Shown here one piece after another: positions 1 to 33,024 of a stretch of DNA of 33,024 bases. The stretch's first letter is position 1, and every line of letters begins with the position of its first letter. The notes under the pieces are model-generated. The model worked only from the letters and a program-made list of their open reading frames with translations. It was not told where the DNA came from and did not search any database. The stretch is taken from the NCBI GenBank assembly GCA_028867335.1, contig JAGWGN010000013.1, forward strand, positions 1-33,024, written 5' to 3'. The translations under genes were made by a program, and so were the position numbers. The stretch comes from Microcaldota archaeon (GTDB taxonomy: Archaea > Micrarchaeota > Micrarchaeia > Micrarchaeales > CABMGC01).

Positions 1-128
1 TTGTTGTTTAGGCTGTAGTTAGGATAAAAATGCTGGGCAAGGAGCACGAAAAAGACAAGCTCTGCGGCTGCAAGCATTATTATGATACCAGCATACTTCT
101 TAAATTGCTCAACTCCACCATTTCTCAT
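1..128 (-). CDS. Membrane protein, N-terminal fragment (DUF998-like?), cut by window edge
   Basis: Only the first 42 residues lie in the window; the gene continues beyond base 1. It starts at an ATG (base 128) and reads MRNGGVEQFKKYAGIIIMLA, followed by a hydrophobic helix (about residues 13-33) and then HFYPNYSLNN. A start, one TM helix and then a YPxYSxxNN motif resembles the N-terminus of archaeal DUF998 membrane proteins, where such a motif follows TM1. The rest of the protein cannot be seen, so this is a resemblance only. Confidence 0.5.
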   Translation of the reverse strand, partial: MRNGGVEQFKKYAGIIIMLAAAELVFFVLLAQHFYPNYSLNN

Positions 129-205
129 ATTAATGGATTGGAAATGATATAATTTATACGTTGGGTTGGGGATTAGATTGATGATTATAGAACTTCGATT
201 ATTAC

Positions 206-886
206 TCAATTATTTTTCCTTGCTTTGAATATCCAATATAGGAAGAGATTAACTACCACAAAGCCTATTCCTAATTCCAATTCAGGATAAACATCTTGAA
301 TAAATAAATTTGGAAAGGTAGTCATATCATGAAACAATTGATTAGGCGGTATTAGACTAGCGGTACTAGGTATTGTGACATTATTAGAGATACCATTGTA
401 TATTGCAAAGTTAGAAGTATTACTATAAACAAGGTAATCAGTAGCGGCCCACAGGATATTTGTATAAATCTTGAATATGGCAAATAGATTTATAATTGAT
501 ACAAAAAGAAAAACGAACGGTAATACTGCGAATATCATTAAAGTGTATCTCTTTAGTTTAGCATATTCGGTATTATCTTTTGTACCATCATTAACTACTT
601 TTAAAATCTCAATAAAAACAAGCCCATATAGACCTATCAATGTGGCAGCAATAACTTCTGAAATTTGGATGGCACCATTGGCGTAAGTTGTAAAAACGAC
701 TAAATTATTGCCAATCAAAGAATGTAGAATTGGAAAGGTACTACTATTTGCTCCAAGAGCAAGACCTAAGTTTAAAAAATCAAGTGTTATGGGATTAGTT
801 TGAAGATTATTCAAGAACCAAAATCCTAGAATTAGTGAAATGACAATAGTAATTAAAATAATTAAATTTTGCTTGTGCCCCTTCAT
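206..886 (-). CDS. Unknown four-TM membrane protein, AT-rich
   Basis: A 226-residue protein I do not recognise. It has an N-terminal TM helix (about 7-27), further helices near 76-97 and 112-137, a long Asn/Ser/Thr-rich non-membrane segment (about 140-200) with potential N-glycosylation sequons, and a last TM helix (about 205-223) ending in a basic tail (KARKNN). The DNA is visibly more AT-rich than the genes from 1142 onward, and codons end mainly in A/T, so it differs in composition from its neighbours. It lies between a truncated membrane gene and tRNA-Trp. Composition and position suggest possible horizontal acquisition, but no integrase or direct repeat is visible. Confidence 0.6.
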   Translation of the reverse strand: MKGHKQNLIILITIVISLILGFWFLNNLQTNPITLDFLNLGLALGANSSTFPILHSLIGNNLVVFTTYANGAIQISEVIAATLIGLYGLVFIEILKVVNDGTKDNTEYAKLKRYTLMIFAVLPFVFLFVSIINLFAIFKIYTNILWAATDYLVYSNTSNFAIYNGISNNVTIPSTASLIPPNQLFHDMTTFPNLFIQDVYPELELGIGFVVVNLFLYWIFKARKNN

Positions 887-943
887 TTCGTTACGCCCAC
901 TTTATCGATATTTGTCCAAAATCCTATAAGCCTTAAAAGGGAT

Positions 944-1081
944 TGGGGTTGCCGAGATTTGAACTCGGACTTGCTGGTGGCACCTATTCACATATCATAG
1001 TTCCAAATTCAGGTCATCGCAATGGGCTCATAATTTTCAATATCTGGAGCCAGCCGCGCTGCCAGGTTACGCAACAACCCC
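944..1081 (-). tRNA. tRNA-Trp (CCA anticodon) with 65-nt intron
   Basis: Read on the minus strand, a 7-bp acceptor stem GGGGTTG/CAACCCC closes with discriminator A (944). The D stem is GCGT/GCGC, the anticodon stem GCTGG/CCAGC, the anticodon loop CTCCAGA (anticodon CCA = Trp), the variable loop 4 nt, and the T arm CCGAG-TTCAAAT-CTCGG. The mature tRNA is 73 nt. The anticodon loop is interrupted after position 37 by an intron at 979-1043. No 3' CCA is encoded. Confidence 0.96.
979..1043 (-). other. tRNA-Trp intron (65 nt) with bulge-helix-bulge
   Basis: The intron sits at the canonical 37/38 position. Folding by eye gives a bulge-helix-bulge. The 5' bulge is A36-G37-A(+1) and the 3' bulge is the last two intron bases CC plus A38. 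Between them is a 4-position central helix CUCC/GGUG with one U-U mismatch. On the intron side follows the stem UAUU/AAUA. This is the substrate form recognised by archaeal tRNA-splicing endonuclease. I could not place a convincing full set of C, D', C' and D boxes in it. Confidence 0.85.
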
Positions 1082-1141
1082 GCTCCTATCTAGATAGATG
1101 GTAAGATATTTATTTAGCTTATGTGCTACTAGTCTGTTTTT

Positions 1142-1654
1142 ATGGGAAGAGTGCTCTACAAGGACAAGTACACCAAAATTGAGGAAAAGGTGGTTAGGGT
1201 CAGGGGAAAGAGGATCGTGACCACCCAGTTCACTAATGCGGATGTGGCAGTTGTTGTCCCGCTGCTTAAGGGAGGCAGATTCCTTCTCGAAAAGCAGTAC
1301 CGCCACGGGCTTGACGCATACAACATCGAGTTTCCAGCAGGGCTCATCGACAAAGGAGAGAAGCCGCTTAGCGCGGCAAAAAGGGAACTTGAGGAGGAGA
1401 CCGCATACAAACCTGTAAGAATCAAATTCATGTTCAGCGATTTCAGCAATCCGTCTGTTAGCAAAAGGATGTTTCACTACTTCTTTGCGGACAGGTTCGT
1501 GAAGGGCAAGACCCATTTTGATGATTCTGAGGAGATACAGCTGATGAAAATTGCGCCAAAAAGGCTTGAGAGTATGATAAAAAGAGGGAGAATACGCGAC
1601 CACAAGACCATCTGCGGGTACCTCTACTGGAAGAATTACATAGCCAAGAAGTGA
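1142..1654 (+). CDS. Nudix hydrolase (ADP-ribose pyrophosphatase-like)
   Basis: A 170-residue Nudix protein. The Nudix box begins at G67 of FPAGLIDKGE and continues through E73 and R81-E82-L83 to E85-E86, matching GX5EX7REUXEEXGU except that Ala88 replaces the usual Gly near the end. The glutamates bind Mg2+ and drive hydrolysis of nucleoside diphosphates linked to another moiety. The FPAG lead-in and the overall layout resemble ADP-ribose pyrophosphatases, but substrate cannot be assigned safely. A TATA-like element (ATTTATTTAG, about 1106-1115) lies about 30 bp upstream of the ATG, consistent with a leaderless mRNA. It is the first gene of a four-gene plus-strand run. Confidence 0.9.
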   Translation: MGRVLYKDKYTKIEEKVVRVRGKRIVTTQFTNADVAVVVPLLKGGRFLLEKQYRHGLDAYNIEFPAGLIDKGEKPLSAAKRELEEETAYKPVRIKFMFSDFSNPSVSKRMFHYFFADRFVKGKTHFDDSEEIQLMKIAPKRLESMIKRGRIRDHKTICGYLYWKNYIAKK

Positions 1655-1658
1655 GACC

Positions 1659-2249
1659 ATGATAAAATGCATCCTTTTTGACCTAGGCGGAGTGCTCGTC
1701 GAATTCTCAGATGAGGAGTACCTGGGATACCTTGCAAAGGTAAGCGGCAATAACAAGAGGAAAACCGAGAAGATGGTTGAGTTTTGGTGGAGGAGGCTTT
1801 TTCTTGGCATGATACACATCAAGTTCTTCGAGCAGAGAATCGCGAAGATATTCGGGATAGACAAAAGCCAGGTGCAGTGGGTGGAGTTCTATGAAAAAAG
1901 GGTCAGGCTGAATAAAGATATGATTACGCTTGCTAAGAAGCTCAGAAAGAACTACACCGTGGCTTTCCTATCCGACATAGATTTCAGCAGGTATGACATA
2001 GCCCTCAGGCTTCTTGACCTTAAGTGGTTTGATTACGATTTCGCATCGTGCTATATAAGGAAAAAGAAGCCCGATCCGGAAGTTTATAGGTACGTGCTAA
2101 GGAAGATGAAACTGAGGGCCGATGAGGTCGTTTTCATAGACAATAAATGGGAGAATGTGCTCGGCGCAAGAAGCGTGGGAATAAAGTCACTCCTATTTCG
2201 AAATAGGAAGGATCTTCTGGCAAGGCTGAAGAAACTGGGGATTGCGTAG
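1659..2249 (+). CDS. HAD-superfamily hydrolase (HAD-IA type)
   Basis: A 196-residue haloacid dehalogenase-fold protein. Motif I is FDLGGVL (nucleophile D8; the second position is Gly10, as in YihX-like members), motif II is the Ser of FLSD (about residue 107), and motifs III/IV are KKPDPEVY followed by VVFIDNKWENVLGARSVG. A helical cap lies between motifs I and II. The family transfers phosphate through an aspartyl intermediate; the substrate is unknown, with sugar phosphates or nucleotides possible. The ATG is 4 nt after the Nudix stop, so the two are probably co-transcribed. Confidence 0.88.
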   Translation: MIKCILFDLGGVLVEFSDEEYLGYLAKVSGNNKRKTEKMVEFWWRRLFLGMIHIKFFEQRIAKIFGIDKSQVQWVEFYEKRVRLNKDMITLAKKLRKNYTVAFLSDIDFSRYDIALRLLDLKWFDYDFASCYIRKKKPDPEVYRYVLRKMKLRADEVVFIDNKWENVLGARSVGIKSLLFRNRKDLLARLKKLGIA

Positions 2250-2257
2250 GTTAATTC

Positions 2258-3106
2258 ATGTCAATACTAGGCGAAATTGGTGTCCTGTTTGCAAGGCAGT
2301 GGATAGCGGGCACAAACGCCTCCGATGCGCTGCGCGTTGCAAAGGAGATAAACTTTGGCGGAAAGGGGGTCATACTCAACTATCTAGGGGAAAACTTCAC
2401 GGACAAGGGACAAATTGAGAAGAGCGTCAAGATTTACCTTGAACTTCTTGGGCAGATAAAAAAACAGAAGATAGGGGCAAGTGTGTCGGTTAAGCCCTCT
2501 CAGCTCGGCATAATGGTCGGGGACGATGAGTTCTACCGCAACTATCTGAAGATAGTGGCATATGCAAAGAAGCTCGGGCTGATTGTTTGGGTCGATGCCG
2601 AGGAGTACGAGTACATTGAAAGGACACAAAAGATTGCCCTTCTGGTCCTTAAGAGATACAAGAATACAGGAGTCGCAATACAGACAAGGCTGAGAAGAAG
2701 CATGGGGGACGCAGAGGGGATTGCAAAGGCAGGTGGAATGATAAGGCTGGTGAAGGGTGCCTATGCAGAACCTGCGGAAAAGGCATATGTGAGACCGGAT
2801 GAGATAACAGGCAACTACGAAAAGATAATGGAGAGGCTCTTTGCGATTGGGGCAAGGCTTATGGTAGCGACCCACGATGACTATTTAATATATAAAGCAG
2901 TTTCGCTCGAAAAGAAGTATAGGAGAAGGGTAATGTTTGGCATGCTCAAGGGGATACGCGGAAGGCTCGCGGACAGACTCTCTAATAGCGGTGAGGAGGT
3001 GCAGATATATCTTCCGTTCGGGGAGGAGTGGTTTGCCTACTCGCTGCGCAGGCTTAAAGAGGAGGGGCATGCAATGTTACTTGTGAGGTCCATATTCCAG
3101 CAATAG
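2258..3106 (+). CDS. Proline dehydrogenase-like flavoprotein (PRODH/PutA domain)
   Basis: A 282-residue single-domain protein with the PRODH barrel signature: SVKPSQLG (77-84), a DAEEYEY acidic strand (113-119), QTRLRRS (142-148), RLVKGAY (163-169), ATHDDY (204-209), FGMLKGIR and YLPFGEEWFAYSLRRL (251-266). Known members oxidise L-proline to 1-pyrroline-5-carboxylate with FAD and pass electrons to quinone or another acceptor. Length fits monofunctional PRODH. No P5C dehydrogenase is in the window. It lies 8 nt upstream of prolyl-tRNA synthetase, so both genes of this tight pair handle proline. It could act on another imino acid; the fold assignment is firm and the substrate is not. Confidence 0.85.
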   Translation: MSILGEIGVLFARQWIAGTNASDALRVAKEINFGGKGVILNYLGENFTDKGQIEKSVKIYLELLGQIKKQKIGASVSVKPSQLGIMVGDDEFYRNYLKIVAYAKKLGLIVWVDAEEYEYIERTQKIALLVLKRYKNTGVAIQTRLRRSMGDAEGIAKAGGMIRLVKGAYAEPAEKAYVRPDEITGNYEKIMERLFAIGARLMVATHDDYLIYKAVSLEKKYRRRVMFGMLKGIRGRLADRLSNSGEEVQIYLPFGEEWFAYSLRRLKEEGHAMLLVRSIFQQ

Positions 3107-3114
3107 GTGCTTAA

Positions 3115-4566
3115 TTGGCTAAGGAGAAAATCGATGAAAAGGGGATAACGGCCAGGAAGGCCGAGAACTTCTCAGAGTGGTACGTCCAGGCGATCATCCG
3201 CTCCGAGTTCCTCGACTACAGCGACGTCTCCGGATGCTACATATTCCGCCCAGCAGCCTATGCCGCGTGGCAGAAGATATACGATGCTGTTGACCCTGAG
3301 CTTAGAAAGCTAGGGGTCGAGAATGTGTATTTCCCGGTGCTCATACCGGAGAAGTTCCTCAGCGTGGAGAAGGACCACATCGAGGGCTTTGCGGCAGAGG
3401 TCGCCTGGGTAACCCATGCCGGCGACACGAAGCTGGGGGAGAGGCTTGCGGTGCGTCCAACCTCGGAGGCTATGATGTACCCGACGTTTGCGAAGTGGAT
3501 CAGGTCCTGGAGGGATCTGCCGATGCGATACAACCAGTGGAACAGCGTGCTTAGATGGGAGTTCAAGGACCCGACGCCATTCCTTAGGACCCGAGAGTTC
3601 CTCTGGAACGAGGGACACAGCGTGTTTGCAACCGAGGGGGAGGCAAGGGGAGAGAGGGACCAGATACTCAATCTTTATGTTCGGATACTAAAGGAGTACC
3701 TTGCGCTTCCAGGGATAGTCGGTAGGAAGACGGAGAAGGAGAAGTTTGCAGGGGCGGTTGAGAGCTACTCGATAGAGCATGTCATGCCTGATGGGTACGG
3801 GGTCCAGGGACCGGCGTTCCACTTCGACGGCCAGAAGTTCGCCAGGTCATTTGAGATAAAGTTCCTTGACGCGGAGGGCAAGAGCTCATACGCATGGCAG
3901 AACACCTATGCGATAAGCACAAGGGAGCTTGGTGTGATGGTAGCGACCCACGGGGATGACAAGGGGCTTGTTATACCCCCAAAGCTCGCGCACATACAGG
4001 TGGTGGTAGTCCCGATCTACAAGAACGAGAACAAGGAGACGGTGATGGAGTTCGCAGGCAAGGCGGTCAAGCTCCTAGGGGAGGAAGTCAGGGTCAGGCT
4101 TGACGACAGGGAGGGATACTCGCCGGGATTCAAGTTCAATGAGTGGGAGATGAAAGGGGTGCCAATCAGAATCGAGATTGGGCCGAAGGACGTGGAGAAA
4201 AGGCAGGTTGTGCTCGTCAGAAGGGACACGGGCGCAAAGAGCGAGACGGACCTGGGAAACCTATCAGAGAAGGTAAATTTGCTTCTCAATGAGATACACA
4301 AGGCGCTCTACCTGAAGGCGGAGAAGTTCCTTCACGACAATGTGCACACAGCAAAGGACTACGACTCGCTAAAGAAGATCCTCAAGGAAAAGGGAGGGCT
4401 GGTCAGTGCGCCTTGGTGCGAGGACCAAGAGTGCGAGGAGAAGATAAAGGCGGAGACTGGGGCTAAGATCACCAACATGCCGCTGGGGCAGGGGAAGGTG
4501 GACGCGAAATGCGTCTACTGCAAGAAGAAGGCGAAGACAATGGCGAATTTCGCCAAGTCATACTGA
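3115..4566 (+). CDS. proS: Prolyl-tRNA synthetase, archaeal/eukaryotic type
   Basis: A 483-residue class II aminoacyl-tRNA synthetase that charges tRNA-Pro. The N-terminus (FSEWYVQAIIRSEFLDYSDV) and motif 2 (RWEFKDPTPFLRTREFLWNEGHS, about residues 143-165) are ProRS hallmarks. The anticodon-binding domain (about 290-390) is followed by a C-terminal metal-binding module with Cys in CEDQEC and CVYC, ending in Tyr as is typical of the archaeal form. The start is a TTG at 3115, 8 nt after the previous stop; I see no in-frame ATG or GTG near it. A T6 run after the stop (4565-4572) may terminate the operon. Confidence 0.96.
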   Translation: MAKEKIDEKGITARKAENFSEWYVQAIIRSEFLDYSDVSGCYIFRPAAYAAWQKIYDAVDPELRKLGVENVYFPVLIPEKFLSVEKDHIEGFAAEVAWVTHAGDTKLGERLAVRPTSEAMMYPTFAKWIRSWRDLPMRYNQWNSVLRWEFKDPTPFLRTREFLWNEGHSVFATEGEARGERDQILNLYVRILKEYLALPGIVGRKTEKEKFAGAVESYSIEHVMPDGYGVQGPAFHFDGQKFARSFEIKFLDAEGKSSYAWQNTYAISTRELGVMVATHGDDKGLVIPPKLAHIQVVVVPIYKNENKETVMEFAGKAVKLLGEEVRVRLDDREGYSPGFKFNEWEMKGVPIRIEIGPKDVEKRQVVLVRRDTGAKSETDLGNLSEKVNLLLNEIHKALYLKAEKFLHDNVHTAKDYDSLKKILKEKGGLVSAPWCEDQECEEKIKAETGAKITNMPLGQGKVDAKCVYCKKKAKTMANFAKSY

Positions 4567-4573
4567 TTTTTTC
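4565..4573 (+). terminator. Poly-T terminator after proS
   Basis: A run of six T immediately after the proS stop codon. Archaeal RNA polymerase terminates at short U-tracts without a hairpin. The next gene is convergent, which fits termination here. Confidence 0.4.
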
Positions 4574-4661
4574 AGATGCGTAATATCATCACTAGTCAGA
4601 ATTACCTCGTATCATCATCAAAATAGAATTGGCTGACCATCCTTATATTCCTTTCTCGGGA

Positions 4662-5537
4662 CTATGCGATCAGGACGTATGAGAGCAGGACCATTATAAT
4701 GCCAAGCAGCATCTTGCGCTTTATTCCCTGCTCCTTGAACATCGATCCGGCAAAGAAGACGGTTATGACCACAAAGAGCGAGTTTCGCACGGTGCTTGCG
4801 ATGCTCACCGAAACCAATGGCAGCGAGAGCACATTGTAGTATGTTAGCCGGTAGGCTATTGTCAGCAGGACGATTGCGATAAGGGTATATCGGTAGGTGA
4901 TCGCAGTCTGCGCGATCTCCCTGATGCCGTTGTACTTTAGGGTTATGAATATCGCAAACTCGAAGGCCATAAGGATCTGCATTATCACCAAAAATGAGAA
5001 GACGCCTATGTCGAGAAGCTGGTACCTTCCGATTATCGTTGTTACCGCGGTGAGTATCGCGCTGATTACAAGGAAATACTTGTACTTGGTGCTCTCGAAA
5101 TCCTTCTTTTTTCCGGATTTGGGCCTGTTGAAAAGCAGAATGTATGTCGCAACTATGAGCCCGGCGATTGCCCCGTATTGGATCAGGCTCAGGCGCTCGG
5201 AGAGGTAGGTGTAGGCGAAGAGCACGATGAAGAAAAGCGGGAGGGAGCTTGAGACAGGGGTTGCGACCGATAGGCTCCCGTGCTTGAACACCCTTGCGGA
5301 GATAAGATACGATGCTGATGTGAGAACGCTTCCCACGACCAGGAGGAGCCATTGCAGCGGGCTTATCTGGCTTATGTTGGCCAGCGGCAGGAAAACAAGC
5401 GAGACGATCGCTATAATCCATGAGAAGGCGGCGCTGTACTGGGTCGCGTGCTCCGACTTGAGGGTCCTCTTCTCGAGTATTGTCGCCGCCGCCATCAGCA
5501 CTGAGGAGATGAGAACCAGGTAATACCACTCGATCAT
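4662..5537 (-). CDS. EamA/DMT-family transporter
   Basis: A 291-residue membrane protein with about ten hydrophobic helices in two related halves, each about five TM. The first half begins MIEWYYLVLISSVLMAAATI and has a GSLSVATPVSSSLPLFFIVL segment; the second half has PLVSVSIASTVRNSLFVVI. This ten-TM duplicated layout is that of drug/metabolite transporters (EamA). The substrate is unknown. The reading frame is open further upstream, but the ATG at 5537 is chosen because GGTGAT lies just before it and the upstream extension is not hydrophobic or family-like. It is divergent from the AlkA-like gene. Confidence 0.82.
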   Translation of the reverse strand: MIEWYYLVLISSVLMAAATILEKRTLKSEHATQYSAAFSWIIAIVSLVFLPLANISQISPLQWLLLVVGSVLTSASYLISARVFKHGSLSVATPVSSSLPLFFIVLFAYTYLSERLSLIQYGAIAGLIVATYILLFNRPKSGKKKDFESTKYKYFLVISAILTAVTTIIGRYQLLDIGVFSFLVIMQILMAFEFAIFITLKYNGIREIAQTAITYRYTLIAIVLLTIAYRLTYYNVLSLPLVSVSIASTVRNSLFVVITVFFAGSMFKEQGIKRKMLLGIIMVLLSYVLIA

Positions 5538-5561
5538 ATAATCACCATATGCCCTGGGCAC

Positions 5562-5570
5562 AATTAAATA
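5562..5570 (+). promoter_or_regulatory. TATA element for AlkA-like gene
   Basis: AATTAAATA is centred about 25 bp upstream of the GTG at 5592, the spacing expected between an archaeal TATA box and the transcription start. This implies a leaderless message starting at that GTG. Confidence 0.5.
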
Positions 5571-5591
5571 CATTATTTGGAGATTGATAGT

Positions 5592-6224
5592 GTGGAAAAA
5601 CAAGAATTTGAATCTTTGCTCGACAAGGGGGTCTGGAGGAGGGGCACGGCGCACCTTGCAAGAAGGGACAAGGTGCTTGGACGGATAATAAGGAGAGTTG
5701 GATATCCAAACTTTGAGGTGCACGAGAACCACTACAGCTCCCTGATAGTCTCGATAGTCTCGCAGCAGATCTCGTGGGCCGCAGCAAACTCGATACTCCG
5801 GCGATTCAGGCAGATGTACAAAGGAAGGATGCCTACGCCAAAGGAGTATCTCAAAACAAAGAATGAAAAATTGAGAGGGGCTGGCATCTCTCCGCAGAAA
5901 TGTCTCTACCTAAAGGACCTGTGCGAGAGGATCGAGAATGGGGCGCTTGAGCTCAAAAAATTCCACAGGATGCCCAACGAGATGATAATCGAGGAGCTAG
6001 ACGAGGTGAAGGGGATAGGCAGGTGGACTGCTGAGATGTTCCTCATATTCAGCCTCGGACGGACCGATGTCTTCCCCATGGACGACCTTGGGATAAGAAA
6101 GGCCGTCAAGGAGGTCTATGGGCTCAGGGACCTTCCGGACAAAAAGAAGCTGGAGGGGATAAGCAGGGTCTGGCGCCCTTATGGATCGATCGCCGCGCTC
6201 TACCTCTGGCACAGCCACGACTAG
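5592..6224 (+). CDS. DNA-3-methyladenine glycosylase II-like (AlkA, HhH-GPD)
   Basis: A 210-residue base-excision glycosylase of the helix-hairpin-helix GPD superfamily. HYSSLIVSIVSQQISWAAANSI is the conserved first helix of the AlkA type. The hairpin LDEVKGIGRWTAEMFL is followed by the loop FPMDDLGIRKAV, whose Asp is the catalytic residue. The absence of a Lys before the hairpin's final helix makes it monofunctional, unlike the Ogg1-type gene at 19373. The expected role is removal of alkylated purines. The GTG at 5592 fits a leaderless mRNA from the TATA at 5562-5570; a TTG at 5577 in the same frame would add five residues. Confidence 0.88.
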   Translation: MEKQEFESLLDKGVWRRGTAHLARRDKVLGRIIRRVGYPNFEVHENHYSSLIVSIVSQQISWAAANSILRRFRQMYKGRMPTPKEYLKTKNEKLRGAGISPQKCLYLKDLCERIENGALELKKFHRMPNEMIIEELDEVKGIGRWTAEMFLIFSLGRTDVFPMDDLGIRKAVKEVYGLRDLPDKKKLEGISRVWRPYGSIAALYLWHSHD

Positions 6225-6237
6225 AATTAGAATGCAA

Positions 6238-6310
6238 TAGCCCCTATCGGATTCGAACCGATGTGTGCGGGTCCAAAGCCCGCTATCCTTGGCCACTAGA
6301 TGAAGGGGCT
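6238..6310 (-). tRNA. tRNA-Gln (UUG anticodon)
   Basis: Minus strand. The acceptor AGCCCCT/AGGGGCT has A1-U72, the archaeal tRNA-Gln identity feature used by the GatDE amidotransferase. The D stem is ATCT/GGAT, the anticodon stem GCGGG/CCCGC with loop CTTTGGA (anticodon TTG), and the T arm ATCGG-TTCGAAT-CCGAT. It is 73 nt with discriminator A, no intron and no encoded CCA. Confidence 0.96.
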
Positions 6311-6352
6311 ACAACATATTATCGTGGGAAAGGATTTTATAGCACTTGCCCG

Positions 6353-6628
6353 CTACGCCAAAAACATGACACACAGCAGCACCAGACAGTTTAGAACCTG
6401 CAGGTAAGATGCCCTGAGATGGGTCTCGGAGCTTGCATCTCTCCTTTGGCCACCGACAAGGACTGCAAGTATTGGAAATGCGATCAGCAGATACGAGAAA
6501 GGGATCGTAACATCCAAGATTGCAGCGCAGACGAGCATCGAAAGGGCAATGTTTGCCCCTAAAAGCAGGTATGACGCGTAGTGGTATCTTGCGGAAATTC
6601 TCTTGTATATGTTTCTCAGCGCGATCAT
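6353..6628 (-). CDS. Small membrane protein, last gene of T4SS-like operon
   Basis: A 91-residue protein starting MIALRNIYKRISARYHYASY. It has two adjacent hydrophobic helices (about 20-40 and 43-60), a short polar connector with GGQRRDASSETH, and a third helix at the C-terminus (about 73-91). No family recognised. Its ATG overlaps the preceding stop (ATGA) and is preceded by GGTGG. It ends the eight-gene operon, so it is probably co-translated with the secretion-like genes. Longer in-frame upstream sequence is ignored because the overlap and SD decide the start. Confidence 0.65.
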   Translation of the reverse strand: MIALRNIYKRISARYHYASYLLLGANIALSMLVCAAILDVTIPFSYLLIAFPILAVLVGGQRRDASSETHLRASYLQVLNCLVLLCVMFLA

Positions 6629-6822
6629 GTGACCACCAGGTGCAGTATCAGAGCAAATATGAAGATGGAGAGGAATGAGGCAGTGGACTTTTGGAGAAGC
6701 GGCTCCCTCTCCCTGGATTTGAGTAGCATTGTTCGCGCAGTTGAGAGATTTAACAGGATGCAAAAGGCTATTCCGCTTAACTTTGCCGCGAAATCAAAAA
6801 ACTCAGTAAGTATCACGATCAT
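6625..6822 (-). CDS. Small two-TM protein in T4SS-like operon
   Basis: A 65-residue protein with two hydrophobic helices (about 1-25 and 45-65) joined by a basic polar loop around ARTMLLKSREREPLLQKS. This resembles, in shape only, small two-helix components of type IV secretion systems such as VirB3. It overlaps the gene before (TGATG) and after (ATGA), so it is translationally coupled at both ends. A GTGGT motif lies upstream of the ATG. No family recognised. Confidence 0.6.
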   Translation of the reverse strand: MIVILTEFFDFAAKLSGIAFCILLNLSTARTMLLKSREREPLLQKSTASFLSIFIFALILHLVVT

Positions 6823-7274
6823 CAGACCACGATCTCCTCCAATTTTGAATCGAGCAGGTACGCGAGAAGAAGTCCTGAGAGGCTTGACTTCTCTGTTAGC
6901 AGATTTGTCAGATGCGCGGGGTTTGAAGAGAGCAAGCTTATCCGGTCCGGCCTGTCCCGGCATTTGAGCAGGTAAGAGCCCGCTAGCGGAGTCTCCACTA
7001 GGCCAAGGGAGTGAAAGGCACGTGAGCGCAGATTGTCAGAGTCGCCTCTGCCGGCGCGAATTCCGTTTATGATTAGCTGGTCGCTTAAGTAATTACCTGC
7101 CCTCGCCCCTTTTTCCGCATCCTTGGCAATTTGGGATTTGGCGGTCGGAGCTATGTTGTGCTGGATCACAAAATGCCTAGAGTAGGGATTGAATTTCATT
7201 AGCAATACGAAAAGCGCAAGGCCCAGCATGAGAGGGAGCTGCTCCAAAAGAATATCTTGGCCGTAGGAGCTCAT
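6822..7274 (-). CDS. Unknown membrane-anchored protein in T4SS-like operon
   Basis: A 150-residue protein with one N-terminal TM helix (about 10-27, LPLMLGLALFVLLM) and a soluble mixed-charge domain (about 40-150), probably cytoplasmic given the basic residues after the helix. No known motif was found. The ATG at 7274 overlaps the previous stop (ATGA) and is preceded by GGTGAT at a good SD distance. Function unknown; tight coupling with the VirB4-like gene cluster suggests it is part of the same machine. Confidence 0.65.
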   Translation of the reverse strand: MSSYGQDILLEQLPLMLGLALFVLLMKFNPYSRHFVIQHNIAPTAKSQIAKDAEKGARAGNYLSDQLIINGIRAGRGDSDNLRSRAFHSLGLVETPLAGSYLLKCRDRPDRISLLSSNPAHLTNLLTEKSSLSGLLLAYLLDSKLEEIVV

Positions 7275-7951
7275 TCTATCACCAATCTGAGCCTCTGCAG
7301 ATCTTGCTGGATTATCCGGTAGCCCAGGCTTGGGGCCAAGGCGAGAGCGCGGTTGATGCTGACCTCATCAGCATCATACCTCTTTGAGATTGATTGCTTG
7401 CTAAATGGGCCCTTTGCAGATTCGGATAGGATCAGATGGAAAAGCAGCCTTGCACCATGCTGATCGAGAAGCTCATTTCGCCTCTTTTGCTCGTCTAAGA
7501 GGGTCGTTAGGCCCACTATCCTCTTTGCGAGGATCAAGTCAGATCCAAGCCGGCCCTGCGCCTTCGGAGTCTGAAATTCCGTCTGCCTTTCTCGAAGGGC
7601 CGCGATTAGGTATGGGAAGATGCTCTCGATACACACCGCATAAAAATCGCCCAGATAGGCGATGACACTCAGCATCCTAAGAAGCGCATCCCGCAGATGG
7701 TAGAGTGGGGAATCCGCCGAGTACACCTCCCCGATGATGTGGCTTCTGCCGAATGTGAAGAGGTAGAAGTTGGCGCCGCAGTCAATTGCGTATTTCAGCT
7801 CGGTTCCCTTTGAGTACAGATGCAGATTTGGGTAGCCGGCCAGCGTCTCGGCGAGTTCCGCAATGCTGCCTCTAAGTTCGGCGCGAAGGGGGATCTTCAT
7901 CGAGATGCACTCCCTGCCTCCACCTATCTGCCTTGTTTTGCCGATCCTCAT
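7271..7951 (-). CDS. Unknown soluble protein in T4SS-like operon
   Basis: A 226-residue protein with no TM helix. The N-terminal half is mixed alpha/beta; the middle is helical; the last part (KQSISKRYDADEVSINRALA, then LGYRI) looks like a winged-helix or helix-turn-helix pattern, by eye only. It starts 9 nt after the VirB4-like stop and overlaps the next gene (ATGA). An internal ATG (codon 18, base 7900) is an alternative start. It could be a cytoplasmic partner of the ATPase or a DNA-binding adaptor; neither is shown. Confidence 0.7.
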   Translation of the reverse strand: MRIGKTRQIGGGRECISMKIPLRAELRGSIAELAETLAGYPNLHLYSKGTELKYAIDCGANFYLFTFGRSHIIGEVYSADSPLYHLRDALLRMLSVIAYLGDFYAVCIESIFPYLIAALRERQTEFQTPKAQGRLGSDLILAKRIVGLTTLLDEQKRRNELLDQHGARLLFHLILSESAKGPFSKQSISKRYDADEVSINRALALAPSLGYRIIQQDLQRLRLVIE

Positions 7952-7960
7952 ACAATCAAC

Positions 7961-9055
7961 TCACGAAACTGCATCTGCGAAGGCATCCGCGATCTCGTCT
8001 TCCCCAAAACCAATCCCCCTTAGGCCCCTTAGTATCTCGCGCCGATCTGCGCCGAGGGAGATCAGCTCCGAGATGAGCCTGCTGAGCTCCACGGAATAGT
8101 CCCCTGCGAAGAAGGATTTCACCACGCTAATCTGCGACTCGCTAAGCGAAAGCCCCTTTAAAAAACGCGTGAACCTTGCATCCTCTATCTCGATTCTCAT
8201 CTTATCACCTGATTTTAGCGAAAATGACCTTGCCAGCTGCACACCCTTAACGCGGTCTATGAAAAATGAGCCCTTTGACTGGCCCTTGTATATCTGGAGG
8301 ACAAGGCAGCTTCCTACGTCAAGGTTCTGGATCGCGTTTGCCTTCTCCGAATCAAGCTCGTAGCTTCTTGAAAGCGCGCCTATGCTCTGGCCGTCCTGTA
8401 TCCTAAATGCGAAGATTGTTGCAACGTTTGAGAGGAAGGCCTCGCTTATGTCGCCTAGCAGCTGGGAGGCAAGAATCAGGCCTATCCCGTACTTTCTTCC
8501 CTCCCTTATCAGAACGCCCAGCGTGTCGTGGTTTAGCAGCAGCTTCCACGCCTCATCTAGCACAACAAATAGGTTGTAATCGGTTCTTGGACCGCGAATG
8601 CGTGCGCCTTCAAGGACCCTCTCAAGGATGCGCTTTGCGGATAGCTGCTTTTGCTGCTCCCCTAACCTCATCAGGTTGAAGTAGCAGATCCCGCCGGTCT
8701 CCAGCGCGTCGTCAAGGGACTCAATCTCCGTTTCCTTGTAGAAGAGATGCTCCACGAATTCCCGATACTCGCCCGTGAAGTCTATCAGAAGAACCCTTGA
8801 GCTTGCAAACACCGACATGCGCACCATCATGCTCTTGATCAGGTAACTCTTGCCGCTTCCGCTCATCCCGAATACAAAGATATGAGGATTTATCAGGCAG
8901 CTTGGGTCCAAGAAGAATGGGGAGGAGTCGCTGCGCGTGTTTCCTATGTAAATGAGCGAGTTCTGGGTCAGGGAGGGAAAGGGCTCATCGGAATAGTGCA
9001 TATGCGCAAGTTTTGAGATTTCACTCGATGAGACTATGCTCGGTTTTATCACCAT
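7961..9055 (-). CDS. VirB4/TraC-like secretion ATPase
   Basis: A 364-residue RecA-fold ATPase. Walker A is GMSGSGKS (63-70), followed by the strand VLLIDFTGEY (89-97). Walker B is VVLDEAW (164-170), whose LDEAWKLL context is typical of VirB4/TraC and the HerA-like group. A downstream LILASQLLGDI supplies the conserved Gln-containing strand. In bacterial conjugation VirB4 powers pilus assembly and substrate transfer; crenarchaeal CedB is a related ATPase of DNA import. The protein is about half the usual VirB4 length, lacking the N-terminal domain, which may be supplied by the upstream gene. The ATG overlaps the upstream stop (TGATG) with GGTGA 4 nt before. Confidence 0.9.
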   Translation of the reverse strand: MVIKPSIVSSSEISKLAHMHYSDEPFPSLTQNSLIYIGNTRSDSSPFFLDPSCLINPHIFVFGMSGSGKSYLIKSMMVRMSVFASSRVLLIDFTGEYREFVEHLFYKETEIESLDDALETGGICYFNLMRLGEQQKQLSAKRILERVLEGARIRGPRTDYNLFVVLDEAWKLLLNHDTLGVLIREGRKYGIGLILASQLLGDISEAFLSNVATIFAFRIQDGQSIGALSRSYELDSEKANAIQNLDVGSCLVLQIYKGQSKGSFFIDRVKGVQLARSFSLKSGDKMRIEIEDARFTRFLKGLSLSESQISVVKSFFAGDYSVELSRLISELISLGADRREILRGLRGIGFGEDEIADAFADAVS

Positions 9056-9777
9056 CAGTTCACCATATTTGAGAGAAGCTCCTCGCCAGAGAGCACCCTG
9101 TGCCCAAGATTGTAGGTAGCGGAAAATAGGCCACAGAGCTGCTCAAGCTGCGAGAGCGCGGAGTTTGCGGCCGCGCTCTCGGTTGGCGCGCAGGAGCCGC
9201 TCCTGACCTTGAGCACCACCCCGGTGGGCCTTTTGCCCTTTGCTATCTCCGAAATCTCCGATTCTACTATTGCAAGCTCCCTCCTCAGCCTGCTGACCTC
9301 ATCTGACTTTGAGGGCCTTGTCCTTGAGATCTCAATCTCCTTTATACGTCTCCTTGTCTCAAGTGCGTCAAGAACGCCCTTGAGGTCGTTCTCCACGACC
9401 TGCATGCTGAATTCAAAGGGGAACCTGCACTTGGCTACTATCTCCTCGAATTTCTCTTCCGAGTTTGTGATTCTCGAACTTGGAAGCAGATGGGCGACGC
9501 ACACTCCCTTGTAGAGCGCCCCTTCATTTCGCATTGCCACCTTTGGGTTCTCGCTTAGCCTATAGCCCTGGCCCACAAGCACTATACCGTGCCTGCGGGC
9601 AAGTATCGGATTTATTATGTGGGAGGAGCGCGAGTAGACGATGGCAGCCAGCAATGAGACTGCCGAGATTGCAAGAGCAATCGGGCTTAGCAGAACAATT
9701 GAAAGCAGCAGAGTGACTGCGAAGAGCCCGTAAGTGAGATATGCAGAATTCCTTTCGATAAGGTCAATCGGGTCCAT
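9055..9777 (-). CDS. PrgI/VirB3-like membrane protein with extra domain
   Basis: A 240-residue protein with two N-terminal TM helices (about 15-34 and 36-50), then a soluble domain (about 60-240) with a charged helical segment (EISRTRPSKSDEVSRLRREL). Two TM helices followed by a cytoplasmic domain directly upstream of a VirB4-type ATPase is the arrangement of PrgI/VirB3 and of the VirB4 N-terminal domain. I infer it docks the ATPase to the membrane. The ATG at 9777 follows GTGGTA and leaves a 7-nt gap to the upstream stop; an in-frame TTG-type start further up would overlap the VirB6-like gene and is less likely. Confidence 0.7.
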   Translation of the reverse strand: MDPIDLIERNSAYLTYGLFAVTLLLSIVLLSPIALAISAVSLLAAIVYSRSSHIINPILARRHGIVLVGQGYRLSENPKVAMRNEGALYKGVCVAHLLPSSRITNSEEKFEEIVAKCRFPFEFSMQVVENDLKGVLDALETRRRIKEIEISRTRPSKSDEVSRLRRELAIVESEISEIAKGKRPTGVVLKVRSGSCAPTESAAANSALSQLEQLCGLFSATYNLGHRVLSGEELLSNMVN

Positions 9778-9784
9778 TTTACCA

Positions 9785-10831
9785 CTAAACAATCCTGAAC
9801 TTCCCAAATGATGCCTCTGAGCCCAAAAGGGTGGAGAGCTCCTTTATCGAGATGCCAGTCACGATCAGGCTGAAGGCAGGCAGTATGAAGATCTGCATTA
9901 TCAGTTTTGATATCCCAAAGAGCAGGTCGCTAAGCAGCTGGTTTAGCTGGGCTGTGATCTGGGTTACCCCATCCGCGAGGGAGGAGAAGATTCCAGAGCT
10001 TATCTGGTTGCTTGAGAGGCTGGCGGCCGAATTGAGCTGTCCGCTTATGGAGCTGGCGGAGCCGGTTATCTGTATTATGTCCGTGGAGTTGACGGAGCTG
10101 TAAGTGTTGACCATGGTTGCATTGAGCAGATAGCTCATCGGCAATACCACGTAAGTGCCAATGGCAACAGCAATCAGGAATCCTCCGATCTTCCTTGTAG
10201 CATACAGCGAGCGCAGTATCAGCCCCGCCGGAAGAATGACGGTTATCGCAGTAACGGAAACAAAGGAAAGGAGAGCCGCCTGCACAGTTATCCCAAGAGC
10301 AAGGGTTGTAACGATGTTTAGGACGTACTGTATCTCGCCTATTATCGGGGAGAGTATAGATGAGAATGAGATTGAGACTATCAGGAGGTTTAGCTTGAAG
10401 GCAGCGATCGTCCCTAAGACTGTGCCTAAGGCAAGCAGAGAGACCAGAAGTCCGGAGACTGTCACAAAAAGCGAGCTGTATTGATTTCCGGAGATGCTGT
10501 AGGGCGCAAGACCCATCAGGTAGCTGTACGAGAAGCACAGAGCAGCGTTGTCGTTCATGTATGAGGGGCAGGAAAAGGAGGAGGTGCTTCCTAAAGTTAT
10601 TGAGTTTACAACGCCTGTGATGAGCCCGTTGCTTGCAAAGAGCGCGATCATGAATCCTACCAAGGCGCCGCTGACAATCGACTGGTAGATCTCGCCTTTT
10701 CCAAACTCCTTGAGCCTCTTGTCGTCAAGCGCATATCCCAGCCCAAGGCAGATCCCGCTTATGGACAGCATTATGGCGATTATCCCGACGGCTATCCCGA
10801 ATCCGTATTGGCCGAAGGGAAGCGCATCCAT
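9785..10831 (-). CDS. VirB6/TrbL/CedA-like polytopic membrane channel
   Basis: A 348-residue membrane protein with about seven to eight hydrophobic helices. The first is near 13-33, the second near 50-70, a cluster spans 120-240, and the last is near 305-330. A long Ser/Asn/Thr-rich segment (about 245-300) with glycosylation sequons is probably outside the cell. Topology and position between a VirB2-like pilin and a PrgI/VirB4 pair match VirB6/TrbL of conjugation systems and CedA of the crenarchaeal DNA-import system. Sequence-level homology cannot be proven by eye. The start follows GGTG and abuts the stop of the pilin gene. Confidence 0.72.
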   Translation of the reverse strand: MDALPFGQYGFGIAVGIIAIMLSISGICLGLGYALDDKRLKEFGKGEIYQSIVSGALVGFMIALFASNGLITGVVNSITLGSTSSFSCPSYMNDNAALCFSYSYLMGLAPYSISGNQYSSLFVTVSGLLVSLLALGTVLGTIAAFKLNLLIVSISFSSILSPIIGEIQYVLNIVTTLALGITVQAALLSFVSVTAITVILPAGLILRSLYATRKIGGFLIAVAIGTYVVLPMSYLLNATMVNTYSSVNSTDIIQITGSASSISGQLNSAASLSSNQISSGIFSSLADGVTQITAQLNQLLSDLLFGISKLIMQIFILPAFSLIVTGISIKELSTLLGSEASFGKFRIV

Positions 10832-11215
10832 CTACACCACATTCGAGCTCATGTTCGTCAGCAGATGGGTCGAGGCAATGGCGAAGCCGCTTGATGCCAC
10901 CGAGAGGACCGCAACCATTATGGCGCCGATTATTATGTTGACCGAGGTTGTGTGGAAGTTCGCCTTCTTGTCTGGGGGCAGCATCTGTCCGACAGCGTAG
11001 AATACGCCAGCGACTATGAAAAGCACCGCGCTTAGAACAGGGCCTATCTGCGCAAGTATCTGCTGGAGCGAGTTCAGTGTGCCGACAATATCAAATGCAA
11101 AGAGGCTCTGGGCGTTTGCATTTCCAAAGGCGAGAAGCGCAAGGATAGGGATTAGCTTTAGGGGGCCCTTGCCGACAAAATCAAAAATCCGCTTTTTTGT
11201 TTTTCCTAGGTTCAT
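10832..11215 (-). CDS. VirB2/TrbC/CedA1-like pilin subunit
   Basis: A 127-residue protein: basic N-terminus, signal peptide ending near residue 35 (AFGNANA then QS), then two hydrophobic helices (about 52-75 and 88-115) separated by a short polar loop PPDKKANFHT. A cleaved signal peptide followed by a two-helix hairpin is the VirB2/TrbC conjugative pilin layout, and CedA1/TedC-type archaeal subunits are similar. It is the first gene of the operon, downstream of an AT-rich divergent promoter; GGTAATACC precedes the ATG. Confidence 0.72.
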   Translation of the reverse strand: MNLGKTKKRIFDFVGKGPLKLIPILALLAFGNANAQSLFAFDIVGTLNSLQQILAQIGPVLSAVLFIVAGVFYAVGQMLPPDKKANFHTTSVNIIIGAIMVAVLSVASSGFAIASTHLLTNMSSNVV

Positions 11216-11360
11216 GGTATTACCTTATACTTTAGTATATTTTATATATTTAGATATATATTTAAATAGTATGGTAATTTTACTGATAATCTTTTTAAAC
11301 TGCTATTCGTATGTTATCTTGGTTCTCTCGAAATTTGCGTTTCGAAGGCCGAATGATGAT
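11216..11360. promoter_or_regulatory. Divergent AT-rich promoter of T4SS-like operon and regulator
   Basis: A very AT-rich interval with TATA-like elements for both strands: TTTATATATT at 11241-11250 (read on the minus strand, 26-35 bp upstream of the pilin ATG) and ATATATTTAAAT about 11254-11267 for the plus-strand regulator. The overlap means a regulator binding here would affect both directions. Transcript starts are inferred from spacing only. Confidence 0.6.
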
Positions 11361-12542
11361 ATGCCAAGAGTCATTGAAGTTGGAAGGAGAGAGGAACTCA
11401 AGGCAAAGATGCTCAAGCTGCTAAGCACCAACGGAAGGAGGAGCATAGGCGATCTTGGGAAGAACCTGGGGATAACGAAACCCAGCGCCTACCATCTGTT
11501 TCTTGAGACGATAAAGGAGTATGACCTCCACTTCATTCCTGAGATCGACATCGAAAAGATATGGAAGTATGAGTTCATCAAGCTCGCCAGAATGAGGACA
11601 AAGAAGGAGATACTAGACGAGGCAATCGAGGAGATACCTGAGGCGGGGTTCCAGGAGTATATGGCACTTTTCAAGTTCAAGGGAAAGCAGCCAAGCGACG
11701 AGGAGATACGGAAGGCGATGGGCAACTCCTACATGCCACAGTTCGTCGCGAGGCTGGGCGGCGAATACGGGCTGATAATGTACGCGGTCGCAAGGAGATA
11801 CAACGATATAAACAGCTTCGTGGTCGAGTTCGCAAAGAAGCTCAAGGGAGACACGATGGTGGAGCTCAACAGGATAAACGCAAACCTCGGCTACTTCCCG
11901 CTCAAAAAAGAGCTGCTTGAAAAGTTCAACATATCGGAGACTTACCTTGCACTTTTGATGGGGCTCAACGAGGACGGAAGGCAGGAGTTCATCAGCATAG
12001 CAAAGAAGTACAAGAAAGAGCAGCAGGGGATGGTCTATGCGATGGACAGGCTCAAGCGAACCGAGATACTCAGGCGAGTAACCTACTTTGAGGGCAAGCA
12101 GAAGAGCACAGTCAATGCGATCATACAGATGAAGGTAACAAACTACGCCAAGTTCTTCGCAAAGAGAGAGAACTGGTTTATGGAGATGATCAAAAACAAC
12201 GAGAAGCGCCACAACGAGTACGTCTACATGTGCGACGTCTCAAACCCCCACGGAATCCTGATATTCTCAAGCTTTGCGGACAGGGCAAGGGCGAAGAAGG
12301 CCTTCAGAGAGATAACTAGGGCAAACGGTGGTGTTGAGCTAAAGTACATACCTATGAAGGAGATACTTGTAGGCCAACTCGGCATTAGGGACTTTGATAT
12401 GAGATACTCCGACCTCTACAAGCTGCTTGAAAGCAACAAGAAGGTCCCTAGATTCGTCCCTAAGGAGATAGACAACTACTATGACAGCATGAAGGCAGGG
12501 GAGAGCGAAGGGATGTCACTTGAGAATTCGGAGTACTCTTAG
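11361..12542 (+). CDS. Winged-helix transcriptional regulator, divergent from T4SS-like operon
   Basis: A 393-residue protein. Residues 10-55 (SIGDLGKNLGITKPSAYHLF) form a helix-turn-helix of Lrp/AsnC or winged type, and the following strand (YDLHFIPEIDIEKIWKYEFI) resembles the Lrp linker. The remaining about 330 residues are mixed alpha/beta, rich in Lys and Arg, with no motif I recognise; a beta-alpha-beta stretch near the C-terminus (GILIFSSFADRARAKKAFREI) could be a ferredoxin-like fold. The ATG at 11361 is chosen because the HTH begins soon after; an in-frame ATG at 11271 would add a hydrophobic leader from the promoter region and is unlikely. Placement suggests it controls itself and the secretion-like operon. 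Confidence 0.75.
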   Translation: MPRVIEVGRREELKAKMLKLLSTNGRRSIGDLGKNLGITKPSAYHLFLETIKEYDLHFIPEIDIEKIWKYEFIKLARMRTKKEILDEAIEEIPEAGFQEYMALFKFKGKQPSDEEIRKAMGNSYMPQFVARLGGEYGLIMYAVARRYNDINSFVVEFAKKLKGDTMVELNRINANLGYFPLKKELLEKFNISETYLALLMGLNEDGRQEFISIAKKYKKEQQGMVYAMDRLKRTEILRRVTYFEGKQKSTVNAIIQMKVTNYAKFFAKRENWFMEMIKNNEKRHNEYVYMCDVSNPHGILIFSSFADRARAKKAFREITRANGGVELKYIPMKEILVGQLGIRDFDMRYSDLYKLLESNKKVPRFVPKEIDNYYDSMKAGESEGMSLENSEYS

Positions 12543-12700
12543 GAAAAAAGCTTTCTTGTGAGTTTCTTGCTTGCCATTATCGAACCCTTGTAGTCGTCCC
12601 TAAAATTCGCCTTTGGACCGTTTGCAACCATGCGCGGGCACTTGCTTCCAAGTCCTGAAGCGACCAAGACGGTCTTGCCCTTGCTCTTGAATATTTTCAT
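12539..12700 (-). CDS. Small basic protein (53 aa), unknown
   Basis: A short frame starting ATG at 12700 and ending TAA, encoding a 53-residue basic protein that begins MKIFKSKGKTVLVASG and ends KKLTRKLFS. One Cys (SKCPRM) is present; there is no TM helix. AGGGGTT lies just upstream of the ATG as a possible SD, and an AT-rich block precedes it. Its stop overlaps the tail of the convergent regulator by 4 nt. Frame length and composition look real, but no family is recognised. Confidence 0.5.
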   Translation of the reverse strand: MKIFKSKGKTVLVASGLGSKCPRMVANGPKANFRDDYKGSIMASKKLTRKLFS

Positions 12701-12789
12701 GTAACCCCTATCCCCAATCTTACATAATAATGCGGAATTTAAAAGCTTTCGCTAGGGGTTCGTTTTGGAAAATAATCTCTTTACTAAAA

Positions 12790-13497
12790 TCAGACGCCGT
12801 GGAACCAGAATCCTTTTCCTTTGTCCTTGTCGGCCGGCTTTGGCTTTCTGCCCAGGATCTTGTCGACCAGCGACTGCTTTTGCATCTCCTCCGGCTTTAT
12901 GCCCAGTATGTACTCTCTCTCGTACTGCTCCTGCCACTCCTTGAACTTCTGCCTCTTCTTTATCTCGTACTCGACCTGCTTTGCCTCCCACTCCGGCTTC
13001 ATCTTCTTCCACTGCTCCTTTGTGTAGCTATAAGGCGGGTGCTCGCGGATTCTTGCAGGGTTGAACGCGTAGGTGTAGAACTCCTTGACGTAGTCGTAGT
13101 CTCGCTCGGTTATGTGGTTTCTGTCTATCCTCACTCCCTCGGCCTCGATGAAGGCGATGAGCTCCTGCTGGCTGATCTTGTCCTTTAGGTTGTCAGACTC
13201 GAGCTGGTTGTAGGTTATGTTGATTGTCCCCTTTATGAAGTTGACTGTTGCCTTTAGGACCGCATCCTTGAGCATCAGCCTGTACTGCAGCCTAGATGCG
13301 TGCTCGATGTCGCGCAGCTGCTCCTTGCTGATGTTTGAGAAAGTGACCTTCCTAATTATCCTGTATGGGATCCTGAACTTGACGCCGTCGATTAGCATGT
13401 ACTGGTTCTCGAGCTCTCGGTCGCCTAGCTTCTCCTGCTGCTTGAGCTCGGCTGCATATTGATTTGTCTCGTGCTGCGTCTCTTCTCTCCTGTCCAT
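12790..13497 (-). CDS. Unknown charged soluble protein next to Tes-like enzyme
   Basis: A 235-residue hydrophilic protein, rich in Lys, Glu, Gln and Tyr, with no TM helix or Cys pair. The N-terminus is a Gln/Glu-rich helix (residues 1-30), the middle is mixed (ADAVLK-like helices and short strands), and the C-terminal third is a long charged helix (QWKKMKPEWEAKQVEYEIKK) ending KDKGKGFWFHGV. No family recognised. It follows the radical SAM gene by 32 nt on the same strand, so they may be co-transcribed; GGGGGC precedes its ATG. A role linked to that enzyme is only inference. Confidence 0.75.
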   Translation of the reverse strand: MDRREETQHETNQYAAELKQQEKLGDRELENQYMLIDGVKFRIPYRIIRKVTFSNISKEQLRDIEHASRLQYRLMLKDAVLKATVNFIKGTINITYNQLESDNLKDKISQQELIAFIEAEGVRIDRNHITERDYDYVKEFYTYAFNPARIREHPPYSYTKEQWKKMKPEWEAKQVEYEIKKRQKFKEWQEQYEREYILGIKPEEMQKQSLVDKILGRKPKPADKDKGKGFWFHGV

Positions 13498-13529
13498 GCA
13501 AAGCCCCCGCTTTTAGTCAAGCAGAAAGA

Positions 13530-15548
13530 TTAGACCTTCGTTGCCACTGACGGCTCCGCAACCTTCTCGTTTGCGAAGTTCATCACCGGCTGGCCTCCGT
13601 TGACCGGAAGCGCGAAGTAGTCGATCATCTTTGTGTAGTGCTTGATGTATGATGGGTGGGACTCAAGAGCCTTGATGTTTCGCAGGTACTTGTCCTTGTT
13701 GTATGCCCAGTCCTCGTGCGTGCTCTGCCACTCCTTTGAAGGTATCGAGTACTGCTTCTGGATCTTGTCTCTGTAGACCTCAGGGAAGACGTTGAATGTG
13801 CAGAAAGGCAGAACCTCTCCGTTTGGCATCGCATAGTGGATGTCGCACTTCTCGACCCTCTTGATGTCGTATGAGTACTCGTCCTGGAAGTGCATCATTC
13901 CGAGGAAGACGCTCTTCATCTGGAACTTGCCCAGGGTCGCAAAGTCCTTCTTTAGGAACAATGATGTGAGCAGCTTGGTGAAGTTGACAGACTTTGGCTG
14001 CTTGCTTGAGTCGACGAACTTCTTGAGGCCAAGGAGCGCCTTGACGGCGATTAGCCTTCTTGCGATCTTGCCCTTTCCGTCCATCTCATTTACCGCTCCC
14101 TGCAAGTGCTCAAGCAGTCCCGGTGCGTCCACGAACTCTGTTAGCGGGATGATCTTGTTGTCGCTGTCTAGGAAGATGTATGACCCTGCTCCGCATGCGA
14201 AGTGGATTGAGAGGTCGTACTTGTACTCCCCTGAGAGCGCCTCGATGAACTTGTTTATTCCGCCGACATATGGGACCGAGAACCAGTGCTCCTTTCGGAT
14301 CACCCCGTGAGTCTGCTCCTCGATTAGCTTTATTGCACCAGGGATTGTTATCCTCTGCTTCTCCCTGAGCCTTGAAGGCATCCTTCCCACAAGCGAAACC
14401 GGCTGGAAGTTGACTGCCCTGATTATGTCCGCATTGTTTAGTGCGAAGTTAATCATTGCTCCCATTTCATGGTCGTTGACGGTCCTGATTACCGTTGGCA
14501 CAAGAACCACGTTGATTCCCGCCTTTCTTACCACGTCAAGCGTCTGAGGGACCTCCCAGTGGTTCTTAGGGTTCGCCCTCTTGCTAACTCCGTCAAAGCT
14601 CATGTATAGCGTTCCGACTCCCGCGTGCTTTATCTTGTAGGCAAGCTCAGGCTGCTCTGCTAGTATGATGCCTGTTGTGTTCATCTGTATCTGGTCGAAT
14701 CCTGCCTCCTTTGCAATCTTGACCACATCGACGACCTTAGGGTGCATGAGCGGCTCCCCTCCGGTTATCTGCAGCGCGTTTGCAGGAATTGGCTTTTGGT
14801 TTCTTAGGTTGACGAAAATCTTCTTTAGCTCATCTAGCGTTGGCTCATAGATTGGCTCTCCCTCCTTTGCGTAGAAGAAGCAGTACCAGCACGAGAGGTG
14901 GCACCTGTTTGTTATGACGACATTGGCAAGTCCCGTGTGAGACTTGTGACGCTCGCACATTCCGCAGTCGAACGGGCAGTTTGCTCCCTTCGTGTCTGAA
15001 ATGTAATTAGGGTTGTCGAATCCCCTTCCGTAGTAGTTGTAGTCCCTCATCTTTGTGTACATGTCGTAGTCTTCCCAGTACTTCTCTATTGTCCATCCGT
15101 GGTCCTCGCAGTGCTTTCTGATCATGACAAAGTCTCCGTCGCGGTATATTATTCCCTCGACGATTAGCTTGCACTCTGGGCAGACTGTCTTTGTCCTCTC
15201 GATAACCGGCATCTTCTCTATCTCCTTGATGTCCTTGTGGTAGACTGCAAGGTGAGGCGCCTCGGTTATTGGGGCTGCTGCAGCCGCAGGCTTTGCGACC
15301 TGGGTTGTTATTGTTCCTGAAGATGTTGGAATGTTAATCTGATGGGCCGGAGTTGCCTCTGCCGCCTTCTTTACCTCGTGAGAATGAGAATGTGAGTGCT
15401 CGTGCTTGCCCTCTGCGCCGTGGTTTCCGCAGCCGCATGAACCTGCAGATTCAGACCTGCCGCATCCGCATGCGCCTTCCATCTTTCCGCATCCGCAAGC
15501 CCCCGCCTGCTCTTCCCCGTGCCCTCCGCATCCACAAGAACCTGACAT
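13530..15548 (-). CDS. Tetraether-synthase-like radical SAM enzyme with Cys/His-rich N-terminus
   Basis: A 672-residue radical SAM protein. The SAM cluster motif is CHLSCWYC (C216, C220, C223), followed by QITGGEPLMHP. Before it lie CPEC (C123, C126), C147 and CPFDCGMC (C191, C195, C198), then HKSHTGLANVVITNRC; this whole arrangement, plus FDGV, VLVPTVIRTVNDHE, AVNFQPVSLVGR and IEEQTHGVI, matches the MJ0619/Tes family that joins isoprenoid chains to make tetraether (GDGT) lipids. A further Cys pair (about 591 and 604) lies near the C-terminus. The first about 60 residues are an unusual extension with four CGCG motifs (8 Cys) and a His-rich run HEHSHSHSH. Function in lipid tethering is by family; the exact reaction here is not proven. 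Confidence 0.87.
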   Translation of the reverse strand: MSGSCGCGGHGEEQAGACGCGKMEGACGCGRSESAGSCGCGNHGAEGKHEHSHSHSHEVKKAAEATPAHQINIPTSSGTITTQVAKPAAAAAPITEAPHLAVYHKDIKEIEKMPVIERTKTVCPECKLIVEGIIYRDGDFVMIRKHCEDHGWTIEKYWEDYDMYTKMRDYNYYGRGFDNPNYISDTKGANCPFDCGMCERHKSHTGLANVVITNRCHLSCWYCFFYAKEGEPIYEPTLDELKKIFVNLRNQKPIPANALQITGGEPLMHPKVVDVVKIAKEAGFDQIQMNTTGIILAEQPELAYKIKHAGVGTLYMSFDGVSKRANPKNHWEVPQTLDVVRKAGINVVLVPTVIRTVNDHEMGAMINFALNNADIIRAVNFQPVSLVGRMPSRLREKQRITIPGAIKLIEEQTHGVIRKEHWFSVPYVGGINKFIEALSGEYKYDLSIHFACGAGSYIFLDSDNKIIPLTEFVDAPGLLEHLQGAVNEMDGKGKIARRLIAVKALLGLKKFVDSSKQPKSVNFTKLLTSLFLKKDFATLGKFQMKSVFLGMMHFQDEYSYDIKRVEKCDIHYAMPNGEVLPFCTFNVFPEVYRDKIQKQYSIPSKEWQSTHEDWAYNKDKYLRNIKALESHPSYIKHYTKMIDYFALPVNGGQPVMNFANEKVAEPSVATKV

Positions 15549-15576
15549 ATTATCACTCTGTTATAGGCAAGTCACG

Positions 15577-15584
15577 TATTTAAA
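15577..15584 (-). promoter_or_regulatory. TATA element of radical SAM gene
   Basis: TTTAAATA on the minus strand, about 30 bp upstream of the ATG at 15548. GTGATA lies 3-8 nt before that ATG as an SD, so the leader is short. Confidence 0.55.
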
Positions 15585-15635
15585 GCTTTTTATGAAGGAA
15601 TTTACCATTAAAATGGAATTGAGTACTCTGAGGGG

Positions 15636-16478
15636 CTATCTATTCTTTAAGAAATAGAAAACCAAAAATGGATGCTTGAAGTTTGTGATCTTGAAGGAAG
15701 AACCGTCCTCGCTAATGTTTGCCCATTCTTGAGACTTAAAGGCACACTTGAATAGTTTTTTGGCGTCGCCCTCCAGAAAAATTACGTCTTTAACTTGGCT
15801 TATCACATAGGCGATTTCCTCGAATGCAGCCCCATTTTTTCCTGTTTCGAGCAGATATCTCACCGCTACTGAAAGCATCCCCATCTTTTCATTGAGTAGA
15901 TGATTATGGTAATCCGCCATGGATTTGAAGCCTTTTCTGACTGCAAGGGCGTTTTGGTAATCATAGTACGACTTGAACCCTTTTTTGATTGCGTGATCGT
16001 TTAGGGAATCAGAGTAAGATTTGAAGCCTTTTTTGATTGCAAGGGCATTTTGGTAATCAGAATATGACCTGAAGCCCTTTTTGATTGCGATATCTTTTTT
16101 GTAATCGGAGTAAGATTTGAACCCTTTCTTGATTGCGATATCGTTGCGGTAATCGAAAAGTGAGGCGAACCCTTTTTTGGTTACCCGATCTTTCTCGTAT
16201 TCAAACTTTGAGCCGAAGCCCATTTTAGATAGAAGATCCATTTCGTACTCGTATTTTGAGCCGAAACCTTTTTTGATCGCCCAGTTGTTTTGGTAGTCTA
16301 GGTAGGAATCAAACCCATTTCTGATTGCGAATTTATTTCTATAATCCATATCGGAGGAAAATCCTCTTTTGAGTGCAAGCAGATCTTTCCTTGTAAGTTT
16401 TTTTGAGGAAATTTGGATTGCCTCACCGACTGTGCGCCCTTCGAATTCTTGAGGGGATTTGACTTCTACAGTTTTCAC
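15636..16478 (-). CDS. 16-residue tandem-repeat protein with C-terminal domain
   Basis: A 280-residue protein starting at GTG (16478) with AGTGAT just before it. Residues about 15-37 (TVGEAIQISSKKLTRKDLLA) form a conserved head shared with the next gene upstream. Then come about ten tandem copies of a 16-residue unit, consensus LAIKKGFKSYSDYQNA (about residues 34-195), and a unique C-terminal domain (about 200-280). The GF-x-S-x-S-D-Y core repeats at exactly 48 bp and central units are near-identical in DNA. Unit shape suggests one short helix plus a turn; the GFxSxSEY pattern recalls the helix start in ribbon-helix-helix proteins, as resemblance only. More AT-rich than its paralog. Function unknown. 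Confidence 0.8.
   Translation of the reverse strand: MKTVEVKSPQEFEGRTVGEAIQISSKKLTRKDLLALKRGFSSDMDYRNKFAIRNGFDSYLDYQNNWAIKKGFGSKYEYEMDLLSKMGFGSKFEYEKDRVTKKGFASLFDYRNDIAIKKGFKSYSDYKKDIAIKKGFRSYSDYQNALAIKKGFKSYSDSLNDHAIKKGFKSYYDYQNALAVRKGFKSMADYHNHLLNEKMGMLSVAVRYLLETGKNGAAFEEIAYVISQVKDVIFLEGDAKKLFKCAFKSQEWANISEDGSSFKITNFKHPFLVFYFLKNR
15900..16390 (-). repeat. About ten 48-bp tandem coding repeats
   Basis: In-frame 48-bp units, each with a conserved core encoding KKGFKSYSDY. Spacing between successive GF codons is constant at 48 bp. Units in about 15925-16150 are most alike in DNA, pointing to recent expansion or homogenisation. Confidence 0.85.
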
Positions 16479-16482
16479 GGGA

Positions 16483-16941
16483 TCACTTGGCGTTTTGGCG
16501 CTCTAGAGAGTTGCGGTATTCGGAGTGGTTCTTGAAGCCCTTCTTTACTGCCAGGCTATTGAGATAGGCAGTATAGTTCACAAAGCCCTTCCTGACAGAG
16601 AGGTGCTTCATGTAGTGAGAGTGACTCTTGAAGCCGTTTTGAATTGCGCGCTTGTCAAGATACTCCTTGCGGCTCTTGAAACCCCTTTTGACTGCGAGAT
16701 GATCCAGATATTCTATGGGGCTCTTGAAGCCCCTCTTTGCCACACCGCTTCGCTGGCGATCCACGCGGCTCTCAAATCCCCTCTTCATTGCGAGGTGGTC
16801 AGAGAGTCGCGCATTTGATTCGAAGCCCCGCCTAATCGCTAGAAGATCCCGCCTTGAAAGCTTCTTTTCATTGATACCGAGCGCATCCCCCACCGTTGCT
16901 CCCTCTGAGAGGATTTGTTTTTTAATCGAGATGGTGCTCAT
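16483..16941 (-). CDS. 16-residue tandem-repeat protein, paralog
   Basis: A 152-residue protein. It shares the head of the downstream gene (TVGDALGINEKKLSRRDLLA) followed by about seven 16-residue units such as LAVKRGFKSRKEYLDK and LAVKKGFKNHSEYRNS, but ends directly after the repeats with no C-terminal domain. Units are more divergent and the gene is more GC-rich than the neighbour, implying an old duplication. The ATG at 16941 is preferred over a TTG 15 nt upstream. Only 4 nt separate its stop from the next GTG, so the pair is one operon. Possible TATA (TTTTTAAA) near 16978. Function unknown. Confidence 0.78.
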   Translation of the reverse strand: MSTISIKKQILSEGATVGDALGINEKKLSRRDLLAIRRGFESNARLSDHLAMKRGFESRVDRQRSGVAKRGFKSPIEYLDHLAVKRGFKSRKEYLDKRAIQNGFKSHSHYMKHLSVRKGFVNYTAYLNSLAVKKGFKNHSEYRNSLERQNAK

Positions 16942-17006
16942 CGAGTCAGCCTGCAAAAATAGATAAGCGAGCCCGGTTTAAAAAGTATGGCACGCTGTTT
17001 GTATAA

Positions 17007-17807
17007 TTAGTGCTGCTTGCCCTTTGTCGAGAGGCGCTCCAGGTCCTTCTTGAGCTTGTCCCCGATGAAGTTGTGCGAGAACGCGTCCGCCTTTGCTGCA
17101 ATCGCAATCTTGTTTGCGTACATCCTTGCCAGCCTCCCCTTCATCTTCTTGTTGGCCGAGACTATCTGCGGCAGCTTGAATAGTATTCCGTACTTCGGCG
17201 GTTTTGTGCCGAACTTGATGTGCTTGAATAGCGCCTTCTCAGCGCCCAGAAGCTGGATCGTGCTTGACGGCATCATCCCAAGTCGCTCAAGCGACCCTGC
17301 CTTCCCAAGAAGCTCTGCGGCGATCTTGTAGTCTATTATGTATGAGATGTTAGGCATCAGCTTCTTCACCGCGACAGCGAGATACTCGTCGATCTTGTTC
17401 TCGGTTGCAAGAAGGCTTAGCTCGATGTCAGCAAGGGACTTGATGGTGCTGTACTCCTCCTCGCTCGGCTCCCTTCCGATGCTGTTCTCGATCTGCATGC
17501 GCATCTTCTCTGCTCCCTCGCCGATCGCCTTCCTCAGCTCCTCGACCGTCGCCTTCTTCTTGTTTAGACCGAATGCTATCACGAACTTGGCAAGTGATGT
17601 GGGTGATGGTGACCTTAGTTCCGGGAAGTATATGCTGTACCACTCCTCGAGCCTCTCGAATATCTGGTTTCGGACCTTCTCGACCTCAAGATAAGAGCTT
17701 ATCGCCTGTTTGACTGCGTGCTCGTCGCCGGCGTAGGCGTCGCTTAGGCTCGCCTTCGCGACCTCCATGAGTCGCTGCCTCTTTTCGAATACGGTCTCCT
17801 TCCTCAT
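17007..17807 (-). CDS. nop5: Nop5/Nop56-58 family protein (box C/D sRNP core)
   Basis: A 266-residue archaeal Nop5. The C-terminal Nop domain is clear: GLMMPSSTIQLLG-like region, then GAEKALFKHIKFGTKPPKYG and ILFKLPQIV (about residues 185-220), the surface that binds the K-turn RNA and L7Ae. A long helical region (about 85-160) is the coiled coil that dimerises. In the complex it bridges L7Ae-bound C/D guide RNA and fibrillarin for 2'-O-methylation of rRNA and tRNA. Length matches the short Nop5 of Archaeoglobus rather than the about 400-aa forms. Fibrillarin, often adjacent, is not in the window. The ATG at 17807 is preferred over an upstream TTG. Confidence 0.9.
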   Translation of the reverse strand: MRKETVFEKRQRLMEVAKASLSDAYAGDEHAVKQAISSYLEVEKVRNQIFERLEEWYSIYFPELRSPSPTSLAKFVIAFGLNKKKATVEELRKAIGEGAEKMRMQIENSIGREPSEEEYSTIKSLADIELSLLATENKIDEYLAVAVKKLMPNISYIIDYKIAAELLGKAGSLERLGMMPSSTIQLLGAEKALFKHIKFGTKPPKYGILFKLPQIVSANKKMKGRLARMYANKIAIAAKADAFSHNFIGDKLKKDLERLSTKGKQH

Positions 17808-17897
17808 GATAATCAATTGGCACTGAGTATTATGTAAACAAACAGATATATTAATTTGTGACAGAAGAATTATAGTTCGGGCAGCCGGTGATTTTTG

Positions 17898-19373
17898 ATG
17901 GAAGGTTCAAGGATGAATTACGAGCAGATAATGAAGGTCGCTCTTGAGCGCGGCTTCTACTTCCCAAGCTGCGAGGTGTACAGCGATGCGCAGGCAGGGT
18001 TCTGGGAGTACGGGCCTACGGGACTGAGCCTAAAGAACCGCTTCATCGAGCTTTGGAGGAGGGAGATGGTCAGAAGGGACGCGATGCTCGAGATTGACGG
18101 ATCGCAGATAATGTCTAAGTCGGTCTTTGAGGCATCGGGCCACCTTGCAAGCTTTGCTGACCCGGTCGCGCAGTGCACGAAGTGCAAGTCGATTTATAGG
18201 ATAGACAAGATGATTGCGGAGGTCGCAAACATAATAATACCCGAGAACGCGGACCTTGAGGAGTTCGACAAGATAATCGCAGAGAAGAACATACTCTGCA
18301 CAAAGTGCGGGGGAAAGCTTGGAAAGGCAAGGAAGTTCAACATGATGTTCGAGGTGGGAATAGGACCTGAGGCGGTCCCGTCCTATCTGAGGCCGGAGAC
18401 CTGCCAGTCGATTTTCGTTGACTTCCCAAGAGTTTTCAAGACGATGCGCGGAAAGCTCCCTGTCGGAATGGCGCAGATCGGAAAGAGCTTCAGGAACGAG
18501 ATCTCGCCTAGGCAGAGCCTGATAAGGATGAGGGAGTTCTACCAGGCTGAGATCGAGGTCTTCCTGAACCCAAGCACGGTCAATGAGATTGAGGGATTCG
18601 CTGAAATCGAGGACACGGAGCTGAACTTGATGGTTGATGAAAAGACAATCCAGACGATGACCTGCAAGAAGGCGGTCGAATCCGGCATTGTGCCAAACAA
18701 GCTGGTCGCATACTACCTTGGCCTTCTTGTGGAGTTCTACCAAAAGAGCGGAATAGACGTTAGCAAGAGCCGCTTCAGAAAGCTAGGCGCAAAGGAGAAG
18801 GCGTTCTATGCCTCTGTAGCATTCGACTTCGAGGTGGAGACGAGCATCGGATGGCTCGAGCTTGTAGCCTGCAACTACAGATCCGATTACGATCTTACGG
18901 CTCACGCGAAGATGAGCGGCGCGAACTTTGAGGTAATGGACGGGGAGGCAAAGGTGCTTCCACACGTCTTTGAGATCTCGATGGGGATCGACAGGAGTCT
19001 CTACACGATAATCGAGCACTGCATACGCGACGAGAAGGAGAACGAGCGGGTTGTTCTCTCGATAAAGCCATACCTCGCCCCGGTGCACCTTGGGATTTTG
19101 CCTCTCATGAAGAAGGACGGGCTCTATGAGCAGGCGCACCTGATATTCAACGGACTGCGGAGGAAGTACGACGTCTTCTTCGATGTATCCGGATCGATAG
19201 GAAAGCGCTACAGGAGGCTTGACGAAATCGGCGCGCCCCTTGCTGTGACGATCGATTACCAGACGCTTGAGGACGAGACGGTCACAATCAGAAAGAGGGA
19301 TGCGATGTCCCAGGAGAGGATCAAGATATCCGAGATCGCCTCTTACGTTGAGAAGGAGATTGCATATCCCTGA
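17898..19373 (+). CDS. glyS: Glycyl-tRNA synthetase, archaeal/eukaryotic type
   Basis: A 491-residue class II synthetase (alpha2 form) that charges tRNA-Gly. SGHLASFADP (80-89) is the GlyRS motif 1 signature. CTKC (C93, C96) and CTKCGG (C134, C137) form a zinc-binding insertion. RPETCQSIFVDFPRV and FRNEISPRQSLIRMREFYQAE (motif 2) follow; motif 3 is near ISMGIDRSLYTIIEH; an anticodon-binding domain (about 375-490) closes the protein. GGTGAT (17887-17892) precedes the ATG at 17898. Its stop overlaps the start of the Ogg1 gene (TGATG), so the two are coupled. Confidence 0.96.
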   Translation: MEGSRMNYEQIMKVALERGFYFPSCEVYSDAQAGFWEYGPTGLSLKNRFIELWRREMVRRDAMLEIDGSQIMSKSVFEASGHLASFADPVAQCTKCKSIYRIDKMIAEVANIIIPENADLEEFDKIIAEKNILCTKCGGKLGKARKFNMMFEVGIGPEAVPSYLRPETCQSIFVDFPRVFKTMRGKLPVGMAQIGKSFRNEISPRQSLIRMREFYQAEIEVFLNPSTVNEIEGFAEIEDTELNLMVDEKTIQTMTCKKAVESGIVPNKLVAYYLGLLVEFYQKSGIDVSKSRFRKLGAKEKAFYASVAFDFEVETSIGWLELVACNYRSDYDLTAHAKMSGANFEVMDGEAKVLPHVFEISMGIDRSLYTIIEHCIRDEKENERVVLSIKPYLAPVHLGILPLMKKDGLYEQAHLIFNGLRRKYDVFFDVSGSIGKRYRRLDEIGAPLAVTIDYQTLEDETVTIRKRDAMSQERIKISEIASYVEKEIAYP

Positions 19374-20254
19374 TGAACCAATTCAGCGGCAAGATGAAGG
19401 TCAGCGATTTTGACCTCAAGTACACGGTGGAGAGCGCGCAGCCGCTCACGTTCCTTGCGGAGATCTTAAATGACGGCAGGCATGTGGGGTACGTTTCTGA
19501 TTCTAGCCACATCAATGTAAAACAAGAGGGGGAGTTGCTCAGATACGGATCGGTTCCAAACCTTAGCGCAGCAAAACTGAAAAGGGAGATAGAGAGAAGG
19601 TTTGCACTCAGGGAGGATATGCAAAAAATCTACGAAAGCATCGCAACCGACAAGTTCATCGCGGACTCCATTGAGAAATATCCGGGAATGAGGGTGACCG
19701 AGAACGACCCGTGGGAGACCACAGTCTGCTTTGTAATCTCGCAATTCAACAATGTGAAGAGGATAAGGCTAATCATAAGGAAGCTCATAGAAACTTACGG
19801 GGAAGAAAATAATGTTGAAGTCGGGGGAAAGAATTTTGCGATAAAGTCCTTTCCAACCCCAGAGGTTCTTGCGCAGCAAAGCGTGAAGGGGCTAATGAAG
19901 TGCGGAACGGGATTTAGGGGGAAATACATCAAGGGAGTCGCGGAGGCGTGCAGCGATTCGTTCGACTTATATAGGTTATACAACAAGAAATACCATATTG
20001 CAAAGGAGGAGCTCATGACCCTTCCCGGAATCGGAGACAAGGTTGCGGATTGCATACTGCTGATGGGCTACAAGAAGCCAGAGGCATTCCCTGTCGACAC
20101 CTGGATAAAGAGGATTGTTGAGAGGGTTTACTTCAACGGAAGAAAGCAGAGCATCAAAAGCATACACAGATTCGCGGATGAAAGGTGGCCTGGAAACCAG
20201 GGGATAGCCCAGCAGTATATCTTCTGGGCCGGCAGGAGCCTCAAGATCAAATGA
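19373..20254 (+). CDS. ogg: 8-oxoguanine DNA glycosylase/AP lyase (Ogg1-type)
   Basis: A 293-residue bifunctional base-excision enzyme. Residues 1-115 form the Ogg1-like N-terminal domain; residues about 115-290 are the HhH-GPD domain. The hairpin LPGIGDKVADCILLMGYKKP carries the catalytic Lys223, and the loop AFPVDTWIKR carries Asp242, matching human OGG1 K249/D268. The expected role is excision of oxidised guanine followed by beta-elimination. Overlaps the GlyRS stop (TGATG). With the AlkA-like enzyme, two HhH glycosylases of different specificity are in this window. Confidence 0.92.
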   Translation: MNQFSGKMKVSDFDLKYTVESAQPLTFLAEILNDGRHVGYVSDSSHINVKQEGELLRYGSVPNLSAAKLKREIERRFALREDMQKIYESIATDKFIADSIEKYPGMRVTENDPWETTVCFVISQFNNVKRIRLIIRKLIETYGEENNVEVGGKNFAIKSFPTPEVLAQQSVKGLMKCGTGFRGKYIKGVAEACSDSFDLYRLYNKKYHIAKEELMTLPGIGDKVADCILLMGYKKPEAFPVDTWIKRIVERVYFNGRKQSIKSIHRFADERWPGNQGIAQQYIFWAGRSLKIK

Positions 20255-20261
20255 TGATTTC

Positions 20262-20828
20262 ATGATACCGGAAATAAAGAAGATAACAAAGAGCCTCGAG
20301 ACGCTGCAGGCAAGGCAGGACAAGGTGATGAGCCTCTCTAGGGCGATAGTCCGCCTTGCGGGAGAGTCCATCTCGAATATGCACGCAAAGAGGCATGCCG
20401 AGGCCAAAAGGCAGCTAGCCAGGCTCAAGGCGATGATAGGGGAGATGCGGAAGATCGAGGAGGGATTCGAGTACTACTCAATGCAGTCGCACCAGGAGTA
20501 CGTGGAGGCGGCGATGCTCTACAGCATTATCGCAAACGGCACTGTGCCCGGGCCAAAGGAGATGGGGGAGAACAGCGTGAACTACATGCTCGGCGTGATG
20601 GACACCATGGGGGAGCTCAAGCGCGAGTGCTTTGAGGAGATGCGCTCTGGCAACATAAATAAGGCGCAGGGGTACTTTAGGATAATGCAGGGGATCTATG
20701 ACACGACCCTGCACATAAGGTTCGCAAACTCGATTCTCCCTAACTTTAGGCGCAAGCAGGACGTGGCGAGGATACAGCTCGAGAGCACGGGAAGCGAGCT
20801 GCTCAGGCTTAAGGCGGACTCGCGATAA
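20262..20828 (+). CDS. Translin-family RNA-binding protein
   Basis: A 188-residue all-helical protein. SHQEYVEAAMLYSIIANGTVP (about 72-92) and VNYMLGVMDTMGELKRECFEEMRSG (about 105-130) followed by FRIMQGIYDTTL are characteristic of translin/TRAX. Eukaryotic translin/TRAX (C3PO) is an RNase; archaeal homologues form single-subunit barrels and bind or cleave RNA. TRAX-type catalytic acidic residues cannot be mapped with confidence here. The ATG is 8 nt after the Ogg1 stop, in the same operon. Confidence 0.85.
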   Translation: MIPEIKKITKSLETLQARQDKVMSLSRAIVRLAGESISNMHAKRHAEAKRQLARLKAMIGEMRKIEEGFEYYSMQSHQEYVEAAMLYSIIANGTVPGPKEMGENSVNYMLGVMDTMGELKRECFEEMRSGNINKAQGYFRIMQGIYDTTLHIRFANSILPNFRRKQDVARIQLESTGSELLRLKADSR

Positions 20829-20830
20829 GG

Positions 20831-20838
20831 TTTAAATA
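20831..20838 (+). promoter_or_regulatory. TATA element of pilin gene
   Basis: TTTAAATA directly after the translin stop. Expected transcription start near 20860, giving a short leader with GTGAGTGA just before the ATG at 20873. Confidence 0.6.
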
Positions 20839-20872
20839 GATAGCGTGTTAGTTATTACCGAAAAGTGAGTGA

Positions 20873-21451
20873 ATGAAATCGTTAAAAATTCAAAGCGCAA
20901 TGGAGTATCTGATGACCTACGGATGGGCCATCTTAATCATAGCAGTGGTGCTTGGGGCACTATTTAGCCTAGGTATCTTCAACAGCGGATCGCTGCTTGG
21001 AACAAGCTGCGTGGCTGCGCCGGGCTTCTTGTGCCAGAACCCGTTCATCAGCAACGTGGTCAGCAACAACCTGAGCGTTACCATCGGCCAGAGCACCGGA
21101 TCCACATTCTACAATGTGGCACTGGGATGCGCTGCCGCAGCGGGAACGACAGGACTGCCTAATGCAGGAGGGGCGAACTCGATTGTTTACCTCACTTCCG
21201 CAGGGGCAACGACGCCGATAAGCTCAAACGGGGCAAACAACGGATTGCTAACTCTAGGAAGCGCACAGACGGTTTCCGTAACTGGCCTCACATGCTTTGG
21301 TACGAACGCAAATTCGCTAAGGGGGCAGCCGATTGGAGCCACATTTAGCGGAGGGCTCTGGATGAACTACACCCTAAGCAGCGGCGTGATATCCGGATCG
21401 AACCCTGTGCTTTCGCAGAAGATCGCTTCTGTATCTCTGAAGGTAACATAA
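20873..21451 (+). CDS. Class III signal-peptide pilin/archaellin-like protein
   Basis: A 192-residue surface protein. The N-terminus MKSLKIQSAMEYLMTYGWA is a class III (type IV pilin) signal: a short basic leader, a Gln-Ser-Ala-Met-Glu-Tyr start of the mature region (Glu at +5), then a hydrophobic helix (about 17-37) that forms the fibre core. The rest is Gly/Ala/Ser/Asn/Thr-rich beta structure with four or five Cys and several N-glycosylation sequons. The preprotein would be cut by a PibD/EppA-like peptidase. It has its own promoter and a T-rich terminator and no assembly genes next to it, so it looks monocistronic and possibly abundant. Confidence 0.85.
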   Translation: MKSLKIQSAMEYLMTYGWAILIIAVVLGALFSLGIFNSGSLLGTSCVAAPGFLCQNPFISNVVSNNLSVTIGQSTGSTFYNVALGCAAAAGTTGLPNAGGANSIVYLTSAGATTPISSNGANNGLLTLGSAQTVSVTGLTCFGTNANSLRGQPIGATFSGGLWMNYTLSSGVISGSNPVLSQKIASVSLKVT

Positions 21452-21463
21452 AGGTTGCCTTCA

Positions 21464-21487
21464 CTTCTTTTTCTTTTTTATTTCTCT
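21464..21487 (+). terminator. T-rich terminator after pilin
   Basis: A pyrimidine tract with two T5 runs and a T6 run a few bases after the pilin stop, the usual archaeal intrinsic termination signal. Confidence 0.6.
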
Positions 21488-21528
21488 TCTTGGTTAGATT
21501 CAACCGATAGCATTAATCGGGATACAAC

Positions 21529-22215
21529 ATGAAAAGCAGGGGACTTAAGGATACAAAGAGAAAAAGGGACGTCTATGTGCAAGCTCGAGATTCCATCTCG
21601 CATGCTTTAGACAAGCTGCCTGCCGCAGCATTGAAGAAGGGAAAAGCAAAGCTTATTCTTAGGATGCTAAATAGGATAGGGCAGAACTCCGAGTTCATGC
21701 CCTCCTTGGGTCCGGTTAAGAGCAAAATAATTAGGGACGTGATACAGAAAAGCTCCCCAAATAATCTGCTTGAAATCGGCACGCTCTTTGGTTATTCCGC
21801 CGTGCTCTTTGCAAGGCTTGTACCGAAAGGGTGCAAAATAATAACTCTGGAGCAAAGCAAGGAGAACGCAAAGCTGGCCTCAAGAGTGGTTAGGATGGCG
21901 GGTTTTTCCGGCAAAATCACGATAAAGAGAGGGAATGCACTGGAGATCTTGCCCAAATTAAGGGGCACATTTGACATTGTATTCATAGACGCGAGAAAGG
22001 ACCAGTACCTTGATTACCTAAGGCTCATAGAGAAGCGCATTCCGGTAGGGGGGATTGTGATTGCGGATAATGTGGGCGTGTTCAAAGAGAATGTGTCCGA
22101 GTACCTCAAATACGTCAAGCACTCCGGAAAATACTCATCGAAAACAGTGGACACAAAGTTCGAGTTCTCTGATAAGATATACGACGCCATAGAGATAAGC
22201 AGAAAAATGCGCTAG
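21529..22215 (+). CDS. SAM-dependent O-methyltransferase (family 3, COMT-like)
   Basis: A 228-residue Rossmann methyltransferase. Motif I is LLEIGTLFGYSAVLFARLVP (about 79-98), motif II TLEQSKENAKLA, followed by GNALEILPKL, and the acidic strand FDIVFIDARKDQYLDYLRLI, then GGIVIADNV. The last three are characteristic of the catechol-O-methyltransferase-like family 3, which uses a divalent metal and SAM; some archaeal members act on tRNA or small molecules. Basic N-terminal extension (about 1-45). The substrate is unknown. A basic, Lys-rich start fits RNA binding but is not proof. Confidence 0.85.
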   Translation: MKSRGLKDTKRKRDVYVQARDSISHALDKLPAAALKKGKAKLILRMLNRIGQNSEFMPSLGPVKSKIIRDVIQKSSPNNLLEIGTLFGYSAVLFARLVPKGCKIITLEQSKENAKLASRVVRMAGFSGKITIKRGNALEILPKLRGTFDIVFIDARKDQYLDYLRLIEKRIPVGGIVIADNVGVFKENVSEYLKYVKHSGKYSSKTVDTKFEFSDKIYDAIEISRKMR

Positions 22216-22218
22216 GGC

Positions 22219-22644
22219 TTAGATTAGCGCCTTGTACTTCTTCGCCATCAGGATTACGACAAATATTCCATGGCCGGAGATCACCTCTTGGGAGTGCCTC
22301 ATCCCTTTCGGGATGTAGACGGTCGCAGGGGATGAGACAGTGTACTCCTCGTCCTCAAGGCAGACCCGGTACTTTAGCTTTCCCTTCTCCGAGAGTATCA
22401 GGTTTATCTCGTCAAACTTGTGGTAGTGGAGCTGGCAGTACTTCGGAATCCTCTTTGGGAGCTTTGTGATTATGTGGGCGGCGACCCTCATGTTCGAATT
22501 GGGCGCAAGTTTTGAATCTAAAAGCAGGAATCTTTTCAGAGGCGCCTTGCCGTGGAACTGGACGTTGGGAAGCGGCTCGAATATCCCCTTTCTTATCAGC
22601 TTTGAGTATTTTCTCATTTGATCAGGCTTGAGCTTTTTCCACAT
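22219..22644 (-). CDS. Cupin-domain protein
   Basis: A 141-residue protein with one cupin barrel. Metal-ligand-like residues are in QLHYHKFDEINLIL (His-x-His and Glu, about 71-84) and YIPKGMRHS (about 110-118). Function unknown; small cupins include dioxygenases, isomerases and sugar-binding proteins. The ATG at 22644 overlaps the upstream dph2 coding end by 23 nt; a second ATG (codon 10, base 22617) just after the dph2 stop may be the true start. It is co-oriented and coupled to dph2. Confidence 0.78.
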   Translation of the reverse strand: MWKKLKPDQMRKYSKLIRKGIFEPLPNVQFHGKAPLKRFLLLDSKLAPNSNMRVAAHIITKLPKRIPKYCQLHYHKFDEINLILSEKGKLKYRVCLEDEEYTVSSPATVYIPKGMRHSQEVISGHGIFVVILMAKKYKALI

Positions 22645-23560
22645 TTGCAGTCTGCGCGCTTGCCCGAAGTGTTAGCAACTCGATTAGGTTGTTTGCGCTC
22701 AGCAGCGGCTTTCTAAGCCTCTCGTTGTCGTCGGTCGTGAGCCTCGGGCATGCGGTGTTCACGAACGCATCGAACTCCATCATGTTGTTTAGGTAGTCGA
22801 AGTCAAAGGTGTTTGCGACAAGTATCGCCGCGTCGCATCCCGCCATCTCGACCCTCTTCTTTAGCATCTTGGCGAGGTTCATGTTGGTCTGGCCGTTCTT
22901 GGTGCTCACGAGTATCCCGAACTTCTTCGCGTCTATGCTCCGCATGATCTTGCCGCGCTCCCTCTTCTTGTGCATCACCCGATAGTCATCGAGCCAGAGG
23001 TGCTTTTTTATGAAAGGGTCGATCGCAAGGAATGGTTTTGTCGTTGAGTATACTGCGCCGAGAGGGTGGAATAGGCCTCCTCCAAAATAGACAAAGCACT
23101 CCACCTTTCTGTCTAGGGATGCCGCGCTGCCGATGTCGCAGCCCAGTATCTGCCCGCTATGCTTTGCAAATCCGTAGGGCTTCCCGATGATCACGGTCTT
23201 CCCGTGATCCTCAAAGAACTTCTTCACCACCTCTATCTGGTGGATGTGCTGGATCGTTGTGACGAGCCCAATCGTGTTGAACTTTGCAAGCTCCGGTAGC
23301 GATGGCTCAAGGCCCTCGAGGCTTGCATCGATCGTGTAGAAGATGTACTCGACAGGGAAGTCCACCTTTGTGAACTCAGCGTGCCCGAAGTGTATGAGCT
23401 TCTCCGCTCCGATGGACTTCGCCTCCTCTATTGCAAGGTCGCATGCCCCGAAGTTGGGCGTCGCTGAAACGAATACCTCGTTGCCCTCGGCTTCGAGACG
23501 TTTTGCATGCGCAAGCGCGAACTGCTTGAGCCCTTCAGGAAACTGCAATAAAAGTTTCAT
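22622..23560 (-). CDS. dph2: Diphthamide synthase Dph2 (first step)
   Basis: A 312-residue archaeal Dph2. Three Cys bind its 4Fe-4S cluster: C40 (NFGACDL), C141 (QILGCDIG) and C271 (VNTACPRL), one in each of three repeated subdomains. It transfers the 3-amino-3-carboxypropyl group of SAM to the histidine of elongation factor 2, by a non-canonical radical mechanism. QFPEGL near the start and FGGGLFHPLGA in the middle are family landmarks. It lies 17 nt downstream of the L10e gene, so translation-related genes sit together. Confidence 0.93.
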   Translation of the reverse strand: MKLLLQFPEGLKQFALAHAKRLEAEGNEVFVSATPNFGACDLAIEEAKSIGAEKLIHFGHAEFTKVDFPVEYIFYTIDASLEGLEPSLPELAKFNTIGLVTTIQHIHQIEVVKKFFEDHGKTVIIGKPYGFAKHSGQILGCDIGSAASLDRKVECFVYFGGGLFHPLGAVYSTTKPFLAIDPFIKKHLWLDDYRVMHKKRERGKIMRSIDAKKFGILVSTKNGQTNMNLAKMLKKRVEMAGCDAAILVANTFDFDYLNNMMEFDAFVNTACPRLTTDDNERLRKPLLSANNLIELLTLRASAQTANVEKAQA

Positions 23561-23577
23561 AGCATCAAAATGAGATT

Positions 23578-24168
23578 TTATGCGACTACTGCTGCTGCCT
23601 TCTCCTTCTTTGAAGGGGCCGCAGGCGCTGAGGCAGGCTTCTTGATCTCCTCGACCTCTATCTTGTAGTGGCCCGAGAGCTTGTCTGACGCCCTATGCAA
23701 GGCAACCTGCCCTACTTTCTTGTGCGAAGCGTAAGTCTTGAGCTCGAAGACCGTTGAGCCTGAGAAGATCCTTGCCGCGACTGCGGTAGGCCTTCCGAAC
23801 GAGAGAGTCATTCCCTGGGAGATTCTGTCTGCTCCCGCCCCGGTCGCGAACTTCTTCTCTCGAAGTACGTTGTGTGGATAAGGAATGATCTTGTACTGGT
23901 ACATCTGTACGCCGATCTCTCTGTCGAGGTACTTGTTTGAGACCTGACGTGCTGCCTCAAGAGAGTTTGACCTTAGCTGGACGTTGTCTTGGCAGACCAG
24001 CCTCATGATTATGTCGAAGTCGTCCTTCCTTGTGCCCATGTTGAACACAAGCAGGCTTGTGTGTGGAAGGGCCTTGACAAAGTTCTTCCTTGGCTTCTTC
24101 ACCGAGTATCTGCTCCATGCCTGGCTGTTAATCTTTCTTACAGCTCGCCCTGGTCTAATTCTTGCCAT
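23578..24168 (-). CDS. rpl10e: Ribosomal protein L10e (uL16)
   Basis: A 196-residue large-subunit protein, archaeal/eukaryotic L10e. The conserved core covers about residues 1-172: MARIRPGRAVRKINSQAWSR, an ATGAGADRISQGMTLSFGRP loop near the peptidyl-transferase/A-site region, and VALHRASDKLSGHYKIE. It ends with an Ala/Pro/Lys-rich tail of about 20 residues, probably flexible. A TATA element lies about 40 bp upstream. First gene of the L10e-dph2-cupin run. Confidence 0.96.
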   Translation of the reverse strand: MARIRPGRAVRKINSQAWSRYSVKKPRKNFVKALPHTSLLVFNMGTRKDDFDIIMRLVCQDNVQLRSNSLEAARQVSNKYLDREIGVQMYQYKIIPYPHNVLREKKFATGAGADRISQGMTLSFGRPTAVAARIFSGSTVFELKTYASHKKVGQVALHRASDKLSGHYKIEVEEIKKPASAPAAPSKKEKAAAVVA

Positions 24169-24207
24169 AAAACACGCCTTTAGTAACAGATTGTATTGGC
24201 TGAGAAA

Positions 24208-24217
24208 GTTTATAATA
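24208..24217 (-). promoter_or_regulatory. TATA element of L10e operon
   Basis: TATTATAAAC on the minus strand, 40-49 bp upstream of the L10e ATG, with an expected start near 24188 and a leader of about 20 nt containing AAAGGCG. Confidence 0.45.
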
Positions 24218-24243
24218 GTTACATTTTGAGGGCCGAGATGTGC

Positions 24244-24507
24244 CTACTCCCTTTTTGCAGTCAGCCTTGCAACCTTCTTTAGGTCGTCTCGCTTTTTGAG
24301 GCTGTACTCGAGCCTGTCGACCTGACTTTGGGTTCCAACCGTTCTAACCATCATGCAGTACTCCTTATCCTTCACCATAAGCCCTGGAACTCGGCTCGTC
24401 TCAACGACTCCGTTTCGTCTCTCCAAAGCCTGGGAGAGTTTCTCATCGCCGCCATGGCAGGAGTCATTGCATCGCAATAGGAAGATCGCGGTGGTGAGTT
24501 TTGGCAT
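24244..24507 (-). CDS. Small unknown protein, ferredoxin-like fold?
   Basis: An 87-residue protein starting MPKLTTAIFLLRCNDSCHGG. A beta strand (TTAIFLLRC), a helix (DEKLSQALERR), a strand (KEYCMMVRTV) and a final charged helix suggest a beta-alpha-beta-type fold, perhaps ACT-like, by eye only. Three Cys. Longer upstream reading frame is ignored because it runs into the promoter of the divergent HAD gene. No family recognised. Confidence 0.6.
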   Translation of the reverse strand: MPKLTTAIFLLRCNDSCHGGDEKLSQALERRNGVVETSRVPGLMVKDKEYCMMVRTVGTQSQVDRLEYSLKKRDDLKKVARLTAKRE

Positions 24508-24539
24508 CAGATTCCCAAAAGGATATTGTTGGACAACTG

Positions 24540-24547
24540 ATATAAAA
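24540..24547 (+). promoter_or_regulatory. TATA element of deoxyribonucleotidase-like gene
   Basis: ATATAAAA about 32-39 bp upstream of the ATG at 24579, giving a short leader of about 12 nt. Confidence 0.55.
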
Positions 24548-24578
24548 CTTTTGCACTGCAAATAGAATTGCTGGTTCC

Positions 24579-25139
24579 ATGACAAAGATGAAGCTCGGGG
24601 TAGACGTAGATGGAACACTAGCAAACACTGTTGATGTATTCCTTGAGTACCTGAAGAAGAACCATCAGATAGAAGTCGACAGAGAGGAGATTGTCAGCTA
24701 TGAGATGACAAAGCACGTCCCTCTCTCCAAAAAGGAGGTCCATGGGATCTGGAAAAGGGTATGGGAGGAGCACCCGAAGATCAAGCTTGAAGACGCAAAC
24801 GCTCCAGAGGTGCTAAAGCGCCTTGGGGATAGGTTTGAGATACACATAGTTACCGCCACCAACGCAAGGGAGCAGGACCTAAAGGGCTGGCTTTCCGCAA
24901 ACAGGATACCATACAATAAGATCCAGAAGTTCAAGGGACAGGTGCACAAGGTCGACTCGAAGGTGGACGTGCATGTTGACGACTGCTTTGAGATAAGCGA
25001 GCTTTTCATAAAGAGCAACATCCGCCTGATACTTCTTGAGCAGCCCTGGAACAAAAGGCACCACGGACTTGTGAAAAATGAGAAGCTGGTTAAGATTGCA
25101 AAGAACTGGAAGCAGATTGAAGGGATACTCGGAAGGTAG
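24579..25139 (+). CDS. 5'(3')-deoxyribonucleotidase-like HAD phosphatase
   Basis: A 186-residue HAD protein. Motif I is LGVDVDGTLANT (D9 nucleophile, D11 acid/base), motif II the Thr of IHIVTATN (about residue 91), and the late acidic motif is VDVHVDDCFEISE. The small cap after motif I and the ILLEQPWNKRHH strand near the C-terminus are typical of the NT5C family, which dephosphorylates deoxyribonucleoside monophosphates. A role in dNTP pool control or nucleotide salvage is likely by family. It has its own promoter and stands between two minus-strand genes. Confidence 0.87.
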   Translation: MTKMKLGVDVDGTLANTVDVFLEYLKKNHQIEVDREEIVSYEMTKHVPLSKKEVHGIWKRVWEEHPKIKLEDANAPEVLKRLGDRFEIHIVTATNAREQDLKGWLSANRIPYNKIQKFKGQVHKVDSKVDVHVDDCFEISELFIKSNIRLILLEQPWNKRHHGLVKNEKLVKIAKNWKQIEGILGR

Positions 25140-25143
25140 TAGA

Positions 25144-25752
25144 TTATCCCTTCGCCTTGACAAAGCGGTCGTTGACGTCGCCCCAGTTGACCACGTTCCA
25201 CCAGCTTTCCACGTACTTTGCCCTGTCGTTTAGGTACTGGAGATAGTATGCGTGCTCCCAGACGTCGAGTGAAAGAAGTATCTCGAGCTGCGGGAGGTGC
25301 ATCATGTTCTGTTTTTCGATCTGCGTCAGCACGAGCTTGTCTATGCTCTTGTCGTAGAGCAAGAGCGCCCATCCGCTTCCCTCGACGGTCTTTGCGGCGT
25401 CGGAAAACTGAGCCTTGAACGCCTCGAAGGATCCGAAGTCCTCCTTTATCTTGACTGCAACCGGATCAGTTGGCGATCCGCCACGCTTTCCATCTGGCGC
25501 CATGTTCTGCCAGAAGATGCTATGAAGCGTGTGTCCACCGAGGTTGAAACTAAAATCCCTCAGAACAGCCCTTGTGTCAATCTGAATCTCACCTGCCCTT
25601 GCCTTCTCGAGCTTCTCGAGGGCCGCATTTGCCCCGTTGACGTATGCGAGGTGGTGCTTGTCGTGGTGTAGCTGCATTATCTTCTCGGATATGAAAGGCT
25701 CAAGAGCGTTGTATGCGTAAGGAAGCTGCGGTAGTTCGTATTTGTTTGCCAT
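25144..25752 (-). CDS. sod: Superoxide dismutase (Fe/Mn)
   Basis: A 202-residue Fe/Mn SOD. Metal ligands are H29 (QLHHDKHH), H77 (GGHTLHSIFW), D163 and H167 (DVWEHAYYLQY). The N-terminal helical hairpin and C-terminal alpha/beta domain are complete. It converts superoxide to oxygen and peroxide in the cytosol; iron or manganese cannot be told apart with confidence. GGGTAATACC precedes the ATG at 25752; an in-frame ATG 12 nt upstream is at the spacing expected for a leaderless start from the TATA at 25785-25793. Presence implies exposure to oxygen. Confidence 0.94.
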   Translation of the reverse strand: MANKYELPQLPYAYNALEPFISEKIMQLHHDKHHLAYVNGANAALEKLEKARAGEIQIDTRAVLRDFSFNLGGHTLHSIFWQNMAPDGKRGGSPTDPVAVKIKEDFGSFEAFKAQFSDAAKTVEGSGWALLLYDKSIDKLVLTQIEKQNMMHLPQLEILLSLDVWEHAYYLQYLNDRAKYVESWWNVVNWGDVNDRFVKAKG

Positions 25753-25784
25753 GGTATTACCCATTTGAGTATGGAAGTGCAAGG

Positions 25785-25793
25785 AATTTATAC
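25785..25793 (-). promoter_or_regulatory. TATA element of SOD gene
   Basis: GTATAAATT on the minus strand in the short gap between the DHH gene stop and the SOD start. Confidence 0.5.
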
Positions 25794-25807
25794 TGTGGGT
25801 GCACCGC

Positions 25808-27220
25808 TCATTGTATTGCGCAGCCAAGGCTGCGGAGCAGGGCGTTGATTAGCTCCTTCTTGTTCTGGTCGTTTCTGAGCTTGATGCTTGCGGCGCTGTT
25901 GTGGCCCCCTGCGCCCTCGATATAGGAGTACCCGAGCTTTAGTTCGCCGATCGTCTTGAGTATGTTTGTCTTCTCGACAAGAGGCGCGCTCACCCTTATC
26001 GAGATGAAGTGGCCGAAGTGAAGGAGGAGTATTGGGGGCTTGTCGCTCATCTTCTCGATGCGCTCGAGAAGCTTTGAGGCGTAGCGTCCGGGAAGCGGAT
26101 ACTTTGTCATGGCGTCCTTTCGCACGTTCTCGAAGTCGAGAAGGTAGATGTTTGAATCCGAGGTCCTGTACTGCTTTATGCCCTCGATTCCCGAATCGAT
26201 CGCCTCCTCAATCCTCGCCTTGGCATACTTTGTGAGCTCGGTTCTTCTCTTCTCGTCTCCAAGTATCTGGTCAATCTCAGATGGGGTTATGTCGTTTGAT
26301 CCAGATGCAATTGCAATCTTTTTGTCGCTGGTAAGCATGTCGAGTAGCAGCGCAAGTTCTCTTCCCTTTTCGTCGTCCTGCGCATATCCGCTGTAGTCTC
26401 CTATGAGCGAGGCGCTTTGAATCAAAGACAGGTCAATATCTGCAAACCTTCTGCCGAACTCGCATGCAAGAAATCCTGCAGTGTAGTTTGAGTTTCCCTC
26501 GAAATTCCACGGATTGGTATAGAGGGGGACCAACTTTGTCAGCTCCTCGACTGGAGGGTGGTGGTCGAGCCAGATTATGTCGAACTTCTCGCCCGCAGTC
26601 TGGGCGCCCATTACGCTCTCCTCGGTTGTGCCGAAATCGGTGATGAGAAGCAGCGGCTTCTCGTTTGAATCGTAGTTGCCCACGGTCAGGATGTCCTCCT
26701 TCGCATCGCTGTTGGAGTACGCAACTCCCCTTTGCATCTTCCAGAAAATCCTTGGAAGGCCGGTTGCAGAGATTTTATTCGCCACATTCACTATCGAAAG
26801 GTAAATGCCGTAGGCGCCGGTGAGCCCGTCGGCATCGTTGTGGAACCTGACAATTATCGGAGCTCCCAGGAGTATCTTCTGGAGAAATAATGCCGCCGAT
26901 TCATCAAGCCTTTGCTTCATCTTTATCGTCACTGAGTCGATCTCGCCCTTTCCTGTTTTGCCAAATGGGAGAATAAGCTTGGATGCGTATGCCGCAGCAC
27001 TAGTCCGCGATGATTCAAGGGCATTTGGATCCTCAGAGATTATTGCAGACTCTATCTTGCCCTCTACAACCTCCCCTTTCACCAGATCTCCCAGGTGCAG
27101 AACTATCGAGCTCTTTAGCTCCTGGATTTGCGGCCTCTCCTTTGAGAGGCTTGTTATCCAGTAGGAGTTTTCGCTCAGAGATGCCGCATGCTTAACACAA
27201 GAAACAATACCCTCAAGCAT
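25808..27220 (-). CDS. DHH/DHHA1-family phosphoesterase (archaeal RecJ-like)
   Basis: A 470-residue protein. An N-terminal OB-like or linker region (about 1-120) precedes the DHH domain: FHNDADGLTGAYG (about 127-139), LLITDFGTTEE, and the signature DHHPP (about 220-224), then GDYSGYA. The C-terminal DHHA1 domain ends with EGAGGHNSAASIKL. These ligate two metal ions. Family members are 5'-3' exonucleases (RecJ, GAN) or nanoRNA/cyclic-dinucleotide phosphodiesterases; archaeal RecJ-like proteins act in replication and repair. Which one applies here is not decided. The ATG at 27220 is preferred over an adjacent TTG. Confidence 0.87.
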   Translation of the reverse strand: MLEGIVSCVKHAASLSENSYWITSLSKERPQIQELKSSIVLHLGDLVKGEVVEGKIESAIISEDPNALESSRTSAAAYASKLILPFGKTGKGEIDSVTIKMKQRLDESAALFLQKILLGAPIIVRFHNDADGLTGAYGIYLSIVNVANKISATGLPRIFWKMQRGVAYSNSDAKEDILTVGNYDSNEKPLLLITDFGTTEESVMGAQTAGEKFDIIWLDHHPPVEELTKLVPLYTNPWNFEGNSNYTAGFLACEFGRRFADIDLSLIQSASLIGDYSGYAQDDEKGRELALLLDMLTSDKKIAIASGSNDITPSEIDQILGDEKRRTELTKYAKARIEEAIDSGIEGIKQYRTSDSNIYLLDFENVRKDAMTKYPLPGRYASKLLERIEKMSDKPPILLLHFGHFISIRVSAPLVEKTNILKTIGELKLGYSYIEGAGGHNSAASIKLRNDQNKKELINALLRSLGCAIQ

Positions 27221-27240
27221 CAAAACAGCTCAGCTTCGCT

Positions 27241-28281
27241 TCATTTTATTTGTAACAGGCAAGCATTATTAGCAGTTGAGTTGCGGATGTAGCCGCAGAA
27301 TGTCGCGTTGTTGTACTTTGCGGCCATCGAGGAGTAGCACTGCAGCGAGAGGGCCGCTGAGAAGGAGGCGCAGATCGAGACGTTCTTTGTGTCTATCGCC
27401 TCTGCAAGTAGCACGTACTGCGCGCAGAATCCCTGGTACTGCTGGAAGGCGCTGCAGCTTGCTATTAGCTGCGCGTAGCTTGTGGGGGTGGAGTTGGTGT
27501 AGTTGCCCGCAACGGCGTATGCGCACAGCCCCCTGGCCGAGGCGCTCTCGTTTGCGCAGAGCGCCGAGTTGGAGGTCCTTGATGCGAGAAGCGTGTAGCA
27601 GATGTCGCGTGCGCTGTAGTTCTGGCTCGGCAAAAATGCTAGGCTGCTAATCGAGGAGATCACAGACGAGTTTGCGCTTGCTATTGCGCCCTTTGTTAGA
27701 TTGAGTATCTTGGAAATCGCGCTCCTATCGGTGCTGTTTGAGACCTGCGCGCAGTGGGCGGGGAGCAGGGTTGAGGAGGCCAGGTTGAAACTTATCGCAG
27801 AGGCGCAGATCTGCCTGTTCGAAAAGTTTGCCTCGGATGCGCACATGGACAGGTTTGTCGCCGACACTGCGATCGAGGTGATGCAGCCATCGGAATATTG
27901 GGCCCCGAGGGAGGTGCAGAGAGAGGCGTTGCCAGTTGCCTGTGCGATGTATGAGACGCAGGCCCGAGCGCTCGAGTTGCTTGCCGCGTTCAGGCAGCCC
28001 TGCGGGGAGAGCGTGGACTCGGCAATCTGGGAGTAGCAGGGGCCCTGCGAGCTTCCCTGTATGCTTGCGCAGATGCTCTGGTTCTGGGTGGATGTTGCAA
28101 GGGCGTAGAAGCATGAATCGCGGCTCTCCCCGAGTATTATGCCGCTGCAGCGCTGCAGGGGGTTGCCTGTAGGCAGAAGCGTTACCGCAATGGCAAGGGC
28201 GATCAAGATCAGCGTTATTGCGCCGTATAGGCGGAGCCTCTTTGAAGAATCTGGGATGTTTTGCTTGACTCTTGCGCGCAT
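27241..28281 (-). CDS. Exported Cys-rich repeat protein, membrane-anchored
   Basis: A 346-residue protein with a basic start, one TM helix (about 17-37, LYGAITLILIALAIAVTLLP) and a long extracytoplasmic domain with about 20 Cys at regular spacing. A loosely repeated unit of about 20-25 residues (x-C-x-x-x-I-A-x-x-T-x-N-x-S-x-C) recurs, for example SCFYALATSTQNQSIC and ACVSYIAQATGNASLC. Paired Cys likely form disulfides, and many NxS/T sequons suggest N-glycosylation. GGTGCA precedes the ATG. Neighbours are a KaiC-like ATPase and a DHH phosphoesterase. No family recognised; likely a cell-surface protein. Confidence 0.75.
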   Translation of the reverse strand: MRARVKQNIPDSSKRLRLYGAITLILIALAIAVTLLPTGNPLQRCSGIILGESRDSCFYALATSTQNQSICASIQGSSQGPCYSQIAESTLSPQGCLNAASNSSARACVSYIAQATGNASLCTSLGAQYSDGCITSIAVSATNLSMCASEANFSNRQICASAISFNLASSTLLPAHCAQVSNSTDRSAISKILNLTKGAIASANSSVISSISSLAFLPSQNYSARDICYTLLASRTSNSALCANESASARGLCAYAVAGNYTNSTPTSYAQLIASCSAFQQYQGFCAQYVLLAEAIDTKNVSICASFSAALSLQCYSSMAAKYNNATFCGYIRNSTANNACLLQIK

Positions 28282-28291
28282 TGCACCAGCT

Positions 28292-29017
28292 TTAGTAGAG
28301 GGATGCGTCCTCTGCGGAATAGACCTTGAACCCTGTGCCGGTTATGTCATAGGGAGTCGTGACGAAGCTGTGCTTTCCGCCCCTCATCTTGATGATCTCC
28401 ATCGCGCGAATCCTCTTCTCCGCCTCCCCTGTCTGGTACATCGAGATTATGCCGTCGAAGATGAAGAACTCGGGCTTGAACTCCAGCTTGCTCCTCTCGG
28501 GAGTCGCAGCCTCCATCGTAAGCAGCGTTGTGACGTTGAGCCTTCGCATGTCGTTTATGAACTCGATCATCGACCTCCTGTAGGCGACCTGGTCGCTTAT
28601 CAGAAGGCTTAGTATGGATGCCGAGTCGACGACGACCCTTGTCGCGCCTATCTGGCTGACAAGCTCCTCGATCTCGCTGACCACCTTTCCGAACTCGTAT
28701 CCCGAAGGGTCGGCTGCGGCGAGCTTGTCCGTAGGCTCCTTTCCGTCTATTATGAGCTTCTTGCTCGCGATCATCTCGTCTATGTCGGTGAGCTCGTTGA
28801 AGGTGGACTTTGCGTTTTCCAGCACCCGCTTCGGATTCTCCTCAAGCGAGAAGTAGACGCCAGGCTGTCCCATCTTTGCGTTGCGGTAGAGTATCTCAAA
28901 GCAGATGAGCGTCTTTCCGGCGCCAGGTCCTCCTGCGATTACCACCTGATTGCCCTCGGGTATTCCCCCGTAGAGCATGGCGTCCAGCCCAGAGATTCCC
29001 GTTTTGACTATGCCCAT
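28292..29017 (-). CDS. KaiC/RadA-like single-domain ATPase
   Basis: A 241-residue RecA-superfamily ATPase. It begins with the KaiC-type lead TGISGLDAMLYGGIPEGNQ, Walker A GGPGAGKT (29-36), then VYFSLEENP, and Walker B ATRVVVDSASIL (about 124-135). DMRRLNVTTLLTMEA supplies the later strand. Archaeal single-domain KaiC-like proteins are widespread with few known roles, including archaellum control (ArlH) and possible signalling kinases; motifs here are not ArlH-like. It is the first gene of the run towards the SOD. Confidence 0.88.
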   Translation of the reverse strand: MGIVKTGISGLDAMLYGGIPEGNQVVIAGGPGAGKTLICFEILYRNAKMGQPGVYFSLEENPKRVLENAKSTFNELTDIDEMIASKKLIIDGKEPTDKLAAADPSGYEFGKVVSEIEELVSQIGATRVVVDSASILSLLISDQVAYRRSMIEFINDMRRLNVTTLLTMEAATPERSKLEFKPEFFIFDGIISMYQTGEAEKRIRAMEIIKMRGGKHSFVTTPYDITGTGFKVYSAEDASLY

Positions 29018-29053
29018 CGAAAAGCCTTAAATAGTTAGAATCATAGAGATCTA

Positions 29054-29064
29054 AGTATATAAAA
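29054..29064. promoter_or_regulatory. Shared TATA region of divergent KaiC-like and exported-protein genes
   Basis: GTATATAAAAG lies in the 59-bp gap between divergent starts (29017 minus, 29077 plus). Its central TATATA reads similarly on both strands, so it may serve both genes. TTGGTGTTG after it is the SD of the plus gene. Confidence 0.45.
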
Positions 29065-29076
29065 GTTGGTGTTGCC

Positions 29077-29778
29077 GTGAACAAAAAAATCGTCATAATT
29101 GGGATTCTACTGATACTGGCCGCATTCGCGGCGGGAATAGCGGTAACGCCAGGCACATTCGGTTCGATAGCAAACACCACGCTAATGAACGTCTCAATCG
29201 GCGCGCAGGGAAGTTCCTCCGTCCCATTCATTGTCGGGGTGAACGGCCTTGTCTCGGTGATATACAACTCGGATTCCAGTGTTGACTTCTACTTCGCAAA
29301 CAGCACAGCATTCAAGACGCTCGGACCTTACCAAAACAGCAGCCTGCTCCTCTCGCAGTGGGCAAGAAACCTCTACGGCAACGGGGTGTACGAGATCATT
29401 CCGAACTCCGCGAACGGGATCTTCCCCAACTTTGCGCCGCAAAACTCCACCTCGCTAAACTACTCGTATGCGAGCCAAAATGAGTTCCCGCTCGCCGCCG
29501 GCACTTACTATGCGATCTTCGAGAACTCTGGGAACAAGAGCACTGTGATCCAGATGATCTCAAGCATATCGGACAGCAGCAGGGTCGCCGCAGGATTTAG
29601 CCAGTTCATAAAGGTCGGGCTCGTCTTCTTCTTTGCGCTGCTCGCCGGAATAATACTGATAATCTATGGGATCCTAAAGAAGCCGAAGGTGCAGCCTGCT
29701 GCGCCTGCAGCCGACCAGAGGAAGGTCGATGAGATCTACAAGGATGTGGACAGGAAGAAACCCAAGGGTAAGAAGTGA
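29077..29778 (+). CDS. Exported membrane protein with glycosylation sequons
   Basis: A 233-residue protein with GTG start and GGTGTT 4-9 nt upstream. An N-terminal hydrophobic segment (about 4-22) is a signal or anchor; residues about 25-175 are an extracytoplasmic Asn/Ser/Thr-rich beta domain with about eight NxS/T sequons; a second TM helix (about 181-201) leads to a basic cytoplasmic tail (KKPKVQPAAPAADQRKVDEI). Two-anchor or signal-plus-anchor surface protein. No family recognised; probably glycosylated. Confidence 0.75.
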   Translation: MNKKIVIIGILLILAAFAAGIAVTPGTFGSIANTTLMNVSIGAQGSSSVPFIVGVNGLVSVIYNSDSSVDFYFANSTAFKTLGPYQNSSLLLSQWARNLYGNGVYEIIPNSANGIFPNFAPQNSTSLNYSYASQNEFPLAAGTYYAIFENSGNKSTVIQMISSISDSSRVAAGFSQFIKVGLVFFFALLAGIILIIYGILKKPKVQPAAPAADQRKVDEIYKDVDRKKPKGKK

Positions 29779-29797
29779 GTTGGGTAAAAAGAAACCG

Positions 29798-29839
29798 GCA
29801 GATAAGATTATGTGGGGAGTGGAAAGTAATCTTATCTGC
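29798..29839. repeat. Perfect 13-bp inverted repeat (hairpin or operator)
   Basis: GCAGATAAGATTA (29798-29810) and TAATCTTATCTGC (29827-29839) are perfect inverted repeats around a G-rich 16-nt spacer (TGTGGGGAGTGGAAAG). It lies about 20 nt after the upstream stop and about 30 bp before a TATA element. It could be a stem-loop in the 3' UTR of the upstream mRNA or a dimer-binding operator for the downstream regulator. Confidence 0.85.
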
Positions 29840-29865
29840 GAGTAAAACAGATTTGTAGAATAAGG

Positions 29866-29874
29866 TTTATATAT
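29866..29874 (+). promoter_or_regulatory. TATA element upstream of XRE regulator
   Basis: TTTATATAT, predicted start near 29895, giving a leader of about 60 nt to the ATG at 29954. A weaker second element, TTTTTAAG at 29924-29931, would give a leaderless start. Confidence 0.5.
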
Positions 29875-29953
29875 CTTTTGCCGACCTCCCACACATCTGT
29901 CTAACCCAGCTTCGTCATACCCATTTTTAAGCCTAAGTTGCCACTTATTAGCG

Positions 29954-30646
29954 ATGGACAGCCTTCAGGAAAGAATAGCAGGCGAGATAGCACTCTCGGA
30001 GACGCCGGGAACCACGATGAAGAAGTGGCGAGAGCTCTTTGGGATACCGCAGGTCGAGCTCGCAAAACACCTCAAGATCTCAACTTCCACAATAAGCGAC
30101 TACGAAGGCAACAGGAGAATGAGCCCAGGAGTCGGGATAATCAAGCGATTTGTAGTCGCCCTCTTCTCAATCGATGAGCAGCACGGAGGGGAGGTGATAC
30201 GAAACCTCGAGAAGTTCAACCTTCCAAAGGCAGGCCCGGAGGCATTCTACACGCTGCACGACTTCTCAGCGCCGATCAGCGGGGTCGACTTCGCAAGGAT
30301 AATAGACGCAAAGATAATCGCAAATCCAAACTACCTAGACAACATCAAGCTCTTCGGATACACGCTGCTTGACAGCCTAAGGGTGATCCTTGAGATCTCT
30401 CCAAGCGAGTACCCGAAGCTCTTCGGCACGACAAACGAGAGGGCATTCATCTTCTCGCAGGTCAGCACCGGAAGGTCGCCGATGGTCGTGATCAGGGTTG
30501 CTCCAATCAAGCCGAGGATAGTGGTCATCGAGAACATAGAGAGCATGGACAAGCTTGCGATCAAGATCGCCCAGATAGAGAAGATTCCTCTCCTCACGAC
30601 TAAGATTGGGATAGAGGAGATGAAGGCAAGGCTCAACAACATCTGA
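29954..30646 (+). CDS. XRE-type HTH transcriptional regulator (COG1709-like)
   Basis: A 230-residue protein. The HTH is at about residues 27-55: WRELFGIPQVELAKHLKIST then STISDYEGNRR, a classical lambda-repressor-type motif. The rest (about 85-230) is an alpha/beta effector domain with GVDFARIIDAKIIANP and APIKPRIVVIENIE, as in archaeal COG1709 predicted regulators. Ligand unknown. The inverted repeat and TATA upstream suggest autoregulation. Its 3' end overlaps the convergent gene by 14 nt. Confidence 0.85.
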   Translation: MDSLQERIAGEIALSETPGTTMKKWRELFGIPQVELAKHLKISTSTISDYEGNRRMSPGVGIIKRFVVALFSIDEQHGGEVIRNLEKFNLPKAGPEAFYTLHDFSAPISGVDFARIIDAKIIANPNYLDNIKLFGYTLLDSLRVILEISPSEYPKLFGTTNERAFIFSQVSTGRSPMVVIRVAPIKPRIVVIENIESMDKLAIKIAQIEKIPLLTTKIGIEEMKARLNNI

Positions 30647-30992
30647 ATGCATCGTCCTCCAATACGGAGATGGTGGCTGATTTTGAGGAATTAGAGTCAA
30701 CCCCCTGCGGAGCTGCCGTTTCGCCGCTAACCTTGACGCCCTTGACAAGAAAATACTTTATGCTGGCAACCCCGATTACCGTATCGCCAATGACACATGT
30801 TGGGCAGAGTCCGCATCCGTCCCCGCTTATCGCAAGGCTCTGGGCGGCATTTAGGATCGCCGCATCATTGCGCCTTACCAGGTTAAAAACTGAGGAATAG
30901 ACGCCCTTTGCGCCGTCCCTGACCATCTCCTTTATAGGGGAGAGGCTGACCTCAAGATGCCTTATGCGGTCCTTGAAAAGCGTATCCGCCAT
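30633..30992 (-). CDS. Small protein with CxxCxxC motif
   Basis: A 119-residue protein starting MADTLFKDRIRHLEVSL, chosen because the TATA ATTTAAAT (31014-31021) is centred 25 bp upstream, implying a leaderless mRNA; an upstream in-frame ATG at 31007 would be too close to that TATA. SGDGCGLCPTCVIGDTVIG gives a CxxCxxC cluster that could bind a metal or iron-sulfur cluster, with a CC end (FRCC). The rest is alpha/beta. No family recognised. Converges on the XRE gene with 14-nt overlap. Confidence 0.65.
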   Translation of the reverse strand: MADTLFKDRIRHLEVSLSPIKEMVRDGAKGVYSSVFNLVRRNDAAILNAAQSLAISGDGCGLCPTCVIGDTVIGVASIKYFLVKGVKVSGETAAPQGVDSNSSKSATISVLEDDAFRCC

Positions 30993-31013
30993 ATAGTTAG
31001 TCGGCATGTTCTG

Positions 31014-31021
31014 ATTTAAAT
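31014..31021 (-). promoter_or_regulatory. TATA element of CxxCxxC gene
   Basis: ATTTAAAT between the glycosyltransferase stop and the ATG at 30992, at leaderless spacing. Confidence 0.5.
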
Positions 31022-31038
31022 GCCTTCTGTTCAGCGCG

Positions 31039-32745
31039 TCAGCGCTTGCCGAGTATCTGGTAGAAGGCGAAGTTCTCGCCCCGCGCGCTGTTGTTTTGGG
31101 AGGCAAGAGGGAGCAGGTCGTAGTTTTGCAGAAGGTTCTTGCAGACAGTTCCCTTGTTTGGGGGAACGTTGCACCAGTATCCGTAGTCTATCACCCTGCA
31201 GGCATAGTTCTTGGTATCGTTTAGAAACTGGCTGTTTGTGGAGGAAACATAGTCTATCTGGGCAGCGCTTCGGTTGAACTCCTCCCATAGGTCTGGGGTG
31301 AAGGTGAACACCATGCAATTTGCAGGAACGGAGTTGTAGTTGCTGTAGAAGAATGAGAGCGCATCGTAGATCACGGTCTGCTGCGGCATCGAGGTGGGCT
31401 TTAGCGTTATGTTCGGGATGAGCGTGACGAAAGGATAGATTACCACACCTATGATTATCGCGCCGTACACTATGTGGTGTAGGTACTTTCGCTTTGCAAG
31501 CTCCCCTACAGCTGCGCTGAGCTCGGAGATTGCAAATCCGCCGAGCAGGGCAAGCGCAGGTATCATCTCAAGCATGAATCTGTCATCGACGCCGAAGGTA
31601 GCGGCGCCTGCGTAGAAGAAGCCGTAGAACAGGTTGAAGGCCAAAAACCAGAGGACGGGCAGGAGAAGCATGCCGAATCGATTTCTCCTCTTGCTTGCGA
31701 TCAGAAGTATAATTCCAAGTACCGCAAGTGCGGTTGTCTCAACGGGAAAGACTAGGGGGAACTGCATGATCGAGTTGTAGTTGCCGAGGAGGAACTGAAT
31801 GTTTATCGGAAAGTTGTTCTGGAAGTTCGCAATAGAGAATACCTGCTGGTTTGTGTAGTCCTGCCCATACGAGGGGTTTGAGAGCTGCATGCTTAGGTAG
31901 TAAATCTCAGGCATCAGCAGCATGAAGAATCCGAGCAGTACAAGAAGCAGCTTGGTGTTGTTGTTTAGGTTGTCTATTGCAAGAGTTAGCCGATGCCTTA
32001 TTGTGTGCCTTATGCCCTCCTCACCATAAGTCAAAAAGAGCACAAAGAAGATCGGAAGCAGCAGGATCGCCTCGATCCTCATGTAGACGGTCAGGGTCAG
32101 TGCACTCATGAATGTGATGAGGCTGTCAAGGCGAATCCGTCTTATGAAAAGCAGGAACAGGAAAAAGGTGAGCGTAGCAAAGCTCATCAGTGCAAGGTCC
32201 GGTATTGCCTGCGTCCTCGACCAGATGAATAGCTGGGGGATGAGCGCAAATATCGCAGTTGCCGCGACTGCCGCGCCCTTGCGCTCAAAGAACATCGATG
32301 CGAGCAGGAAGATGAATAGTATTGACAGGGCCCCGACGAGAAGCTGAAGCGCGTATGCGGTTCCGGTCCCTATCCCGAATATGCCAAATGCGATTGCGAG
32401 CAAGAACGGATACCCGATTATGTCGTGATAGATCGAGTTTGCAAAGCAGGTGTGCACAAATCCTGTCCCGTACTGGCACCACAGTGCGTTGCCGTGCGAT
32501 AGTATGTTCATCGCTATCCCCTGGTAGATGTTCTCATCGAAATATAGCTGCTCTACGGGGCTTACAAGCAGAAGCGAGAAGGCGGTGAAAAAGGAGAGAA
32601 GGGCAAGCAGGGCGAAGAGGGATTTTCTGTCCACCCTTGCGGATAGCTCCTTTGCTATCTGCTTCCTTCTCATTACGATCGATGCGATAAGTGCTATTAG
32701 CGAGATTGCCAGAACGGAGGTGAAGATGTATCCTAAAAGCTGCAT
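31039..32745 (-). CDS. GT-C glycosyltransferase (PMT/ArnT-like)
   Basis: A 568-residue polytopic membrane protein with about 11-13 TM helices and a soluble C-terminal domain (about 440-568). The first outer loop contains QLYFDENIYQGIAMNIL, whose Asp-Glu pair is the catalytic/metal motif position of GT-C enzymes of the PMT/ArnT/family-39 type. These use polyprenyl-phosphate sugars as donors on the outer face of the membrane. Acceptor unknown: surface proteins or lipids. Several sequon-rich exported proteins are nearby. The ATG at 32745 is preferred to a preceding TTG. A small hairpin (AGCGC/GCGCT) lies at its stop. Confidence 0.82.
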   Translation of the reverse strand: MQLLGYIFTSVLAISLIALIASIVMRRKQIAKELSARVDRKSLFALLALLSFFTAFSLLLVSPVEQLYFDENIYQGIAMNILSHGNALWCQYGTGFVHTCFANSIYHDIIGYPFLLAIAFGIFGIGTGTAYALQLLVGALSILFIFLLASMFFERKGAAVAATAIFALIPQLFIWSRTQAIPDLALMSFATLTFFLFLLFIRRIRLDSLITFMSALTLTVYMRIEAILLLPIFFVLFLTYGEEGIRHTIRHRLTLAIDNLNNNTKLLLVLLGFFMLLMPEIYYLSMQLSNPSYGQDYTNQQVFSIANFQNNFPINIQFLLGNYNSIMQFPLVFPVETTALAVLGIILLIASKRRNRFGMLLLPVLWFLAFNLFYGFFYAGAATFGVDDRFMLEMIPALALLGGFAISELSAAVGELAKRKYLHHIVYGAIIIGVVIYPFVTLIPNITLKPTSMPQQTVIYDALSFFYSNYNSVPANCMVFTFTPDLWEEFNRSAAQIDYVSSTNSQFLNDTKNYACRVIDYGYWCNVPPNKGTVCKNLLQNYDLLPLASQNNSARGENFAFYQILGKR

Positions 32746-32822
32746 CAAATCCCAATCTTAGAGTCTATACGATAGCAATAATTAAAGTCATGCGGGCACA
32801 GCTAGGGGGGTTTATTATATGA

Positions 32823-32835
32823 GCGGCAAAGCCGC
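32823..32835 (-). terminator. Possible hairpin terminator after cold-shock gene
   Basis: GCGGC-TTT-GCCGC on the minus strand, 10 nt after the cold-shock stop and followed by an AT-rich TCATATAATAAA. A 5-bp stem with a 3-nt loop; archaeal relevance uncertain. Confidence 0.35.
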
Positions 32836-32844
32836 AAAAAGAAT

Positions 32845-33024
32845 TTACAGCTTCTTTACGTTCTTTGCCCTTAGTCCGCGGTCTCCTGATTCGACCTCGT
32901 ACTCTACAGCATCGCCAACAGCGAGCGCCGCTCCGCCTTCTACTGCGGAAGTGTGGACATAAACGTCCTTTCCATCGTCTCCTGTGATGAAACCAAACCC
33001 TCTCTGTGCGTTAAACATCTTTAC
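32845..33024 (-). CDS. Cold-shock domain protein (CspA-like), 5' end cut by window
   Basis: Sixty codons to the stop; the first few residues lie beyond base 33024. It reads [20 protein letters not shown] then [11 protein letters not shown], so RNP1 (RGFGFI) and RNP2 (VYVHTSAV) are both present, and ends LRAKNVKKL. Cold-shock proteins bind single-stranded RNA/DNA and melt RNA structure. They are common in bacteria and found in a subset of archaea, including DPANN and haloarchaea. Confidence 0.93.

Follow-up and report, generated by a model that had tools for sequence, protein, structure and literature searches.

Eight ORFs, designated T1 to T8, lie on the minus strand at positions 6353–11215 of the 33 024 nt stretch that was analysed (the window), part of a 0.96-Mb Micrarchaeota metagenome-assembled genome (MAG), and are read from 11215 to 6353. 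The first encodes a signal-peptide protein resembling pilins, the second a polytopic membrane protein, the third a protein with a membrane hairpin and the fourth a P-loop ATPase, the remaining four being for accessory proteins (Table 1). A preliminary description of this DNA had reported eight coupled genes in a probable DPANN host, and both points were borne out; all eight ORFs are present, stop and start codons overlap (TGATG or ATGA) at the T3/T4, T5/T6, T6/T7 and T7/T8 junctions, and the Micrarchaeota belong to DPANN. ORFs 7 and 8 had been given starts that were too early, the true starts of T7 and T8 being later than the longest ORFs imply; the corrected sizes and topologies agree with those of most relatives examined. 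The start of T3 may be the ATG at 9777 instead of the TTG at 9807.

Table 1. Features of the operon and its flanks in the window
Feature	Coordinates	Strand	Remarks
tRNA-Gln	6237..6311		After the operon
T8, 91 aa	6353..6628	-	Three TM helices; ATGA overlap with T7; start corrected to 6628
T7, 65 aa	6625..6822	-	Two TM helices; TGATG overlap with T6; start corrected to 6822
T6, 150 aa	6822..7274	-	One N-terminal TM helix; counterparts in relatives ~150–250 aa
T5, 226 aa, soluble accessory protein	7271..7951	-	Found by profile in 29/34 loci
T4, predicted VirB4/CedB-type ATPase domain alone, 364 aa	7961..9055	-	Walker A GMSGSGKS, Walker B VVLDEAW; conserved REGRKYG
T3, hairpin plus soluble domain	9055..9807	-	Helices 13–39 and 42–60; VirB3/PrgI-like position
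T2, 348 aa	9785..10831	-	~8 predicted TM segments; conserved across the order
T1, predicted pilin, 127 aa	10832..11215	-	Signal peptide ending ...NANA/QS; hydrophobic helices 57–75 and 95–113
Intergenic region upstream of T1	11216..11360		Divergent; AT-rich TATA-like stretch seen in the sequence
Candidate regulator, 393 aa	11361..12542	+	Divergent from the operon; weak AsnC-type HTH

Protein families of the operon

Profile matches indicate that T1 is a VirB2/T4SS_pilin-like pilin, in line with the VirB2/CedA1-like pilin proposed previously. PF18895 (T4SS_pilin) was matched by 24 of the 34 members of the T1 family (best 4.1e-7) and TrbC/VirB2 by 16 of the 34, whilst T1 of the window itself matched PF18895 at 7.5e-5, under the Pfam gathering score. 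In the PDB profile scan its best match was TrwL/VirB2 (E 0.22), with neither CedA1 nor TedC chains matched directly. The two hydrophobic helices are linked by a basic loop, PPDKKANFHTT.

T2 occupies the place in the operon that is held by VirB6/TrbL CD1112 in monoderm conjugation modules. Position, topology and paralogy make it a probable VirB6/CedA-type channel. Assignment of T2 to VirB6 by homology was rejected: there was no match in the PDB profile search, no fold match by Foldseek (with an AlphaFold model of middling confidence) and no match in a Pfam scan of 36 T2-like proteins, and comparison with ten CD1112-type VirB6 proteins by hhalign gave scores equal to those of reversed-alignment controls. 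The polytopic channel proposed previously is thus retained for its position and topology, but not as VirB6 by profile. CedA1 is reportedly linked to CedA; T1 was compared with the N-terminus of T2 on this basis, and no similarity was found.

T3 had been described as a two-TM PrgI/VirB3-like protein. The hairpin was confirmed, but T3 also bears a soluble domain of ~175 residues with a predicted fold like that of the VirB4 N-terminal domain, and its identification as PrgI/VirB3 found no support in sequence. In a Foldseek search with the AlphaFold2 model (pLDDT 88.6), the top 11 matches were all R388 TrwK/VirB4 or R388 T4SS complex chains (best E 9.6e-4, probability 0.97–1.00), the match being modest (TM 0.34–0.40 over the whole query). 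Sequence comparison revealed no homology with PrgI, VirB3 or VirB4, nor was there any link to PrgI and VirB4 alignments by hhalign, so that the connection is visible in the fold only.

The Walker motifs of T4 were as read in the preliminary description, which had called a VirB4-type ATPase. By NCBIfam models, the CedB profile was matched by all 34 T4 members (1.3e-23 at best, well short of the equivalog cut-off) and the CedD profile by 32 of them, and hhalign linked T4 to bacterial VirB4 at 98.2 %. PDB profile scores were best for HerA helicases (3.5e-23, vs 2.3e-12 for VirB4). The catalytic residues are invariant, and the helical insert that separates Walker A from Walker B is largely missing. 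Since T3 has the predicted fold of the VirB4 N-terminal domain and T4 corresponds to the ATPase domain alone, VirB4 is, according to the model, divided over two genes.

Comparison of T5 with protein families and the PDB gave no identity, only chance PDB matches. The place of T7 is taken in most relatives examined by a protein of similar size, mostly with two TM helices, and the counterparts of T8 have ~60–111 aa and one to three TM helices.

Conservation, a second ATPase and a paralogous locus

Synteny was examined in 34 genome loci from two families, many of the compared genomes being MAGs with gaps. T1, T2, T3 and T4 were contiguous and in the same order in all 34, and a database scan gave 99 relatives; among the 80 that were listed, nearly all bore a Micrarchaeota title. 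The same order in all these loci, together with the 99 relatives, indicates a grouping beyond chance; recognizable components, at least three in number, and conserved synteny had been named in advance as the support to look for, and both were found. The operon was present in 111 of the 164 genomes of the order and missing from 11 of the 51 near-complete ones, and several genomes had in-frame stops in T9 (see below) or T2, so that it is dispensable. Sporadic compact relatives occurred in three other families.

VirD4 (PF02534), NurA (PF09376), ComEC and DprA were all absent from 21 genomes, positive controls being included, and no relaxase or VirB11 match was found among the window proteins. The absence of VirD4, also noted previously, is the reason why the operon is not filed as a conjugation system. 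No viral contig was seen to carry it, consistent with the earlier view that it is domesticated and not plasmid-borne.

T9, a CedD-like ATPase of ~740 aa, was the last gene of the operon in 19 of the 34 loci. In the source genome it lies on another contig (G000:C2:3562-5763), and the system is therefore incomplete in the window. CedD was the family matched by most T9 members (18/35; 1.7e-10 at best, again well short of the equivalog cut-off); no similarity was found between the N-terminal part of T9 and T3. Across the 164 genomes of the order, T9 and T2 occurred together in 96, singly in 15 and 10, and neither in 43 (Fisher p 2e-17); the same table for the 51 genomes at least 90 % complete read 37/2/1/11.

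In addition, a paralogous pilus/channel/VirB4 locus was detected in 250 of the 301 genomes of a phylum sample, near genes for PKD-repeat proteins. It would comprise a pilin, two VirB4-N-domain proteins and several putative VirB6-like channels, of which the source genome has six. Separate pilin matches were obtained in this second system and in outgroup operons, one exactly at the Pfam TrbC cut-off, and the second system holds a weak T5 paralogue (match 3e-7). With a CedD-like second ATPase and a class-wide paralogous locus, the earlier label 'minimal' no longer applies.

Proposed function and rival explanations

The best explanation, which we consider probable, is that the eight genes specify a type IV secretion-type apparatus that has been domesticated in the chromosome and comes closest to Ced, the DNA-import system of crenarchaea. 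The identity of the machine is held with high confidence; DNA import as its main function is advanced tentatively, as the likeliest reading of the cargo, with host contact as the main rival. T1 would be exported by its signal peptide and would build a VirB2/CedA1-type pilus, and T2, placed like VirB6/CedA, would form the membrane channel. T3 would hold the VirB4 N-terminal domain at the membrane, where T4 may dock as a separate VirB4/CedB-type ATPase, the two together making up one split VirB4. The CedD-like T9 could serve as a second motor beside T3/T4, T5–T8 may be accessory or assembly factors, and the cargo would be DNA drawn from neighbouring cells of the same species or the host. Imported DNA seems the most likely cargo because neither VirD4 nor NurA was detected and, to our knowledge, no relaxase is known in archaea. 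The preliminary description had offered DNA import or partner contact; its VirB2/CedA1-like pilin and VirB4-type ATPase stand, whilst import is what we infer.

Ced import needs CedB, CedD, CedA and CedA1, and it has been argued that CedB and CedD together are the equivalent of VirB4 (PMC11868833). According to one proposal, NurA–HerA makes the ssDNA used by Ced (PMC9905601). Counting against DNA import, the NurA side of this pair is missing here, and ComEC and DprA are absent. In bacteria, ComEC and DprA process imported DNA; we know of no dependence of the Sulfolobus Ced system on either.

The same machine might instead carry another cargo, as a symbiont contact apparatus on a Thermoplasmatales host that passes proteins, lipids or metabolites. 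Such host-contact cargo has been proposed for the T4SS of Patescibacteria, which in epibiotic Saccharimonadia is required for growth on the host and which in most Patescibacteria clusters lacks a relaxase (PMC12102498), and a role in secreting effectors into host cells has been proposed for nanohaloarchaeal giant proteins with VirB4/TraG domains (PMC10266531). That the operon has no linked DNA-processing gene, and that the class-wide second system lies near PKD-repeat protein genes, would also fit. We nevertheless consider this reading rather unlikely: the ATPases come closest to CedB and CedD, both of them DNA-import proteins, no secreted effector was recognised in the conserved operon, and the near-complete genomes that lack the operon argue against an obligate host role, although this last argument does not touch the second operon.

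It is improbable that the operon is a decayed integrated conjugative element, left beside a tRNA gene as the mating-pair-formation remnant of a plasmid or ICE. The abutting tRNA-Gln, the relocation of T9 in the source genome and the sporadic relatives in other families would suit such an origin, but the tRNA 3' end is not repeated in the window, nothing alongside was recognised as an integrase, replication gene or VirD4, the tRNA neighbour differs across loci, viral contigs lack the operon, and its presence in most genomes of the order is consistent with long residence. A HerA-type DNA repair operon, in which the ATPase would be a HerA-family helicase and the membrane genes unrelated neighbours, is very improbable indeed. 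The FtsK-HerA superfamily is common to both and T4 scores best with HerA in PDB profiles; however, in every locus compared T4 keeps company with the pilin and the VirB4-N-domain protein, no NurA was found in the 21 genomes, and the genome's HerA-like ATPase (contig C11), not T4, groups weakly with the NurA-adjacent HerA of M. jannaschii. The T3 fold and the synteny largely refute this explanation.

Relation to known systems

The Ced system of the Sulfolobales (CedA, CedA1, CedA2, CedB, CedD and CedE) resembles the Micrarchaeota operon in being chromosomal, with a VirB2-type pilin, a polytopic channel candidate, two FtsK/HerA-type ATPases (T4 matching CedB and T9 matching CedD) and no relaxase reported. 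It differs in that here the predicted VirB4 N-terminal domain is on the separate two-helix T3 with the ATPase alone, the pilin has a signal peptide whereas A. pernix CedA1 is unprocessed, T5–T8 are without known counterpart, NurA is absent and the tests run revealed no similarity of sequence for T2. With the Ted system of the Thermoproteales (TedA, TedB and TedC), likewise chromosomal, the operon shares a signal-peptide pilin with an A-x-A site, a polytopic neighbour and a VirB4-type ATPase. Ted loci often hold HerA, Rad50 or ParA genes (PMC9905601); no such neighbours occur in the window, and the split VirB4 and CedD-like ATPase are further differences. Gene order is the same as in the monoderm MPF_FATA module (Maff2-type small protein, VirB6/TrbL CD1112, PrgI and VirB4 CD1110), but VirD4 and a CHAP hydrolase are lacking here, VirB4 is cut between its N-terminal and ATPase domains, and profile tests linked neither T2 to CD1112 nor T3 to PrgI. 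The T4SS of Patescibacteria is also chromosomal and, as among the window proteins, without a recognised relaxase, with VirB2-like pilins, in an ultrasmall host-dependent lineage; it is bacterial and MPF_FATA-related, whereas the Micrarchaeota ATPases fit CedB and CedD best by NCBIfam profile.

No earlier report of the Micrarchaeota machine was found in the literature searched, and those who described the Ced/Ted pilus structures knew, in 2023, of no domesticated DNA-transfer conjugation apparatus beyond crenarchaeal Ced/Ted (PMC9905601). A Ced-like operon across a DPANN order, with a class-wide paralogous locus, widens such machinery to ultrasmall archaea, in parallel with the ultrasmall Patescibacteria, and provides concrete candidate genes that may explain DNA exchange or host contact in Micrarchaeota. 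A split VirB4 would part membrane docking from the motor, which may aid dissection of the roles of VirB3 and the VirB4 N-domain. More speculatively, and with less assurance than the DNA-import reading, Micrarchaeota might possess two paralogous T4SS-type machines. The ancestral one, class-wide, would probably be central to host contact, and the other, a derived Ced-like split-VirB4 operon, would serve DNA exchange. If so, T4SS-type machinery would belong to the chromosomal core of a DPANN class, and VirB4 as an anchored N-domain plus free motor would be a working, possibly old, arrangement.

The divergently encoded 393-aa protein has family members close to the operon at further loci (L089, L095 and L103), and 2.1 kb separate one of its paralogues (L186:7903-9003) from the relocated T9.

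Component proteins and likely function

The eight minus-strand genes of the operon, with coupled starts and stops in the window ORFs, encode a pilin (T1), a polytopic protein (T2), a membrane-hairpin protein (T3), an ATPase (T4) and four accessory proteins (T5–T8). T1 possesses a signal peptide ending NANA|QS, followed by a pair of hydrophobic helices joined by a basic loop. Its best PDB profile match, R388 TrwL (VirB2), was weak by itself (E 0.22) and aligned in register; in agreement with the preliminary description of a VirB2/CedA1-like pilin, 24 of the 34 family members matched T4SS_pilin and 16 of 34 matched TrbC/VirB2. T2, which is polytopic and conserved, had been described as a VirB6/CedA-like channel. 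Its position, its topology and the location of its paralogues next to a further pilin and VirB4-type ATPase make it a candidate VirB6, whereas no match was obtained by PDB profile search, fold search, Pfam scan or profile–profile alignment to bacterial VirB6.

T3, labelled PrgI/VirB3-like in the preliminary description, has a membrane hairpin in the position of VirB3/PrgI. Sequence searches gave no match, and the top 11 fold matches of its AlphaFold2 model (pLDDT 88.6) were all R388 TrwK/VirB4 structures (best E 9.6e-4, probability 0.97–1.00). As T3 lacks Walker motifs, this match must concern the non-ATPase part of VirB4. T4 consists of the ATPase domain alone; the CedB profile was matched by 34/34 family members and CedD by 32, and the Walker and REGRKYG residues were invariant, upholding its VirB4-type assignment. 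T3 and T4 can together be understood as a single VirB4 divided at its domain boundary, the hairpin occupying the VirB3/PrgI place. The order T1-T2-T3-T4 is that of monoderm bacterial conjugative modules, namely small pilin-like protein, VirB6/TrbL (CD1112), PrgI and VirB4 (CD1110). The ATPase region of T9, a second ATPase of ~740 aa, aligned with T4 (98.4 %), and CedD was its most frequent NCBIfam match (18/35 members).

Import of chromosomal DNA by the crenarchaeal Ced system needs CedA, CedA1, CedB and CedD, and it has been argued that CedB and CedD together are the counterpart of VirB4 (PMC11868833). The Micrarchaeota operon has a pilin and a candidate channel, together with two ATPases whose profile matches are to CedB and CedD. 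Given these requirements and the matching parts, DNA import or exchange was taken as the likeliest function, with confidence a little short of even. Host contact, for which the Patescibacteria type IV secretion system offers a parallel (PMC12102498) and nanohaloarchaeal VirB4 proteins a comparison (PMC10266531), would be a distinctly less probable role. In the freely available journal literature, searches for Micrarchaeota with VirB4, type IV secretion, conjugation or pili gave no report of such a system, and the Micrarchaeota papers checked for secretion systems or pili mentioned neither.

Conservation, probable decay and probable residence

When the species genomes of GTDB were scanned with an alignment of the pilin, 99 relatives emerged. 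The 80 listed were nearly all titled Candidatus Micrarchaeota, with a few Micrarchaeaceae, Mancarchaeum and Marsarchaeota by title, and the DPANN host had thus been named correctly. These titles suggest Micrarchaeales as the order. T1–T4 kept their order on a single strand in 34/34 genome loci (two families, ~30 genera), confirming conserved synteny across related genomes. T5 was found by profile in 29 of these loci, counterparts of T6, T7 and T8, similar in size and transmembrane number, were present in most loci examined, and T9 then followed in 19/34. In the present genome, a MAG of 960,597 bases (82.7 % complete) with the window (33,024 bases) as contig C4, T9 lies on a separate contig (E 2e-206).

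Searches of 301 genomes for T2 of the operon type (E < 1e-50) and T9 (E < 1e-20), with members of the order tallied by hand, found both genes in 96 of 164 genomes, T2 only in 15, T9 only in 10 and neither in 43 (Fisher p 2e-17, shared descent ignored). Among the 51 genomes at least 90 % complete, these numbers were 37, 2, 1 and 11, respectively. In-frame stop codons in T9 (G002, G047, G051, G058, G059 and G224) and T2 (G022 and G048) suggest repeated operon decay in some lineages, or assembly errors.

No repeat of the tRNA 3′ end was found in the window, a search of viral contigs for the operon gave no match, flanks varied among loci and the operon occurs order-wide; together these point to a resident rather than mobile operon, as the preliminary description had proposed in calling it domesticated. 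Its statement that VirD4 is missing also stood, PF02534 being absent from 21/21 genomes of the order with controls working. NurA, ComEC and DprA were likewise absent from these 21 genomes, with working controls for each.

Second locus and flanking genes

The same genome carries a second locus of type IV secretion type, whose ATPase was present in 250/301 genomes of the phylum sample and in 89/96 near-complete ones. A 99-aa gene of this locus matches part of the T4 profile, probably the C-terminal tail, which suggests that the tail of its ATPase is encoded separately; in T4 the tail is fused. Compact operons of the form pilin-T2-T3-T4, their ATPase being of full size, occurred sporadically in other families (G147, G094, G085 and G135). 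Large repeat proteins adjoining pilin genes are possible surface adhesins. T4 and the second-system ATPases formed neighbouring clades in a tree with poorly resolved deep branches, in which the genome's own HerA-like protein paired weakly with NurA-adjacent HerA. T4 as a HerA repair helicase beside NurA was largely rejected on the predicted fold of T3 and the conserved synteny; this placement and the failure to find NurA in 21 genomes also speak against it.

Coordinates of the operon, second locus and neighbouring features
Feature	Position	Strand	Remarks
Operon T1–T8	11215-6353	-	
T7	start 6822	-	65 aa; shorter than longest-ORF reading
T8	start 6628	-	91 aa; shorter than longest-ORF reading
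Divergent gene	11361-12542	+	393 aa; weak HTH match
tRNA-Gln	6311-6237		downstream of operon
T9	C2:3562-5763		
HTH protein paralogue	L186:7903-9003		366 aa; 2.1 kb from relocated T9
Second system	G000:C22 ~51.4-67.2 kb (L064, L187)		pilin (137 aa), six T2-like/VirB6-like (one with PKD domain), two T3-like/VirB4-N-domain-like, 502-aa VirB4-type ATPase, separate 99-aa probable tail gene, T5-like protein
99-aa gene	L064:10601-10900		matches part of T4 profile
PKD-type or nosD-like repeat proteins	L187:7372-9534, 9586-10545		second system
PKD-type or nosD-like repeat protein	L197:17-5104		outgroup operon
Proline dehydrogenase	2258-3106		immediately precedes prolyl-tRNA synthetase
Class II aminoacyl-tRNA synthetases	3115-4566, 17895-19373		
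Adjacent ORFs	15636-16956		280 and 157 aa

Genes for prolyl-tRNA synthetase, an HhH-GPD glycosylase, a radical SAM enzyme and a Nop-domain protein flank the operon, bearing out its housekeeping context. With the HTH protein beside the operon and its paralogue near T9, it looks as though the candidate regulator goes along with each part of the divided set of genes. One of the two class II synthetases reads as the prolyl-tRNA synthetase, and tRNA-synt_2b and HGTP anticodon domains are present in the second; proline dehydrogenase is here encoded in a reduced DPANN genome. The two adjacent ORFs are mutually similar, one with a weak restriction-endonuclease-fold match.
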